Shown here: one piece after another, positions 1-64,000 of the stretch
Position numbering within the stretch: position 1 is the stretch's first letter
How the letters are laid out: each line of letters starts with the position of its first letter
From: Xylocopilactobacillus apis
GTDB lineage: Bacteria; Bacillota; Bacilli; Lactobacillales; Lactobacillaceae
Length of the DNA stretch: 64,000 nucleotides
Direction: 5' to 3'
Assembly (NCBI RefSeq): GCF_033095965.1
Contig: NZ_AP026801.1
Location: forward strand, 1,446,001-1,510,000
Translations under genes and position numbers: made by a program
The notes under the pieces: generated by a model
The model's input: only the letters and a program-made list of their open reading frames with translations
Databases searched by the model: none
What the model was told of the DNA's origin: nothing

Positions 1-1618
<1,618 letters not shown>

Positions 1619-1645
1619 TTTCCCTATAAATTGGGTGTTTTTTAA

Positions 1646-3532
1646 CTACTCCAAGTCCAAAAGTAAATCTTTTTGTTTTACTTCGCCTTTAGCCATCACA
1701 TTAACTTCATCGTAGTTCTTACTGTTAGTAATAACGATTGGCGTCGTAATTTGTAAACCTGCATCCTTAATTGTTTGAATATCAAACTTAACTAGTATCT
1801 GACCAGCTTTTACATGTTCATCTTTTTTAACTAAAATTTCAAAACCTTTACCATCTAATTGAACTGTATCCATTCCAATATGAATTAGAATTTCAGCTCC
1901 GTTATCGGTTAAAAGTCCAACTGCATGTCCAGTTGGAAATACCATCTGAATCGTACCATCGGCAGGTGCCACAACAACCCCTTCAGTCGGCTCGATTGCA
2001 ATACCAGCACCCATTGCACCAGATGAGAAGACTTCATCTTTAACATCTTTTAGAGAAATGACTTGTCCTGTCAAAGGGCTAAGAATTGTTTCTGCCCTAC
2101 TTTGAGGAGTAGAACTAACCTGATTTTTACTCTCTGATTTAACTCCTGCGGTTGATGCAGCAACTGCAGGTTGTTTACTATCATTGATGCCTCCCCACAT
2201 TATTGTGAATACTGTTGCTAAAATAAATGCTAAAACATCACCGATTAAAGAAATACCAAATCCTTTACTGATAAATGTCGGAATTGTTAACACACTAACT
2301 AATCCAACTGAATTTGCATGAACTCCTGAAGCCGCTACGATGGCTCCTCCTATTCCTCCTGCAATTGCTGCACAGTAGAATGGTTTTTTCATTTTCAAAG
2401 TAATCCCGTAAACGGTTGGTTCAGTAATCCCAAAGATTGAAGTAATTGTATTAGAACCAGCTAAACCTTTCATTTTTTCGTCTTTGGTTTTTAAGAAAAC
2501 CGCAAACGCTGCCCCTGCTTGGGCTAAAACAGCTGGCAAAAGAATTGGAACCAAAGGATCATAGCCCCATTTTGTCAAATTGTTCATCATAACCGGTACA
2601 AAGGCCCAATGAACACCAAATATTACGAAGACTTCCCAGAAACCGCCTAAAACAAGTCCAGAAATAATTCGAACATTCTTATAAAGCATTAAAACAAGAC
2701 CTGCTAAAGCGTTACTTATTGCTGTACTGATTGGTCCAACAACGATAAAAGTTAAAGGAACTAAAATCATTAACACGCAAAGCGGTGTCAAAATATTACG
2801 GACCGATTCGTGCCATAATTTATTAAACAGCGGTTCTAAATACTTTTGCAAAAATACCACTAACAAAATTGGAATAACGGTACTCGTATAAGTTGTTGCT
2901 ACAATTGGAATTCCAAAAAAATTTATTTGATTATGACTGCTTGTTAATGCAACCATCGTCGGATAAACCAATGCCATTGCAATTGAGACTGTAACAAATT
3001 GATTTACTTTTAGCTGTCTTGCAGAAGTAAAAGCTAAAATTATTGGTAAGAAATAAAAAATTCCGTCCGCTGCTGCATACCAAACCTGATAAGCTCCTGT
3101 ATTAGGTGTCATCCAATGTAAAACGACAAATAGCGATAACAAACCCTTTAAAATTCCGGCTCCTGCCATGGCACCAAGAAATGGCGTAAATGAACCAGAA
3201 ATGAAACCAATAAAGGAATCAAATGCGCCCTTTGCTGTTAATTTCTTTTTTTCAGTTGGGGCTGATTCTTCATCAACTGATCCCAAACGAGGGTCAAGAG
3301 CAACTAGTGCATCATAAACCTCGCCGACGTTATTACCAATTACGACTTGGTATTGTCCGCCCGCTTGTACAACAGTTACAACACCATCTAAAGCTTCAAT
3401 TGCTTCAGTATTTGCTTTGCTTTCATCTTTTAAAATAAATCTTAGTCTTGTTGCGCAATGCCAGGCAGTATCAATATTTGTATCGCCTCCAACATTGTCA
3501 AAAATTTGTTTGCTTAATTCTTCGTAAGCCAT
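1646..3532 (-). CDS. bglP: PTS beta-glucoside transporter EIIBCA
   Basis: Membrane permease that imports and phosphorylates beta-glucosides using phosphate from HPr. 628 residues in the order EIIB (about 1-85; phosphocysteine C26 in HCATRLRF), EIIC with about ten membrane segments (about 105-460; includes GITEPTVYG), then EIIA (about 485-628; PTGHAVGL H536 and the phosphohistidine H551 in ILIHIG). Full length for the family. A strong AGGAGG-type site precedes the ATG. It follows the antiterminator gene on the same strand, separated by a RAT and terminator, so transcription should depend on antitermination. A second intact homologue (21239-23053) and a wrecked third (23384-24506) lie in the same window. 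Confidence 0.95.
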   Translation of the reverse strand: MAYEELSKQIFDNVGGDTNIDTAWHCATRLRFILKDESKANTEAIEALDGVVTVVQAGGQYQVVIGNNVGEVYDALVALDPRLGSVDEESAPTEKKKLTAKGAFDSFIGFISGSFTPFLGAMAGAGILKGLLSLFVVLHWMTPNTGAYQVWYAAADGIFYFLPIILAFTSARQLKVNQFVTVSIAMALVYPTMVALTSSHNQINFFGIPIVATTYTSTVIPILLVVFLQKYLEPLFNKLWHESVRNILTPLCVLMILVPLTFIVVGPISTAISNALAGLVLMLYKNVRIISGLVLGGFWEVFVIFGVHWAFVPVMMNNLTKWGYDPLVPILLPAVLAQAGAAFAVFLKTKDEKMKGLAGSNTITSIFGITEPTVYGITLKMKKPFYCAAIAGGIGGAIVAASGVHANSVGLVSVLTIPTFISKGFGISLIGDVLAFILATVFTIMWGGINDSKQPAVAASTAGVKSESKNQVSSTPQSRAETILSPLTGQVISLKDVKDEVFSSGAMGAGIAIEPTEGVVVAPADGTIQMVFPTGHAVGLLTDNGAEILIHIGMDTVQLDGKGFEILVKKDEHVKAGQILVKFDIQTIKDAGLQITTPIVITNSKNYDEVNVMAKGEVKQKDLLLDLE

Positions 3533-3550
3533 TTTTTCCTCCTAAAATAT

Positions 3551-3613
3551 AAAAACCCGCCATTGCTAAATACTAGAATTAAAATAATTCTAGAAAATAA
3601 CAATTAACGGGTT
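3551..3613 (-). terminator. Antitermination-controlled terminator before the PTS gene
   Basis: On the minus strand AACCCG pairs with CGGGTT, followed by a T run; an inner hairpin (TCTAGAATTA / TAATTCTAG) lies between the arms. The 5' arm overlaps the RAT at 3608-3640, so RAT and terminator are mutually exclusive. Confidence 0.8.
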
Positions 3614-3640
3614 AATGCCTGATCGAATCAGTAACACACC
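3608..3640 (-). promoter_or_regulatory. Ribonucleic antiterminator (RAT) site, LicT/BglG type
   Basis: The minus strand reads GGTGTGTTACTGATTCGATC followed by AGGCATTAACCCG, closely matching the known RAT consensus with GTTACTG and GGCA. It lies in the leader of the PTS gene and overlaps the 5' arm of the terminator. The licT-type protein encoded upstream should bind it when beta-glucosides are present. Confidence 0.85.
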
Positions 3641-3650
3641 AATGTGATGA

Positions 3651-4499
3651 TTATTCACTTATATGGCGATGAGTAACACGCCAAATATGTAAAGTTAGAT
3701 AAACTTTTTCATCCGGCTGCAGCTGCCAGCCTGTTTTATTTTGTAAAAAATCTCCGATCCGTTCAACAGTTTTGTAAGCATGGGGATACTTAGCAATCAT
3801 TAATTTTAAAATAGCTGGATCTAAATCATCGCTTTGCCCTTCAGCTTTTCTTAAATGCTGAATCATAAAAGAACGTAAATGAGTAATAAAGCGATTAAAG
3901 TTAAACGAATCACTATCTAAATTAATGCCGTATTCATATTGAACAATTTCAACTACTTGCTCAATTAGTTTAGTAATCTTAATGGTATCGTGAAGTCCTG
4001 GAGCATCAGATCTTAAATTCAAGAAATGATATGTGATAAAAACTACTTCACCGCTAGAAAGCTTCAGCTTAGACATTTTTTCAATCAACCTAACCGCTTT
4101 TTGGGCTGCCTCGTATTCTTGAGGAAATAATTTTTTAACACTCCAGCGAGTTGTTCCGTCTGCTAAATCTAAAGCGGTCCCCGCACGCTGAATTGTAAAT
4201 TCAATGTGGTCTGCTAGAACCAAATATTGATAACTATTAAATTTTGCATTTAAAATCGGTTCAACCATTTTAACAACTTCATTCGTAATTAAAACTGTTT
4301 GATCAGAGATATCCGATAAAGTATCAAGTACCGAACTATCCTCATCTGCTGCTACAAAACGACGAGAAATCTTACTTTGGTCAACCTGATCTCCCGGTTT
4401 TTTCCCAAAGCCGATCCCGTTTCCAATCACCACCCATTCTGTATTATTTTGATCCTTAACCAGAGCAATATTATTATTAAAATTTTTAACAAAAATCAA
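3651..4499 (-). CDS. licT: BglG/LicT family transcriptional antiterminator
   Basis: RNA-binding antiterminator controlled by PTS phosphorylation. N-terminal CAT RNA-binding domain (about the first 55 residues, KNFNNNIALVKD...IGNGIGF), then two PRD domains with the regulatory histidines visible in LADHIEF, ITYHFLN, FITHLRSF and LTLHIWRV. I choose the TTG start at 4499: it gives the family N terminus (IFVKNFNNN) at 282 residues and follows an AGGGGG site nine bases upstream. An upstream ATG at 4529 would add ten unlikely residues. First gene of the operon; RATs lie both in its own leader and between it and the PTS gene. Confidence 0.92.
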   Translation of the reverse strand: MIFVKNFNNNIALVKDQNNTEWVVIGNGIGFGKKPGDQVDQSKISRRFVAADEDSSVLDTLSDISDQTVLITNEVVKMVEPILNAKFNSYQYLVLADHIEFTIQRAGTALDLADGTTRWSVKKLFPQEYEAAQKAVRLIEKMSKLKLSSGEVVFITYHFLNLRSDAPGLHDTIKITKLIEQVVEIVQYEYGINLDSDSFNFNRFITHLRSFMIQHLRKAEGQSDDLDPAILKLMIAKYPHAYKTVERIGDFLQNKTGWQLQPDEKVYLTLHIWRVTHRHISE

Positions 4500-4528
4500 T
4501 CTTTTAATCCCCCTGGCTAAGGCAAACA

Positions 4529-4573
4529 AAAAGCCTACCTTTTAATGAAATTCGATACATTAAAAGATAGGTT
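4529..4573 (-). terminator. Leader terminator upstream of licT
   Basis: The minus strand has arms CCTATCTTTTAATG and CATTAAAAGGTAGG around a 10-nt loop, followed by a T run. The 5' arm overlaps the end of the RAT at 4570-4601, so the antiterminator probably controls its own gene. Confidence 0.85.
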
Positions 4574-4601
4574 TATGCCCAAATTCAATCGGTAACACAC
4601 C
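4570..4601 (-). promoter_or_regulatory. RAT site in the licT leader
   Basis: The minus strand reads GGTGTGTTACCGATTGAA followed by TTTGGGCATAAACC. It has the RAT core GTTACnGAT...GGCA just 5' of a strong terminator. It is the second RAT in the operon and implies autogenous control. Confidence 0.85.
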
Positions 4602-4614
4602 TTTTACGAACAAT

Positions 4615-4643
4615 ATTATATTAGTCTGTGAAACCGTTGTCAA
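4615..4643 (-). promoter_or_regulatory. Consensus promoter with overlapping cre (CcpA) site
   Basis: Minus-strand -35 TTGACA, 17-nt spacer and -10 TATAAT: a perfect sigma-A promoter for the licT-PTS-bgl operon. On the plus strand, TGAAACCGTTGTCA (4629-4642) matches every fixed position of the cre consensus TGNAANCGNTNNCA and lies across the spacer and -35 box. Catabolite repression by CcpA is therefore expected. Confidence 0.88.
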
Positions 4644-4690
4644 CACTTTTTTGATTTTAGGGAATTTAAAAACCTAACACTTTTTTGTTA

Positions 4691-5728
4691 TTAATCAATT
4701 ATCAATAACGATTTAATCGCTTCACGCTGATCCATTGCTTCATAAGCATCCTCAACTTGATCAAGTTTAAAACGTTTAGTAAAGACTTTACCAGGGTGGA
4801 TTTTTCCATTCAAAACTGCATCTAACAATACTTTACGATCATCAGTTGTAACGCTGGCGATTCCGCCTCGTAAACCAATGTTCTTCCAAAATAGATTACT
4901 GGTATTCATTTCATTTTTTTGAGGAACTCCTACGCGCCCAACAACGGCACCAGGACGGCAGACTTTAACTGCAGTATCAACTGATTGTTCAGTTCCAACA
5001 CATTCTAAAACTTCATCAGCACCATTCCCATTAGTTAAATCCATAACCTTTTTAACACCCTCATCACCACGTTCAGCAACAATATCGGTCGCACCAAACT
5101 CTTTTGCCAATCGCTGGCGATCCTCGTGACGACTCATCGCAATAATCCTTTTAGCACCTAGAAGCTTAGCTGAAATAACTCCACAAAGTCCAACGGCTCC
5201 GTCACCAATTACAACTACTGTATCCCCTGATTTAATCTCAGCGCTATCTGCTGCATGAAATCCTGTCGCCATAACATCTGCCAAAGCTAAAAGATCATTT
5301 AGCTCATCATCGCTATAATCACTAGGAAGTCCTGGAATTTTAACTAGTCCCCAAGAAGCGTTTTTATATCTTAAATACTCCCCTTGGTAACCAATTACTT
5401 CGTCATCAATTTTTGTTAAGCAATTCCCATCAAATCCGGCAAGACAAGCTGCACAATGACCACAACCATGGGTGAAAGGTACAACTACAAAGTCACCTAC
5501 TTGAACATTTTTGACTGCCGAACCGATTTTTTCGACAATGCCGATAGCTTCATGTCCAACCGGAGTATTCTTTTCTCGCTTAGAGATTCCCCGATACCAC
5601 CAAAGATCAGACCCGCAGACACAGGCTCTGACAACCTTGATAATTGCATCATGCTCTGATTTAATTTCAGGCATTGGGTAATCTCTTAATTCAATCTTGC
5701 CTGGTTCAATAAAAGTTGCTGTTTTCAT
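4691..5728 (-). CDS. Zinc-dependent alcohol dehydrogenase (MDR family)
   Basis: Likely oxidises an alcohol or reduces an aldehyde/ketone with NAD(P)(H). 345 residues from the ATG at 5728 (MKTATFIEPG), preceded by GGAGA at good spacing; an in-frame ATG 45 nt upstream lies inside the previous gene and is not needed. Catalytic zinc ligands are in RACVCGSDLW and GHEAIG; structural zinc cysteines are in GCGHCAACLAGFDGNC; the Rossmann motif is VVIGDGAVGLCG. Last gene of a six-gene minus-strand operon, starting one base after the stop of the SDR gene. Substrate unknown. Confidence 0.9.
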   Translation of the reverse strand: MKTATFIEPGKIELRDYPMPEIKSEHDAIIKVVRACVCGSDLWWYRGISKREKNTPVGHEAIGIVEKIGSAVKNVQVGDFVVVPFTHGCGHCAACLAGFDGNCLTKIDDEVIGYQGEYLRYKNASWGLVKIPGLPSDYSDDELNDLLALADVMATGFHAADSAEIKSGDTVVVIGDGAVGLCGVISAKLLGAKRIIAMSRHEDRQRLAKEFGATDIVAERGDEGVKKVMDLTNGNGADEVLECVGTEQSVDTAVKVCRPGAVVGRVGVPQKNEMNTSNLFWKNIGLRGGIASVTTDDRKVLLDAVLNGKIHPGKVFTKRFKLDQVEDAYEAMDQREAIKSLLIID

Positions 5729-5729
5729 C

Positions 5730-6551
5730 TTATTTATCTCCATAATAAAAGTTAGCTGTTGCTCCGCCATCAATTAAAAAAGTTGAGCCGGTAATAAACG
5801 CACCTGCTGAAGTCATTAATAACTGGGCCACATTTGCCACTTCATCGGCAATTCCTGGACGACCAGCAGGTGATTTAGCAAACATTTCCTTGTAAAAATC
5901 ACCGCGAATGCCATTAAATTCATCTAAAGCCAATGGCGTAACAATAATTCCTGGAGCAATTGCATTTAATCTGGCTCCTCTTTTAGCCCAATTTAAAGCT
6001 TCAGCCATGACACGTTTTTCATTGCAGCGTTTAGCCAGCTGATAAGCATGAAGCGTGTCTTTTACATTTTCAGGCTTTAATAGATCTAAATCCAACAACT
6101 CCTCAGTCGGGGTTAAGGCTAGTAATCGATCCTCATCGGGCGTTAATGCTGGCATGCGGTGACCTGACTGACTAGTAATTGTAACCCCAACGCCATTTTC
6201 GGCAATAACTTTTCCTACTTCTTCTAACAATACCGCGGTACCATATAAATCAACCTTTAAAATTGCTTCAATTGAGGCCTGACTAGGAGATAATCCTGCG
6301 CCATTAACTAAAGTTGAGATTTCACCGTATTCTTGACCTTTATCTATCATCTTTTTAATTGAACTACGAGATGATAGATCCATCTCAATTGCTTCGACAT
6401 CAAAACCAGCTTCTTCCATTACTTTTGCAATAGTTTGAGCATTGTTAATATTTTTATCACCTAAAATAATTTTTTGGTCGGCGCCAATTCTTCTGGCAAT
6501 CGCCATACTAATTTGACCAGCACCAACAACTAACATTACTTTTTTCTTCAT
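5730..6551 (-). CDS. Short-chain dehydrogenase/reductase (SDR)
   Basis: 273-residue NAD(P)-dependent oxidoreductase. The N-terminal dinucleotide motif is degenerate for a classical SDR (VVGAGQISMAIARRIG). VNGAGLS occupies the NNAG position, the catalytic pair is in YQLAKR (YxxxK), and the C terminus ends with the common ITGSTFLIDGG. Full length. Preceded by AAGGAG, and 11 nt downstream of the next gene of the operon. Substrate not readable from sequence. Confidence 0.9.
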   Translation of the reverse strand: MKKKVMLVVGAGQISMAIARRIGADQKIILGDKNINNAQTIAKVMEEAGFDVEAIEMDLSSRSSIKKMIDKGQEYGEISTLVNGAGLSPSQASIEAILKVDLYGTAVLLEEVGKVIAENGVGVTITSQSGHRMPALTPDEDRLLALTPTEELLDLDLLKPENVKDTLHAYQLAKRCNEKRVMAEALNWAKRGARLNAIAPGIIVTPLALDEFNGIRGDFYKEMFAKSPAGRPGIADEVANVAQLLMTSAGAFITGSTFLIDGGATANFYYGDK

Positions 6552-6562
6552 TTTAATCTCCT

Positions 6563-7219
6563 TTAATAAACGGGTCTGTTTTCTCCCTGGGTATCAGGAT
6601 CTGCAATTCCTATACTTTCTTTAACATATAAATTTGGATCATCGATCAGTTTTAAAATAAACTCAGCAACACTTTTTCTTGAAACTGAAACTCCATTGTA
6701 AATTTCATTTCGTGTTGTAATTGAGTACTTAATTTCGTCGCGGTCATTAAGCCACGGCAAACGTAAAGTCGTATACTTAACACCTGATTCTGCTAGAAGC
6801 TGATCAGAATTACGAGCTGTTGCTAATCCTTTGGGACCAATTTGTTCAGCATTCCATTGGCCAAAAGCTCCAGGAACTTCATCGTAAATTCCAAGCACAT
6901 TAGCTACCGCAACTCGACCTTTACCATTTGACTTCATTGCATGAATGACGTTTTTAGTAATCGAATTATCTGATTCATGATCGACTGTCGCTACAAAAAT
7001 AAAATCCTGATCCTTTAAAGCTTCAAAAACTTCTTCTTCATTTCTTATATCTCCCTCGATTAACTTAACTTGCGGGTTGTTCTCTAAATTTTCTAATCGA
7101 CTTTTATTTCTTAAAAATAAAGTTAATTCAACATCCGAAAATTGTGGGGCATTTAATATTTGTTCTTCAAATAAACGGGCAATTTGTCCATTAGCACCTA
7201 AAACAGCAATCTTTCTCAT
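6563..7219 (-). CDS. NAD(P)-binding atypical SDR (NmrA/NAD(P)H-binding type)
   Basis: 218 residues with an N-terminal Rossmann motif (IAVLGANGQIARLF) and no classical YxxxK site, as in the NAD(P)H-binding atypical SDRs. It is related to the neighbouring 202-residue protein and to the product of 14317-14964: all share a DEI(K/N)Y...T(R)NE...VSRKSVA(E/D)F type block or a shortened version. Lies two bases downstream of the next paralogue, so the two are co-translated. A role as reductase or redox sensor is possible. Confidence 0.85.
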   Translation of the reverse strand: MRKIAVLGANGQIARLFEEQILNAPQFSDVELTLFLRNKSRLENLENNPQVKLIEGDIRNEEEVFEALKDQDFIFVATVDHESDNSITKNVIHAMKSNGKGRVAVANVLGIYDEVPGAFGQWNAEQIGPKGLATARNSDQLLAESGVKYTTLRLPWLNDRDEIKYSITTRNEIYNGVSVSRKSVAEFILKLIDDPNLYVKESIGIADPDTQGENRPVY

Positions 7220-7221
7220 TT

Positions 7222-7830
7222 TTACCTCTTTGTTGGCGTGTTAATTCCAACACTCTCTCTTGCATACAAGCTATTATCTCTAACAAGTTTTTTTACTAAA
7301 TCTGCAATCGAACTAATTGAAACATCGTGTCCGCCAAAGGGTTCTCCCTTTCTTGTAACCTCATATTCAACTGGTCCACTGGTAAACCATCCGGGCCGAA
7401 TAACCGTATAATTTAGATCAGATCCTTCAATCACATCGGCAGCTTCACGATACGTTTTTAAGATTGGGTTTGTGCTAAGATTACCGCTTGCTCCAACCAA
7501 AGCTGGAATCTCATTATAGATCCCCATCGAAGAAATAAAAATTAATCGAGAAACGTGATTTCGATCCATCGCCTCAACAATGTTCTCAGCAAATTTCCCC
7601 AAGTCACCTGTTAAAGCGGCTAAAACTACATCTTGATCTTTCATTGCTTGATCAAGATCATTATTTTTTAGAACATCGCCTGCAATAATTTTCTTACGAT
7701 CACTTGCATCAATCTGAGCCGCCGAACGAGCGAAAAGCGTCAATTGATCATCCGTTTCTTCTAGTAACGTTTTAGTAACCGCTGTTCCAACAGTCCCTGT
7801 CGCTCCAATAATTAAAACTTTTTTTGTCAT
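7222..7830 (-). CDS. NAD(P)-binding atypical SDR
   Basis: 202 residues; N-terminal motif VLIIGATGTVGTAVTK is a clear TGxxGxxG-type dinucleotide-binding loop, followed by the NAD(P)H-binding fold (ISSMGIYNEIP, TVIRPGWF). Paralogue of the next gene (6563-7219), which begins two bases after its stop. No catalytic tetrad can be seen, so the activity is unassigned. Middle of the CMD/oxidoreductase operon. Confidence 0.86.
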   Translation of the reverse strand: MTKKVLIIGATGTVGTAVTKTLLEETDDQLTLFARSAAQIDASDRKKIIAGDVLKNNDLDQAMKDQDVVLAALTGDLGKFAENIVEAMDRNHVSRLIFISSMGIYNEIPALVGASGNLSTNPILKTYREAADVIEGSDLNYTVIRPGWFTSGPVEYEVTRKGEPFGGHDVSISSIADLVKKLVRDNSLYARESVGINTPTKR

Positions 7831-7843
7831 AAATCCTCTTTCT

Positions 7844-8221
7844 TTAATATGTACTTGCTTCTTGATCAGTTATAAACCATCGTCCTTGGTCTTTAACAAA
7901 ATACATTTTCATCTGCAGCGGCCAAGTATGCACTGCTCCACCGTTAACAATTGCCTTAACTTTATTCTGTCCTATTAAACTAGCATTATTATCATTTATT
8001 TTAATATCTTTAATTTTTTCTTCGACTGATGAAAAGTATTGAAATCCTCCGTTTTGAATTTGGTCAATCCACTCTAATTTTGGTTGAACATAACCTGTCA
8101 TATGACGCAGGTGCATTGAAGGCACCAAAATTTTATTTAAAGTTGTAATATCTTTAGCAACCATTGCTTCATTTTCCTTGCGGTAAAGGTCAATGATTTG
8201 TTTCTCATCAGTTTTTGCCAT
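7844..8221 (-). CDS. NTF2-like (SnoaL/DUF4440-type) small protein
   Basis: 125 residues starting MAKTDEKQIIDLYRKENEAM, with the helix then strand pattern of the NTF2-like cone fold (LNKILVPSMHLRHMTG, then VKAIVNGG and QMKMYFVKDQGRWFITDQEAS). Members include ketosteroid-isomerase-like enzymes and many proteins without known function. The gene overlaps the end of the upstream CMD gene by 14 nt, so the two are probably translationally coupled. Likely a binding or isomerase partner of the neighbouring oxidoreductases; that is inference. Confidence 0.75.
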   Translation of the reverse strand: MAKTDEKQIIDLYRKENEAMVAKDITTLNKILVPSMHLRHMTGYVQPKLEWIDQIQNGGFQYFSSVEEKIKDIKINDNNASLIGQNKVKAIVNGGAVHTWPLQMKMYFVKDQGRWFITDQEASTY

Positions 8222-8984
8222 TGGCTTCCTCTAACTCTGATGCAGCATTGTTTACACAACGTAATGTGTTCAAACTTCTTGGATAACCAATAAATGGTAT
8301 ATTCTGCGAAATAATTTTAATTAAAAACTCTTTATCATTACCTATTTTCATATTTGTCTTAGCATGAGATGTAAGTTGGGGTTCAACGCCTCCTTGTGCA
8401 CTTAAAAAACAAAAAGTAATCATTTCACGCTGTTCTTTACTTAATCCTTTACGAGTATAATAATCTCCAAAACAATTATCAGTTAACCAATAATTTATGT
8501 GCTGACTCTCTTTGGGTCCTGATTTCCAAAAGCCTTTCATATGATCACCCAAAATTTCAACTTGGATTTTTTCGCCTGCTGCTAAACGATTATCAGTTGT
8601 TGTTTGAGCTTGCGGTTCTAGTGGAAGTTCGATTCCTTGTTTTTCAAAAATTGTATTAGTAGCTTTTAAAAAAGGAAAAACTCGACCAATTCCAAGGTAT
8701 GCAACAGCTTGATAAACGATCTCTTTTATTTCGACTGGAGTAACTCCTAAATTTAAAGCTGCTGGAAGCATCATCTGAAATTCATCAATTCCTTGACAAC
8801 CAATCAGGGTCGCTAAATTAGAAATAAGACGCGTGCGGTCATCGAGATCATCGTGATTAACAACTTCATCAAATGCAAAATTATCAAATCTTTCAATGAA
8901 TTCTGGATCGGTTTTTAAAAACTTCGATTCATAACCTGGAAACATTCTCTCATGATATTTTTTTGCTTGATCACTGATTGCCAT
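8208..8984 (-). CDS. Carboxymuconolactone decarboxylase (CMD) family protein, two-domain
   Basis: 258 residues with two CMD/AhpD-like domains: about 40-130 (IGCQGIDEFQMMLPAALNLGVT...IYQAVAYLGIGRVFPF) and about 165-250 (EQREMITFCFLSAQGG...LTSHAKTNMKIGNDKEF...PFIGYPRSLN). Members act as gamma-carboxymuconolactone decarboxylases or AhpD-like peroxidases; no CxxC is seen here, so a peroxidase role is less likely. First gene of the six-gene minus-strand operon, with GGAGAT before the ATG. A second two-domain CMD (15883-16572) and a one-domain CMD (17590-17910) lie in the opposed operon. Confidence 0.87.
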   Translation of the reverse strand: MAISDQAKKYHERMFPGYESKFLKTDPEFIERFDNFAFDEVVNHDDLDDRTRLISNLATLIGCQGIDEFQMMLPAALNLGVTPVEIKEIVYQAVAYLGIGRVFPFLKATNTIFEKQGIELPLEPQAQTTTDNRLAAGEKIQVEILGDHMKGFWKSGPKESQHINYWLTDNCFGDYYTRKGLSKEQREMITFCFLSAQGGVEPQLTSHAKTNMKIGNDKEFLIKIISQNIPFIGYPRSLNTLRCVNNAASELEEANGKN

Positions 8985-9015
8985 TTTTGTATCTCCTTAT
9001 TCTTTTACTACCGTT

Positions 9016-9055
9016 ATTTTAGATTTTGAAATTGTTGAAACCAATTCTAAAAATT
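9016..9055 (-). promoter_or_regulatory. Promoter with AATTGGTT motif, CMD/oxidoreductase operon
   Basis: Minus strand: -35 TTGGTT (9039-9044), 17-nt spacer, -10 TAAAAT (9016-9021). The sequence upstream of and through the -35 (TTTTTAGAATTGGTTTC) closely resembles those at 11436-11456 and 17976-17997, suggesting a shared operator over the -35 box. Confidence 0.55.
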
Positions 9056-9094
9056 GTTAATAACCATTAGTTTTGCTTATCAATTTTTTGACAG

Positions 9095-9131
9095 CAAAAA
9101 AGCCCCCGATGCCTTAGCACTAGGAGCTTAA
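9095..9131 (-). terminator. Intrinsic terminator after the aldehyde dehydrogenase pseudogene
   Basis: On the minus strand AAGCTCC pairs with GGGGGCTT around a loop, followed by a T run (A run on the plus strand). Ends the SDR/aldehyde dehydrogenase transcript. Confidence 0.8.
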
Positions 9132-9134
9132 TTT

Positions 9135-10502
9135 TTATTTAGGATTAATGACCAAATGCTGATTAACAAAAGCCTCAATTCCCAAAGCACTTAACTCTCG
9201 ACCATACCCAGAGTTCTTGATTCCGCCAAACGGCATATCAGGAGTTGATGACCATCCGGCGTTAATAAATGACATGCCGGTTTCAATTTGGGCTGCCACT
9301 TGATCAGCATGTTCAAGATTACTTGAAAATACTGTACCCCCTAACCCATAGCTAGAATTGTTGGCTAATTGAATTGCTTCAGCTTCGTCTTTAACTCGGT
9401 AAACAGAAGCAACTGGGCCAAATAATTCTTAGTTAAAGATCGGGTTATCATGATCGATGTCCGTTAAAATGGTTGGCATGAAAAATTGTCCCGGCAAATC
9501 AATAGGTTCATTGCCATAATAGACCTTTGCTCCTCCTTTAATTGCTGAATCCACCTGGGATTGGAGCTTTTCTTTGGCACTTTTAGAAGAAAGCGGTGCT
9601 AACGTTGTTGCTGGATCCATCGGATCACCCATTTTTACTTTCGAAAAGGCATCCTTCAACATTTCCAAAAATTGATCATACAGCGAATCCATTACAATAA
9701 ACCGTTTTGAAGAAGTACAGACTTGTCCAGCATTGTATAAACGAGCTTGCGGAGCAACTTTCTTTACATCTTCCCAATTAGCATCATCTAGGATAATAAA
9801 TGCGTCATTGCCGCCTAATTCTAACGTAGATTTCTTCAAAGCTTTACCAGCAGTTGAAGCAATTGAGGTTCCCGCGCGTTCAGAGCCTGTTAAGCAAACC
9901 CCTGCAACCCGTGGATCGTTAATCGCTGATGCCACTTGATCATAATTTAAGAACAAATTTGCTAATGTTCCAGCTGGAGCACCAGATTCTTCAACAAGTT
10001 CCGCAAACATTTTAACAGACATTGGACAAATTGAAGCTGTCTTCAAAATCATCGGGTTTCCGACCATGATGTTAGGAGCCAAAACTCGCATTACTTGATA
10101 AAGCGGAAAGTTCCAAGGTTCTACTGCAACAATCACGCCAGTAGCTTGCTTTAAATAATAAGCGTCTCCTAATTTAGTATCCAATTTTACAGGTTTTAAT
10201 AATTCTGCCCCATGTTCTGCATAATATTCAGCAATCCAGATACATAAATCGACTTCTCCTTCTGATTCGGTCAAAAGCTTACCCATATCGTAAGTCATCG
10301 CTTTTGCCAAATCTTCGCGTTTTGTCTTCATCAAATCTGCGATGTTTTGTAAAATTTTGCTGCGGCTCTTTGGTTCTTCTTCACGCCACTCTTGATATAA
10401 CCGATGACCAACTGTAATTGCCTTATTTAGGTCTTCATCAGTTGCGTTTTTGTATTCCTTTATAATTTCATTGCTATAAGGATAAATTGTTTTATATGCC
10501 AT
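9135..10502 (-). pseudogene. NAD(P)-dependent aldehyde dehydrogenase with an in-frame stop
   Basis: Succinate-semialdehyde-dehydrogenase-like protein that would oxidise an aldehyde to its acid. The reading frame is 455 codons: 357 up to a TAA at 9429-9431 and 97 after it in the same frame ([15 protein letters not shown] to VINPK). Seen: EPWNFPLYQ, LELGGND and the catalytic Cys in NAGQVCTSSKRF, all before the stop. Homologues have IFNEELFGP where this has IFN-stop-ELFGP, so a single G-to-T change (GAA to TAA) explains it. The truncated product would lack the C-terminal bridging/oligomerisation part. A sequencing error or readthrough is possible. Downstream of the SDR gene at 10552. Confidence 0.85.
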
Positions 10503-10551
10503 TGTTTTTCCTCCAATGTAAAAAATTGACTAGAATTTGTATCTATGATCG

Positions 10552-11385
10552 TTATTCAATATCAGTAGATGCTGCCATGTCTGTTTCAGACTGGTATTCA
10601 TGTAATCTATCTGTTAAACGCAAAATTGTCTCTCGTAATGCTTTTGAACCAAGGACAACATGCAAAGGAGCCGGGGTTTGATCTACGGTTTCAATAATCC
10701 GACTCGCCATTTTAGAAGGATCGCCAGGTGCTAAACCATTTGCTGGATCAAGCATTTTAAGAAAATCATGAGTCGGAGTTTGGTCATATTCAGGCATTAA
10801 ATTAGCAACATGAGCACTGCCGTAACGAAATTCAGTTCTTGCACCACCTGGTTCTATAATTGTTACACCAATGTTAAACGGTTTCAACTCCTGGGCAACT
10901 GCTTCACAAAAACCTTCAATCCCAAATTTGGTTGCATGATACATTGAATTACCCGGGTAAGCAACCTGACCGCCATATGATGAAATTTGAATAATACGGC
11001 CATGACCCTGCTTACGAAGATATGGAATAAATGAACGAATCATCTGAATAGAACCCGTTAAATTAGTTGCTAAAATTAAATTAACATCATCGTCACTTAA
11101 TTCCTCGGCAGCTCCAAAAAGTCCATATCCGGCATTGTTAATTAAAACATCAATTTGTTTGTGTTTTGAAAATGCATCTTTCACTACTTGATGAATTTCA
11201 TCAAGATTAGTGACATCAAGATGAGAGACATCCAATGTATCAGGAAAATTTTCTTGTAAATCTCTAATGTCTTTGTTGTCCTTACGAACGGTTCCAATTA
11301 CTGTATCTCCGTTTGCAAGCAGCTGTTCTGTTAAAGCTTTACCAAACCCACTGCTGATTCCTGTAATTAACCATGTCTTACTCAT
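10552..11385 (-). CDS. Classical short-chain dehydrogenase/reductase
   Basis: 277 residues; cofactor motif TGISSGFG (TGxxxGxG), NNAGYG, and the catalytic Ser/Tyr/Lys in QISSYGGQVAYPGNSMYHATKFG. The length and the IEPGGARTEF segment fit the oxidoreductase group often annotated as 17-beta-HSD-like SDR. It is transcribed toward the aldehyde dehydrogenase gene 49 nt downstream and has its own promoter candidate at 11418-11446. Substrate unknown. Confidence 0.9.
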   Translation of the reverse strand: MSKTWLITGISSGFGKALTEQLLANGDTVIGTVRKDNKDIRDLQENFPDTLDVSHLDVTNLDEIHQVVKDAFSKHKQIDVLINNAGYGLFGAAEELSDDDVNLILATNLTGSIQMIRSFIPYLRKQGHGRIIQISSYGGQVAYPGNSMYHATKFGIEGFCEAVAQELKPFNIGVTIIEPGGARTEFRYGSAHVANLMPEYDQTPTHDFLKMLDPANGLAPGDPSKMASRIIETVDQTPAPLHVVLGSKALRETILRLTDRLHEYQSETDMAASTDIE

Positions 11386-11417
11386 TGTAGTTCCTCCACT
11401 AAGTTTATTATGGAAAT

Positions 11418-11456
11418 ATCGTAAAACTTCTTAATCCGGGAACCAATTTTAAAATC
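11418..11456 (-). promoter_or_regulatory. Promoter with AATTGGTT motif, SDR/aldehyde dehydrogenase
   Basis: Minus strand: -35 TTGGTT (11441-11446), 17-nt spacer, -10 TACGAT (11418-11423), preceded by GATTTTAAAA. Same motif and same spacing as the promoters at 9016 and 17987. Confidence 0.5.
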
Positions 11457-11484
11457 AAAATTTATTAATAAGATTTTCTTATCA

Positions 11485-12372
11485 TCAATCAAATTGTTGT
11501 TTTAAAAGTTCGGCAAAGGTTTCAATATAATAGCCAGAGTTATCCTTTTTCCAATATGCATAATACTTTTGGTGAAGAGGTGTATTCCCGTTATACAAAG
11601 GCAAAACTCGATTAATTTGATGATCTATTTGACGGGCTGTTCGACTATTAGCAACTAAATATCCTTGATTAGCAGCCACTAAAAGCTGAGCTTCATCAAA
11701 AGTTTTAGCAACTTTAAATTGACTTTTTATTCCCAAGACTTCTTGATAATATTTTTCATCTTCAGATCGTTGTGGTGGATCAACAATTAAAATACATGGT
11801 AAATTACGTAATTCTGCAGCATCAATTTGGAGCTGATCTTTTGGAACAATTTCCTTAGCTACAATCGCAATAAAGTCAGTTTCGGTTAAAAATTCATTAT
11901 TATACTCATCTGATAGTGCTCGACGTTGATCAGAAAAATTTAAATCAATCTGATCACTTCGTAGCAGTCCAAATAAAGTCTCATGCATCCCATTGGTAAT
12001 TTGAACATTAACTTCTGGATATTGTTTTGAAAATTGAGCAACTGCCTGCAAAAATTCCTGTACCCCAAAGTTAACTAAGTAACCAAGTCTCAAAATATAC
12101 GCATCTTTTTGGTGCTCTGCTAATCTTTGAGTCGAAACAACTACTCGATCAACATTGCGAACAATTTCTTGTGCTTCTTGATAAAAGTATTTCCCAGCTT
12201 CAGTCAGTTCAAAACTCCGACCTTTACGTTCAATTAATTTTGTCCCGATTGTATTCTCAAGTTCTTTAATTTGTTGAGAAATAGCTGATTGTGAAATATT
12301 GCATTCTTCAGCAGCACGCGTAAAGTTATGATGCTGAACTACTGAAATAAAATACTTCATTTGTTGAAACAT
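11485..12372 (-). CDS. LysR family transcriptional regulator
   Basis: 295 residues: N-terminal winged helix-turn-helix (about 1-60, FTRAAEECNISQSAISQQIKELE) and a LysR effector-binding domain (about 90-290). Lies upstream of the SDR/aldehyde dehydrogenase pair on the same strand and downstream of another LysR gene. It probably senses a small molecule and controls one of the surrounding oxidoreductase operons; which one is not readable. Confidence 0.93.
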   Translation of the reverse strand: MFQQMKYFISVVQHHNFTRAAEECNISQSAISQQIKELENTIGTKLIERKGRSFELTEAGKYFYQEAQEIVRNVDRVVVSTQRLAEHQKDAYILRLGYLVNFGVQEFLQAVAQFSKQYPEVNVQITNGMHETLFGLLRSDQIDLNFSDQRRALSDEYNNEFLTETDFIAIVAKEIVPKDQLQIDAAELRNLPCILIVDPPQRSEDEKYYQEVLGIKSQFKVAKTFDEAQLLVAANQGYLVANSRTARQIDHQINRVLPLYNGNTPLHQKYYAYWKKDNSGYYIETFAELLKQQFD

Positions 12373-12429
12373 AATTGATGCTTCCCTTTCTAAAAAAATC
12401 TCAATCTAACTTATAAACAATGGTTCCTG

Positions 12430-12573
12430 TTAAAAAATGGTCAATTGCTTTAAAAATCTCATTTGTTTGATCATGTTTTGGTGGGGATCAGACGTGATTA
12501 GTTTACGGTATTGGAGCCGTTTATTGACTATCACGCTAAAAATTATCAAAACTAATCCCGCAGCTATAGCCAT
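12430..12573 (-). CDS. Small single-pass membrane protein
   Basis: 47 codons starting MAIAAGLVLIIFSVIVNKRL: one hydrophobic segment at residues 2-16, then a basic tail to LKQLTIF. Supported by a very good GGAGG site just upstream of the ATG, and it begins 14 nt after the stop of the LysR gene at 12587, so it should be co-transcribed with it. Family not recognised. Confidence 0.55.
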   Translation of the reverse strand: MAIAAGLVLIIFSVIVNKRLQYRKLITSDPHQNMIKQMRFLKQLTIF

Positions 12574-12586
12574 TTTTCCATCCTCC

Positions 12587-13465
12587 TTAACCTTTAACCA
12601 CTTCCTGAACTATTTTTAAAAAAGCATCAGCCGCATTAGATAAAGTACGATTTTTTCGCCAAACAAAATTAATCTCTGTACTTAATGCAGGACTTAGAGG
12701 TCGAAAAACTAAATTTGGAATATCAACAACTCTAATTAAGCGATCTATACAGTAAACCATCCCCACGTCTTCTTCCACCATCACTGCTGCGTTGAACAAT
12801 AAATTATAAGTTCCAATAATTTGTTCCGCCGGAATCGGATGACCAAACCAATTTTCGATTTGACTAAAATTATAGTTTTGACGCGGAAAAATTGCTGGCA
12901 TCTGTTCAACGTCTTGAGCTGTGATAACTTTTTTAGTGCTCAAAGGATTGGTCGGATGCATTAAGATCCCCCAAGTATCTTTAGAATCCATTGAAATAAA
13001 ATTATAACCAGCAGTATTGGTTGGATCTATTAGTAAAGCAAAATCTAAAAATCCTGATTTTATCTTATAACGTAATTCGTCGCCGCTGCCGCTATAGAGA
13101 TGAATATGAGTTTCTGGATAACGGGAACGCATTAATTTAATTGCCTTCGCAATTGGATGCATGGCTTGAGTTTCTCCGCAACCCAAATAAATATCCCCGC
13201 TGATTGACTTTTGATCGTTTAAATCATTTTTAGTTTTGGTAACCATACTTAGAATTTCTCTGGCCCGCTGTAAAAGATAGGTCCCATCATCAGTTAAGCT
13301 AAGCTGCCGACTGCCTCTGTCGGCTAACTTAACTCCTAATTCATTTTCCAGCGACTGTAGATGACGTGATAAGGCAGGTTGAGAAATATGAAGATTCTTA
13401 GCGGCTTTTGTAATGTTTCCGGTCTCTGCAATCATGACAAAATTTTGTAATTCTTCTAGCTCCAT
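12587..13465 (-). CDS. LysR family transcriptional regulator, divergent to the plus-strand operon
   Basis: 292 residues from ATG 13465 (MELEELQNFVMIAETGN), preceded by AAAGGA seven bases upstream; an in-frame ATG 33 nt upstream lacks a site. Winged helix at about 1-60 (ITKAAKNLHISQPALSRHLQSLE), effector domain at about 88-290. It is divergently transcribed from the SDR-led operon at 13575 with 109 nt between, and a palindrome (13503-13519) sits in the gap. This is the standard arrangement for a LysR activator of the adjacent operon. Confidence 0.93.
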   Translation of the reverse strand: MELEELQNFVMIAETGNITKAAKNLHISQPALSRHLQSLENELGVKLADRGSRQLSLTDDGTYLLQRAREILSMVTKTKNDLNDQKSISGDIYLGCGETQAMHPIAKAIKLMRSRYPETHIHLYSGSGDELRYKIKSGFLDFALLIDPTNTAGYNFISMDSKDTWGILMHPTNPLSTKKVITAQDVEQMPAIFPRQNYNFSQIENWFGHPIPAEQIIGTYNLLFNAAVMVEEDVGMVYCIDRLIRVVDIPNLVFRPLSPALSTEINFVWRKNRTLSNAADAFLKIVQEVVKG

Positions 13466-13502
13466 TTGTCTGTCCTTTTTTCTATGCTCTATAAGCATTG
13501 TT

Positions 13503-13519
13503 ACTAATCAGATATTAGT
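13503..13519. promoter_or_regulatory. Candidate LysR operator palindrome
   Basis: ACTAATCAGATATTAGT: perfect 6-bp arms ACTAAT/ATTAGT around 5 bp, containing a T-N11-A LysR-type core. It lies directly upstream of the plus-strand promoter (-35 TTTACA 13522-13527, 17-nt spacer, -10 TAAACT 13545-13550) between divergent genes. Confidence 0.6.
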
Positions 13520-13574
13520 ATTTTACATTGTTTAACATCAACCATAAACTTTTTATTAGAAAGTAGGTGAATAA

Positions 13575-14315
13575 ATGACAATTAAAGATAAAGTTGTCGT
13601 CATTACTGGTGCTTCAAGCGGCATTGGCGCTGCTAGTGCGAAATTATTATTAAAAAGTGGTGCTCACTTAGTTTTAGGCGCCCGTCGTACTGAACGGCTT
13701 CAATTATTAACTGAAGGTTTTGAAAAACAGGCAATTTTTCAAAAAACTGACGTGCGTGAACAAAATTCAGTTCAAAGTTTAATTGATTTAGCAGTAAATA
13801 CTTTTGGCCGAATTGACGTGCTTTTCAATAATGCAGGAATTATGCCCATTGCCAATTTAAGTGCTAATCATCATGACGAGTGGGAATCAATGATTCAAAC
13901 CAATGTGATGGGCGTATTAAATGGGATCTCTGCTGTAATTCCTGTTATGCATAAACAAGGATCAGGACAGATTATAACAACTGATTCAGTAGCAGGTCAT
14001 GTTGTATTTCCTGGTTATGCCGTTTATTGCGGGACAAAATTTGCTGTTCGCGCAATCATGGACGGTTTAAGAAAAGAAGAACATTCTAACGGCATTAAAA
14101 CTACTATTATTTCTCCAGGCGCTTCTGATACTGAACTATATCGCAGTAATCCAGATCCAGTGATGGCCAATGGTTTAATTGAATCATGGCACGAAAATGA
14201 CGATAGTTCACTTAAACCTGAAGATGTCGCAGAAGCTCTGCTATACGCCATTGATACTCCTCAACATGTTAATGTTAATGAAATTTTAGTAAGACCTTTG
14301 GGTCAAGGAGATTAA
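13575..14315 (+). CDS. Classical short-chain dehydrogenase/reductase
   Basis: 246 residues, the usual length for a classical SDR. Cofactor loop TGASSGIG, NNAGIMP, catalytic Ser in TDSVAG and YCGTKFA (YxxxK). First gene of a six-gene plus-strand operon (SDR, atypical SDR, amidohydrolase, CMD, aldo/keto reductase, CMD) driven from the LysR-controlled divergent promoter. Substrate unknown. Confidence 0.92.
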   Translation: MTIKDKVVVITGASSGIGAASAKLLLKSGAHLVLGARRTERLQLLTEGFEKQAIFQKTDVREQNSVQSLIDLAVNTFGRIDVLFNNAGIMPIANLSANHHDEWESMIQTNVMGVLNGISAVIPVMHKQGSGQIITTDSVAGHVVFPGYAVYCGTKFAVRAIMDGLRKEEHSNGIKTTIISPGASDTELYRSNPDPVMANGLIESWHENDDSSLKPEDVAEALLYAIDTPQHVNVNEILVRPLGQGD

Positions 14316-14316
14316 A

Positions 14317-14964
14317 ATGAAAACAATTTTAATTTTAGGGGCAAACGGAGCAACCGCTCAAATTGTTACCCAACGATTATTAGAGGAAACCTCTTACAAT
14401 CTTAAATTGTATTTACGTAACTCTACTCGTTTATCAAAATATCAGACTCAACCAAAAATTTCGATCATTGACGGAGATGTCCAAGATCGTTCGACTTTAC
14501 AACGGGCAATGAGGAATGTTGATCTAGTTTATTCTAACATTGGGGGCATTGATTTGGCTGCCTCAACTAAACAAATACTTGAATCAATGAAAGAATCTGA
14601 TTGTAATCGCTTGTTATTTTATAGTGCACTTGGTGCTTTATATGAGGTTCCTGGTAAATTTGGTACTTGGAATGAACAGGCAATCGCCCCCTATTTACCA
14701 GGATTTCGTGAGTCCCACGAACTCATTGAAAACGAAGATCAAATCAATACTACTGAATTTAGACCGGCTTGGCTGACAGATAAAGATGAGATCAATTACG
14801 AGATTACTTCAAGAAATGAACATTTTAAAGGTACCGAAGTATCACGTAAAAGCGTGGCTGATTTTGTAGTCAAACTAATTAAGGATCCAACCCTTTACCC
14901 AAATACCAGCGTTGGAATTAATAAACCCGGTACTGATGGGGATCACCCATCATGGTTAAATTAA
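14317..14964 (+). CDS. NAD(P)-binding atypical SDR
   Basis: 215 residues, starting MKTILILGANGATAQIVTQ, with the NAD(P)H-binding fold but no classical catalytic motif. Strongly resembles the 6563-7219 product (DEINYEITSRNEHFKGTEVS versus DEIKYSITTRNEIYNGVSVS), so the two operons share a duplicated component. Starts two bases after the SDR stop, with AAGGAG upstream. Its TAA overlaps the start of the next gene (TAATG). Confidence 0.87.
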   Translation: MKTILILGANGATAQIVTQRLLEETSYNLKLYLRNSTRLSKYQTQPKISIIDGDVQDRSTLQRAMRNVDLVYSNIGGIDLAASTKQILESMKESDCNRLLFYSALGALYEVPGKFGTWNEQAIAPYLPGFRESHELIENEDQINTTEFRPAWLTDKDEINYEITSRNEHFKGTEVSRKSVADFVVKLIKDPTLYPNTSVGINKPGTDGDHPSWLN

Positions 14965-15890
14965 TGGAACAATTTATTGATGTTTTTGCTCATGTTCTGC
15001 CGCCGCTTTTTAAGAATAAAATGTTAGAAATTGTGCCGGATGCACTTAAAGAAAACGCCTGGATGGAACATCCGCTTTTGTCCAATTTACAAAAACGGGT
15101 AGATACCATTGCAAAAGGCCATCAAGAAATTATTTCAGTAGTTAACTTAAATCCCGAAGATTATGTTGGACCAGCTGAATCATTAAATTTATGCCGCCAA
15201 GCTAATACCGAGTTAAAAAGCATAGTTAGTCAGTACCAAGAATATTTTCCACAAGCAGTGGCGATGATTCCAATGAATAATATTGATGGCGCATGTCAAA
15301 TAATTGAAGAAGATGTTGCTAAAGATTCGACTTTTGCGGGTATTCAATTATTTACTCGCGCTTTGGGTCATTCCATCACCAACCCTGCTTATCAGCCAAT
15401 TTTTGAGTTAATGAATCAAATTAACAAACCAATTTGGCTTCACCCGGTGTTTGATAAACGAAAACCTGACAATAATGTAACTTTTAGTTGGGAATATGAG
15501 TTAACCATTGCGATGAACTCAATCGTGCAGGCTCAATATTTTGAACAATATCCTAATTTAAAAATTATTGTTCATCACGCAGGCGCGATGGTTCCTTTTT
15601 TTGCCGAAAGAATTCGTTACACCCAAAACGAACAGAATTATCAAGATTTCAAAAAATTCTTTGTTGACACTGCTCTTTTAGGTAATCCCAAAGCTTTGGA
15701 ACTAACGGTTGATTTCTTTGGCATTGACCATGTTTTATTCGGCACCGATGCACCACTCGGGATTCCGCCAATTGGCGCAACCAAAACCATTGAAGATGCT
15801 CTAACGCAGACAAACTTAAAAGAAAATGATTTAGAAAAGATTTTTCATCAAAATTGGAAGCAAATGCAGAAAGGAATAACTAATGAATAA
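14964..15890 (+). CDS. Amidohydrolase family protein (amidohydrolase_2 type)
   Basis: 308 residues from ATG 14964, which overlaps the previous stop as TAATG; an in-frame ATG at 14952 would add four residues. TIM-barrel metal-dependent hydrolase/decarboxylase related to ACMSD and gamma-resorcylate decarboxylase: IDVFAHVLP at the N terminus (one His of the usual pair replaced by Phe), IWLHPVFD, IVHHAGAMVPFFAERI and VLFGTDAPLG with the late Asp. A decarboxylase of an aromatic or muconate-type acid is plausible beside two CMD genes, but that is inference. Confidence 0.85.
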   Translation: MEQFIDVFAHVLPPLFKNKMLEIVPDALKENAWMEHPLLSNLQKRVDTIAKGHQEIISVVNLNPEDYVGPAESLNLCRQANTELKSIVSQYQEYFPQAVAMIPMNNIDGACQIIEEDVAKDSTFAGIQLFTRALGHSITNPAYQPIFELMNQINKPIWLHPVFDKRKPDNNVTFSWEYELTIAMNSIVQAQYFEQYPNLKIIVHHAGAMVPFFAERIRYTQNEQNYQDFKKFFVDTALLGNPKALELTVDFFGIDHVLFGTDAPLGIPPIGATKTIEDALTQTNLKENDLEKIFHQNWKQMQKGITNE

Positions 15891-16572
15891 TATCGAAGCT
15901 GATTTTCAAGAAGTCATCTCTTCTTGGGTAAAAGACGTCGACACTCATTGTGCAGTACATCTTAAAAACGATCGGTTCCTCATCCCTTTAATTGCCGGAA
16001 CGGTTCAAGGTGTTACTACCTCAATCAAAGAACAAACTAAAAAAACTCTGGCAGCTGGGATTAAACCGGAAGTAATTGTCGAAGTAATTTATCAGCTCGC
16101 TCCAGGGACTGGAATTTTAAGAGTTCAAAAATCTTTAATCGAAGTCCAAAAGGCTTTCGATGAAGAAAACATTGAATTAAAAAAAATAACTATTGATGAA
16201 GATCCTGAATTTGGCGCCAAAGTCCAAGCCAAAATTTATGGAACTGAAATCAAAAACCTCCTTCATGATTTACCAGATCAGTCAGGCAATTTTATTCCTG
16301 AAGCCTTAACAGAACATTTCTTTAACGATTTTTACGGTCGAGAAGCTTTATCAGTCAAAGACCGGGAACGCTACGGCTTACTAGGACTAATTGCTTTAAA
16401 TGTCGATTTTCAAATCAAAGCCCACGCTCGGGGCAGTCTTAAGGCTGGAAACTCTGAAAGTGAACTGATATGGTCGGTTATTCAACTTCTGCCTTATGTT
16501 GGATTCCCTTTTGTAGTCAACAGCGCCCAAGTAATTCACAAATCTGCTGTTGAGTTAGGAGAAACAAAATGA
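15883..16572 (+). CDS. CMD family protein, two-domain
   Basis: 229 residues. N-terminal CMD-like part (about 15-100, LIPLIAGTVQGVTTSIKEQT...VIYQLAPGTGILRVQKSL) and C-terminal CMD part (about 135-225, KDRERYGLLGLIALNVDFQIKAHARGSLKAGN...PYVGFPFVVNS). Overlaps the amidohydrolase end by 8 nt and its own stop overlaps the next start (ATGA). Counterpart of the 258-residue CMD in the opposed operon. Confidence 0.83.
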   Translation: MNNIEADFQEVISSWVKDVDTHCAVHLKNDRFLIPLIAGTVQGVTTSIKEQTKKTLAAGIKPEVIVEVIYQLAPGTGILRVQKSLIEVQKAFDEENIELKKITIDEDPEFGAKVQAKIYGTEIKNLLHDLPDQSGNFIPEALTEHFFNDFYGREALSVKDRERYGLLGLIALNVDFQIKAHARGSLKAGNSESELIWSVIQLLPYVGFPFVVNSAQVIHKSAVELGETK

Positions 16573-17588
16573 AATATACCAAATTAGGCCATAGTGGTCT
16601 CGATGTCTCAAGAATTTGTCTAGGAACAATGGGGTTTGGCCGACCTGAATCGGGCATGTTCCCTTGGGCGATCGATCAACAAAAAAGTGAAGCAGTAGTC
16701 GCTAAAGCATTAGATCTCGGAATCAACTTTTTTGATACAGCTAATATCTATTCTCATGGTGACAGCGAAGAATATCTCGGAAATGCTCTTAATAAATTAG
16801 CTAAACGAGACCAAATCGTTGTCGCTACGAAGGTCTTCTACACACCTGGTAATGAACCGAACCAACACGGCCTTTCCCGTAAGGCAATCATGTATCAGAT
16901 TGACCAAAGTTTAAAGCGGCTAAAAATGGATTATGTTGACCTATACATTATTCATCGTTGGGATTATAACACTCCAATCGAAGAAACAATGGAAGCGCTA
17001 CATGATTTAGTTAAAACCGGAAAAGTTCGTTACTTAGGTGCATCAGCGATGTTTGCTTGGCAGTTAGAACAGGCGCAAAACGTTGCTGAAAAACACAATT
17101 GGACTAAATTTATTTCGATGCAGAACCACTATAACCTCCTTTACCGCGAGGAAGAACGGGAAATGATTCCATATTGTCAAGATCAGGACATTGCGTTAAC
17201 CCCCTACAGTCCTTTAGCATCCGGGCGCTTAACCCGTCAATGGAGTGGTGATACTTTAAGATATCAAACTGATACCGTTGCAAAGGGCAAATACGATGCC
17301 GATAAAGAGCTTGATTTACCAATTGTCAAAAGGGTCGGCGAAATTGCCGCTAAGTACAATGTCCCTCAAGTTCAAGTTGCCCTCGCTTGGCTTTTACATC
17401 AACCTCAGATGGCTGCTCCGATCATGGGAGCAACTAACCCAGATCATCTCGCTAGTGCGGCTAAAGCAGTTGATCTGAAATTAACAGCAGATGATTTAAA
17501 TTATCTTGCTGAACCATATCAGACGCATCGATTAGTTGGGCCGCTAACCCCAACGACCAAGACTTTACAAGATAAAAGGAGAAGATAA
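16569..17588 (+). CDS. Aldo/keto reductase
   Basis: 339-residue NADPH-dependent carbonyl reductase with a TIM barrel. Catalytic tetrad visible: Asp in NFFDTANIYSHG, Tyr in the same segment, Lys in VVATKVF, His in LYIIHRWDY. C-terminal cofactor-binding segment APIMGATNPDHL. YajO/aryl-alcohol-dehydrogenase-like group. Starts in a 4-nt overlap with the CMD gene and ends one base before the next CMD gene. Confidence 0.93.
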   Translation: MKYTKLGHSGLDVSRICLGTMGFGRPESGMFPWAIDQQKSEAVVAKALDLGINFFDTANIYSHGDSEEYLGNALNKLAKRDQIVVATKVFYTPGNEPNQHGLSRKAIMYQIDQSLKRLKMDYVDLYIIHRWDYNTPIEETMEALHDLVKTGKVRYLGASAMFAWQLEQAQNVAEKHNWTKFISMQNHYNLLYREEEREMIPYCQDQDIALTPYSPLASGRLTRQWSGDTLRYQTDTVAKGKYDADKELDLPIVKRVGEIAAKYNVPQVQVALAWLLHQPQMAAPIMGATNPDHLASAAKAVDLKLTADDLNYLAEPYQTHRLVGPLTPTTKTLQDKRRR

Positions 17589-17589
17589 A

Positions 17590-17910
17590 ATGGCAAAAAA
17601 ACAAACTGCAGGACGCGAACAATTAGGAGATTTTGCTCCTAAATTTGCTGAATTAAATGATGATGTGTTATTTGGAGAAGTGTGGTCAAGAGAAGATAAA
17701 TTATCTGCTCGTGACCGAAGCATGATCACTTGTGCGAGCTTAATGTCTCAAGGACTTTCCCCTCAACTAGAAGCTCATATGAAGATTGCAAAGGAAAACG
17801 GGGTCACCAAAGACGAAATGGTTGAATTAATCACCCATTTATCTTTTTACGCCGGTTGGCCGAAAGCGTGGTCAGCATTTAGTTTGGCTAAAGAGATTTT
17901 TAAAGATTAA
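17590..17910 (+). CDS. CMD family protein, single domain
   Basis: 106 residues, a single CMD domain: DRSMITCASLMSQGLSPQLEAHMKIAKENGVT followed by ELITHLSFYAGWPKAWSAF. Typical length for a one-domain member. Last gene of the plus-strand operon, one base after the aldo/keto reductase stop, and followed by a terminator. The third CMD gene in 10 kb. Confidence 0.88.
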   Translation: MAKKQTAGREQLGDFAPKFAELNDDVLFGEVWSREDKLSARDRSMITCASLMSQGLSPQLEAHMKIAKENGVTKDEMVELITHLSFYAGWPKAWSAFSLAKEIFKD

Positions 17911-17917
17911 GCGTTGA

Positions 17918-17943
17918 AAACACAGAATTTTTTCTGCGTTTTT
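17918..17943 (+). terminator. Intrinsic terminator of the plus-strand oxidoreductase operon
   Basis: AACACAGAA and TTCTGCGTT pair around a T loop and are followed by a T run. Confidence 0.8.
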
Positions 17944-17975
17944 TATTACTAATAAGTAAAACTAATAAATAAACC

Positions 17976-18015
17976 CCTTTTTTGAATTGGTTATTTGAAA
18001 ATGTATAAATAAAAT
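17976..18015 (+). promoter_or_regulatory. Promoter with AATTGGTT motif, flavodoxin/reductase operon
   Basis: -35 TTGGTT (17987-17992), 17-nt spacer, -10 TAAAAT (18010-18015), preceded by TTTTTTGAA. Third copy of the motif seen at 9037 and 11439. A related TTAACCAAATAAT lies near 18050, before the start codon. Confidence 0.5.
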
Positions 18016-18081
18016 TAAGACTATTATCTTTAGTTTTAATGGCAAATATTAACCAAATAATCAAAAAACAGGAGTTCAAAA

Positions 18082-18774
18082 ATGAATCAAAAAATTGGAA
18101 TTATCGCTGCAATTGTGGGAGTTTGTGCAGTAATCATCGGCTGGAATATCTATCAGCACCAACAAGCTCGGCCTCAAACACAATCGATCTCAAAAAGCAG
18201 TTCTAATAGCTCAAACAGCTCGAGCAGTTCTGCCAGTCAAACAAGCAAAAAAACACCGACCGAAAGCAACAAACCTTTGATCGTCTTCTTTTCTCGGACC
18301 GGTCAAAATTATGGCGGATCAAACCTTAAAATTGGTAATACTCATCGAATTGCTAATTTTATTGCTGAAAGAACCGGCGGTGATCTTTATGAAATAGTAC
18401 CTGCCAAAGATTACCCAAAAACTTATGATGCTACCACTGCTCAGGCTCAAAAAGAACAACAGAGCAATGATCGGCCGAAAATTAAAAATAAGATGCCGGA
18501 TGTTTCAAAATATGAAACGATTTTTATCGGATATCCAATTTGGTGGAGTGAACCACCAATGATTGTTCTTACATTTCTCGAACAAGTTGATCTAAAAAAC
18601 AAAAAGGTGGTCCCTTTTGATACAAATGCTGGGTCAGGTTTTGGCGACAGCATTGAAATCTTGAAGAAGGCTGCTCCAAAGTCAAAATTCCTTGAAGGAT
18701 TTGAGATCGCTGGGTCTGAAGCAGCCGGGGCTAAAAACAAAGTCAATTCTTGGCTGAAATCAATTGGTTACTAA
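18082..18774 (+). CDS. Membrane-anchored, probably extracellular flavodoxin-like protein
   Basis: 230 residues: N-terminal signal anchor (about 4-22), a Ser/Thr/Lys-rich linker (about 35-65, almost all small polar residues), then a flavodoxin-like domain (PF12682 type). The FMN phosphate loop is in FFSRTGQNYGG...GNTHRIA; IFIGYPIWWSEPP is the second signature. The short N terminus and Ser-rich linker suggest an N-in/C-out topology, which would put the flavin domain outside the cell. No lipobox: the Cys at 15 has Val before it. RBS AGGAG. Operon partner is the next gene, a ferric-reductase-like flavocytochrome. Confidence 0.85.
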   Translation: MNQKIGIIAAIVGVCAVIIGWNIYQHQQARPQTQSISKSSSNSSNSSSSSASQTSKKTPTESNKPLIVFFSRTGQNYGGSNLKIGNTHRIANFIAERTGGDLYEIVPAKDYPKTYDATTAQAQKEQQSNDRPKIKNKMPDVSKYETIFIGYPIWWSEPPMIVLTFLEQVDLKNKKVVPFDTNAGSGFGDSIEILKKAAPKSKFLEGFEIAGSEAAGAKNKVNSWLKSIGY

Positions 18775-18775
18775 A

Positions 18776-20032
18776 ATGAAATTTTCACAAAAAACTGCAG
18801 TTTATCTTGCAGTCTTTTGCTTTCCCTTACCTTTAATTTTCTTGTTCAACCAAGCAATAACCGGTAACTTTTTAAATTTCATTTATTATGACGCAGGAAT
18901 TACTGCCTATTGCTGGTGGTTATCTGCAACTTTTCTTTCGACCAGACCAAATTGGCTGGTTCAAAGAATGAGTATGCCATCTCTTTATTTTTTGCATGGA
19001 ATATTAGGAGTTGGTTCACTCGCTCTCGCTTTTTTACATCGTCATAATTTAATTACAATGGGGCAGCTAATCCATTTAACCGGTGACTGGGCATGGTATC
19101 TTAGTCTTGGCAGTATGATTTATGCAGTTATTTTTCTTTCCGGCTGGTTAGTTGACCGTTTTAGAATTATTGCAAAGTTAAAAAGATTCCTTGAACATGT
19201 TTTCAAACATCAGATTACCATCTGGCTTCATCGATTAAACCTCATTGCCATTATCTTAATTTGGCTGCACGTCCATTTAATCGGCCGAATCAATGCTCAC
19301 TTTGTATTTATGACATTGTTTGATCTCTACACTTTCGGCATTTTAGGCTGGTATTTATGGAATCTTTTATTTCCTAAACAAACTAAAGCAATTGTTACTA
19401 AAAAGGCATGGCTTAATGAAACGACGTTTCAGCTAAATTTAAAATTAGAAAAACCCTTTAAAAATTATCAAGCTGGCGATTTTTACTTTTTAAAAAGTAA
19501 GACGGTTAAAGAAGCGCGACCATTTTCGGTGACTGAACCCAGTAATGATAAAGGTAAAGTATTATTTACCATCCGCGTTCTTGGCGATGACACGAAGAAA
19601 TTGTCTCAATTAAATCTACAAGATCAAGTTGAATTAGAAGGTCCGTTCGGGCATTTTGCACCGACAATTAAAAGGCATCCGAATATAAAAATGGTTTTCA
19701 TTGGAATGGGAACCGGCATCTCACCTCTTTTAAGTCTTGCTCAAAAGTTTAATTATACTCATCCCATCAAAATTCTTTGGTGCGTTCATCAAAAGTCCGA
19801 TTTGTACTACGATGAAGAACTCACCAAAATGACTAACAATAATCTTATCTACCATCATCAGATCGGTCATTTTAATCTTGAACAATTAAATAAATTAATT
19901 AGTCATTCTGAATTTGACCAGGCGTTATTTGTAATTGTCGGTCCCAGTACTGGTGTTTTAAGCACTCGTAAAATTCTTAGTAAAAAAGGCGTAGCTCGTG
20001 ATCATATTCTCGATGAGAGAATCACCATGTAG
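18776..20032 (+). CDS. Ferric reductase-like transmembrane flavoprotein
   Basis: 418 residues. About six membrane helices in the first 205 residues, with histidines placed as haem ligands (FLHGILGV, FLHRHNLI, WLHRLNLI, WLHVHLIG). Then a ferredoxin-reductase-type FAD/NAD(P) module: FAD motif RPFSVTEPS, nucleotide motif FIGMGTGISPLLSL. I take ATG 18776, one base after the flavodoxin stop, rather than the in-frame ATG at 18764 inside it. Probably moves electrons from cytoplasmic NAD(P)H across the membrane, perhaps to the flavodoxin domain; that is inference. Confidence 0.88.
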   Translation: MKFSQKTAVYLAVFCFPLPLIFLFNQAITGNFLNFIYYDAGITAYCWWLSATFLSTRPNWLVQRMSMPSLYFLHGILGVGSLALAFLHRHNLITMGQLIHLTGDWAWYLSLGSMIYAVIFLSGWLVDRFRIIAKLKRFLEHVFKHQITIWLHRLNLIAIILIWLHVHLIGRINAHFVFMTLFDLYTFGILGWYLWNLLFPKQTKAIVTKKAWLNETTFQLNLKLEKPFKNYQAGDFYFLKSKTVKEARPFSVTEPSNDKGKVLFTIRVLGDDTKKLSQLNLQDQVELEGPFGHFAPTIKRHPNIKMVFIGMGTGISPLLSLAQKFNYTHPIKILWCVHQKSDLYYDEELTKMTNNNLIYHHQIGHFNLEQLNKLISHSEFDQALFVIVGPSTGVLSTRKILSKKGVARDHILDERITM

Positions 20033-20042
20033 AGGAGAAAAA

Positions 20043-20120
20043 ATGTATCTTTTTCAAAGAATTGAAGAAGCAGTCTTCAATGAAAATGATTCTAAAGAAC
20101 AATTAGTGAATGTATCTTAA
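20043..20120 (+). pseudogene. Short reading frame, possible gene remnant
   Basis: 25 codons, MYLFQRIEEAVFNENDSKEQ then LVNVS, behind an excellent AGAGGAGAAAAA site ten bases after the reductase stop. The sequence resembles the first residues of an RpiR-type sugar regulator, but that is a weak guess. More likely the intact front of a gene whose remainder has been deleted than a functional peptide. Confidence 0.3.
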
Positions 20121-20245
20121 ACAATTGCAATCAACTTAATCAATTTATAAATATCCAACTTAACTTAATAATTTGCAGTGATTTATTTTTATTAAATTTT
20201 TCATCATGCTTCTAGAGACTTTCTTTACCTATCTTAACAATTGAA
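20121..20245. other. AT-rich spacer with no gene seen
   Basis: Lies between the short remnant frame and the promoter of the second antiterminator operon. It contains no open frame with a ribosome site and no clear hairpin. Confidence 0.5.
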
Positions 20246-20274
20246 TTGCAAATAAATAAAGCATATGATATAGT
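20246..20274 (+). promoter_or_regulatory. Promoter of the second antiterminator/PTS operon
   Basis: -35 TTGCAA (20246-20251), 17-nt spacer, -10 TATAGT (20269-20274), about 120 nt upstream of the antiterminator start. Confidence 0.65.
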
Positions 20275-20301
20275 CTCGGTTAAGTGAATAAATATCAATA
20301 A

Positions 20302-20330
20302 GCGAATGTTACTGGTAATGCAGGCAAGAC
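20302..20330 (+). promoter_or_regulatory. RAT site of the second operon
   Basis: GCGAATGTTACTGGTAATGC followed by AGGCAAGAC: matches the RAT pattern GTTACTG...GCAGGCAA, immediately 5' of a terminator. Differs from the RATs of the first operon, consistent with separate antiterminator specificity. Confidence 0.78.
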
Positions 20331-20385
20331 TTAGTCAGGACTCTATTTAGTTTAGAGTTTTTACTAAATTTTACCTGTTTTTTTA
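20321..20385 (+). terminator. Leader terminator before the second antiterminator gene
   Basis: Outer arms CAGGCAAGACTTAGT and ACTAAATTTTACCTG (imperfect) are followed by a T run. An inner perfect hairpin ACTCTA/TAGAGT also has T residues after it. The 5' arm overlaps the RAT. Confidence 0.7.
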
Positions 20386-20396
20386 TTAAGGATTAC

Positions 20397-21227
20397 ATGT
20401 TTAAGATTACAAAAGTACTCAATGTTAATGTTGTAATGGTCAAAGAAAACGATCAGGAATTTATAGTTTTTGGAAAAGGGATCGGTTACCACCAGAAAGT
20501 AAATAATCTTATCTCGCCTGAACAAATCTCCAAAAAATTCATTTCAATCGACGATAGTCGAAAAAAGGAAATGATTGAATCATTAAATAAAATTCCTCCC
20601 GTTTATATTGATGTCACGGCAAAAATCGTTGACTATGCTGAAAAAAAATTAGATGAAACGTTAATAAGCAGTGTTTATTATTCTTTAACTGATCATCTTT
20701 ATTTTGCAGTCGCTCGTTACAACACAAAACAGGTCTTAGGTAATCGAATTTATTGGGAAGTTAAAACCTATTATCCTGAAATGTTTGAAATCGGTAATTA
20801 CGGCCTATCTGTTGTAAAAGAGCTGCTTAAAATTGAACTGCCGAGAGAAGAAGCTGCAAATATTGCATTTCATATTATTAACAACACCAGTAAATCCTCA
20901 GTCAAGACAAACGTGATTGAAGCAACTCAATTAGTTGATAATATGCTGCAAATTCTGCGCGTTTTAACCAAAGGAAGTCTTAATGATAATGGTCTAAATT
21001 ATGAGCGCTTCATTACCCATTTAAAATTTTTTGCTGAACGCTATTTAAGCAATAAGATGCTTTCAGATGATAATAATTTATTAAAAATGGCATATGAGCT
21101 CTATCCAGATGCTTCTAAAATGGCACTGAAGATTCAAAAAACAGTTGAAACAATCTATGACCGTAAAATTACCAATGAAGAAATTGCTTATCTGATTATT
21201 CATATTCACCGAGTTTTAACCCATTAA
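20397..21227 (+). CDS. BglG/LicT family transcriptional antiterminator
   Basis: 276 residues, full length. CAT RNA-binding domain (about 1-55, ITKVLNVNVVMVKEND...GKGIGY), PRD1 (about 65-170, regulatory His in LTDHLYF and AFHIINN) and PRD2 (about 175-276, FITHLKFF and LIIHIHRV). AAGGA lies before the ATG. Followed 11 nt later by the cognate PTS gene. The RAT and terminator in its leader imply autoregulation. Confidence 0.93.
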   Translation: MFKITKVLNVNVVMVKENDQEFIVFGKGIGYHQKVNNLISPEQISKKFISIDDSRKKEMIESLNKIPPVYIDVTAKIVDYAEKKLDETLISSVYYSLTDHLYFAVARYNTKQVLGNRIYWEVKTYYPEMFEIGNYGLSVVKELLKIELPREEAANIAFHIINNTSKSSVKTNVIEATQLVDNMLQILRVLTKGSLNDNGLNYERFITHLKFFAERYLSNKMLSDDNNLLKMAYELYPDASKMALKIQKTVETIYDRKITNEEIAYLIIHIHRVLTH

Positions 21228-21238
21228 AGGAGAAAAAA

Positions 21239-23053
21239 ATGAGCTCAAACAAAGAAGTTACCGACAAAATTATGGAGTACGTCGGCGGTGTACATAACGT
21301 AACTAATTTATACCATTGTGCAACCCGTCTTCGCTTTAATTTAATTGACAAAAGCAAATTTAATATTCCCGCGTTAGAGAAAATGCCTGAGGTATTAAGC
21401 GCTGTAGATTCAGGTGAAGAAGCTCAGATCGTCATTGGGGGAAATGTTGGAAGTTACTATCAAGAAATTATGAAAAATTATCATATTCAGGATAATAACG
21501 AAAATAATTCTAATGAAGATAGAAAAGAAACTAACATTTTTAAAAGAGTCTTAAACGCAATTGTGAGCATTATGTCACCAATTATTGTGGTCTTAATTGC
21601 CGGCGGAATGTTCAAAGTTCTTTTAGCAATTTTCACTTTATTTGGAATGAATAAGCAAAGCACAAATTACCAAATATTGAATTTCATGGCAGATGCAGCT
21701 TTTTATTTCCTGCCATTTATGTTAGCAAGCAGCGCCGCCAAAAGATTTCGTACCAACCAATATTTAGCGATGATGATGGCAGGAGTAATGCTGCATCCCG
21801 CCTTTTCTGCGATGATCGCTGCTAAAAATCCGATTTCATTATTTGGAGCACCGATTAGGCTTGTTTCTTATGGCAGCAGCGTTATCCCGATTATCTTGGT
21901 AGTTTGGTTTATGAGTTATGTAGATCGTTTTGCAGAAAAATTTATTCCAAATGTAGTTAAAACCATTTTAAAGCCATTATTGATTGTGGTAATAACAGCA
22001 CCTGTTGCTTTAATTATTATCGGACCAATTGGTTCATGGCTCGGTGACGGATTATTTGCAATTATTAACTTCCTTGATAAGTACTCACCTTGGCTAATTC
22101 CTTTATTAATTGGAACTTTTAATCCTTTAATGGTAATGGTCGGAATGCATATTTCTCTTTTACCTCTATCAACCGCATCTTTTACTAAGTATGGATATGA
22201 AAGCATTTCTGGTCCCGGGTCATTAGCAAGTAATTTGGCTCAAGCTGGTGCTGCTTTGGCTGTATCGCTTAGAGAAAAAAATCTTAAGGCTCGTGAAGTC
22301 GCTGTTTCTGCAACTATTACTGCTTTTTCAGGAATTACCGAACCTGCTCTTTATGGGATAACTTTGAAATATAAACGAGTTTTAGCTAGTGTAATGACTG
22401 CCGGAGGTATTGCTGGTTTATACGCCGGAATTACCAAAGTTGTTCGTTACTCATTTGGTGCTCCCGGAATCTTTACGCTGCCGATTTTTATCGGTAAAAA
22501 CCCTAACAACTTCATCAATGCTTGTATAACTGGTGTAATTGCTGTCGTACTTTCATTTGTTTTTACTTATTTCTTCGGTGTTGTAAATACTCCTGTTAAA
22601 ACAAATGAACCTAAAAAGATAAAAAATGTCATTGACGGAAAAGTAATTCCTTTATCCGAAGTTAATGATCAAGTATTTGCGAGTGGAAGTTTAGGAAGCG
22701 GCGTCGCAATTGAACCCAACGGTAATACAATTGTTGCACCAGTTGATTCCACTGTTACCATGGTTTATCCAACCGGACATGCAATTGGGTTAACCGATGA
22801 TAATGGACAGGAATTTCTAATTCATGTGGGCATCGATACCGTTAAGTTAAAAGGAAAAGGATTTAACACTTTAGTAAAACAAGATCAACGTGTTAATTCT
22901 GGAGACCCATTGATAAATGTCGACTTTGACTTAATTCGCAATGAAGGATTTGATCCGACTGTAATTTTAGCTGCTCTTAATACCAAAGATGATCAGATTG
23001 AAATAAACGATCAACAAGTTTTTATCACTGAAATTAATTCTTCAGACAAATAA
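21239..23053 (+). CDS. PTS beta-glucoside transporter EIIBCA (second copy)
   Basis: 604 residues: EIIB (about 1-85, phosphocysteine C27 in HCATRLRF), EIIC (about 100-450, with GITEPALYG), EIIA (about 465-595, FLIHVGIDTV phosphohistidine and PTGHAIGL). Same order as the 628-residue copy but clearly divergent. AAGGAG precedes the ATG, and it is co-transcribed with the antiterminator. No intact glycosidase follows; instead there is a terminator and then wrecked PTS and GH1 genes, so the phosphorylated sugar must be cleaved by an enzyme encoded elsewhere. Confidence 0.94.
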   Translation: MSSNKEVTDKIMEYVGGVHNVTNLYHCATRLRFNLIDKSKFNIPALEKMPEVLSAVDSGEEAQIVIGGNVGSYYQEIMKNYHIQDNNENNSNEDRKETNIFKRVLNAIVSIMSPIIVVLIAGGMFKVLLAIFTLFGMNKQSTNYQILNFMADAAFYFLPFMLASSAAKRFRTNQYLAMMMAGVMLHPAFSAMIAAKNPISLFGAPIRLVSYGSSVIPIILVVWFMSYVDRFAEKFIPNVVKTILKPLLIVVITAPVALIIIGPIGSWLGDGLFAIINFLDKYSPWLIPLLIGTFNPLMVMVGMHISLLPLSTASFTKYGYESISGPGSLASNLAQAGAALAVSLREKNLKAREVAVSATITAFSGITEPALYGITLKYKRVLASVMTAGGIAGLYAGITKVVRYSFGAPGIFTLPIFIGKNPNNFINACITGVIAVVLSFVFTYFFGVVNTPVKTNEPKKIKNVIDGKVIPLSEVNDQVFASGSLGSGVAIEPNGNTIVAPVDSTVTMVYPTGHAIGLTDDNGQEFLIHVGIDTVKLKGKGFNTLVKQDQRVNSGDPLINVDFDLIRNEGFDPTVILAALNTKDDQIEINDQQVFITEINSSDK

Positions 23054-23065
23054 CTGATTTCTAAT

Positions 23066-23103
23066 AAAAAGGTCATGACCAATAAAAAGTCATGACTTTT
23101 TTA
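23066..23103 (+). terminator. Intrinsic terminator after the second PTS gene
   Basis: AAAGGTCATGAC and GTCATGACTT pair around AATAAAAA and are followed by a T run. Confidence 0.85.
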
Positions 23104-23117
23104 TATTTATAGAACGC

Positions 23118-23287
23118 TTATTCCTTAATATTGGTCAAAGTATCACTCACTTGATTTTCAACTTTTTTTGCACTTTTACCGCCAAATTGAAGATAAAAAG
23201 TTTCGAAATTTTTTGAACCTTTAGGCGCAGGGATTCATTTTCTCCTTCATAAATTCCAAAACTCATTTCCTTAAGTATTTTAGACGC
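23118..23287 (-). pseudogene. Fragment of a histidine phosphatase family gene
   Basis: The minus strand reads SKILKEMSFGIYEGENESLR, then after a frameshift near 23225 continues GSKNFETFYLQFGGKSAKKV... to NIKE and a stop. The FGxYEGExExL...FGGxSxxxV pattern is the core of histidine phosphatases (phosphoglycerate-mutase-like). No start, no N-terminal RHG motif and no C-terminal part are left. A relic. Confidence 0.55.
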
Positions 23288-23383
23288 TCATATTTTTGTC
23301 CCGGAGCAATATATTCAAGAATATGACAAGATCGCTCCTGGGTTGAATCATAGAAATTTCTTGTTAATCGAAAGGAGAATCTC

Positions 23384-24506
23384 ATGAGTTAAAAATATAA
23401 TAAATTAGCTCATGATATCGTTGACAAATTAGTCGGAAAATCAAACATCACTGATGCCCACTGTCCGCTTCAAAGTCAGCGACCTGATAAAATCGACGTT
23501 AAAGAATTAGAATCACTCGATGGCGTAGTTAGATATATTGTAAATGCGGGATTATATCAAGTGGTAATTGGAACTAATATTGCTAAAGTATTTGAAGAGG
23601 TTGAGAAAATCGTTGATCTTAAATTGAGTGATTACTCAACAAATGAAAAAAACAACTTTTTTGACAAAATTATTGACTTTGTAGGTGGCGTTTTCCAACC
23701 CGTCATTCCTGCCTTATCAGGCGCTGGAATGGTTAAAGCAGTCTTAATGGTATTTAATGTTATTTCTACTAAATCGCAAACATAAACGCTTTTAAATATA
23801 TTTGCCGATGGCGTCTTTTATTTCTTACCAATGTTACTGGCATTCACTGAAGCTCAAAAGTTAAAAAGCAATCAAAATTTAGCTGTCCCAGTTACAGCGA
23901 TCATGCTGCATTCTACTTGGAGTAGTTTAGTATTAATAGCCAAACCGGTTCATTTCTTTGGCATAATTCCATTTACTCTTGCCAACTATTCAGGCTCTGT
24001 AATTCCAATCCTGTTAGTAGTTTTTGTTCAAGCTTACTTGGAAAGATTTTTAAATCGCATCATTCCAAAGTCCGTGAATCTAGTGTTCATACCAATGCTT
24101 ACTTTCTTAATTATGGGAACTCTTTCCCTTTGGATTCTTACCAAAAGATTCTCTTTTGATTAGCCCTGCTAAAGGCGAAGTGATCCCTTTAAATGAAGTT
24201 AAAGACGAAGCATTTGCAACTGCCTCATTAGGGGAAGGATTTGCAGTTGAACCAATTGACGGGAAAATCGTTGTTCCTTGTGCTGGTAAAATTTTATTTA
24301 TTGCACCGAGTAAACACGCGATCGGAATCCAATCAGATGATGGACTAGAAATATTAATTCACATTGGCTTAGATACCATTGAATTAAACGGCAAATATTT
24401 CAACTCTGAAGTTACATCGGGTGATGTTGTAAAACAAGGTCAACAGTTAATGGACATCGACTTTGACAAAATCAAAGAAGCTGGATACGTGACACAAATT
24501 ATCTAA
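23384..24506 (+). pseudogene. Wrecked third PTS beta-glucoside EIIBCA gene
   Basis: Begins with a good AAGGAG site and ATG, but the third codon is a stop (MS-stop-KYNKLAHDIVDKLVGKSNIT). EIIB has lost the segment around its Cys (DAHCPL then a shift) and resumes as IDVKELESLDGVVRYI. EIIC stops at 23783-23785 (STKSQT), continues in another frame (NIFADGVFYFLPMLLAF...) and then loses its second half. At 24156 the sequence jumps into EIIA (SPAKGEVIPLNEVKDEAF, with ILIHIGLDT), which ends early at 24506. At least two stops, one shift and one large internal deletion. Confidence 0.9.
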
Positions 24507-25838
<1,332 letters not shown>

Positions 25839-25840
25839 AT

Positions 25841-25880
25841 AAAAAAAGTTTTAGCTTTATAAATCGGCTAAAACTTTTTT
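25841..25880. terminator. Bidirectional terminator
   Basis: AAAAAAAGTTTTAGC and GCTAAAACTTTTTT around an 11-nt loop: A-rich on one side and T-rich on the other, so it can stop both the plus-strand pseudogene transcript and the minus-strand gene whose last codons it contains. Confidence 0.85.
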
Positions 25881-28800
25881 AGTATTTAAAACTATGGATC
25901 TATTTTCGTCAACTTCTAGATTTTTTGACGAATAAAATCGTTTTGGAAAACATTTCTTTGAGAACTCATTTCTTGAAGGAACCAATCCTTTACTGCTTGC
26001 TAGATCGTATAAATGAGGCTCATAGTTATCATCTTTCATCCAACCTTTGATTTGTTTTAAAATCACATCTTCGATTGATGTATAGCTCGCTGTAGAACGA
26101 GTAACCACGTAACACGGCATCTTAAAGAAATCGCCAGACCAAGAAAAACAGTTATATCCTAATATTTCTGCAAAAGATGCTAGTAATTCTGGTGTCCACT
26201 CGAAATTAACATCCGGCAGATCATGAAAACTATCTGGTGTAAGAGCATTTACGGCCAGAAAATCCTGGTTACTAAGTAATTGTTCAATTTTGTCTTGAAC
26301 CGCCTGATCAATAGTATCATTTCGTTTCATATTATCTTTATCTGCATAAAATTTGCTGGAAACTGGAATTAATCCTGACTTTTTAAGATCGTCATTTCCG
26401 CGTAAATTCCATGTCCCTTCACCCATTCCAGCATCAATAAAAATCTGTTTAATTTCTTTTAATGTTAATTGATTTTTCACATGGACTTTTAAGTATTGCG
26501 GCCATAAATCTGCCGGTTCTCTTTTTAGTGTCGGTTGATAAGTTTTTCTTAAAATAAATTCTCCCGATACTTCTACGTCTAAATTCAATGCATTAATAAA
26601 ACTTGCAAGTGCCATTTTATCATCAGTATTAGTTAACTCTGCTTCCTCAGGCCATAATTCTATGTAATTGTGATAAAAGATCTTAAGTGACAAAATTGGG
26701 TAGATTTTCAGTTCACGATTAAGATAATCAGTTAGCGAATCACCTAAAAATTCTTTGGCAAAATTAACATCCAGCCACATAACATTTTGTCCATTTAACA
26801 CAATCTCTAGATTTTTTGCCGCCTCTTGTTGCAAAGTATAATTAGCCCAACCAAATTGTTTTTTTAAATTACCTAACGAAACGGGATGATTTTGAGTTTT
26901 CAAAAATTCAACTATCTGTTCTCCGATTGTTAACGGTTGACTGCCAAGAACAAAAATATCATTATTTCGACCAGGTGAATATACAAAATCAACAGGATAA
27001 AGCCGTTGAAAAATTTGATAAAACTCATCGGTTGTCATGGATTTTGGCAGATCTTCTTTTAATTGTTCAAATAACCAAGCATCACGAACATAGTGGTAAC
27101 CATCGGCAAAATGGTCATCAACTAGTTTTTTTGCTCGTTCAAAAATTACTAGATCATAATTTTCTTTCTCAAAAAGCTTATATTTTCCCTTGCCAATCGG
27201 AATGTACTCCGATTGATTAGATAACCTTCCTTGAAACGCTCTCAAAGATGGAAATGCTTCATAACCTAACTTTTCTTTAGACCATTCATTAATTTGATCA
27301 TATTCATCAACGTCAATTATCTTAGTTTTACGATAACTGCAGTACTCTTCAATGATTTTTATTTTTGGTACTCGTTTAGTAGAAATAAGCCGTCTATTAT
27401 CTTGATCGAGCCTATAATTTAAATTGTCTATCGCCTGATTAAATTCATCAGCTTTAAGTTCTAAGTGATTATTTTCAAAAACTTGCTTAATTTCTGCGAT
27501 TGAATGAATTTGTCCATCTAACAAAATTGGCAGTAAAACATCAACAAACATTTGCAAATAATCATCACTGGTAAGAAAGTACTGATTCAAATCAGAATCG
27601 ATAATTGTACTTTCAATTAGTCGATTATTTTCTTCACTGAAATATTTACTTAATGTCATCGGCTGACATTTCCCAAGCACTAGAAGCTTAAGTGTAAAGT
27701 TATGATTTTGCCACCACTGAATAAAAACGTTAGAGACCTTCTTATCAATTTGACGGACTCTTTCCCTCGTAATTCCCCACTTTTCACCTAGTTCTTCTAA
27801 TGTCAGAATATCTGAGCTCATTTTTCGATATTTCAAAACTGCTTTTGAACGTTCATCGAGCTGATCTATAAATTCATTAACGTAATATTCAACCGAATTG
27901 GGCAAAAGATCGTTTAACAGATGCCAGCTTCTTTCAATTAAATCATCCGGGTATTGATCAAAATCTTCTTTAAAATAGATTGCGAGCGCTTTTCTTATAA
28001 TCGCCATTTGTTCGTCTTGCTCTTTATTATCAACAAAATTTTTAATCTTCTCTGGAGCATCTTTTAACGAAACGACAAATTTCTTTTTATTTAAAAGAGT
28101 ATTTATCAAACGTAAATATTCATTGATAGTAATTATTAGATCATCTGGCTCATCTTTAAGGATGAGATGTGAAAACGGCAATATTGGTAGAAATAGTTCC
28201 GGTGAATTAATCTGTTTATCAATTATTTTCGGAGCTGATTTAATTGTTGCAAGAATTTTTTGCTTTTTATTCTCTCCAATTCCAGGAAAATTAAAAATCT
28301 TGTTTAATAAATCCGGTGTAATTTGATCTGTATTTTGAATTCCGTTTTTATAAAAGGAGTTAATAATTAATCGATCTTTATTTTCATCAAATAAAATTTT
28401 TATTGGAATCGATTGATTAACATCTACAACTTCGATGTCTTCAGCTAATTCAAAATCGATAAGATTTCGAATTTTATTTTCAATAAATTTCTGTTTCCCC
28501 TTTCCAATTCCCGGCATTTTATAAATTTTCTGAAGTCTTTCTGAAGTTAGTTCATCCAGATAGGTAACACCTGCATCTGCAAAGTGATTAATAATTAAAG
28601 CATTATGCTGATAGTTAAATAACTCATCGACTTTAACTCGTTTTGAATCAAAAATTGTTAACCTTAACGGAATAATAATCGTAATCTCACTATCATTGAA
28701 AATCTGGGTTAACATTTCAAGGTTTATTCTAGAATCCAAAAAAGTAATTTGATTTAAAATAAGTCCAAATAGAGTTCCGTATGACTTTAACGCATCGAAT

Positions 28801-29144
28801 TTAGATAAAGAAATTAATAAAGTATGCTCTTCAATAAAATGTTCGATTTCAATTGGTCGCGGATCGACAACAACACAAGTATTACGATCCCAAGTAAATT
28901 TTTTAAATACATCTTCATTTTGATCCACTTGCACCGAAATGCCAAACAAACTTAATAATTGCGTTAGCTCACTGAAAGAATCTGGATTCTCTAAGTTAAG
29001 TTCTCGCAAGATGTCTGGACTAAACCAATATTGATTATCCTTTTGATTAAACTCTAGTTTAATTTCTTTTCTAATAAAAACGTCAACCCAATGCTTGACT
29101 TGTTCTTTCGTCCAAAAATTAGGAAAGAATACTCCCTCTTTCAC
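25857..29144 (-). CDS. Large protein with helix-hairpin-helix repeats and a sigma-70 region-4-like HTH
   Basis: 1095 residues, no signal peptide or membrane segment, so cytoplasmic. Two repeats resembling the RNA polymerase alpha C-terminal / helix-hairpin-helix fold: about 185-230 (...LTSERLQKIYKMPGIGKGKQ) and about 265-305 (...LLNKIFNFPGIGENKKQK). Then at about 430-485 a sigma-70 region-4-like helix-turn-helix (LTLEELGEKWGITRERVRQI). The remaining about 600 residues match nothing I recognise; no ATPase or nuclease motif is seen. Single gene, with terminators on both sides. Probably a nucleic-acid-binding or RNA-polymerase-associated protein; function unassigned. Confidence 0.8.
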   Translation of the reverse strand: MKEGVFFPNFWTKEQVKHWVDVFIRKEIKLEFNQKDNQYWFSPDILRELNLENPDSFSELTQLLSLFGISVQVDQNEDVFKKFTWDRNTCVVVDPRPIEIEHFIEEHTLLISLSKFDALKSYGTLFGLILNQITFLDSRINLEMLTQIFNDSEITIIIPLRLTIFDSKRVKVDELFNYQHNALIINHFADAGVTYLDELTSERLQKIYKMPGIGKGKQKFIENKIRNLIDFELAEDIEVVDVNQSIPIKILFDENKDRLIINSFYKNGIQNTDQITPDLLNKIFNFPGIGENKKQKILATIKSAPKIIDKQINSPELFLPILPFSHLILKDEPDDLIITINEYLRLINTLLNKKKFVVSLKDAPEKIKNFVDNKEQDEQMAIIRKALAIYFKEDFDQYPDDLIERSWHLLNDLLPNSVEYYVNEFIDQLDERSKAVLKYRKMSSDILTLEELGEKWGITRERVRQIDKKVSNVFIQWWQNHNFTLKLLVLGKCQPMTLSKYFSEENNRLIESTIIDSDLNQYFLTSDDYLQMFVDVLLPILLDGQIHSIAEIKQVFENNHLELKADEFNQAIDNLNYRLDQDNRRLISTKRVPKIKIIEEYCSYRKTKIIDVDEYDQINEWSKEKLGYEAFPSLRAFQGRLSNQSEYIPIGKGKYKLFEKENYDLVIFERAKKLVDDHFADGYHYVRDAWLFEQLKEDLPKSMTTDEFYQIFQRLYPVDFVYSPGRNNDIFVLGSQPLTIGEQIVEFLKTQNHPVSLGNLKKQFGWANYTLQQEAAKNLEIVLNGQNVMWLDVNFAKEFLGDSLTDYLNRELKIYPILSLKIFYHNYIELWPEEAELTNTDDKMALASFINALNLDVEVSGEFILRKTYQPTLKREPADLWPQYLKVHVKNQLTLKEIKQIFIDAGMGEGTWNLRGNDDLKKSGLIPVSSKFYADKDNMKRNDTIDQAVQDKIEQLLSNQDFLAVNALTPDSFHDLPDVNFEWTPELLASFAEILGYNCFSWSGDFFKMPCYVVTRSTASYTSIEDVILKQIKGWMKDDNYEPHLYDLASSKGLVPSRNEFSKKCFPKRFYSSKNLEVDENRSIVLNTKKVLADL

Positions 29145-29288
29145 TTTGAATTCACTCCGTCCTAAAAAAGTCTTATACCATATTATGCTAAAAAAGATGG
29201 CTTTTGTCGTTAATCTTTATAAAATAATCGTCAAAATATGATTTATCGAAAGAAATTTTATTTCATTTACTAAATGTTTTTCCCTAAC

Positions 29289-29321
29289 AAAAAAGATCCG
29301 GTATTTGCTCCGAATCTTTTT
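29289..29321 (-). terminator. Terminator of surface-protein gene 1 (repeat-family member)
   Basis: AAAAAAGATCCGG and CCGAATCTTTTT around TATTTGCT. A variant of the terminator found after most of the surface-protein genes. Confidence 0.8.
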
Positions 29322-29329
29322 ATATTTTG

Positions 29330-32300
29330 TTAGTAAGCCATAAAACCTGCGTATTCCCCTTGGATCCATTGATCCTTGCCGACCTTATAGAATCCGTTTT
29401 GCTTACCTGATACTTTCCAGTGGCTGCCATGCATTAACTTGCGTCCTGCATAATAACCGTTTGTTGTACTTGCACTCTTCCAAAGGTTGACGCCATAACC
29501 TTTCTTGTAGACGATCTTAACCTCGCCTCGAAGAGGAGTTACGGTATTAATTGGACTAAACGTTACGTACTTACCGTTAATCCATTGATTATTACCAACT
29601 CGATAGAATGTTTCACCCTTGGCATTTACCGCTTTATGACTAATTTTCCATGAACTACCGTGAACTAACCGTTGACCAGTACTTGCTCCAGCTGGAGCAT
29701 TGTATACCATAATGCCATAACCCGGTACATAATTAATGTAGCCAACAGCCTTATACGCAGTTATTTCCCAATCACTTGTACTTGGCGTATTACTATTATC
29801 GGATGGTAACACCGTAATATTTCTTACCATCTCAGTTACTGCACCACTTGTGCTAGTTGCTTTATAAGTAACCTGATAGATTCCTGGTTTACGAGTATCT
29901 ACCGTACCGGTTACAGTAACTTGCGGAGTTCCGTCCGTATTTTTCGCAATCCCTTCAAAATTAGGAAGTTTATTGTAATCTCCGCCATAATTGTTGAAGA
30001 TTGACCATGAACCTACCACTTTGTAGTTATTGATATCAAAATTATCACCGACATGAATTGTTGTATTCGTTGATCCTTGGAATGAGAATACCGGAGCCGA
30101 TGAATCACTTACCGTTACAGGAACTGTAATACTTGCTTTATCTTTTGGATCACTTGGATTGGTGTAAGTATAGACAACTGGATAGCTGCCAGCTTTTGTC
30201 ATGTCTAATTTGCTGGTGTCAACCGTTAGTGCTGTAAAAGGTATCCCATTAATTGTGCCTTTATTATCAGCAGTTTTTAAAGTTCCACTGCCGCGGTAGA
30301 AATCATTTTGATAATTGTTAATTGCAGTATTGTAATCTCCGCTGTTGTCAGCGTACCCCATTGGCCACTGTGCATATGAGTTCTTAGTATCAGAATTACT
30401 AATTCCAAAACCACCATACATGTAAAGTGGGGAGCTCACTCCTACTCCTTTGTCAGTCTGTTTGAAACTACCGTCATTTTGCTGCCAGCTGTCTAAGAAG
30501 GATGATACTAAGATCTGCTGCAGCTTAGTAGGGCTTCCTACTAAATCAGGATTACCAGCTACTAAAATTCTTGCAAGTAAGTTCTTAAAGTTCTGAGGAA
30601 CGTCTGCTGCTTTCAACACTGCGCCATCATCATAAGTTGTAGTATACGGTCTAAAGTTAACATTGAATGGATCATTGCCCCCACTGATATCTGTTGTTGA
30701 GAATGATGGTTTTGTATCTTGTTTACTTGGAGCAGGCACTGCTTCTTTATCGTAAACTACGACATTGATTCTTGCGTTACCTGCATTTTTGTTTAAACGA
30801 GGAAGAGTTGCTTCAACCCACTGGTTGCTCTTAACCCAATCTTTACTCTTACCCGTAACATTTGAAACTTCTTGAGCAAGTTCATCTTCTGTGACACCTT
30901 GTTTAGAAGCTGCCTCACTGATTGTAACTAGCTTATAACCAGTTCCGTCTGTTCCATGACCGTTGCCATCGGCACCAGAGTCGGTGAATTCGTTAGTAGG
31001 CTTATCAGCACCCGAATCCCTAATATTCGTTTCATTTTGAGTTGGATCATTATTCAAAACTGCTAATTTCAAAATCTTTGAAGCATTATCTTCGGTTGAC
31101 TTACCAGCAGGATCATTCTTGCCATATGGATAGTAAGTTCCATCAATTGTAACACCTGCTCCAGGATCTCCAGGATCTGCAATCATATCTGTCGAAACGG
31201 GTCCGATGGAGAAATCCTGTGACACAAAATATCGACTATTATTCTTATGATTGGCACTTGAATCATAAGAAAAATCACCACTAGGATTATTATAAAGATT
31301 TGAATTAAAGTAAGCCCTCTTTGAACCATCACCTTGAGAAGTATTATTACCAGAAATTAACGATTTTAATTCATACCTTCCACTGAAATTTTTATGGAGA
31401 ACAATTGTTCCTTCTATATAATATTTTCCCTCAAAGTTAGGTGAATCAATATTTCTATTATAGTCTGCCGGCGAGATCCATTTGTTATAAATAATCGGTT
31501 TGGCATCAAGTGTTAATTTTCCATTAAAATCTTTGGTTCTTATATTTTTATCCCACGTTTGGACAAAATACTGATTTTGATTCCAAAGTTGAAATTTATC
31601 ATAAGGGGAATCCAATTTTATTTGAGAAGTACTACCTATAAAAGGATTATTTAAATCTTTTTTAGAATTGTCAGGAGGCACCGTATTATCCATGTCATTG
31701 CCTCCAATAGAACTAGAATCGAATGAAATTGAATCACCAGTTGTTCCAACTGCTCCAAATTTTCTAAATAAGTTATTATCACCATTTCCCGGTTGTACAG
31801 AGAATCTAATGTCTAAAGGATGACTGGAGGATTTTGTTAAATTAACATTAATTCTTTTAGATGAAGAATTACTAGCTGCTGTCCCATTAGGACTTGCGCC
31901 TACAATTTGTTCAAAAGTACCTGTATCAAAAGTACCCGCAAAAAAGTAAACTGGGTCTCCACTATCGTCTTTAACATAGTTAACATATGCATCTGTTGAT
32001 AATTTAATAGGACCTTTTACATTGGGATTGTTTGGATCAGTTAAATCCAAAAATTCTTGAGGTTGAATGGACGAATTAGTAACTCCATTTCTTGAATCCA
32101 ATGCAGTTCCATCAAGCGTTACTGTTGCTTGACTACTCATTACAGTTGAATAAGGGTTATTATATGATTTATACATCCAACTTGAAACAGGTGCTTCATA
32201 GGTAAAACTTTTTTTAACTTGACCGTTAGAAAAACTTCCCGTATTTGTCAATTGGTTGGTTAAATCATCAATTCCTGCACTATTAATTGTCGGATCATTA

Positions 32301-34006
32301 GTTGCAAAATGATTGGCATCATATGCTTCTTTGAAATAACTAGAAGGTTGAAATAAATGTTCTACTTTACCAACATTTGATCCTCTTGTAGGATCGTTAG
32401 TTCCAGCAACTTTACTTTCTGATCCATCTTTTCTTGTCATATTAGCAGCATTTACAAGACCTCCTTTTTGATCATAAGGAGTTCCTTCTGACATCTTAAA
32501 ATCTGGAATTGAAGAAGCTGATCTTGGAGAGAATTTTTTGCCTGAATCAACTTTGGGGTCAAATAAGGCATTTGTATCAATCATATGTAGCTTTTTAGGG
32601 TCAGGTATTCCTGACATTCCTCCACCTCCGAACCAACTATCAATTGTCTGATTAGAACTTGTTGTTATAATATTATTAACTACATTGTTATAACCAACTG
32701 TACCATTGAATAAGTTATTATATTCACGGTATTGATTACCATTCTGACCAAGGCCAAATTTATCGGGTCCACCTAGTCCGTTAGCAGAACTAACGTAGTT
32801 ATTTTCGCTCAAGGGCCCAGGCCAATTAGCCGTTGTGACACTTGACGCACTATAGGTCTTTTCATAAGCATGATTATAAGCAACGTCTTTCCAAGTCTTG
32901 CCATTAGACCCAACAATCTCGTTATTAGCTCCCTCATCACCAGGGGCTGTGGTAGACTGAATAGCTTTCATCGGTGCTGACTCTTGCAGTGAATTGGTTC
33001 CAATTAATTTCTTCTTAGTAATTAAATTAGCGATTTGTTTGGCAGTTGTCCCTTTGGGAACGACAATTGTTCCTCCACCGTTACTGCTGTCAAACCAATA
33101 ACTAGTCTTTTTAGAATAATTAATCTTGTTCAGCGTCTCTTGTGGAGTTGTCGTCATATTAAGTCCCGCAATATCAAGACTGCCTTCTTTATCTAAGGCA
33201 TAAAGACTGTTGTCCACATAGTTATTAAGACGGATTCCTTCGTTTACACTTGGTTGAGTTTTGTTATTAAGCTTGAATATTGCGGTAGCTTTCTTACCCG
33301 TCGTCTTGCTCTGAGCCACAATTGTAATACTAGAAGTTGCCTCTCTAATAATATTTGCTTCATTTTGCGCAACATTATCATATCCGTTCACATAGATTTG
33401 AGCATACGCATCATCTGCATTACCAAAGAAAGCCGTACCCAATACATCTGAAATATTACGGCCAACATTTTGATTAGTTGGATCTTCCGTAATTCGGCCT
33501 TTAATAATACTGTCCCCATCAGAATCTGTCGGATCATCGGTTCCGCTTTCCGCAGCCTGTTTTAGACGTGCTCCAACTCCACTCTTCTCATTATTGAAAT
33601 CGAGAATTTGGGCAATAAAACCTAAGGCAACATTGTATTTATCATAAGTTTCTTTATACCCTGCCTTATCATTATTGCCTGTTGTGTCATTAAAAAGCAC
33701 TTTCCGGGCATTTGAATCTTTGTCATTAGTTGCAATCGATAAATCGATCAATTGACGAACAACTTTTTGAGCAGTTGGATTCTCCCCTAAAGCATTCATA
33801 GTTGGGTACCAATCGACAACCCCATCGTTAGGACCAGCGTTTTGCAACAGTTGATCGTAATCTCCAAGACTGGGATTATCAACATCGTAATCCCAATTAT
33901 TTTCGGCATGAACTGACACTACCGGTGTTACTGCTGTCATCGCACTTGAAATTGGTGATAATAATAACAAACCCGTACTAGCTAAGCCAGTAAGCTTTAA
34001 ATTCAT
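29330..34006 (-). CDS. Giant SLAP-anchored secreted surface protein, copy 1
   Basis: 1558 residues. Signal peptide about 1-35 (hydrophobic LTGLASTGLLLLSP, cleavage near VHA). Conserved N-terminal block about 36-260 (NNWDYDVDNPSLGDYDQLLQ...KKATAIFKLNNKT). Variable middle about 260-1090 with conserved islands (KHLF/EHLFQPSSYFKEAYDANHF, KKSFTYEAPVSSWMYKSY, FVQTWDKN, VSQDFSIGPVSTDMI). C-terminal block from about 1097 (PSFSTTDISGGNDPF), an Ig-like module about 1302-1410, and two SLAP repeats about 1415-1558 (NYVPGYGIMVYN, GNNQWINGKYV; KKGYGVNLWK, GKDQWIQ). No LPxTG, so wall attachment is probably non-covalent through SLAP. RBS GGAGAA. Confidence 0.88.
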   Translation of the reverse strand: MNLKLTGLASTGLLLLSPISSAMTAVTPVVSVHAENNWDYDVDNPSLGDYDQLLQNAGPNDGVVDWYPTMNALGENPTAQKVVRQLIDLSIATNDKDSNARKVLFNDTTGNNDKAGYKETYDKYNVALGFIAQILDFNNEKSGVGARLKQAAESGTDDPTDSDGDSIIKGRITEDPTNQNVGRNISDVLGTAFFGNADDAYAQIYVNGYDNVAQNEANIIREATSSITIVAQSKTTGKKATAIFKLNNKTQPSVNEGIRLNNYVDNSLYALDKEGSLDIAGLNMTTTPQETLNKINYSKKTSYWFDSSNGGGTIVVPKGTTAKQIANLITKKKLIGTNSLQESAPMKAIQSTTAPGDEGANNEIVGSNGKTWKDVAYNHAYEKTYSASSVTTANWPGPLSENNYVSSANGLGGPDKFGLGQNGNQYREYNNLFNGTVGYNNVVNNIITTSSNQTIDSWFGGGGMSGIPDPKKLHMIDTNALFDPKVDSGKKFSPRSASSIPDFKMSEGTPYDQKGGLVNAANMTRKDGSESKVAGTNDPTRGSNVGKVEHLFQPSSYFKEAYDANHFATNDPTINSAGIDDLTNQLTNTGSFSNGQVKKSFTYEAPVSSWMYKSYNNPYSTVMSSQATVTLDGTALDSRNGVTNSSIQPQEFLDLTDPNNPNVKGPIKLSTDAYVNYVKDDSGDPVYFFAGTFDTGTFEQIVGASPNGTAASNSSSKRINVNLTKSSSHPLDIRFSVQPGNGDNNLFRKFGAVGTTGDSISFDSSSIGGNDMDNTVPPDNSKKDLNNPFIGSTSQIKLDSPYDKFQLWNQNQYFVQTWDKNIRTKDFNGKLTLDAKPIIYNKWISPADYNRNIDSPNFEGKYYIEGTIVLHKNFSGRYELKSLISGNNTSQGDGSKRAYFNSNLYNNPSGDFSYDSSANHKNNSRYFVSQDFSIGPVSTDMIADPGDPGAGVTIDGTYYPYGKNDPAGKSTEDNASKILKLAVLNNDPTQNETNIRDSGADKPTNEFTDSGADGNGHGTDGTGYKLVTISEAASKQGVTEDELAQEVSNVTGKSKDWVKSNQWVEATLPRLNKNAGNARINVVVYDKEAVPAPSKQDTKPSFSTTDISGGNDPFNVNFRPYTTTYDDGAVLKAADVPQNFKNLLARILVAGNPDLVGSPTKLQQILVSSFLDSWQQNDGSFKQTDKGVGVSSPLYMYGGFGISNSDTKNSYAQWPMGYADNSGDYNTAINNYQNDFYRGSGTLKTADNKGTINGIPFTALTVDTSKLDMTKAGSYPVVYTYTNPSDPKDKASITVPVTVSDSSAPVFSFQGSTNTTIHVGDNFDINNYKVVGSWSIFNNYGGDYNKLPNFEGIAKNTDGTPQVTVTGTVDTRKPGIYQVTYKATSTSGAVTEMVRNITVLPSDNSNTPSTSDWEITAYKAVGYINYVPGYGIMVYNAPAGASTGQRLVHGSSWKISHKAVNAKGETFYRVGNNQWINGKYVTFSPINTVTPLRGEVKIVYKKGYGVNLWKSASTTNGYYAGRKLMHGSHWKVSGKQNGFYKVGKDQWIQGEYAGFMAY

Positions 34007-34047
34007 AAAATTCTCCTATTTTTGAAGTGTTTTTGTGATACGGTGAA

Positions 34048-34084
34048 ATTATATCACTTTTTTTCACTGTTTTTTTTTTTTTTT
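34048..34084 (-). promoter_or_regulatory. Promoter and 15-nt poly(A) tract of surface gene 1
   Basis: Minus strand: A15 (34070-34084), then CAGTGAAAAAAAGTGA, then a perfect -10 TATAAT (34048-34053). The tract falls where the -35 box should be. Tract-length change would alter the promoter. Confidence 0.6.
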
Positions 34085-34085
34085 C

Positions 34086-34178
34086 TTATTAGCGTTATTT
34101 TTTATTGAATAAAATTAACTGTTAAGAATTCTTCTTAAACCTAACAGAAAATTACAATTCTGTATTTGACGCTAATAA
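34086..34178. repeat. Inverted-repeat-bounded element, copy A
   Basis: 93-nt element bounded by perfect 10-bp inverted repeats TTATTAGCGT (34086-34095) and ACGCTAATAA (34169-34178). Inside is a further pair CTGTTA/TAACAG. Starts two bases beyond the poly-T tract. Homologous elements lie upstream of surface genes 3, 4 and 5 with arm spacing of 83, 83 and 81 nt. Confidence 0.65.
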
Positions 34179-34325
34179 CAAATCAAAATTTTGCGAAAAT
34201 CAATACATGATAATTGTTATTGAATAAGTATCCTTGAAGAACATTTGTCTTTTATATCGTTCAAGTCTTCTAAATTTATAGCTTTATATCAGTAATTTCT
34301 ATTACTACATCGTTAAGTTTCTAAG

Positions 34326-34356
34326 CAAAAAAAAGACTCGGAAAATAAATCCGAAT
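34326..34356 (-). terminator. Terminator of surface-protein gene 2
   Basis: GACTCGG and CCGAATC around AAAATAAAT: same arms as the repeated terminator but a different loop. Confidence 0.7.
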
Positions 34357-34369
34357 CCTTTCTTATTTT

Positions 34370-37300
34370 TTAATACGATTTAAAGCTGACATAGTCGCTT
34401 TGAATCCACTGATCTTTGCCAACCTTGTAGAACCCATTCTGCTTGCCAGTTACTTTCCAGCTAGTGCCATGCATTAACTTGCGTCCTGCATAGTAACCGC
34501 CTGTAGTGCTTGCTGACTTCCAAAGGTTGACGCCATAACCCTTCTTATAGACAATCTTAACTTCGCCTTTTAAAGTAATCATTGTACTAATTGGACTAAA
34601 TGATACATACTTCCCGTTGATCCATTGATTGCTGCCAACCTGGTAGAAGGTCTCTCCCTTGGCATTCACTGCCTTCTGGCTAACTTTCCATGCAGTACCG
34701 TGATTTAGTCTTACTCCCGTAGAAGATCCAGCGGGTGCATTGTAAACCATGATGCCATAACCTGGTACGTAATTGATGTAACCTATTGCTTTATTTGCAG
34801 TAACATTCCAATCGTTACTATTTGATGGTAACACGGTAATGTTTCTCACCATCTCGGTTACGGCTCCCGTTGTACTCGTTGCCTTATATGTAATCTGGTA
34901 AATTCCTGGCTTTTGTGTATCAATTTTACCAGTTACTGTTACTTTAGGAGTTCCATTTGTATTTTTAGCAATCCCTTCAAAATTAGGAAGCTTACTGTAG
35001 TCTCCGCCATAATTGTTAAAAATTGACCATGAACCAACTACTTTGTAGTTATTAATATCAAATTTTTCACCTACGTGAATTGTGGTATTCGTTGATCCTT
35101 GGAATGAGAATACTGGAGCCGATGAATCACTCACGGTTACTGGTACCGTAATACTTGCCGTGTCTTTTGGATCATTTGGATTGGTGTAAGTATATACAAC
35201 TGGATAGGTTCCAGCTTTGGTAATGTCTAATTTGCTGATATCGGCAGTTAAAGCAGAGAAAGGAATCCCACTAATCTTGCTTCCATCTGTTGTAACTAAA
35301 TCTTTACTTCCTCGATAGAAATCATCTGAATAACTTGTAACTGAAGTTTGATAATCGCCACTGTTATCTGTATAACCTTTTGGCCAATGAGCATAGGAAT
35401 TCTTGGTATCAGAGTTACTAATTCCGAATCCTCCGTACATGTAAAGCGGTGAACTGACTCCAGCTCCTGTATCGGTCTGTTTATGACTGCCGTCATTTTG
35501 CTGCCAGCTGTCTAAGAATGATGACACTAAGATTTGCTGCAGTTTAGCAGTGCTTCCTACTAAATCAGGATTGCCAGCAACAAGAGTCTTACTTAATAAG
35601 TTCTTAAAGTTCTGAGGAACATCAGCAGCTTTCAATACTGCTCCGTCATCATAAGTTGTAGTATACGGTCTGAAACTAACGTTAAATGGATCATTTCCTC
35701 CACTAACATCAGTTGTAGAGAACGATGGTTTTGTGTCCTCCTTAGTTGGCGCAGGAACTGCCTCTTTATCGTAGACTACGACGTTGATTCTTGCGTTACC
35801 TGCATTTTTGTTTAGACGAGGAAGCGTTGCTTGAACCCAGCGAGTATTTTTAACCCAATCTTTAGTTTTTCCAGTAACTTTTGATACTTCTTCTGCAAGT
35901 TCGTCTTCAGTAACACCTTGCTTAGTTGCTGCATCACTAATTGTAACTAACTTGTAGCCAGTTCCATCAGTTCCATGACCATTGCTGTCAGCGCCAGTGT
36001 CAGTGAACTCGTTAGTAGGCTTTTTATGAGTAACCAAATCTTCGTTAGCTTCATTATGTTCTGGGGCATTATTCAAAACTGCCAGTTGCAAAATCTTAGA
36101 AGCATTATCTTCCGTTGACTTACCTGCAGGATCATCTTTCCCGTACGGATAATAAGTTCCATCAATGGTAACACCCGCACCAGAAACTCCCGGATCAGTA
36201 ATCATATCCGTCGAAACAGGTCCAATTGAGAAATCTTGTGATACAAAATTACGACTGTTATTTTCGAATTTCTTAGTTTTGGAAAAATATCCGTTAGGAT
36301 TGTTATAGAGATTGGAATTAAAATATGCTCTCTTGGACCCATCTCCTTGAGAAAAATGTTCACCAATCACATATTTTTTTAAATCATATTTATGACTAGA
36401 CGGATTTTCACGTAAAACAAATGCTCCAGTTATATAGTAATTGCCTTCAAAATTAGGTGAATCAAAATTTCTATCATCTGCTCCAAAACCAGTATCATCA
36501 TTGTAAATGATAGGGCTAGAATCTAACGTTAAATTGCCAGAAAAATCTTTGGTTCTTATATTTTTATCCCAAGTTTGTACATAATACTCTGATTCATCCC
36601 AAAGTTGAATCTTATCATATGGAGACTCTAATTTTATTTGATCAGAACTATTTACAAAAGGATTGTTTAAATTTCCAATATTTTCTGATCCAGAGATATC
36701 ACCTGAATCACTACCTGACATATTAGGCTCATTTATTATTTTTCCTGATGTTCCTACTACACCATATTTTTGAAATGTATTACGGTTATCTGAATTAGCA
36801 GGTATTGATGGTACCAAAGAAAAATTAATATCAAGAGAATGATTATCCGATTTTTTTAGATCAATATCAATTGTTTTTGATGAAGAATTCCCAACTCCCA
36901 TAACATTTTGATAAGTATCTTTATCAAAAACACCCGCAAAAAAGTAAGTTAGATCTCCATTATCATCTTTAACGTATTTAACATAGGCATCCGATGATAA
37001 CTTGATTGGTCCCTTTACATTAGGATTATTGGGATCATCTAAATTCAAATATTCTTGAGGCTGAATCGTTGAATTAGTTACTCCATTTCTTACAGTAGCA
37101 GCCGTACCATCAAGAGTTACCGCTGCTTGACTACTAACGACAGTCGAATAAGGATTATTATATGACTTATACATCCAACTTGAAACGGGAGCCTCATAAG
37201 TAAAACTCTTTTTTACTTGACCGTTAGAAAAACTTCCACTATTTAGAAGTTGATTAATTAAATCTCCATTTCCTGAAGAATTAATTTTTGGATCATTAGT

Positions 37301-38995
37301 CGCAAAGTGATTAGCATCATAAGATTCTTTAAAATAACTTGATGGTTGAAATAGATGCTTTACTTTACCTACATTTGATCCTTTCATAGGATCAATTGTG
37401 CCAGCAACTTTATTCTCTAAAGAGCTTTTTTTACTAGACATATTAGCCGCATTGGGTATTGCGTCTTTTTGGTCATAAGGGGTTCCTTCAGACATTTTAA
37501 AATCAGGAATCGAAGCTGCTGATTTGGGCATAAATTTTTTACTAGCAGAAATTTCTGAATCAAATAGAACATTAGTGTCAATCATATGTAGCTTATCATC
37601 GTCAAGAGCACCACCAAACCAACTCTGATACGTTGCATAAGGACTCGTTGTAATTATGCCGTTGGGACCAAATCCGCCGTGACCAGATCCATTAAAGATA
37701 TTACTATATTCACGATACCGTTCTCCATATTTCCAAAGAATATCTCTATCAGGTCCACCCAAACCAGCAATAGGTGAAACATAATTATTCTGAGGGTAAG
37801 GCATTGGACCATTAGAATCCATAACTCTTCCAACATTGGATCCTCTTAAAATTGGTTCATAAGCGTGACTATAAGAAACGTCTTTCCAAGTCTTACCGTT
37901 AGAGCCGATGATCTCGTTATTAGCTCCCTCATCTCCCGGTGCTGTAGTAGATTGAATAGCCTTCATTGAGGCTACCTCTTGAAGTGAATTAGCTCCCATT
38001 AATTTCTTCTTCGAGATGATTTCTGCAATTTGTTTTGCAGTTGTGCCTCTTGGTACGACAATCGTACTTCCACCGTTGCTGCTGTCAAACCAATAGCTCG
38101 TCTTCTTGGAAAAATTAAGCTGATCAATTACATTTTGCGAAGTCGTCGTCATGTTTAATCCTGCAACGTCAACATTGCTATCTTTGTCCAAGGCATAAAG
38201 ACTATTATCCACATAGTTATTAAGTCTAGTTCCTGCAGCTACATTTGGTTGAGTTTTGTTATTAAGCTTAAAAATTGCCGTCGCTTTTTTGCCCGTACTC
38301 TTGCTTTGGGCGACAATTGTAATACTTGATGTGGTCTCTCTAATTATATTTGCTGCATTTTGCGCGACATTATCATATCCATTGATATAGATTTGAGCAT
38401 ACGCATCATCAGCATTACCAAAGAAAGCCGTTCCCAACACGTCTGAAATATTACGGCCAACATTTTTATTACTAGGATCTTCCGTAATTCGACCCTTGAT
38501 AATACTGTCCCCATCGGAATCTGTCGGATCATCGGTTCCAACCTCGGCTGCTTGTTTTAGGCGCGCTCCCGTTCCGCTTTTCTCATTATTAAAATCAAGA
38601 ATTTGCGCAATGAACCCCAAAGCGACGCTGTATTTATCATACGTTTCCTTGTAGCCAGATTTATTATTGCTCCCTGTCGTGTCGTTAAACAGCACTTTAC
38701 GGGCATTAGAATTTTTGTCATTAGTTGCAAGTGATAAATCAATCAACTGTTGAACTACTTTTTGTGCAGTTGGGTTCGCTCCTAAAGCATTTTTGGTTGG
38801 ATACCAATCAACAACTCCATCTGTTGGCCCAGCGTTTTGTAATAATTGATCGTAATCTCCAAGGCTAGGATTATCCACATCATAGTCCCAGTTATTCTCA
38901 GCATGAACTGGCACCGCTGTTGCTGTCATTGCCGTCGAAATCGGTGACAATAATAAAAGAGCGATACTTGATAATCCAGCTATTTTAAATTTCAT
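34370..38995 (-). CDS. Giant SLAP-anchored secreted surface protein, copy 2
   Basis: 1541 residues, most similar to copy 1. Signal peptide about 1-32 (KIAGLSSIALLLLSP, cleavage near VHA), conserved N block to about 255, variable middle, conserved C block from about 1080, Ig-like module about 1290-1396 (SSAPVFSFQGSTNTTIHVGE), two SLAP repeats about 1397-1541 ending KVGKDQWIQSDYVSFKSY. RBS AGGAGAA. It differs from the others upstream: no poly(A) tract and no inverted-repeat element. Instead it has a more ordinary promoter candidate (-35 TTGGTC, 16-nt spacer, -10 TAGAAT, about 35-60 nt before the ATG), so it may be expressed constitutively. Confidence 0.88.
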   Translation of the reverse strand: MKFKIAGLSSIALLLLSPISTAMTATAVPVHAENNWDYDVDNPSLGDYDQLLQNAGPTDGVVDWYPTKNALGANPTAQKVVQQLIDLSLATNDKNSNARKVLFNDTTGSNNKSGYKETYDKYSVALGFIAQILDFNNEKSGTGARLKQAAEVGTDDPTDSDGDSIIKGRITEDPSNKNVGRNISDVLGTAFFGNADDAYAQIYINGYDNVAQNAANIIRETTSSITIVAQSKSTGKKATAIFKLNNKTQPNVAAGTRLNNYVDNSLYALDKDSNVDVAGLNMTTTSQNVIDQLNFSKKTSYWFDSSNGGSTIVVPRGTTAKQIAEIISKKKLMGANSLQEVASMKAIQSTTAPGDEGANNEIIGSNGKTWKDVSYSHAYEPILRGSNVGRVMDSNGPMPYPQNNYVSPIAGLGGPDRDILWKYGERYREYSNIFNGSGHGGFGPNGIITTSPYATYQSWFGGALDDDKLHMIDTNVLFDSEISASKKFMPKSAASIPDFKMSEGTPYDQKDAIPNAANMSSKKSSLENKVAGTIDPMKGSNVGKVKHLFQPSSYFKESYDANHFATNDPKINSSGNGDLINQLLNSGSFSNGQVKKSFTYEAPVSSWMYKSYNNPYSTVVSSQAAVTLDGTAATVRNGVTNSTIQPQEYLNLDDPNNPNVKGPIKLSSDAYVKYVKDDNGDLTYFFAGVFDKDTYQNVMGVGNSSSKTIDIDLKKSDNHSLDINFSLVPSIPANSDNRNTFQKYGVVGTSGKIINEPNMSGSDSGDISGSENIGNLNNPFVNSSDQIKLESPYDKIQLWDESEYYVQTWDKNIRTKDFSGNLTLDSSPIIYNDDTGFGADDRNFDSPNFEGNYYITGAFVLRENPSSHKYDLKKYVIGEHFSQGDGSKRAYFNSNLYNNPNGYFSKTKKFENNSRNFVSQDFSIGPVSTDMITDPGVSGAGVTIDGTYYPYGKDDPAGKSTEDNASKILQLAVLNNAPEHNEANEDLVTHKKPTNEFTDTGADSNGHGTDGTGYKLVTISDAATKQGVTEDELAEEVSKVTGKTKDWVKNTRWVQATLPRLNKNAGNARINVVVYDKEAVPAPTKEDTKPSFSTTDVSGGNDPFNVSFRPYTTTYDDGAVLKAADVPQNFKNLLSKTLVAGNPDLVGSTAKLQQILVSSFLDSWQQNDGSHKQTDTGAGVSSPLYMYGGFGISNSDTKNSYAHWPKGYTDNSGDYQTSVTSYSDDFYRGSKDLVTTDGSKISGIPFSALTADISKLDITKAGTYPVVYTYTNPNDPKDTASITVPVTVSDSSAPVFSFQGSTNTTIHVGEKFDINNYKVVGSWSIFNNYGGDYSKLPNFEGIAKNTNGTPKVTVTGKIDTQKPGIYQITYKATSTTGAVTEMVRNITVLPSNSNDWNVTANKAIGYINYVPGYGIMVYNAPAGSSTGVRLNHGTAWKVSQKAVNAKGETFYQVGSNQWINGKYVSFSPISTMITLKGEVKIVYKKGYGVNLWKSASTTGGYYAGRKLMHGTSWKVTGKQNGFYKVGKDQWIQSDYVSFKSY

Positions 38996-38999
38996 ATAT

Positions 39000-39261
39000 T
39001 CTCCTTTTATGAAGTAAAGTTTCGTTTTTATATTCTATCACAAGATGTTACATGACCAAAATTTACATTTAGATACATTATCTATATTGCTATTAATATC
39101 AATTTTAATCAGTTTTAATCAAAAAAATAATCATAATTTATAAAGAAATAAAATTTCTATTTTTCGATGTTAATTTATAGATTTAAAAATATGACGGTAA
39201 ATTTATTATTCGAAAATAATTTATAAAAACATATCAAAATCGATTGTATAATTTTGCAAAG
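39000..39261. other. AT-rich spacer between surface genes 2 and 3
   Basis: Holds the promoter candidate of gene 2 at its left end. Next to the terminator is a stretch (TATAATTTTGCAAA) that is also found beside the terminator of gene 4 near 46560. No gene or poly(A) tract seen. Confidence 0.5.
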
Positions 39262-39295
39262 AAAAAGGACTCGGTATGTTGCTCCGAATCCCTTT
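39262..39295 (-). terminator. Terminator of surface-protein gene 3 (repeat-family member)
   Basis: AAAAAGGACTCGG and CCGAATCCCTTT around TATGTTGCT; the same arms and loop occur at 44535, 46573, 52219 and 53112. Confidence 0.8.
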
Positions 39296-39328
39296 GTAAC
39301 GTGTAGAGAATTATGAAATTTAAATTTG

Positions 39329-42300
39329 TTAATAACTTCTAAAACCGGCGTAATCTCCCTGGATCCACTGGTCTTTACCGACCTTGTAAAATCCATTCTG
39401 CTTGCCACTTACTTTCCACCGGCTGCCATGCATCAGTTTGCGTCCTGGATAGTAGCCGTTTGTCGTACTTGCACTCTTCCACAGGTTAACCCCATAGCCC
39501 TTCTTGTAAACGATCATCACCTCACCTCTTAATGGAGTTACCGTGTTGATTGGACTAAATGTGACGTACTTACCGTTAATCCACTGGTTATCTCCTACTC
39601 GGTAGAAAGTCTCGCCTTTGGCGTTCACTGCCCTTTGGCTGATCTTCCAAGCAGTTCCATGTGCTAATCTCTGTCCAGTTCCTGCTCCAGCGGGGGCATT
39701 GTACACCATAATGCCATAACCTGGTACATAATTGATATACCCCACTGCTTTATAAGCATTGATGTTCCAATCATCGGTACTTGGTGTTGTAATGCTGCCA
39801 TTAGATGGTAATACGGTAATGTTTCTTACCATCTCAGTTACTGCACCACTGACACTGGTTGCTTTATATGTTAACTGGTAAATCCCTGGCTTATGAGTAT
39901 CCACTATCCCTGTTACCGTAACCTTCGGAGTGCCGTCTGCGTTCTTGGCGATTCCTTCAAAGTTAGGCAGCTTGTTATAATCGCCCCCATAATTATTAAA
40001 GATTGACCATGATCCTACTACTTTGTAGTTATTGATATCAAACTTATCTCCGGTGTGAATTGTGGTATTAGTTGTGCCTTGGAAACTAAATACCGGTGCT
40101 GATGAATCACTTACGGTTACTGGTACCGTGATACTTGCCGTATCCTTGGAGTTGCTTGGATTAGTGTAAGTATAAACTACTGGATAAGTTCCAGCTTTAG
40201 TGATGTCTACCTTACTAACATCAGCAGTTAAAGCCGTAAATGGGATCCCAGTTATGGTTCCTTTGTTATCTGCTTCTTTTAAGTTGACTCCGCCTCGATA
40301 GAAGTCTCCTTGGTGGTTAGTAATAGCAGTGTTGTATTCACCACTATTATCCGTATAACCTTTTGGCCACTGCGCATAAGAGTTTTTAGTATCGGAGTTA
40401 CTGATTCCGAAACCGCCATAGAGATAAAGTGGCGAGTTAACTCCGGCTCCCGTGTCCGTTTGTTTGAAGCTGCCGTCATTTTGCTGCCAGCTGTCAAGGA
40501 AGGTTGATACTAAGATCTGCTGTAATTTAGCTGTGCTGCCAATAAGGTCAGGATTCCCAGCAACCAATGTCTTAGAAAGCAGATTCTTGAAGTTCTGCGG
40601 AACATCGGCAGCTTTCAAGACTGCTCCATCATCGTAAGTAGTAGTATAAGGACGGAAATTAACGTTAAATGGATCGTTACCGCCGCTGATATCTGTTGTC
40701 GAGAATGATGGTTTTGTATCCTGCTTAGTTGGTGCTGATACTGCTGCTTTGTCATAAATTACGACATTGATCCGAGCCTTACCTGCATTACGTTTCATTC
40801 TTGGCAAAGATGCTTCCATCCACTTAATTGATTTAACATCATTTACAGATTTACCTGTTACTTTAGCAACTTCATTTGCCAACTGGTCTTCAGAAACGCC
40901 TTGTTTTTCAGATGCATCTTTAATTGAAACAAATTTATAACCTGTTCCATCAGTACCATAACCGTTACCGTCACCACCAGTATTGGAGAATTCATTTTTA
41001 ATTTTAGATGCATCGTCACCATCAGCAACCACTTTGTTATAATCTTTGTTTTGCGTTGGATCGTTATACATTGCGGTTAATTTAAGAATTTGTTCCGCAT
41101 TTTGTTCCGGTGTTAATCCGTGAGTAGTATCATTAACTCCATACGGATAATACTCTCCATCGATCGTAACTCCCGCTTTTGGATCATTACTAGGATCATT
41201 GATCATGTCAGTTGATACTGGTCCAATCGAGAAATCTTGGGAAACAAAGAAACGGCTATTGTTTTTATGTGAACCTGTCTTTGAAAATGCACCTTTAGGA
41301 TTGTTATATAGGTTTGAATTATAATAAGCTCTCTTGGACTGTGAAGTTTGAGCGATGTGGTCACCTAACACATATAATCCAACATTTTTTGTTGAATCAT
41401 TAACTCCAAACAATCCAGTTAAATAATATTTAGATTCATAGTTTGGAGAATCAACAATTTCTAACGTATTTTCATCAAAATTTCCTTTAACATCACTTAC
41501 ATTTTTATTGTAAATTAAGGGGTTTGGATTTTTAGTATAAACAAATTCATTACCAACTTTTTCTTTTGTTCTAGTGTTTTTATCCCACGTTTGAACAAAT
41601 ACATCCGTATCATCCAAAACTTTAACTTTATAAAACACATCGTTTCCCTGTATTCTATCATCAATTACTAAATTAAGATTCGGAATTGATAATTTTGGAT
41701 GATTCATAGTCGTTTTATGCATGGTCCCTGAAAGTATTTGGTAAATACCATTTACAGAAGTTGGATAACCTGCCTCTCTCACATTAGAATCTGGGTTTTC
41801 ACCATCAGAACCAAATACGCCAAATTTATTTAATGTCCCTCGGGAAACAGTAGACCATCCTGAGTGTAAAAGAATTTTAAGATCTGGATCTTCATTAAAG
41901 GCATTATAAATTAAATTTTTTTTGGTTGTTAAATTAGATGTTGCATCGGTAGGTTTTTTTCGATTATAGACTGCATAGTAAAAGTAATATTTTAGAGACG
42001 ACGAAGTATCTTTAACTTTTATTGGGTATAAGTATCCATTTCCTGAATTGGTAGTCGGTTCTGTTAATTCAATTACATGTGCCCCATTTTTATCGGGATT
42101 TGGATTATCTGGTTGATCCAAATCTAAAGTCGTTTGAGGTTGAATTGTTGAATTAGACTGATCGTCTTCTAGCGGCTTCCCATCGACGGTTTTTGCTCCC
42201 GCACTACTCATGACCGTTGAATACGGATTATCATAAGACTTATAAACCCAGGCTGATGCTGGTGCTTCATAAGTGAAACTCTTTTTAATTTGTCCGCTTT

Positions 42301-44176
42301 GACTTATCTCAGAAAAAGATCCATTCTGAGCAATTTGATTTGTTATATCTTTAACATCGTTACTTTGTAAAGCAGGACTATTCATCACAAAATGATTAGC
42401 ATCATAGGACTCTTTTAAATACTTATTTTTCGGCTGTTTAAATAAATGCTGAACTTTACCAACATTAGTGGATTTTGTTGCTTTCGATTTTGTAGAATAC
42501 CTATAGTCACTAATCCCTGGATCATCACCGATGCCAGCTACGTGGATTTTATCATAAGCAGACATTAAACTTGAATCGTTTGGTTCAATAGCATCCGATT
42601 TATCGTAAGGTGAACCTTCTGAAACATCAGCATCAGGCAGAGATTCTGCTGATTTGGTAGTCATACCACCTGCAAGAAGCTTATTGGTATCAATCATGTG
42701 ATCTCCACCACCAAACCATCCATCTGCTCCCGGTGTTTCGGAAGTAGTATAAATCCTCGGATCTTCAACTGAATTTGGGAGAGGAATGGCGAAAGCCGTT
42801 GAATGTTTCCCTCCAAAATTAGAGTTAAATACATTATTATATTCACGATACTGTAAAGTTTTCGGAGATCCTAGGTCAAGTTTATGATTAGGCCCATTAA
42901 CTCCATAAACAACTTCAGGGGCAAAATTATAAATATTTTTTTGGTTATAATTTGCTGAACCATTCAATTCCATATAAGGATTTGCTTCAGGGAAAGGATT
43001 AGTCGTTGTCCCCGAATTATAATTATACCTCTCAGCTTCATACACGTGACTATATGAAACATCAGCCCAAGTTTTATTCGTACCCTCTATCTTCTTACTG
43101 CCTTCAGGCTTACCTGAAGTAGTAGCTGCTTGAACCGCCTTCATTGGAGCTGTTTCTCTAAGCGAGTTATTAACGGTTAATTTTCTCTTTGAAATTAACT
43201 CAGCAACTTGTTGAGCAGTAGTGCCCCGTGGTACGACAATGGTCCCCGCACCATCATTTCCGTCAACCCAAAATGTTGATTCTTTTGAAAATGAGATGCT
43301 GTCAATCGTCGACTGCGGAGCAGTGGTCATGTTCAATCCAGCAATATCAGTGTTGTTGTTATCAAGCGCATAAACGCTATTATCGATATAATTATTAACT
43401 TTATATCCTTCAACACCTCTTGGCATCGTCTTATTATTCAGTTTAAAAATAGCCGTTGCTTTCTTGCCAGTACTCTTACTCTGAGCAACAATCGTAATGC
43501 TGCTCGTTGCTTCCCGGATAATATTGGCTTCATTTTGCGCTACGTTATCATAGCCATTAACATAAATTTGCGCATATGCATCATCAGCATTACCAAAGAA
43601 CGCTGTCCCTAATACATCAGAAATATTATGTCCTAAACTCTTGTTGCTTGGATCATCAATAATTCTTCCCCTGATCACTCCAGTGCCATCTGAATCTTGT
43701 GGATCGTTATCACTAGCGACTGCTGCTTGTTCTAATCTTGCACCAATTCCACTTTTCGCATTGTTAAAATCAAGAATCTGCGCAATAAATCCTAAAGCAA
43801 CACTATACTTGTTATAAGTATCTTTATAACTAGCGTTCGCATTATTTCCCGTTGTGTCATTAAAAAGAACTTTGCGAGCGTCTGAATCTTTATCATTAGT
43901 TGCAATAGAAAGATCAATCAACTGACGGACTAATACTTGAGCAGAAGGGTTCTCTCCTAACGCTTCTTTCGTCGGATACCAATCAACAATTCCGTCACTA
44001 GGACCTGCATTTTGCAAAAGTTGGTCATAATCCCCCAGTCCGGGATCATCGACATCATAATCCCAGGTATTATCGGCTTGAACTGGGACAGCTTGCGTCA
44101 CTGCACTCATTGCACTTGCAACGGGCGACAGCAATAACAGCGCTGTACCAGCTAAGCCAGTAAGTTTTAACTTCAT
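39329..44176 (-). CDS. Giant SLAP-anchored secreted surface protein, copy 3
   Basis: 1615 residues, the longest copy. Signal peptide about 1-34 (LTGLAGTALLLLSPVASA, cleavage near VQA). N block about 35-258, nearly identical to copy 4 over the first about 250 codons including the DNA. Variable middle about 258-1150. C block from about 1150, Ig-like module about 1358-1470, SLAP repeats about 1472-1615, nearly identical to copy 5 in DNA and in the 3' flank. It therefore looks like a mosaic of the copy 4 and copy 5 lineages. No LPxTG. RBS AGGAGAA. Confidence 0.88.
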   Translation of the reverse strand: MKLKLTGLAGTALLLLSPVASAMSAVTQAVPVQADNTWDYDVDDPGLGDYDQLLQNAGPSDGIVDWYPTKEALGENPSAQVLVRQLIDLSIATNDKDSDARKVLFNDTTGNNANASYKDTYNKYSVALGFIAQILDFNNAKSGIGARLEQAAVASDNDPQDSDGTGVIRGRIIDDPSNKSLGHNISDVLGTAFFGNADDAYAQIYVNGYDNVAQNEANIIREATSSITIVAQSKSTGKKATAIFKLNNKTMPRGVEGYKVNNYIDNSVYALDNNNTDIAGLNMTTAPQSTIDSISFSKESTFWVDGNDGAGTIVVPRGTTAQQVAELISKRKLTVNNSLRETAPMKAVQAATTSGKPEGSKKIEGTNKTWADVSYSHVYEAERYNYNSGTTTNPFPEANPYMELNGSANYNQKNIYNFAPEVVYGVNGPNHKLDLGSPKTLQYREYNNVFNSNFGGKHSTAFAIPLPNSVEDPRIYTTSETPGADGWFGGGDHMIDTNKLLAGGMTTKSAESLPDADVSEGSPYDKSDAIEPNDSSLMSAYDKIHVAGIGDDPGISDYRYSTKSKATKSTNVGKVQHLFKQPKNKYLKESYDANHFVMNSPALQSNDVKDITNQIAQNGSFSEISQSGQIKKSFTYEAPASAWVYKSYDNPYSTVMSSAGAKTVDGKPLEDDQSNSTIQPQTTLDLDQPDNPNPDKNGAHVIELTEPTTNSGNGYLYPIKVKDTSSSLKYYFYYAVYNRKKPTDATSNLTTKKNLIYNAFNEDPDLKILLHSGWSTVSRGTLNKFGVFGSDGENPDSNVREAGYPTSVNGIYQILSGTMHKTTMNHPKLSIPNLNLVIDDRIQGNDVFYKVKVLDDTDVFVQTWDKNTRTKEKVGNEFVYTKNPNPLIYNKNVSDVKGNFDENTLEIVDSPNYESKYYLTGLFGVNDSTKNVGLYVLGDHIAQTSQSKRAYYNSNLYNNPKGAFSKTGSHKNNSRFFVSQDFSIGPVSTDMINDPSNDPKAGVTIDGEYYPYGVNDTTHGLTPEQNAEQILKLTAMYNDPTQNKDYNKVVADGDDASKIKNEFSNTGGDGNGYGTDGTGYKFVSIKDASEKQGVSEDQLANEVAKVTGKSVNDVKSIKWMEASLPRMKRNAGKARINVVIYDKAAVSAPTKQDTKPSFSTTDISGGNDPFNVNFRPYTTTYDDGAVLKAADVPQNFKNLLSKTLVAGNPDLIGSTAKLQQILVSTFLDSWQQNDGSFKQTDTGAGVNSPLYLYGGFGISNSDTKNSYAQWPKGYTDNSGEYNTAITNHQGDFYRGGVNLKEADNKGTITGIPFTALTADVSKVDITKAGTYPVVYTYTNPSNSKDTASITVPVTVSDSSAPVFSFQGTTNTTIHTGDKFDINNYKVVGSWSIFNNYGGDYNKLPNFEGIAKNADGTPKVTVTGIVDTHKPGIYQLTYKATSVSGAVTEMVRNITVLPSNGSITTPSTDDWNINAYKAVGYINYVPGYGIMVYNAPAGAGTGQRLAHGTAWKISQRAVNAKGETFYRVGDNQWINGKYVTFSPINTVTPLRGEVMIVYKKGYGVNLWKSASTTNGYYPGRKLMHGSRWKVSGKQNGFYKVGKDQWIQGDYAGFRSY

Positions 44177-44209
44177 AAATTTCTCCTTTTTTCGAAGTAT
44201 TCAAGTTAC

Positions 44210-44256
44210 ATTATAAAACAATATCATATTTTTTCATTGTTTTTTTTTTTTTTTTT
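44210..44256 (-). promoter_or_regulatory. Promoter and 17-nt poly(A) tract of surface gene 3
   Basis: Minus strand: A17 (44240-44256), then CAATGAAAAAATATGATATT, then TATAAT (44210-44215). No good -35 hexamer; the tract sits just upstream of where it should be. Two bases longer than the tracts of the other copies. Confidence 0.55.
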
Positions 44257-44346
44257 ATTAGCGTCATTTTTTATGAGAAAAAATTAAAAATCAAGATTCC
44301 TCTTTTTAATTGCCGATCATTTTAATCTTTGGTTCCCCGCTAATAA
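44255..44346. repeat. Inverted-repeat-bounded element, copy B
   Basis: 92 nt with 9-bp perfect arms TTATTAGCG (44255-44263) and CGCTAATAA (44338-44346). The interior is roughly three-quarters identical to copy C at 51438-51529. Confidence 0.65.
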
Positions 44347-44380
44347 CATGTTATGAAGTTTGATTTAAATATAAAAACAT

Positions 44381-44533
44381 CGAGGTTATTTTAAATGAAT
44401 TGGGATCGACTCCAAATTATGTTCTATAAAAAATTGTCAATTTGCTTTTAACTTGGAACAAACCCAAGATACTCCCGTGCATTCATTTGAAAATTCCGGG
44501 GAAATCAAAAAGTGGATAGAAGATGAGGGCTAA
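44381..44533 (+). pseudogene. Decayed RelB/DinJ-type antitoxin gene
   Basis: The DNA aligns with the intact antitoxin gene at 51586-51861: TTTTAAATGAATTGGG for TTTTAAACGAATTAGG, ATGTTCTATAAAAAATTGTC for ATGTTCTATAAGAGAATTGTC, and an ending AAAAAGTGGATAGAAGATGA that matches the QKWLEDED codons. Start, several frames and the middle are lost, and no toxin gene follows. The element, then antitoxin order matches that at 51438-51861, so this is the worn-out half of a duplicated block. Confidence 0.75.
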
Positions 44534-44534
44534 C

Positions 44535-44571
44535 AAAAAAAGACTCGGTATGTTGCTCCGAATCCTTTTTT
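44535..44571. terminator. Repeated terminator, copy after yoeB
   Basis: AAAGACTCGG and CCGAATCCTTTTTT around TATGTTGCT, between the antitoxin relic (plus) and the toxin gene (minus). It can act in both directions. Confidence 0.75.
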
Positions 44572-44578
44572 GTGTCAC

Positions 44579-44833
44579 TTAGTAATGAGCCCATAGCGAA
44601 TAGATTATTACTAATCGCTCTTTTTTAAAAATCTTATAGACTACCCGATGTTGTTCATTTAACCGCCGAGAATAAAAACCTGCAGCTGGCGGAACTAATT
44701 TTTCAAATGATTGGATGGGGTTATAGGGATTTTCTTCTAAAGTTTCCTTGATCTCAAAAAAAATATTTTTTAACGGGCTGTGAAGAACTTTTTTCAAATC
44801 CTTTTTGTCAGTTGTTGCAATCTTAATTTTTAC
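44579..44833 (-). CDS. yoeB: YoeB/Txe family toxin, probable start-codon defect
   Basis: RelE-superfamily mRNA interferase partner of the YefM gene just upstream. C-terminal signature FYSRRLNEQHRVVYKI and LVIIYSLWAHY are typical YoeB. The homologous reading begins VKIKIATTDKKDLKKV, giving 84 residues (the family length), but its first codon is GTA (44831-44833), not a start. The frame is also the same as that of yefM, separated only by TAA CGG. The first usual start is a TTG at 44797 (72 residues) without a good ribosome site. An ATT start or an inactive toxin are both possible. Confidence 0.75.
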   Translation of the reverse strand, partial: VKIKIATTDKKDLKKVLHSPLKNIFFEIKETLEENPYNPIQSFEKLVPPAAGFYSRRLNEQHRVVYKIFKKERLVIIYSLWAHY

Positions 44834-44836
44834 CCG

Positions 44837-45112
44837 TTATTCATTTTCGAGATCTTGAATCATCTGATCTAAATCAACTGATTCGTCATTTTCTCTATTT
44901 TTTGCATCACGAATTTGTCCATTAAGAATTAATTTCATCGTTTCCTGTAAAGAATCGTAATCTTTTTTAGCGATCAAAACCGCGCTTTTACTTTTATCAG
45001 TTCCTTGGATAATAACCGGCTTAGAATCTCTATTGACGTTACTAATAATTTTATAAAGATTTTTACGAGCCGCCGTAGGTGTCAAAATTTTTTCCACTTG
45101 CTTATCCCTCAT
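44837..45112 (-). CDS. yefM: YefM/Phd family antitoxin
   Basis: 91 residues. N-terminal DNA-binding Phd/YefM fold (LTPTAARKNLYKIISNVNRD, KPVIIQG, SAVLIAKKDYDSLQET), C-terminal acidic tail (DESVDLDQMIQDLENE) that would neutralise the toxin. Its stop lies four codons before the toxin homology begins. Inserted between surface genes 3 and 4. Confidence 0.9.
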   Translation of the reverse strand: MRDKQVEKILTPTAARKNLYKIISNVNRDSKPVIIQGTDKSKSAVLIAKKDYDSLQETMKLILNGQIRDAKNRENDESVDLDQMIQDLENE

Positions 45113-45137
45113 TTTTCTTAATTATAATGTACGTCAG

Positions 45138-45160
45138 CAAAAAAGAATCGGTATGTTGTA
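45138..45160. repeat. Half copy of the repeated terminator
   Basis: AAAAAAGAATCGGTATGTTG contains the left arm and most of the loop of the repeated terminator, but the right arm (CCGAATCC) is missing, replaced by TACTACTCT. A probable recombination or deletion scar beside the ATPase gene. Confidence 0.6.
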
Positions 45161-45165
45161 CTACT

Positions 45166-46455
45166 CTATGATCCTATCATTGAAATTGGAATGACATGAA
45201 CATGATCCTGATTACGAGTGTATGCCACCTTACCTGTATTTAATAAAACTTTTGTGACCTCAAATTCACCTTTCACCAATTCCTCAAACCAATTTAAATG
45301 TTTAACATAACTGTCTTTTGCTTCTGGGTCAGCTTTAACTTCAAATAAAATTAAATGATTTTGCTTTTGAATAATAAAATCAACCTCGTGAGTACCAGTA
45401 TGATTGCGAAAATGGGAAAGTTTAGCATCATTTGCTTCAGCATATACGATTAAACTTTGATAAACCAGTGATTCAAGAAGCTGTCCAATAAAACTCTGAT
45501 TAAAAATTCCGATATAACTTGGAACTTTATAATTTACTAATTGAGCCTGATCAACTCCTAATATTTCAAGAGCAATTGCTGGATCTAACATAAAATGTTT
45601 TGGCGCACGGGCAAGATTCGAATAGATTTTACCTACTGGCAAAAATGAAGGGACTTCATCAATAATATCGAGAATCTTTAAAGCTTCGTGATAGTATTCA
45701 ATCGTTTTACGAGATGCTGATTCAGAATTGTTAGCCATTGCAGCCTGCCAGATTGTTTGAAATTTTGTTGTGGTGCCAATAGCCGCCGCGTAAGATTTGA
45801 TCCAAGACAATAGGCTTTCAGGCTTTTTAATCATAAATCCATTTTCTTGAAAATCATGATCAACAATGTTATTTACATAACTTTGCAGCAAGAGATGGCG
45901 CGCATGTTCACTTTTATTTCTAATTCCTGGAAAACCTGACCGAAAAATTTCATCTAAATAATCTGTTAAAGTTTTATCAGTAATCCCACTAATTTTCTGT
46001 TCTTGATTCATTTCTAACAAATCGCCAACTCTTAGATAACGATCCGACATTTGTCGTTCCTCAATTGAAAAAGGACGAAGTGTCATCCGGATAATTCTTC
46101 CCGCACCGCTATGAATCCGACTATTTACTTTAATACTGCTGCCAGTAAACAACACACTCCCCGCAGGTAATCCTTGATCGACTTGGTGCCTGACAAACGA
46201 CCATACTTCAGGTAATAACTGCCACTCATCTATTAGAACTGGAATCTCATTATTTAAAATTATTTCAGGTGAATTTTTCAGCAGCAACCTGATCGATTCG
46301 TTATCTAAATCATAAACCGTCTTGGCTAACTGCAGACAAGTTTCTGTCTTACCAACCGCCTTTGCTCCCTCGATTAAAATTGCAGGTAATTCTTCTAAAT
46401 TTCTTTTGAGTAGTTGATCAATAATTCGTTTTTGGTATGCATTTGCTGATTTCAC
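45166..46455 (-). CDS. AAA-type ATPase with DUF4143 C-terminal domain
   Basis: 429 residues. Walker A in EGAKAVGKTETCLQ (about 30-40), Walker B-like VLIDEWQLLPE, FTGSS sensor; the C-terminal about 170-420 region is DUF4143 with the PD-(D/E)XK-like core (HEVDFII...ILFEVKAD). Such proteins are widespread, often in variable islands, and of unknown function; a toxin- or defence-related role has been suspected. Lies alone between the YefM/YoeB pair and surface gene 4. Confidence 0.9.
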   Translation of the reverse strand: MKSANAYQKRIIDQLLKRNLEELPAILIEGAKAVGKTETCLQLAKTVYDLDNESIRLLLKNSPEIILNNEIPVLIDEWQLLPEVWSFVRHQVDQGLPAGSVLFTGSSIKVNSRIHSGAGRIIRMTLRPFSIEERQMSDRYLRVGDLLEMNQEQKISGITDKTLTDYLDEIFRSGFPGIRNKSEHARHLLLQSYVNNIVDHDFQENGFMIKKPESLLSWIKSYAAAIGTTTKFQTIWQAAMANNSESASRKTIEYYHEALKILDIIDEVPSFLPVGKIYSNLARAPKHFMLDPAIALEILGVDQAQLVNYKVPSYIGIFNQSFIGQLLESLVYQSLIVYAEANDAKLSHFRNHTGTHEVDFIIQKQNHLILFEVKADPEAKDSYVKHLNWFEELVKGEFEVTKVLLNTGKVAYTRNQDHVHVIPISMIGS

Positions 46456-46572
46456 TTAAAATGGTCTCCTCGTTTTAAAACAATTTTATTGTACTACTCA
46501 AATTTGACGGTTTCAATTACGCAAATTTCTCGATTTTAAATACGCAATTTTGTAGGTTTATAATTTTGCAAA

Positions 46573-46605
46573 CAAAAAGGACTCGGTATGTTGCTCCGAA
46601 TCCTT
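46573..46605 (-). terminator. Terminator of surface-protein gene 4 (repeat-family member)
   Basis: AAAAAGGACTCGG and CCGAATCCTT around TATGTTGCT. The preceding TATAATTTTGCAAA is shared with the flank of gene 3. Confidence 0.75.
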
Positions 46606-46649
46606 CTATAACGTGTTTTTAAAAGTGAGAATTATGAAATTTAAATTTT

Positions 46650-49600
46650 TTAGTAGGCTTTATAACCCGCGTAATCGGCCTGGATCCACTGATCTTTGCC
46701 AACCTTGTAGAATCCATTCTGCTTGCCGCTTACTTTCCACCGGCTTCCATGCATTAACTTGCGTCCCGGATAGAAGCCATTTGTCGTGCTGGCACTCTTC
46801 CAAAGATTAACGCCATAGCCCTTCTTGTAGACAATCATCACTTCTCCTCGTAATGGAATTACCGTGTTAATTGGACTAAATGTGACATACTTCCCGTTAA
46901 TCCACTGATTGTTGCCTACCCGGTAGAAAGTCTCGCCTTTGGCGTTCACTGCCCTTTGACTAATCTTCCAGGCAGTGCCATGTGCTAACCTTTGACCAGT
47001 CCCTGCTCCAGCTGGGGCATTGTACACCATGATTCCATAACCTGGTACATAATTGATATACCCCACTGCTTTGTAAGCATTGATGTTCCAATCAATAGTA
47101 TCTGGATTACTTGGATTACTGCTGCCATTTGTTGGTAAGACGGTAATGTTTCTTACCATCTCAGTTACTGCTCCACTGGTACTGGTTGCTTTATAGGTTA
47201 ACTGATAAATCCCTGGTTTATGAGTATCTACCGTCCCTGTTACTGTAACCTTCGGGGTGCCGTCTGTGTTCTTCGCAATTCCTTCAAAGTTAGGCAGCTT
47301 GTTATAGTCTCCGCCATAGTTGTTGAAGATTGACCATGATCCTACTACTTTGTAATTATGGATGTCAAACTTATCTCCGGTGTGAATCGTAGTATTGGTT
47401 GTTCCCTGGAAACTAAACACGGGAGCTGATGAATCACTTACCGTGACTGGAACGGTAATACTTGCCGTATCCTTTGAGTTGCTTGGATTAGTGTAAGTAT
47501 AGACTACGGGATAAGTCCCGGCTTTGGTAATGTCTACCTTGCTGACATCGGCGGTTAAAGAAGTAAATGGAATTCCCGTAATTGTTCCCTTATTATCTGC
47601 TACTTTTAAGTTAACACCACCTCGGTAGAAGTCCCCTTGGTGGTTAGTAATAGCTGTGTTGTATTCACCACTATTATCAGTGTAACCTTTCGGCCAGTGC
47701 GCATAGGAGTTCTTGGTATCGGAGTTACTGATCCCAAAACCGCCATACATGTATAATGGTGAATTTACTCCAGCTCCCGTGTCAGTCTGTTTGAAGCTGC
47801 CGTCATTTTGCTGCCAGCTGTCAAGAAAGGTTGATACTAAGATCTGCTGCAATTTAGCAGTGCTTCCGACAAGATCAGGATTACCAGCAACCAATGTCTT
47901 AGAAAGCAGATTCTTAAAGTTCTGCGGAACATCAGCAGCTTTTAAGACTGCACCATCATCATAAGTTGTAGTGTAAGGTCTAAAACTTACATTGAATGGA
48001 TCATTACCACCACTGATATCAGTTGTTGAGAATGATGGCTTTGTATCTTCTTTAGTAGGAGCTGATACTGCTGCTTTGTCATAAATTACGACATTGATGC
48101 GGGCTGTACCAGCGTTACTCTTAACACGGGGCAGTGATGCTTCAAGCCATTTAGTTCTCTTAACATCTTGAACAGTCTTACCGGTAACTTTTGCAACTTC
48201 GTTAGCCAATGCATCTACGGTAGTACCTTGATTCTTTGCTGCATCGTCAAGAGTGACTAACTTATAGCCGTTAGCTGCAGTAAATTCATTTTTGACTTCT
48301 GCATCTCGTTTCGTAATATTTTTAGGATTCTTAGTAGGATCGTTATATTTAATAGTTAAATCAAGAATTTTTTGTGCATTTTCTTCTAATGTTCCAGTAT
48401 TCGAAGTCTTATAAGCTGGATAAGTGTCCGAACCAATTTTTAGATCTGTACCCCCCGGATCACTAACCATATCACTTGAAACTGGTCCAACAGAGAAATC
48501 TTGTGATACGAAAAAGCGACTATTATTAGTTTCTTTTTTGTCTTTACCGTCATCCTTTTTAGCAAATGAACCCTCTGGATTATTATAAAGATTTGAATTG
48601 AAGTATGCTCTTTTTGACTGAGAAGTTTGAGAGATGTGATCGCCTAATACATAATCTGTAATATTACCAGAACTATCAAAATATATAACGCCAGTTAGGT
48701 AGTATCTTGATTCAAAGTTCGGTGAATCAACTTCCCCCAAGGTTAAATTGCTAAAACTTGCTGCTGAACCGTTCTGTAATGTTAAATTCTTATTATAAAT
48801 TAATGGCTGAGGATTATCGATAATATTGCCAGATGCATCCTTTATTCTGGTGTTCTTATCCCATGTCTGTACAAAAAATCCAGCATCATCTCTTAAAACT
48901 AAGCTTTTATACTTTTGAACACCACCATCTACTTTGGTATCCATTCCACCACCACTAAAATTAATAGAATAATTTGCTGTTGCACTACCACTTAAAAGAC
49001 CGCTATCAATTCCTCCCGTTTCTTTATAACTAGGGTTGGGGTTTTCACCATCAGTTCCAATAACTCCGTATTTAACTAACGTTCCAGCTTTACCTGCCCC
49101 AATCTTAAATGTTCCAGTTGATATAGGATTTGAAACACTACCATTGGTAGTTGCTTTGCTAAAATCAAGTGTCAAAGAATTATTACTAATATTATTTGAA
49201 GTCGCATTTAAAGTTTGAAATACACCCGCATAAAAATATTTATCTTTATGATTAGTTGGATCTTTTCCAAGATATTCTAAGTATGAAGGTTTTCCTGAAG
49301 TCCCATCACCCAAAGAAATAGGATTAGTTGATGAATCAGGATCGGCATCATTAGGATTGTTAAGATCCAATTTTTTCTGAGGCTGAATAGTTTTATTTTT
49401 TTGATCTGCACTTGATGTGTCTATTGGAACACCATCAATTGTTTGAGCTCCAGCACTACTAGTAACGGTAGAATAGGGATTATTATACGATTTGTACAAC
49501 CAAGCAGAGACAGGAGTTTCATAGGTAAAGCTCTTTTTAATTTCTGCATTAGGGTCAGTACCCGTAAAACTACCATTACTTGCGATTTTATTTGCAATAT

Positions 49601-51359
49601 CGTCTACACTGGAATCTTTCAATGCTGGACTGTTCGTAACAAAATGATTTGCATCATAAGCCTCCTTAAAATAATCAGAAGGTTTAAACAAATGTTTAAC
49701 TTTACCAATATTCGTTAATTTATCTGCGCTATCAACACCAGCGACATGAGTATCTTTATCTTGAGGAGATACTACAGTACCCTCAACTTTAGCAGATAAA
49801 GAACCATCATCAGTAAAAGGATCTCCTTCAGAACGACCTACATTTGGCACCTCGGACGCTGATTTATTGGTAAAATGTCCGTTATCGTACATTTCATTAG
49901 TATCCAGCATATGATCTGCCCCTGTTGTTATTCCATTGTCTAACGTAGAACCTCCAAACCAAGCATCACTAGTTTTTGAAGTACTAGGATCAGTAATTTT
50001 TATAGCATCAATTGTTGTTCCACCATCAGCACTCGATAAATCTAAACTATTCGGACCTAATTTTGAGTTTAAAATATTATTATATTCTCTAAAATTGCCG
50101 CTAAAGCTTCCAGGTCCATTAACTCCATATTGGATATGATCTGCAAAATTAAATATCCCTGAGTTTGGAGTAGCAGGATAGTTAGCATATGACGTTCCAT
50201 GTCTATTCGGATCAGTTTCTTCGCGTTCGTAAACATGGCTATAAGAATGAGTTTTACCATCACTCATTACCTTATTATTTGCAGCTTGAATAGCCTTCAT
50301 CGGAGCTGATTCACGCAATGAATTATTACTATCAATCTTTCGATCAGCAATCAATTTGGCAACTTGTTTTGCAGTGGTGCCGCGAGGAACAACAATTGTG
50401 CCTGAGCCGTCATCTTTGCCGTTAGCGTCTTTTGTACCAGCAGCCCAAAAAGTTGATTCCTTTGAGAATTTCAGATTATCAATAGTAGACTGAGAAGCAG
50501 TAGTCATGTTAAGTCCTGCGATTTCCCCATTACCATTTTTGTTATCTAATGCATAAACACTATTATCAACATAATTGTTAAGTTTTAAATTATCTGCACC
50601 TTTGGGAAGTGTCTTATTATTCAGTTTAAAAATAGCCGTTGCTTTCTTACCGGTAGTCTTACTCTGAGCCACAATCGTAATGCTGCTTGTTGCTTCCCGG
50701 ATAATATTGGCTTCATTTTGGGCTACATTGTCATAGCCATTAACATAAATTTGCGCATATGCATCATCAGCATTGCCAAAGAACGCTGTCCCTAATACAT
50801 CAGAAATATTATGTCCTAAACTCTTGTTGCTTGGATCATCAATAATTCTTCCCCTGATCACTCCAGTGCCATCTGAATCTTGTGGATCGTTATCACTAGC
50901 GACTGCTGCTTGTTCTAATCTTGCACCAATTCCACTTTTCGCATTGTTAAAATCAAGAATCTGCGCAATAAATCCTAAAGCAACACTATACTTGTTATAA
51001 GTATCTTTATAACTAGCGTTCGCATTATTTCCCGTTGTGTCATTAAAAAGAACTTTGCGAGCGTCTGAATCTTTATCATTAGTCGCAATAGAAAGATCAA
51101 TCAACTGACGGACTAATACTTGAGCAGAAGGGTTCTCTCCTAACGCTTCTTTCGTCGGATACCAATCAACAATTCCGTCACTAGGACCTGCATTTTGCAA
51201 AAGTTGGTCATAATCCCCTAATCCAGGATCATCAACATCATAATCCCAGGTATTATCGGCTTGAACTGGGACAGCTTGCGTCACTGCACTCATTGCACTT
51301 GCAACAGGTGACAAAAGCAACAGCGCTGTACCAGCTAATCCAGTAAGTTTTAACTTCAT
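46650..51359 (-). CDS. Giant SLAP-anchored secreted surface protein, copy 4
   Basis: 1569 residues. Signal peptide about 1-34, N block about 35-260, nearly identical in DNA to copy 3. Its own middle (about 260-1105) includes KKTNNSRFFVSQDFSVGPVSS-type islands. C block from about 1110 (PSFSTTDISGGNDPFNVSF), Ig-like module about 1311-1425, two SLAP repeats about 1426-1569 ending KVGKDQWIQADYAGYKAY. Ribosome site AGGAGG, the strongest of the set. Transcribed away from the RelB/PemK pair; poly(A) tract and inverted-repeat element upstream. Confidence 0.88.
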   Translation of the reverse strand: MKLKLTGLAGTALLLLSPVASAMSAVTQAVPVQADNTWDYDVDDPGLGDYDQLLQNAGPSDGIVDWYPTKEALGENPSAQVLVRQLIDLSIATNDKDSDARKVLFNDTTGNNANASYKDTYNKYSVALGFIAQILDFNNAKSGIGARLEQAAVASDNDPQDSDGTGVIRGRIIDDPSNKSLGHNISDVLGTAFFGNADDAYAQIYVNGYDNVAQNEANIIREATSSITIVAQSKTTGKKATAIFKLNNKTLPKGADNLKLNNYVDNSVYALDNKNGNGEIAGLNMTTASQSTIDNLKFSKESTFWAAGTKDANGKDDGSGTIVVPRGTTAKQVAKLIADRKIDSNNSLRESAPMKAIQAANNKVMSDGKTHSYSHVYEREETDPNRHGTSYANYPATPNSGIFNFADHIQYGVNGPGSFSGNFREYNNILNSKLGPNSLDLSSADGGTTIDAIKITDPSTSKTSDAWFGGSTLDNGITTGADHMLDTNEMYDNGHFTNKSASEVPNVGRSEGDPFTDDGSLSAKVEGTVVSPQDKDTHVAGVDSADKLTNIGKVKHLFKPSDYFKEAYDANHFVTNSPALKDSSVDDIANKIASNGSFTGTDPNAEIKKSFTYETPVSAWLYKSYNNPYSTVTSSAGAQTIDGVPIDTSSADQKNKTIQPQKKLDLNNPNDADPDSSTNPISLGDGTSGKPSYLEYLGKDPTNHKDKYFYAGVFQTLNATSNNISNNSLTLDFSKATTNGSVSNPISTGTFKIGAGKAGTLVKYGVIGTDGENPNPSYKETGGIDSGLLSGSATANYSINFSGGGMDTKVDGGVQKYKSLVLRDDAGFFVQTWDKNTRIKDASGNIIDNPQPLIYNKNLTLQNGSAASFSNLTLGEVDSPNFESRYYLTGVIYFDSSGNITDYVLGDHISQTSQSKRAYFNSNLYNNPEGSFAKKDDGKDKKETNNSRFFVSQDFSVGPVSSDMVSDPGGTDLKIGSDTYPAYKTSNTGTLEENAQKILDLTIKYNDPTKNPKNITKRDAEVKNEFTAANGYKLVTLDDAAKNQGTTVDALANEVAKVTGKTVQDVKRTKWLEASLPRVKSNAGTARINVVIYDKAAVSAPTKEDTKPSFSTTDISGGNDPFNVSFRPYTTTYDDGAVLKAADVPQNFKNLLSKTLVAGNPDLVGSTAKLQQILVSTFLDSWQQNDGSFKQTDTGAGVNSPLYMYGGFGISNSDTKNSYAHWPKGYTDNSGEYNTAITNHQGDFYRGGVNLKVADNKGTITGIPFTSLTADVSKVDITKAGTYPVVYTYTNPSNSKDTASITVPVTVSDSSAPVFSFQGTTNTTIHTGDKFDIHNYKVVGSWSIFNNYGGDYNKLPNFEGIAKNTDGTPKVTVTGTVDTHKPGIYQLTYKATSTSGAVTEMVRNITVLPTNGSSNPSNPDTIDWNINAYKAVGYINYVPGYGIMVYNAPAGAGTGQRLAHGTAWKISQRAVNAKGETFYRVGNNQWINGKYVTFSPINTVIPLRGEVMIVYKKGYGVNLWKSASTTNGFYPGRKLMHGSRWKVSGKQNGFYKVGKDQWIQADYAGYKAY

Positions 51360-51391
51360 AAATTCCTCCTCATTTGAAGCATTTCTATTAC

Positions 51392-51436
51392 ACTATAAAA
51401 TAGTATCATATTTTTTCATTGTTTTTTTTTTTTTTT
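51392..51436 (-). promoter_or_regulatory. Promoter and 15-nt poly(A) tract of surface gene 4
   Basis: Minus strand: A15 (51422-51436), then CAATGAAAAAATATGATACT, then TATAGT (51392-51397). Same layout as gene 3. Confidence 0.55.
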
Positions 51437-51437
51437 C

Positions 51438-51529
51438 TTATTAGCGTTGTTTTTTATGAGATGAAATTAGAAATCAAGGTTCCTCTTTCCAATCGCAGAT
51501 TATTTCAATTTTGGGTTTTCCGCTAATAA
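51438..51529. repeat. Inverted-repeat-bounded element, copy C
   Basis: 92 nt with perfect 9-bp arms TTATTAGCG (51438-51446) and CGCTAATAA (51521-51529). Lies between the surface gene promoter and the RelB/PemK promoter. Confidence 0.65.
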
Positions 51530-51542
51530 CGTGTCGCATTAC

Positions 51543-51567
51543 ACTCATAATGTAGTATAATATGAGT
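51543..51567 (+). promoter_or_regulatory. RelB/PemK promoter with operator palindrome
   Basis: A 25-bp palindrome with arms ACTCAT (51543-51548) and ATGAGT (51562-51567) that spans the -10 box TATAAT (51556-51561). A likely autoregulatory operator for the antitoxin. AAAGGAG follows before the ATG at 51586. Confidence 0.65.
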
Positions 51568-51585
51568 ACATAAAGGAGAAAACAA

Positions 51586-51861
51586 ATGACAACTCAAGCC
51601 AAAAAAAGAATACAAATCCAAGTGGACAAAGATTTAGCAAACGACACCGAGACCGTTTTAAACGAATTAGGATTAACTCCAACTACTGCAATCACAATGT
51701 TCTATAAGAGAATTGTCGCTAATGGAAGCTTGCCTTTTAAATTGGAATTAACCGAAAGTGAAAAAGCAACCTTACATTTTTTAAAGCAAACCGAAGATAC
51801 TCCTGTTCATAAATTCCAAAATTCTGAAGAAGTCCAAAAGTGGTTAGAAGATGAAGACTAA
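51586..51861 (+). CDS. RelB/DinJ family antitoxin
   Basis: 91 residues with an N-terminal ribbon-helix-helix (KRIQIQVDKDLANDTETVLN, then ELGLTPTTAITMFYKRIV) typical of RelB/DinJ, and an acidic C-terminal tail (KFQNSEEVQKWLEDED). Overlaps the next gene by 11 nt. Its degenerate relative is at 44381-44533. Confidence 0.9.
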   Translation: MTTQAKKRIQIQVDKDLANDTETVLNELGLTPTTAITMFYKRIVANGSLPFKLELTESEKATLHFLKQTEDTPVHKFQNSEEVQKWLEDED

Positions 51862-52189
51862 TGATATTATTAGTCTTTATGTCGGATTCATTGAGGGCGC
51901 TGGCGGTAAAAATAGACCTGTTCTAGTGAGAAAATTTACTGATTCTTATATAGAAGTATTTAAAATTACTAGTAAATATACAAATAAATCAGAATTTATT
52001 AAACGTCAGTATTATAAAATTATTAACTGGAAACAAGCGGGCTTAAATCGTGAATCTTGGGTTGATATTGGAACTATTTTACAAATTCCTAATTCAACTA
52101 TATCTTTCAAAAAAATTGGAAGATTATCAATTAAAGATCAGATTGAAATTGATAAATTTAACGACAACTTTATTAACCATCTTAAGTAA
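51851..52189 (+). CDS. PemK/MazF-like toxin paired with a RelB-type antitoxin
   Basis: 112 residues. Beta-barrel MazF/PemK pattern: VGFIEGAGGKNRPVLVRKF near the start and ITSKYTNK, then WVDIGTILQIP and IGRLSIKD. Likely an mRNA endoribonuclease. The ATG lies inside the antitoxin gene, so the two are coupled. RelB partnered with a MazF fold rather than RelE is a mixed toxin-antitoxin arrangement. Followed by a copy of the repeated terminator. Confidence 0.75.
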   Translation: MKTNDIISLYVGFIEGAGGKNRPVLVRKFTDSYIEVFKITSKYTNKSEFIKRQYYKIINWKQAGLNRESWVDIGTILQIPNSTISFKKIGRLSIKDQIEIDKFNDNFINHLK

Positions 52190-52218
52190 AAAGCGTTTTT
52201 CGATTTAATAAGAAATCT

Positions 52219-52259
52219 TAAAAAAAGGACTCGGTATGTTGCTCCGAATCCTTTTTTTG
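52219..52259. terminator. Repeated terminator, copy after the PemK-like toxin
   Basis: AAAAAAAGGACTCGG and CCGAATCCTTTTTTT around TATGTTGCT: the most symmetric copy. It follows a plus-strand toxin gene, not a surface gene. Confidence 0.85.
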
Positions 52260-52287
52260 TTTATTTGCTAAATGCTTTAACTAGACT

Positions 52288-52392
52288 TGTTTTTTTATCA
52301 ATATAATGTATATTAATATTAATTGCGGTGTACCTTTGCGGAGGGCACTTGAAGCAGCATGATTTTTCAAAGAAAAGTCGGCTGCTTTTTTA
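52288..52392 (+). ncRNA. Candidate small RNA of about 70 nt with its own promoter
   Basis: -35 TTGTTT (52288-52293), 16-nt spacer, -10 TATATT (52310-52315); transcript expected from about 52322. First hairpin: GTGTACCT with AGGGCAC around TTGCGG. Second hairpin, a strong terminator: AAGCAGC with GCTGCTT, inside which GATTTTTC pairs with GAAAAGTC around AAA, then a T run ending at 52392. No credible frame with a ribosome site lies in it. The form recalls antisense RNAs of type I toxin-antitoxin loci, but no Fst-like peptide was found nearby. Confidence 0.5.
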
Positions 52393-52441
52393 GTTGCAAA
52401 TTTAAAATTATTAATATCTAAAAAAATTCCCGTTTTGCAAA

Positions 52442-52735
52442 CTAGCTGAACTGAATTTGTTTAATTTCATCATATTCTTTATTATTTTGTGTTTCTGCAT
52501 TACGTATTTCAATATCATTTTGCAAATTAAGAAAATAACGATCTGATATACCAAAGAATCTCCCCAATCTAATTGAAGTATCAACGGTTATCTGACGCCG
52601 ATCATGCAAAATATCTTGAATCCTGGAAGTCGGAACTTTAATCTCATGAGCTAAACGATATGCCGAAAGATCCAACGGCAGCATAAACTCTTCTTTTAAT
52701 ATTTCACTAATCTTGGGTGTAGGAATTCTTTCCAT
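52442..52735 (-). CDS. higA: HigA family antitoxin (XRE HTH)
   Basis: 97 residues from ATG 52735 (MERIPTPKISEILKEEFM) with AAAGGA ten bases upstream; a TTG at 52753 is less likely. HigA helix-turn-helix: LSAYRLAHEIKVPTSRIQDI, then the RRQITVDTSIRLGRFFG helix. Second gene of the toxin-first HigBA pair. Confidence 0.9.
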   Translation of the reverse strand: MERIPTPKISEILKEEFMLPLDLSAYRLAHEIKVPTSRIQDILHDRRQITVDTSIRLGRFFGISDRYFLNLQNDIEIRNAETQNNKEYDEIKQIQFS

Positions 52736-52749
52736 AATATTCGTTCCTT

Positions 52750-53037
52750 TCAATCATGATAATCAACTATTTCAACGTTCTCAAAATCATTATTATTCCG
52801 TACTTCAAAACACAATCGATACTGCTTATTAATTGTAATACTGTACTGCTTTTTCCGATCTCCCTTCAACTGTTCAAGGTGATTCGCCGGCGGAATTCTT
52901 AAATCATTAATATTTTCTGCATTGTCTAACATTAACAATTTTCGTAAAGCGCCTTTTTGAATTGTTTGAGGTAACTTCTTGGAGAAAAGTTGATGATAAA
53001 CTTTCTCTGTTTCTTTATCTGCAAAGCTTTTAATCAT
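52750..53037 (-). CDS. higB: HigB family toxin (RelE superfamily)
   Basis: 95 residues, MIKSFADKETEKVYHQLFSK; contains the family block RKLLMLDNAENINDLRIPP, then NHLEQLKGDRKKQYSITINK and QYRLCFEV. Likely a ribosome-dependent mRNA interferase. Precedes higA, the usual HigBA order. Between surface genes 4 and 5. Confidence 0.9.
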   Translation of the reverse strand: MIKSFADKETEKVYHQLFSKKLPQTIQKGALRKLLMLDNAENINDLRIPPANHLEQLKGDRKKQYSITINKQYRLCFEVRNNNDFENVEIVDYHD

Positions 53038-53111
53038 TTTTCGATTCCTAATTTATATTTCTATTATACACGTGTCTCAGTCATAAAAAAATATTTGCTA
53101 TCGATTAAAAG

Positions 53112-53148
53112 AAAAAAAGACTCGGTATGTTGCTCCGAATCCTTCTTT
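53112..53148 (-). terminator. Terminator of surface-protein gene 5 (repeat-family member)
   Basis: AAAGACTCGG and CCGAATCCTTCTTT around TATGTTGCT. The flank up to the stop codon (ACGTGTAGAGAATTATGAAA) is the same as that of gene 3. Confidence 0.75.
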
Positions 53149-53179
53149 AACGTGTAGAGAATTATGAAATTTAAATTTG

Positions 53180-56100
53180 TTAATAACTTCTAAAACCGGC
53201 GTAATCTCCCTGGATCCACTGGTCTTTGCCTACATTGTAGAATCCATTCTGCTTGCCACTTACTTTCCACCGGCTGCCATGCATGAGTTTGCGTCCTGGA
53301 TAGTAGCCGTTTGTCGTACTTGCACTCTTCCACAGGTTAACGCCATACCCCTTCTTGTAAACGATCATCACCTCGCCTTTTAACGGAGTTACCGTGTTAA
53401 TTGGACTAAAAGATACGTACTTACCGTTAATCCACTGGTTATCTCCCACTCGATAGAAAGTCTCGCCTTTGGCGTTCACTGCCCTTTGGCTAATCTTCCA
53501 GGCAGTGCCGTGTGCTAATCTCTGCCCAGTACCTGATCCAGCGGGGGCATTGTACACCATGATGCCATAACCCGGTACATAATTGATATACCCCACTGCT
53601 TTATAGGCATTGATGTTCCAATCATCGGTACTTGGGGTTGTAATGCTGCCATTCGTTGGTAAAACTGTAATGTTTCTTACCATCTCAGTTACTGCACCAC
53701 TGACACTGGTTGCTTTATATGTTAACTGGTAAATCCCTGGCTTATGAGTATCCACTGTCCCTGTTACCGTAACCTTCGGAGTGCCGTCTGCGTTCTTGGC
53801 GATTCCTTCAAAGTTAGGCAGCTTGTTATAATCGCCCCCATAATTATTAAAGATTGACCATGATCCTACTACTTTGTAGTTATTGATATCAAACTTATCT
53901 CCGGTGTGAATTGTGGTATTAGTTGTGCCTTGGAAACTAAATACCGGTGCTGATGAATCACTTACTGTGACTGGAACGGTAATACTTGCCGTATCCTTGG
54001 AGTTACTTGGATTAGTGTATGTATAGACTACCGGATAAGTTCCGGCTTTAGTAATGTCTAACTTGCTGACATCGGCGGTTAAAGCCGTAAATGGAATTCC
54101 AGTAATTGTTCCTTTGTTATCTGCTTCTTTTAAGTTAACACCACCACGGTAGAAGTCTCCTTGATGATTAGTAATAGCTGTGTTGTATTCACCACTATTA
54201 TCAGTGTAACCTTTCGGCCACTGCGCATAGGAGTTCTTAGTATCAGAGTTACTGATCCCGAACCCGCCATATAGATAAAGCGGTGAATTTACTCCGGCTC
54301 CCGTATCAGTCTGCTTGAAGCTGCCGTCATTCTGCTGCCAGCTGTCAAGGAAGGTTGAAACTAAGATCTGCTGTAACTTCGCAGTACTGCCGACAAGGTC
54401 AGGATTTCCGGCAACTAATGTCTTAGAAAGCAGATTCTTAAAGTTCTGTGGAACATCAGCAGCTTTTAAGACAGCACCATCATCATAAGTAGTAGTGTAA
54501 GGGCGGAAATTAACGTTAAATGGATCATTACCGCCACTGATGTCAGTAGTTGAAAATGATGGTTTTGTATCCTGCTTAGTTGGTGCTGATACTGCTGCTT
54601 TGTCATAAATTACGACATTGATCCGAGCTGTTCCCGCATTTTCTTTCAAACGAGGTAACGTTGCTTGGACCCATTTTGTTCTTTTAACTTCATTAGTACT
54701 CTTACCGGTAACTTTGGCAACTTCACCCGCAAGTTCATCTTCTGAAACGCCCTGCTTTTTAGCAGTATCAGCAATAGTAACCAATTTATATCCGCTTCCA
54801 TCCGTACCAAATCCATTGCCATCTCCACCTTCATCAGTAAATTCTTTTTTTAAAGGATCTGCAGAATCTGCTATAGAATTATTATCTGTATTAAGAGTGG
54901 GATCATTATACATAACTGTTAATTTCAAGATATCTGCTGCATTTTGCTCTGACGTTTGATCTATAGTAGAATCGCTTTTACCATACGGATAATATTTTCC
55001 ATCGATAGTAATGCCCGAACCTTTAACACCTGGATCATTGATCATATCGCTAGAAACGGGACCAACAGAGAAATCTTGAGAGACAAAGAAACGACTGTTA
55101 TTAGTGTTTGGCTTCTTCACACTGGTAGGCCTTCCACTAACAAATTTACCAGCAAATGGTCCATCGGGGTTATTATATAAATTAGAGTTGAAATAAGCTC
55201 TTTTTGAAGCATTGGATTGAACTAGGTGATCATTTAAAGTAAAGTACTTTAAATTTCCCGAAGAATCTAATTGTACAACTCCAGCTAAATAATATTTAGA
55301 CTCAAAATTTGGAGAATCTACTTTGCCAAGAGTCTTTACATCAAACAGGCCTGATGATGCACCGGTAACACTAGAATTATAAATTAAAGATTTAGGTTTA
55401 TCGGTATAAACATAATTACCAGACGAGTCTTTTTCTTTAATCGTAGTATTTTTGTCCCATACCTGAACAAAATATTCTGCTTCATCTCTTAATTGAATGT
55501 TTTTAGTAATATCTTCATTAAGATTCCCTGTTATAAGCTTTGCCTCATTTCTCTGAGGCGTTTTTAACACGGTCGGATTATTAACATCAACACTTAGCTG
55601 GGGTGTTGTTGGTTGCATAAGGTTGGCACCCTTATATGAAATACTTTGCACTTCATTATTACCTGGGACATTATTTTCACCATCTGTTCCAACTGTGCCG
55701 TATTTTACGAGAGTTCCTTCTGTTCCTGCAACAATTTTAAAGTCCCCTCCGTTTACTCTAAATTTCAATTCCCCATTACCAGGAACCAAGCTACTAAAAA
55801 CACCTGAATAAAAATAACTATCTACGTCCTTGCTGCGATCTGTAGGATGTTTTATATCAGGTACCTTCCCAGTGTTTATAACTATCCCATTATTATTTCC
55901 ATTACCTAAAGATAGTGTGGTTTGCGAATCTGAAGGATTATCGTTATTAGGATCCTTTAAATCAAGTTTTTCTTGAGGTTGAAGGTTTGAATTTTCACGA
56001 TTAGTTAAAAGTTCTTGTCCGTCAATAGTTTGAGCTCCAGCACTACTCATAATAGTCGAGTAAGGGTTATTATAAGACTTATATATCCATGACGAAACTG

Positions 56101-57913
56101 GTACCTCATATGTAAAACTTTTTTTTACTACTCCACTGGGGTCGTTAATATTAAAACTCCCGTTATCTGCAATTTTTTTTGCAATATCATCAACATTAGT
56201 ATCCGTTATAGATGGGCTATTAGTTACAAAATGATTAGCATCATAAGCTTCTTTAAAATAACTAGATGGCTGAAATAAATGTTTAACTTTACCAATATTG
56301 GTATATTTTTTTTCAGGATTTTCCCCATCAATTACAGCAACATGCTGGTTATCTGTACCTTTTACAATCATATGCGTAGCAGGATCTACCGAATCATCAG
56401 TTTTGGTATTACTGTATGGATCACCTTCTGATTTTTCTACATTAGGGATCTCATGAGCTGATTTATTATTCCAGCCACCGGCATACATTTCATTAGTATC
56501 CAACATATGTCCTGCACCGCTGGCTGTTCCACCAAACCATCCATTTGCAGATCTCTCATCGCCTGTAAAATGTCTGAAACCTCCTGCCGTAGAAACAGCT
56601 CCTTGATCAGAATTAAATACATTATTATATTCTCGATATTGTTTTCCAGCAGTTAATGCTGTAGATTGAATTGGTCCATTTATACCATACCTTATCCGAT
56701 TGGCATAATTAAAATCAATATTGTTTAAATTTGTAGATCCATTAGCTACAAATTCTCCAGAAAAATGAAATCCATTTGAACCTCTTAATTCTTCTTGTTC
56801 ATAAAAATGATTATAAGCATGTTTCTTGCCATCTGATGAAATCGGTGTCCCATCAGCATTTTGAATAGCCTTCATAGGTGCAGACTCTCGCAACGAATTA
56901 TTACTAGTAATTTTTTTTCGAGAAATTAATTCTGCAATTTCTTTTGCTGTAGTACCCCTTGGTACCACGATTGTTCCATCCCCATTCTTTCCATCAATCC
57001 AAAAAGTTGAATCTCTAGAAAACTTAATACCACTAATGCTATTTCGAGAAGCCGTAGTCATATTAAGACCAGCAATATCTCCATTACCATTTTTATTATC
57101 TAAGGCATACACGCTTCCATCAATGTAATTATTTAACTTAGAATTATCAGAACCCTTTGGCAAAGTTTTGTTATTTAATTTAAAGATTGCGGTTGCTTTC
57201 TTACCGGTAGTCTTACTCTGTGCCACAATCGTAATGCTGCTCGTTGCTTCTCTGATAATGTTAGCTTCATTTTGTGCTACGTTGTCATAACCATTGACAT
57301 AAATCTGGGCATAAGCATCATCAGCATTGCCAAAAAACGCTGTCCCTAATACATCAGAGATATTGTGACCTAAACTCTTGTTGCTTGGATCATCAAGAAC
57401 CTTGCCTCGGATGACATTTTGTCCTTCACTATCTTCCGGATCAAAATTTCCTGCTACAGCAGATTGTTCTAATCTTGCCCCAACACCACTCTTTGAATTG
57501 TTGAAGTTCAAAATCTGAGCAATGAAACCTAAGGCAACACTATACTTGTTATAAGTATCTTTATAACTAGCGTTTGCATTATTTCCCGTTGTATCATTAA
57601 AAAGAATTTTACGGGCGTCTGAATCTTTATCATTAGTGGCAATCGACAAATCAATCAATTGCTTAAGTAGCTTTTGACCTGTCGGATTTTCACTCATTGC
57701 ATCTTTTGTCGGATACCAATCAACAATTCCGTCACTAGGACCTGCATTTTGCAAAAGTTGGTCATAATCTCCTAGTCCTGGTTCATCGACATCATAATCC
57801 CAGGTATTATCGGCCTGAACTGGGACAGCTTGCGTCACTGCACTCATTGCACTTGCAACGGGCGACAGCAATAACAGAGCCGTACCAGCTAAGCCAGTAA
57901 GTTTGAACTTCAT
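53180..57913 (-). CDS. Giant SLAP-anchored secreted surface protein, copy 5
   Basis: 1577 residues. Signal peptide about 1-34 (LTGLAGTALLLLSPVASA), N block about 35-260 related to but distinct from copies 3 and 4 (KDAMSENPTGQKLLKQLIDL). Distinct middle about 260-1115. C block from about 1117, Ig-like module about 1320-1433, SLAP repeats about 1434-1577, ending QWIQGDYAGFRSY, nearly identical to copy 3. RBS AGGAGAA. Last member of the array; beyond its promoter the nrd operon begins. Confidence 0.88.
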   Translation of the reverse strand: MKFKLTGLAGTALLLLSPVASAMSAVTQAVPVQADNTWDYDVDEPGLGDYDQLLQNAGPSDGIVDWYPTKDAMSENPTGQKLLKQLIDLSIATNDKDSDARKILFNDTTGNNANASYKDTYNKYSVALGFIAQILNFNNSKSGVGARLEQSAVAGNFDPEDSEGQNVIRGKVLDDPSNKSLGHNISDVLGTAFFGNADDAYAQIYVNGYDNVAQNEANIIREATSSITIVAQSKTTGKKATAIFKLNNKTLPKGSDNSKLNNYIDGSVYALDNKNGNGDIAGLNMTTASRNSISGIKFSRDSTFWIDGKNGDGTIVVPRGTTAKEIAELISRKKITSNNSLRESAPMKAIQNADGTPISSDGKKHAYNHFYEQEELRGSNGFHFSGEFVANGSTNLNNIDFNYANRIRYGINGPIQSTALTAGKQYREYNNVFNSDQGAVSTAGGFRHFTGDERSANGWFGGTASGAGHMLDTNEMYAGGWNNKSAHEIPNVEKSEGDPYSNTKTDDSVDPATHMIVKGTDNQHVAVIDGENPEKKYTNIGKVKHLFQPSSYFKEAYDANHFVTNSPSITDTNVDDIAKKIADNGSFNINDPSGVVKKSFTYEVPVSSWIYKSYNNPYSTIMSSAGAQTIDGQELLTNRENSNLQPQEKLDLKDPNNDNPSDSQTTLSLGNGNNNGIVINTGKVPDIKHPTDRSKDVDSYFYSGVFSSLVPGNGELKFRVNGGDFKIVAGTEGTLVKYGTVGTDGENNVPGNNEVQSISYKGANLMQPTTPQLSVDVNNPTVLKTPQRNEAKLITGNLNEDITKNIQLRDEAEYFVQVWDKNTTIKEKDSSGNYVYTDKPKSLIYNSSVTGASSGLFDVKTLGKVDSPNFESKYYLAGVVQLDSSGNLKYFTLNDHLVQSNASKRAYFNSNLYNNPDGPFAGKFVSGRPTSVKKPNTNNSRFFVSQDFSVGPVSSDMINDPGVKGSGITIDGKYYPYGKSDSTIDQTSEQNAADILKLTVMYNDPTLNTDNNSIADSADPLKKEFTDEGGDGNGFGTDGSGYKLVTIADTAKKQGVSEDELAGEVAKVTGKSTNEVKRTKWVQATLPRLKENAGTARINVVIYDKAAVSAPTKQDTKPSFSTTDISGGNDPFNVNFRPYTTTYDDGAVLKAADVPQNFKNLLSKTLVAGNPDLVGSTAKLQQILVSTFLDSWQQNDGSFKQTDTGAGVNSPLYLYGGFGISNSDTKNSYAQWPKGYTDNSGEYNTAITNHQGDFYRGGVNLKEADNKGTITGIPFTALTADVSKLDITKAGTYPVVYTYTNPSNSKDTASITVPVTVSDSSAPVFSFQGTTNTTIHTGDKFDINNYKVVGSWSIFNNYGGDYNKLPNFEGIAKNADGTPKVTVTGTVDTHKPGIYQLTYKATSVSGAVTEMVRNITVLPTNGSITTPSTDDWNINAYKAVGYINYVPGYGIMVYNAPAGSGTGQRLAHGTAWKISQRAVNAKGETFYRVGDNQWINGKYVSFSPINTVTPLKGEVMIVYKKGYGVNLWKSASTTNGYYPGRKLMHGSRWKVSGKQNGFYNVGKDQWIQGDYAGFRSY

Positions 57914-57945
57914 AAATTTCTCCTTTTTTGAAGTATTTAATTTAC

Positions 57946-57990
57946 ACTATAAAATAGTATCATATTTTTTCATTGTTTTTTTTTTTTTTT
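57946..57990 (-). promoter_or_regulatory. Promoter and 15-nt poly(A) tract of surface gene 5
   Basis: Minus strand: A15 (57976-57990), then CAATGAAAAAATATGATACT, then TATAGT (57946-57951). Confidence 0.55.
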
Positions 57991-57991
57991 C

Positions 57992-58083
57992 TTATTAACG
58001 TATATTTTAATTGGAGAATGTTTTCAAATTGATGTTTTATTTAACTTGGTAAAAAAATTAATGTTGTATTTTTACGTTAATAA
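57992..58083. repeat. Inverted-repeat-bounded element, copy D (covarying arms)
   Basis: 92 nt with perfect 11-bp arms TTATTAACGTA (57992-58002) and TACGTTAATAA (58073-58083). Compared with copies A-C the arm has G-to-A on one side and the matching C-to-T on the other, keeping the pairing. Confidence 0.65.
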
Positions 58084-58115
58084 AAAAGATCCAGATTTTT
58101 TTCTGAATCTTTTTA
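58082..58115. terminator. Hairpin terminator between the surface array and the nrd operon
   Basis: AAAAAGATCCAGA and TTCTGAATCTTTTT around a T loop; A and T flanks allow action in either direction. Confidence 0.65.
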
Positions 58116-58122
58116 GGCATTC

Positions 58123-58162
58123 AAAAAAGCATTCTCACCTTCAAGAAGGATCCAATGCTTTT
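58123..58162. terminator. Terminator of the nrdHIEF operon
   Basis: AAAAAAGCATT and AATGCTTTT arms with an inner CCTTC/GAAGG pair. Lies about 110 nt past the nrdF stop on the minus strand. The 58163-58272 stretch holds GCGCTA/TAGCGC arms but no gene. Confidence 0.65.
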
Positions 58163-58272
58163 CCTATGCTACTGCGCTATTAAATGACATATAATCTATC
58201 ATCAAGCAACGTAGCGCCATTACTGGCCGTTTTGTATGATTTCAGTATACTAAAACTTCTCAATAATTCAAT

Positions 58273-59259
58273 CTATTTCTTTGTCAACCCAATATCGTAG
58301 TCTTCATCACTCATTGGCTGAACTTCACCTAGTAAGTAGCCATTTCCTACTTGCGAGAAGAAATCATGGTTAGACGTTCCCGTAGAGATTCCATTCATCA
58401 CAATTGGATTTACGTCACTCGCGGTATCGGGGAATAAAGGATCTTGGCCTAAATTCATCAAAGCTTTGTTTGCGTTATAGCGCATAAAAGTCTTTACTTC
58501 TTCTTCCCAGCCAACTTCTTTATACAAGGCATCCGCATATTTTTCTTCATTTTCATACAATTCATACAATAAATCGTACATCCAAGTCTTAATATCCTGC
58601 TGCTTTGTTTCCGACTGCTCCTTATATCCCTGTTGGAATTTATATCCGATATAAGTGCCGTGGACCGACTCATCACGCAAAATCAATTTAATAATTTCCG
58701 CAACATTGGCTAGTTTATTGTTCCCCAAATAATACAAAGGAGTATAAAAACCTGAATAAAAGAGAAATGACTCTAAAAATACACTTGCGATCTTCTTTTT
58801 TAATGGATCATCGTTCTTATAGATTTCATTGATCCGCTTGGATTTAAACTGCAGATTCGGATAAGTATCAGTCCAATTGAAAATTTCTTCGATTTCCGTT
58901 GGCGTATTAAGCGTTGAAAAAATGGAAGAATAACTCTTAGCATGAACACTTTCCATAAACTGAATATTATTGAGAACCGCTGTCTCTTGCGGAGTTCGAA
59001 CCGTTTCTCTTAACATTGCCATCCCTGATTCAGACTGCACGGTATCAAGAAGCGTTAATCCACCAAATACGTGACCAACCAGAGTTTGCTCTTCCTGAGT
59101 TAACGTGCGCCAATCGGATAAATCATTGGACAAAGGAATTCTGGTATCGAGCCAAAATTGTTCGGTTAATTTCTCCCACGTTTCTTTATCAACGGCATCT
59201 TCAACATCGTTCCAATTGATAGCACTATAATAAGTTTTTTCTTGATCTAATTCTGGCAT
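58273..59259 (-). CDS. nrdF: Class Ib ribonucleotide reductase beta subunit
   Basis: 328 residues. Provides the tyrosyl radical for NrdE using a dimetal centre that NrdI helps assemble. Metal ligands and radical site are visible: Asp in LLDTVQSESG, Glu/His in FMESVHAKSYSSIF (which also holds the radical Tyr), and Glu/His in LILRDESVHGTYIG. Last gene of nrdHIEF, nine bases after nrdE. Confidence 0.97.
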   Translation of the reverse strand: MPELDQEKTYYSAINWNDVEDAVDKETWEKLTEQFWLDTRIPLSNDLSDWRTLTQEEQTLVGHVFGGLTLLDTVQSESGMAMLRETVRTPQETAVLNNIQFMESVHAKSYSSIFSTLNTPTEIEEIFNWTDTYPNLQFKSKRINEIYKNDDPLKKKIASVFLESFLFYSGFYTPLYYLGNNKLANVAEIIKLILRDESVHGTYIGYKFQQGYKEQSETKQQDIKTWMYDLLYELYENEEKYADALYKEVGWEEEVKTFMRYNANKALMNLGQDPLFPDTASDVNPIVMNGISTGTSNHDFFSQVGNGYLLGEVQPMSDEDYDIGLTKK

Positions 59260-59268
59260 TGTCTCTCC

Positions 59269-61428
59269 TTAAATAATGCAGCTTTCACATTGATTAGCTC
59301 CTACTACATCACCATCATCAGTAAAAGTTCTAACGTAGTAAATCGATTTAAGCCCTTTATAATAGGCATAGTTTCTTAAAATACTAAGATCTCTTGTAGT
59401 TTGTTCACGTTCATTCTTCCACTCATATAAGCCTCGTGGAATTCGACTCCTTATGAAAAGCGTCATACTGATTCCTTGATCCGTATGCTCAGTTGCTGCA
59501 GCGTAAACATCGATCATTTTACGCATATCCATATCATACGCTGAAACATAATATGGCAATGTTTCATTATCAAGACCTGCTGCCGGATAATAAATTTTAC
59601 CGATTTTCTTCTCTTGCCGCTCTTCAACTCTTTGGATAATTGGCTGAAGTGACGCCGAAGTATCATTGATATAAGAAATTGAGCCCGTTGGCGCAACCGC
59701 AATGCGGTTCTGGTGATATAATCCATCACGCATGACAGCTTCTTTTAATTCCTGCCAATCAGATTTTGTTGGAATAAAAATGCCCTTAAACAATTCTTTT
59801 ACTTTTGAACTCTTCGGCGCAAAATCCTTTGTTAAATATTTATCAAAATATTTGCCATTGGCGTAATCTGATTTTTCAAAATTATAAAAACTCTCTTGAC
59901 GCTCGCGCGCAATTTTATTTGATGCTTTCAAGGTCCAATAATTTAATAGCAGGAAATAAACGTTAGTGAATTCAATTGATTCCTCAGAACCGTACATAAT
60001 TTTATTATTAGCTAAGAAGGTATGCAGCCCCATCGCACCAAGACCAATTGAATGGGCGAGCTTATTGCCTTTAACGACTGATGGAACCGTATCAATATTA
60101 GAATGATCAGTAATGAAGGTCAATGCCCTCACCATTGTTTCAACTGATTTTCCAAAATCTTCAGTTTTCATCAAATTAGGAATATTAGTTGAACCTAAAT
60201 TACAGCTGACGTCCCTTCCCAATTTTTGGTACGTCTGGTCATTGTTTAAAATGCTGGGCGTTTGAACCTGCATGATCTCCGAACAAAGATTACTCATGAC
60301 AATCTTGCCGTCAATCGGATTATCACGATTTGCGGTATCAACATTAATAATGTAAGGATAACCTGACTCCTGCTGTAATTTTGAAATTTCAGTTTCAAGA
60401 TCTCGCGCCTTAATTTTCGCCTTGTGAATCTTATCGTTGGCAACTAGGTTATCGTACTCTTTGGTAATATCAATGTAACTGAAAGGTTCCCCGTATTCTA
60501 GTTCAACATCTCGTGGTGAGAAAAGATACATATCTGCATTTTCCCGCACCAATTCATAATATTTATCTGGTACAACTACACCCAAGGATAAAGTCTTAAT
60601 TCGAATTTTTTCATCAGCATTTTCTTTTTTAGCTGAAAGAAATCCGATAATATCCGGATGAAAAACATTTAAATAGACAACCCCTGCACCTTGACGCTGT
60701 CCCAGCTGATTTGAATAGGAAAAACTGTCTTCAAAAAGCTTCATTACTGGCAGCACGCCGCTTGCTGCATTGGCGTATTCTTTAATTGGAGCTCCAGCCT
60801 CACGTAGGTTACTAAGATTAATCCCAACACCGCCGCCAATTCTAGAAAGCTGCAGCGCTGAATTAATCCCTCTGCCGATCGAGTTCATATCATCCGTTAA
60901 CTGAATTAAAAAGCAAGATACAAATTCACCTCGGCGGGCACGTCCAGCGTTCAAAAATGTTGGAGTGGCTGGCTGATACCGCTGATGAATCATTTCATCG
61001 GCAAATGATAGGGCTAACTCTTCATCACCATCAGCAAAATATAAAGCATTAAAAGCTACTCGATCCTCAAAAGTTTCCAAATAGGACTCATTGTCATTAG
61101 TCTTCAAAGCATATTGCTTGAAAAATTTATACGCTGCCATAAAGCTTTTAAACTCAAATCCAGCACCATAAACAAACTTAAATAATTTTTTGAGGAAATT
61201 CGGCTGATATTTCTTAATAAATTCTGACTCAAGATACCTATTATCAAGCAGAAATTGAATCTTTTCTTCCAAAGTTGGAAATCTCTTTAAATTTGGTTCA
61301 ACGTTCTGGGCAAAAAAAGCTTTAATTGCTTCCTTATCGTACTGTAAAGGTATTTTCCCGTGATCTGGAATATTAATTTTGTTATTTAATTCAAAATAAG
61401 TTGGATCTTTTATCTCACTAATTGCCAT
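59269..61428 (-). CDS. nrdE: Class Ib ribonucleotide reductase alpha subunit
   Basis: 719 residues, full length. Reduces ribonucleoside diphosphates to deoxy forms. N-terminal ATP-cone-like NrdE domain, then the catalytic barrel: PATPTFLNAGRARRGEFVSC, RIGGGVGINLSNLREAGAPI, NLCSEIMQ (active-site Cys and Glu), PTGSISYINDTS. C-terminal redox pair in QCESCII, reduced by NrdH. Overlaps the end of nrdI by 11 nt. Confidence 0.97.
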   Translation of the reverse strand: MAISEIKDPTYFELNNKINIPDHGKIPLQYDKEAIKAFFAQNVEPNLKRFPTLEEKIQFLLDNRYLESEFIKKYQPNFLKKLFKFVYGAGFEFKSFMAAYKFFKQYALKTNDNESYLETFEDRVAFNALYFADGDEELALSFADEMIHQRYQPATPTFLNAGRARRGEFVSCFLIQLTDDMNSIGRGINSALQLSRIGGGVGINLSNLREAGAPIKEYANAASGVLPVMKLFEDSFSYSNQLGQRQGAGVVYLNVFHPDIIGFLSAKKENADEKIRIKTLSLGVVVPDKYYELVRENADMYLFSPRDVELEYGEPFSYIDITKEYDNLVANDKIHKAKIKARDLETEISKLQQESGYPYIINVDTANRDNPIDGKIVMSNLCSEIMQVQTPSILNNDQTYQKLGRDVSCNLGSTNIPNLMKTEDFGKSVETMVRALTFITDHSNIDTVPSVVKGNKLAHSIGLGAMGLHTFLANNKIMYGSEESIEFTNVYFLLLNYWTLKASNKIARERQESFYNFEKSDYANGKYFDKYLTKDFAPKSSKVKELFKGIFIPTKSDWQELKEAVMRDGLYHQNRIAVAPTGSISYINDTSASLQPIIQRVEERQEKKIGKIYYPAAGLDNETLPYYVSAYDMDMRKMIDVYAAATEHTDQGISMTLFIRSRIPRGLYEWKNEREQTTRDLSILRNYAYYKGLKSIYYVRTFTDDGDVVGANQCESCII

Positions 61429-61804
61429 TGTCTAATCTTTCTATTATCTCTTTTACTTTTTGAACATCTTCATTAGTTCCATTAAATTCATACGCATACA
61501 AAAGGGGTAAATGGTAATCAAGACAAATATCTTTAGCGGTATAAATGAATTTCTCGGCGAAATTACGATTACCGCTGCCAATTACTCCTCGACATTTCTG
61601 ATAGTTTTCTTGATAATCTAAAAATTTATCAACGGGGCTGGTTGTTTCTTCATCGTAGGTTGGAACTAATAAAACAAAGGGCTCCAAGAGCGTAAAAAAA
61701 GGATTAGCTTCTGTAACTTGTTTATTTGCTAATCCTAATTTCTTTACAAATTTTGCTGTTTGACCAGTTAAGGAAAAATAAACGAGCTCCACCTTAAGCG
61801 ACAA
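61418..61804 (-). CDS. nrdI: NrdI flavodoxin-like protein
   Basis: 128 residues; FMN loop YFSLTGQTAKFVKK and the GVIGSGNRNF segment characteristic of NrdI. Supplies oxidant to assemble the Mn2-tyrosyl radical of NrdF. Overlaps nrdH and nrdE by 11 nt each. Confidence 0.95.
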   Translation of the reverse strand: MSLKVELVYFSLTGQTAKFVKKLGLANKQVTEANPFFTLLEPFVLLVPTYDEETTSPVDKFLDYQENYQKCRGVIGSGNRNFAEKFIYTAKDICLDYHLPLLYAYEFNGTNEDVQKVKEIIERLDNGN

Positions 61805-62033
61805 TCTTTCTCAGTTCATCTGGACGGAATCCGGTAAAAGTAACTTCATTGGATTTTACTACGGGCAAAGACATGTATCCTTCATTGATCAATGCTTCTC
61901 TGGCTGAAGGTTCTTCATCAATATTGATCTCATTGAAAGATACCCCATGATCGATTAAAAATCTTTTGACCATTTTGCATTGCATGCAATTATTTCTCGA
62001 AAATACTGTTATTTGCTTTTTGATCATATCCAT
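61794..62033 (-). CDS. nrdH: NrdH glutaredoxin-like protein
   Basis: 79 residues with the CxxC redox site in NNCMQCKMVKRFL and the C-terminal FTGFRPDELRKI typical of NrdH. Electron donor of NrdEF. Start at 62033 (MDMIKKQ) follows AGGAAG; the second Met at 62027 is also possible. First gene of the operon. Confidence 0.95.
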   Translation of the reverse strand: MDMIKKQITVFSRNNCMQCKMVKRFLIDHGVSFNEINIDEEPSAREALINEGYMSLPVVKSNEVTFTGFRPDELRKIVA

Positions 62034-62066
62034 TTTAAAACTACTTCCTAAATTTTTTATGTATCT

Positions 62067-62095
62067 AGCATAAGAAAAAAAAGAAGATCAGTCAA
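62067..62095 (-). promoter_or_regulatory. nrd operon promoter
   Basis: Minus-strand -35 TTGACT (62090-62095), 17-nt spacer, -10 TATGCT (62067-62072), about 35 nt upstream of the nrdH start. Confidence 0.75.
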
Positions 62096-62102
62096 GAGAT
62101 TT

Positions 62103-62150
62103 TATCTACATATAGTATACTTTATCATTTTCATTCAATAAATATTGTGA
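62103..62150. promoter_or_regulatory. Tandem NrdR boxes
   Basis: TATCTACATATAGTAT (62103-62118) and TCAATAAATATTGTGA (62135-62150) fit the 16-bp NrdR box acaCwAtATaTwGtgt; their centres are 32 bp apart, i.e. three helical turns, as known for NrdR. They lie just upstream of the nrd promoter. The NrdR repressor should lower expression when dATP is high. Confidence 0.65.
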
Positions 62151-62164
62151 ATTAAAAAAAGGCA

Positions 62165-62195
62165 CAAAAAAACCCGGAGCGACGCGCCGGGAGCT
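62165..62195 (-). terminator. nusG terminator
   Basis: Minus strand CTCCCGG and CCGGG arms around GCGTCGCT-type loop, followed by T7. Confidence 0.85.
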
Positions 62196-62200
62196 AATTC

Positions 62201-62752
62201 TTAAATTTTTTCTACTTGTGAAAAATCTACTTCAGTATCAGTATCACGACCAAACATTTGCACGCTGATGTTCAATTTATGGTGTTCTGCATTAATACTA
62301 TTTATTTTGCCTTCAAGACCCTCAAATGCTCCATCAATAACTTTAACCGTCTGACCAACAGTAAAATCATGAGAAACTGGAACTGATTCTTGGTCTTGTT
62401 TAGCCAGAATATCTTCTACTTCCTCAGGAAGTAAAGGTGCCGGCTTAGACCCTGCCCCATGAGAACCGACAAATCCAGTTACGCCCGGGGTATTACGCAC
62501 AACAAACCAAGAACGATCTGTCATTACCATCTCAACAATTACATAACCGGGAAAAGTTTTTTTCTCTTCCATTTGAAATTTGCCAGTTCGAGCATTTTTA
62601 ACTCGTTCTTCAGTTGCTGGAACAATTACATCAAAAATATAATCTTCCATTCCCATTGACTGAGCACGTGATTTTAAATTTTCTTTTACTTTATTTTCAT
62701 ACCCAGAATATGTATGCAAAACATACCATTGCTTTTCAGCTGTTTCAACCAT
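62201..62752 (-). CDS. nusG: Transcription termination/antitermination factor NusG
   Basis: 183 residues. NGN domain (WYVLHTYSGYENKVKENLKS, FPGYVIVEMVM, RNTPGVTGFVG) and a C-terminal KOW domain (FTVGQTVKVIDGAFEGLEGK). Binds RNA polymerase and couples it to Rho or the ribosome. Directly downstream of secE, the usual order. Confidence 0.97.
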   Translation of the reverse strand: MVETAEKQWYVLHTYSGYENKVKENLKSRAQSMGMEDYIFDVIVPATEERVKNARTGKFQMEEKKTFPGYVIVEMVMTDRSWFVVRNTPGVTGFVGSHGAGSKPAPLLPEEVEDILAKQDQESVPVSHDFTVGQTVKVIDGAFEGLEGKINSINAEHHKLNISVQMFGRDTDTEVDFSQVEKI

Positions 62753-62772
62753 TAATATCTATTCCCCGTTAA

Positions 62773-62946
62773 TTAAAATATAAATTTATTCAATAATAAC
62801 GTTAAGATCAGATCACAAATAGAAAAGTATATTGCAAAAATAATAGTGTATGAAATAACAGTCCATGTATCATGTCTTGTTTCTTTACCTGTTGGCCAGG
62901 TAGTGTCTTTCATTGTTTGACCAACGCTTTTAAAAAATTTACCCAT
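62773..62946 (-). CDS. secE: Preprotein translocase subunit SecE
   Basis: 57 residues: MGKFFKSVGQTMKDTTWPTG (the conserved TWP amphipathic helix), then one membrane segment (about 29-52, VISYTIIFAIYFSICDLILT). Length and position just before nusG are diagnostic. Confidence 0.93.
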   Translation of the reverse strand: MGKFFKSVGQTMKDTTWPTGKETRHDTWTVISYTIIFAIYFSICDLILTLLLNKFIF

Positions 62947-63018
62947 TACAGTATCATTCCGTCCTATTTTTAGTTAACAACAATTATAACACGTTATCTT
63001 AATGATAAAAAGATCCGT

Positions 63019-63147
63019 TCATTTATCGTGCTTTTTCTTTACTTTAGTCCATTCATTGATTTTTTCAATTAAGTTATGAACTGCCGCTGCTGCCATCCCG
63101 ACAACAACTAGCCCCATCATCCAGGCTAAAATAGTTTTACTGCTCAT
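63019..63147 (-). CDS. Small single-pass membrane protein
   Basis: 42 codons, MSSKTILAWMMGLVVVGMAA then a basic tail (IEKINEWTKVKKKHDK). One membrane segment at about 5-24. Lies between the polysaccharide deacetylase stop (five bases upstream) and secE. Ribosome site weak (AGAAG). In many relatives rpmG precedes secE; this is not L33. Unassigned. Confidence 0.5.
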   Translation of the reverse strand: MSSKTILAWMMGLVVVGMAAAAVHNLIEKINEWTKVKKKHDK

Positions 63148-63152
63148 TTAAA

Positions 63153-64000
63153 TTACTTCTGACCCGTTTGTAAAATATTTGAAAATGTTTCAATTGTTTG
63201 TCTAGGCGCAACTACAATTCTTGGCAGATTATACAGTCCATAATTAATATTTGCCAGTCCACCCTGCATTCCAAGACCCATCCAATAGCCGGCATCGCTC
63301 GCTATTTTCTGTATGCTTTGATTTTGATGACCATAAGGATATGCCAGAGCAATTATATCGTATCCAAAATGAGAGTCCAAAAAGTCTTTTGAATTTGTAA
63401 CTTCTCTATATAACTGAGTTGGACTAACTGCCGTTAATGAGGAATGCGTTACCGTATGAGATTGAACATTAAAATTGTCTTTTGCCTGCATTTCATTCAG
63501 CTGATCAATTGTTAAACTATCATTAAGTCCTACATCACTAGTAATTTGAAACCCAGTTGCATTAATCTTCTGCGTCCTAAGTATTGAAGCAATCTGGGTA
63601 TACCAAGAACGATACCCATCATCCATTGTTAACCAAACAACATTATTAGCTGGTTCACGCTGCGTAGTCAATACATAGTAGGCTTCTTCTGGTGTAAGTG
63701 AATAATAATTCCAACTTTTAAGCCAAGTAAGATGTCTCGCAAACTCTTGTGGGGTTACCTGCCAATCATTCCATTCCCCTTGAAAATCATGATACATTAA
63801 AATCGGAAAACTAATGTCGCGGCTTTTCTTAAACCATCCTCTTGTCGCTTCAAGTCCAGGAGAAATCCATTGCTTATTTCCAACTTGATACCACACCAAA
63901 TGATCATAATTCTTTTGAGCAAAAACTTTTTGCGCCGTTTGTTTAGGCAAAGTAATCCATGTATTTTTTGCGTCATAATTTGGCTGGTCGTAAACGGGTA
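63153..64000 (-). CDS. Polysaccharide deacetylase with SLAP-like repeat, 5' end outside the window
   Basis: 282 codons visible and open to the window edge. A surface-anchoring repeat comes first (PVYDQPNYDAKNTWITLPKQ, then WYQVGNKQWISPG, the same VGxxQWI core as the giant surface proteins), then a NodB deacetylase domain: LMYHDFQG, WLTMDDGYRSWY with the DD pair, QSHTVTHSSL with HxxxH, and AYPYGHQ. Likely removes N-acetyl groups from a cell-wall polymer, outside the cell. Confidence 0.9.
   Translation of the reverse strand, partial: PVYDQPNYDAKNTWITLPKQTAQKVFAQKNYDHLVWYQVGNKQWISPGLEATRGWFKKSRDISFPILMYHDFQGEWNDWQVTPQEFARHLTWLKSWNYYSLTPEEAYYVLTTQREPANNVVWLTMDDGYRSWYTQIASILRTQKINATGFQITSDVGLNDSLTIDQLNEMQAKDNFNVQSHTVTHSSLTAVSPTQLYREVTNSKDFLDSHFGYDIIALAYPYGHQNQSIQKIASDAGYWMGLGMQGGLANINYGLYNLPRIVVAPRQTIETFSNILQTGQK

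What the first reader, a model, noticed from the sequence alone, without database searches (positions are those of the whole stretch)
25857..29144. 1095-residue protein combining RNA-polymerase-like modules: alpha-CTD/HhH repeats and a sigma region-4 HTH
Seen: two MPGIG/FPGIG repeats in contexts like alpha-CTD, then a stretch LTLEELGEKWGITRERVRQI that is the sigma-70 region-4 recognition pattern, followed by about 600 unexplained residues. No sigma region 2, ATPase or nuclease motif was seen. Inference: a large transcription-associated or DNA-binding protein, possibly regulating the adjacent surface array or part of a defence system.
Basis: partly seen in the sequence, partly recalled or inferred. 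Interest (0 to 1): 0.6.

Follow-up and report, generated by a model that had tools for sequence, protein, structure and literature searches.

The report
Solo giant DNA-binding defence protein
This lactobacillus gene makes a very large protein built almost only from DNA-binding modules, and its relatives are usually the first gene of a bacterial antivirus operon (PbeABCD), so it is probably the DNA-recognition part of a defence machine, kept here without the rest of the machine.

Summary
The ORF and motifs are real: 1095 aa, minus strand, two HhH repeats and an intact sigma-70 region 4 (Pfam E 1.2e-9). There is no sigma region 2 and no recognised enzyme. The 'unexplained' 600 residues are predicted to be about eight tandem winged-helix domains. 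The surface array is not its partner: in a sister species the gene sits at the same nrd locus with no array. Relatives are instead the first gene, often overlapping the next by 4 bp, of PbeABCD anti-phage operons on lactobacillar plasmids and in other Bacillota; proteins of like make-up hold that place in Rhodobacterales and Arthrobacter. Others lie beside PAPS-reductase genes or after a type I HsdR. I found no published description of this giant as a Pbe component. In the five lactobacillar operons carrying it, PbeA lacks its HKD nuclease domain, which bears on whether Pbe works by cleavage. The window's organism has no matching PbeA, PbeC, PbeD or DndC, so its copy is solo, fast-evolving but constrained. 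Best reading: a DNA-scanning scaffold of a Pbe-type complex, retained alone; the solo role is unknown. New variant of a known kind; mechanism inferred, not shown.

The parts
25857..29144 (-). gene for the 1095-aa giant protein (solo member of the Pbe-associated giant family)
28665..29144 (-). N-terminal region (residues 1-160; FPNFW motif), conserved in Lactobacillaceae relatives, function unknown
28443..28652 (-). helix-hairpin-helix / alpha-CTD-like repeat 1 (residues 165-234, MPGIG)
28227..28427 (-). helix-hairpin-helix / alpha-CTD-like repeat 2 (residues 240-306, FPGIG)
27693..27905 (-). sigma-70 region 4 HTH (residues 414-484), recognition helix TRERVRQ 459-465
25875..27581 (-). array of about eight predicted winged-helix domains (residues 522-1090); domain 3 (661-736) is the most conserved (66% identity to G002)
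29182..29210 (-). promoter-like site ACGACA-17-CATAAT upstream of the GTG start (weak; the region holds fewer such sites than its shuffles)
25832..25890 (.). inverted repeat with T-run at the 3' end, possible bidirectional terminator towards the convergent GH1 remnant

Best explanation
The protein is a solo member of a family of giant, apparently non-enzymatic DNA-binding proteins that often form the first gene of PbeABCD-type defence operons (giant, SF2 helicase PbeA, small PbeB, CxC-ABC ATPase PbeC, DndE-like PbeD). Its chain of modules (two HhH/alpha-CTD-like repeats, one sigma-region-4 HTH, about eight winged helices) acts as a DNA-scanning and recognition scaffold that binds DNA over a long stretch and hands the site to the helicase-ABC ATPase complex, which then blocks the invading DNA. 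Shown: domain make-up at sequence or predicted-structure level; operon linkage and gene overlap in relatives; lack of the catalytic motifs looked for; absence of partners in this genome; sequence constraint. Inferred: DNA binding, complex formation with PbeA/C/D, and invader recognition. In the window's organism the partners are gone or were never present; I infer that the solo copy is kept for its DNA-binding activity, either as an interference factor in its own right or as a regulator.
For: Near full-length homologues are the first gene of giant-PbeA-PbeB-PbeC-PbeD operons: L. plantarum plasmid A8 (26% identity over 98%), L. songhuajiangensis near an integrase-like gene, G011, G805 (profile E 1e-65) and G1115. 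The giant's stop overlaps the start of pbeA by 4 bp in five lactobacillar and two alphaproteobacterial operons. Partner identity: PADLOC PbeA 3e-147 and PbeC 4e-165; NCBIfam dnd_restrict_1 and DndD, both below their curated cut-offs in the lactobacillar proteins. In the helicase tree ten Bacillota PbeA form a supported group (98/96), all with a giant upstream. Of nine giants found by profile without prior use of their neighbourhood, four sit on pbeABCD, three beside PAPS-reductase genes and one after HsdR. Domains. The solo copy is intact; between sister species pN 0.40 vs pS 0.69, and codon position 2 is best conserved.
Against: G000 has no PbeC, PbeD or dndC and no PbeA of this type, so the operon role cannot apply as such here. 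DNA binding, complex formation and phage resistance are untested. Similarity of P0001 to the alphaproteobacterial and Arthrobacter giants is detectable mainly over sigma region 4, so those may be convergent assemblies. The full-length model is of modest quality (mean pLDDT 62.5, pTM 0.35), and winged-helix matches below Z 8 may mean only a common arrangement.
Confidence: 0.6

Rival explanations
1. Transcription regulator: the sigma-4 HTH reads a -35-like element and the HhH and winged helices bind flanking DNA or RNA polymerase, controlling its own operon (relatives) or host genes (solo copy).
For: Recognition helix TRERVRQ differs from that of Thermus sigma-A (TRERIRQ) by one conservative change; alpha-CTD-like repeats in relatives; one winged helix resembles the RNA polymerase delta subunit (Z 5.5-6.6); the solo copy has no partners left.
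Against: No sigma region 2; 1095 aa and about eight winged helices are excessive for a promoter regulator; position as first, overlapping gene of a defence operon suggests a structural partner; one family member (G430) has a degenerate sigma-4 in an intact operon.
Confidence: 0.25
2. Relic: the solo copy is left over after loss of pbeABCD and has no present function.
For: All partners missing; fast divergence from the sister species (41% vs 83-93% for neighbouring nrd/nusG proteins); the next genes on one side (PTS fragments and a GH1 gene) are broken; another solo copy in a Lactobacillus MAG is truncated.
Against: Intact 1095-codon frame, and an intact 1124-codon frame in the sister species at the same locus, with pN below pS and codon position 2 > 1 > 3 conservation; plausible expression signals.
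Confidence: 0.2
3. RNA-polymerase mimic: alpha-CTD-like, sigma-4 and delta-like modules let it bind RNA polymerase or compete at promoters, shutting down transcription of invading DNA.
For: Three module types all known from RNA polymerase.
Against: The same modules occur as plain DNA-binding parts in other defence proteins (sigma-type HTH in some DndH, PMC10853773; alpha-CTD-like domain plus wHTHs in PglW, PMC12839542); the delta match is within the range of common arrangements.
Confidence: 0.12
4. Regulator of, or partner to, the adjacent surface-protein array.
For: Adjacency on the same strand in the window only.
Against: G002 carries the gene at the same locus without the array; a terminator-like sequence separates them; no relative read sits next to such genes.
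Confidence: 0.03

Closest known systems
PbeABCD / CxC-ABC ATPase-DndE systems (PMC6459918; PMC10853773)
   Same: Relatives of this protein are the first gene of such operons in Lactobacillaceae and other Bacillota; proteins of similar make-up hold that place in Rhodobacterales and Arthrobacter.
   Different: The giant is not among the components described in the two papers; the five lactobacillar PbeA with a giant lack the N-terminal HKD nuclease (455-458 aa vs about 700); no dndC in the four Lactobacillaceae genomes tested; the window's genome has no Pbe genes.
PglW of type 2 BREX
   Same: Described as having an alpha-CTD-like domain followed by three winged helices in a large defence protein (PMC12839542); the giant from G585 matches the PglW model at 7e-11 over its alpha-CTD-like part.
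   Different: No kinase or nuclease part here; P0001 itself has no PglW hit; sigma-4 is not part of the described PglW.
MzaA of the MZA anti-phage system
   Same: Annotated as a sigma-70-like protein of a defence system; matches over sigma region 4.
   Different: Only residues 417-470 match; length and the rest differ.
DndH variants with an inserted sigma-type HTH; DndG/SspB triple-wHTH subunits (PMC10853773)
   Same: Use of sigma-type HTH or tandem winged helices as DNA-binding parts in phosphorothioate-linked restriction.
   Different: Different proteins; no HerA/FtsK or REase part here, and more winged helices.
Sigma-70 factors
   Same: Region 4 with intact recognition helix.
   Different: No region 2, so not a sigma factor by itself.

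Membership tests
Pbe-associated giant (this report) | near full-length homology to giants that precede pbeA in operons | tested here: met
   26% identity over 98% to the L. plantarum pA8 protein; 24% to L. songhuajiangensis; the profile of its clade finds the G805 giant at 1e-65
Pbe-associated giant (this report) | HhH/alpha-CTD-like repeats + sigma-4 + tandem winged helices | tested here: met
   the winged helices are predicted structure only
PbeABCD system | PbeA, PbeC and PbeD genes in the same genome | tested here: not met
   no PbeC or PbeD and only general helicases in G000; the same searches find them in G011
PbeABCD system (PT-dependent form) | phosphorothioate modification gene dndC | tested here: not met
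   no dndC in G000, G002, G011, G023; ssp-type modification genes were not searched
Sigma-70 factor | region 2 | tested here: not met
   no Sigma70_r2 match
Sigma-70 factor | region 4 | tested here: met
   Pfam 1.2e-9; Z 7.7-9.5 to sigma region 4
RNA polymerase alpha C-terminal domain | profile match of the HhH repeats | tested here: inconclusive
   35%/24% probability against own RpoA, no Pfam hit in P0001, but hits in 6 of 17 relatives or look-alikes
HARE-HTH / RNA polymerase delta winged helix | profile or fold match of the C-terminal domains | tested here: inconclusive
   no Pfam HARE-HTH hit in P0001, weak in 3 relatives; delta NTD Z 5.5-6.6
MzaA | match beyond sigma region 4 | tested here: not met
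HKD (PLD) nuclease or P-loop NTPase | HxKx4-5D or Walker A motif | tested here: not met
   (pattern search only); no enzyme-specific fold match seen
Phage resistance function | reduced plaque formation | not testable with these tools
   needs experiment

The most novel reading that the evidence does not exclude
The giant is an overlooked fifth core component of a clade of Pbe systems that takes over the work of the HKD nuclease: in Lactobacillaceae the system blocks invading DNA without cleavage by laying a long chain of DNA-binding modules on it (with sigma-4 and alpha-CTD-like parts aiming at promoters), and the solo proteins, as in this window, still act as one-gene interference factors.
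Probability: 0.2. Interest if true: 0.85.

Novelty: new variant of a known kind. Interest (0 to 1): 0.6.

Why it matters
It adds an apparently undescribed large DNA-recognition partner to a known but poorly understood antivirus system. It also exposes a natural version of that system without its nuclease domain. The published dispute over whether PbeABCD stops viruses by cleaving DNA (PMC10853773) or by blocking replication without cleavage (PMC6459918) can be tested directly with the lactobacillar operons. The solo copies raise a second testable question: whether the recognition part alone protects cells.

Tried and rejected
Surface-array regulator: rejected by synteny. C-terminal enzyme: rejected; the last 228 residues alone fold as three winged helices (pLDDT 84), and fold search brought up mostly winged-helix domains, none at Z 8 or more. 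MzaA membership: sigma-4 only. Phage origin: no match in phage records, and viral contigs gave only sigma-4 matches. A viral scan with PbeC gave only distant ABC/SMC-like hits. Sequence-level similarity among the eight winged helices: not detectable, so the repeat claim rests on predicted structure. The profile search across 395 Lactobacillales genomes added no new members. The HKD motif was first missed in PbeA because I searched with four spacer residues; the spacing is five. The HARE-HTH review by Aravind and Iyer was not held, so I cannot exclude that it mentions such architectures.

Full report
Observation. The window lies in a 2.27-Mb Lactobacillaceae genome (G000:C1:1446001-1510000; the family is inferred from the named relatives). 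The ORF at 25857-29144 (-) is open for 1095 codons. Pfam finds only sigma-70 region 4 above its cut-off, at 426-469, E 1.2e-9. The two PGIG repeats are an internal duplication (hhalign 98.7%). They are only suggestively close to the genome's own RpoA C-terminal domain (35%, 24%), but some relatives match RNA_pol_A_CTD clearly. No sigma region 2, Walker A or HKD motif was found.

The 600 residues. AlphaFold2 on a thin alignment (4 sequences) gives mean pLDDT 62.5, but mostly 70-90 over residues 530-830. The secondary structure is a regular helix-strand-helix-helix-strand-strand series at about 526-588, 594-657, 665-731, 740-790, 793-866, 878-935, 943-1016 and 1024-1086. Folded alone, residues 868-1095 reach pLDDT 84, pTM 0.79, and show three such domains. 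Foldseek and VIA-align bring up mainly winged-helix proteins (UFL1, SelB, ESCRT-II, Rpc5, cullin WHB, RNA polymerase delta) and, for residues 415-516, sigma region 4 at Z 7.7-9.5. The winged-helix matches are individually weak (Z below 8) and are used only as support for the secondary-structure pattern. Sequence comparison does not detect the repeats among themselves.

Surroundings. In sister species G002 the homologue (41-42% identity) sits beside the same nrdF-nrdE-nrdI-nusG block without the surface array. Neighbouring proteins are 83-93% identical. Between the two giants pS is 0.69 and pN 0.40; for nrdE 0.76 and 0.087. The similar pS fits similar age and vertical descent, though both values are near saturation; the giant changes several times faster at the protein level but is still constrained. 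The array is therefore a neighbour, not a partner. On the other side of the gene a PTS fragment pair and a GH1 gene are broken.

Where the relatives are. In L. plantarum plasmid A8 the homologue is followed by a helicase, a 60-aa ORF, an AAA ATPase and a 154-aa ORF. The same order occurs in L. songhuajiangensis and on plasmids BDGP2 and PC518, and in G011 without a small ORF recognised (its giant is split over two frames). PADLOC identifies PbeA (3e-147; helicase part only) and PbeC (4e-165) in G011. The order matches pbeABCD, whose published parts are an HKD nuclease-SF2 helicase fusion, a small protein, a CxC-ABC ATPase and a DndE-like protein (PMC10853773; PMC6459918). The assignment of the 60-aa and 154-aa ORFs as PbeB and PbeD rests on order and size: no family model matched them, but the alphaproteobacterial counterpart of the last gene matches dnd_assoc_4.

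How regular the link is. In 398 Bacillota genomes 22 have a PbeA at E 1e-55 or better. Of 20 loci read, five have a giant immediately upstream (G805, G543, G585, G731, G430). In the helicase tree these and the five lactobacillar ones form one supported group of ten (98/96). G430's giant has a degenerate sigma-4. Rhodobacterales plasmids (Pontibrevibacter, Ruegeria) and Arthrobacter have alpha-CTD + sigma-4 proteins at the same position, but detectable similarity to P0001 is mainly in sigma-4, so common origin of those is not shown. Searching instead with the giant profile, nine loci whose neighbourhoods had not been used gave: four on pbeABCD (G1115, G902, G1043, and G1146 with broken frames), three beside PAPS-reductase-family genes (G423, G585:C43, G451), one directly after a type I HsdR (G1120) and one solo (G642). 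I know of no description of this protein as a Pbe component; the two Pbe papers consulted (in part) do not list it, but many papers are not in the library.

The missing nuclease. Of 28 longer PbeA proteins, 27 have HxKx5D in the N-terminal part (L191 deviates); the five lactobacillar PbeA with a giant begin directly at the helicase and lack it, and the giants show no convincing HKD pair. The published disagreement on cleavage could be tested with these operons. A nuclease supplied from elsewhere is not excluded.

The window's copy. G000, G002 and G023 (which also carries a solo giant) lack PbeC, PbeD and dndC and show only general helicases with the PbeA model. The solo copy is intact and constrained, so a present function is likelier than not, but which one is open: residual interference, transcription control, or slow decay.

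Mechanism. Shown: module make-up, operon linkage, gene overlap, lack of the catalytic motifs looked for. Inferred: DNA binding along a long stretch, hand-over to helicase and ABC ATPase, discrimination of invader DNA. I put 0.6 on the scaffold reading, mainly for the family; less for the solo copy. Confidences of the rivals overlap with it, because a scaffold may also regulate.

Noticed in passing
L197:13062-14150, L202:12754-13854, L195:3730-4839: Complete sigma-70 factors (362-369 aa, regions 2 and 4) lie downstream of pbeC/pbeD in three Bacillota loci; they match the MzaA model at about 1e-30 to 1e-37 over its C-terminal part. Possibly Pbe-associated sigma factors.
   Followed up: partly
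L160:1039-5012 (G011): A second Pbe-like set directly after the first: truncated giant (533 aa), PbeC and PbeD homologues, no helicase between them.
   Followed up: partly
L229:1-11141 and L230:3181-14000: Giants (960-987 aa) upstream of a PAPS-reductase-family gene and a 1394-aa gene, a defence-like operon different from Pbe; similar genes on a Methanosphaera plasmid.
   Followed up: partly
window 29330-57913: Array of large (1541-1615 aa) proteins; the one tested has SlpA-type and Ig-like domains. It lies between nrdF and the giant and is absent at this locus in G002.
   Followed up: partly
window 23831-25838: Broken sugar-uptake cluster: two PTS fragments and a GH1 gene split over two frames, convergent with the giant gene.
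   Followed up: partly
window 45166-46455: AAA_14/DUF4143 ATPase gene standing inside the surface-protein array.
   Followed up: no
L033:11346-13151 (Schleiferilactobacillus): A GmrSD-type (DUF262; HEC-06-like) gene lies upstream of the 1409-aa solo giant.
   Followed up: no
L072:5185-10025 (L. plantarum pLQ802): Pbe operon with a full HKD-type PbeA and no giant, in the same species whose other plasmids carry giant + HKD-less PbeA.
   Followed up: partly
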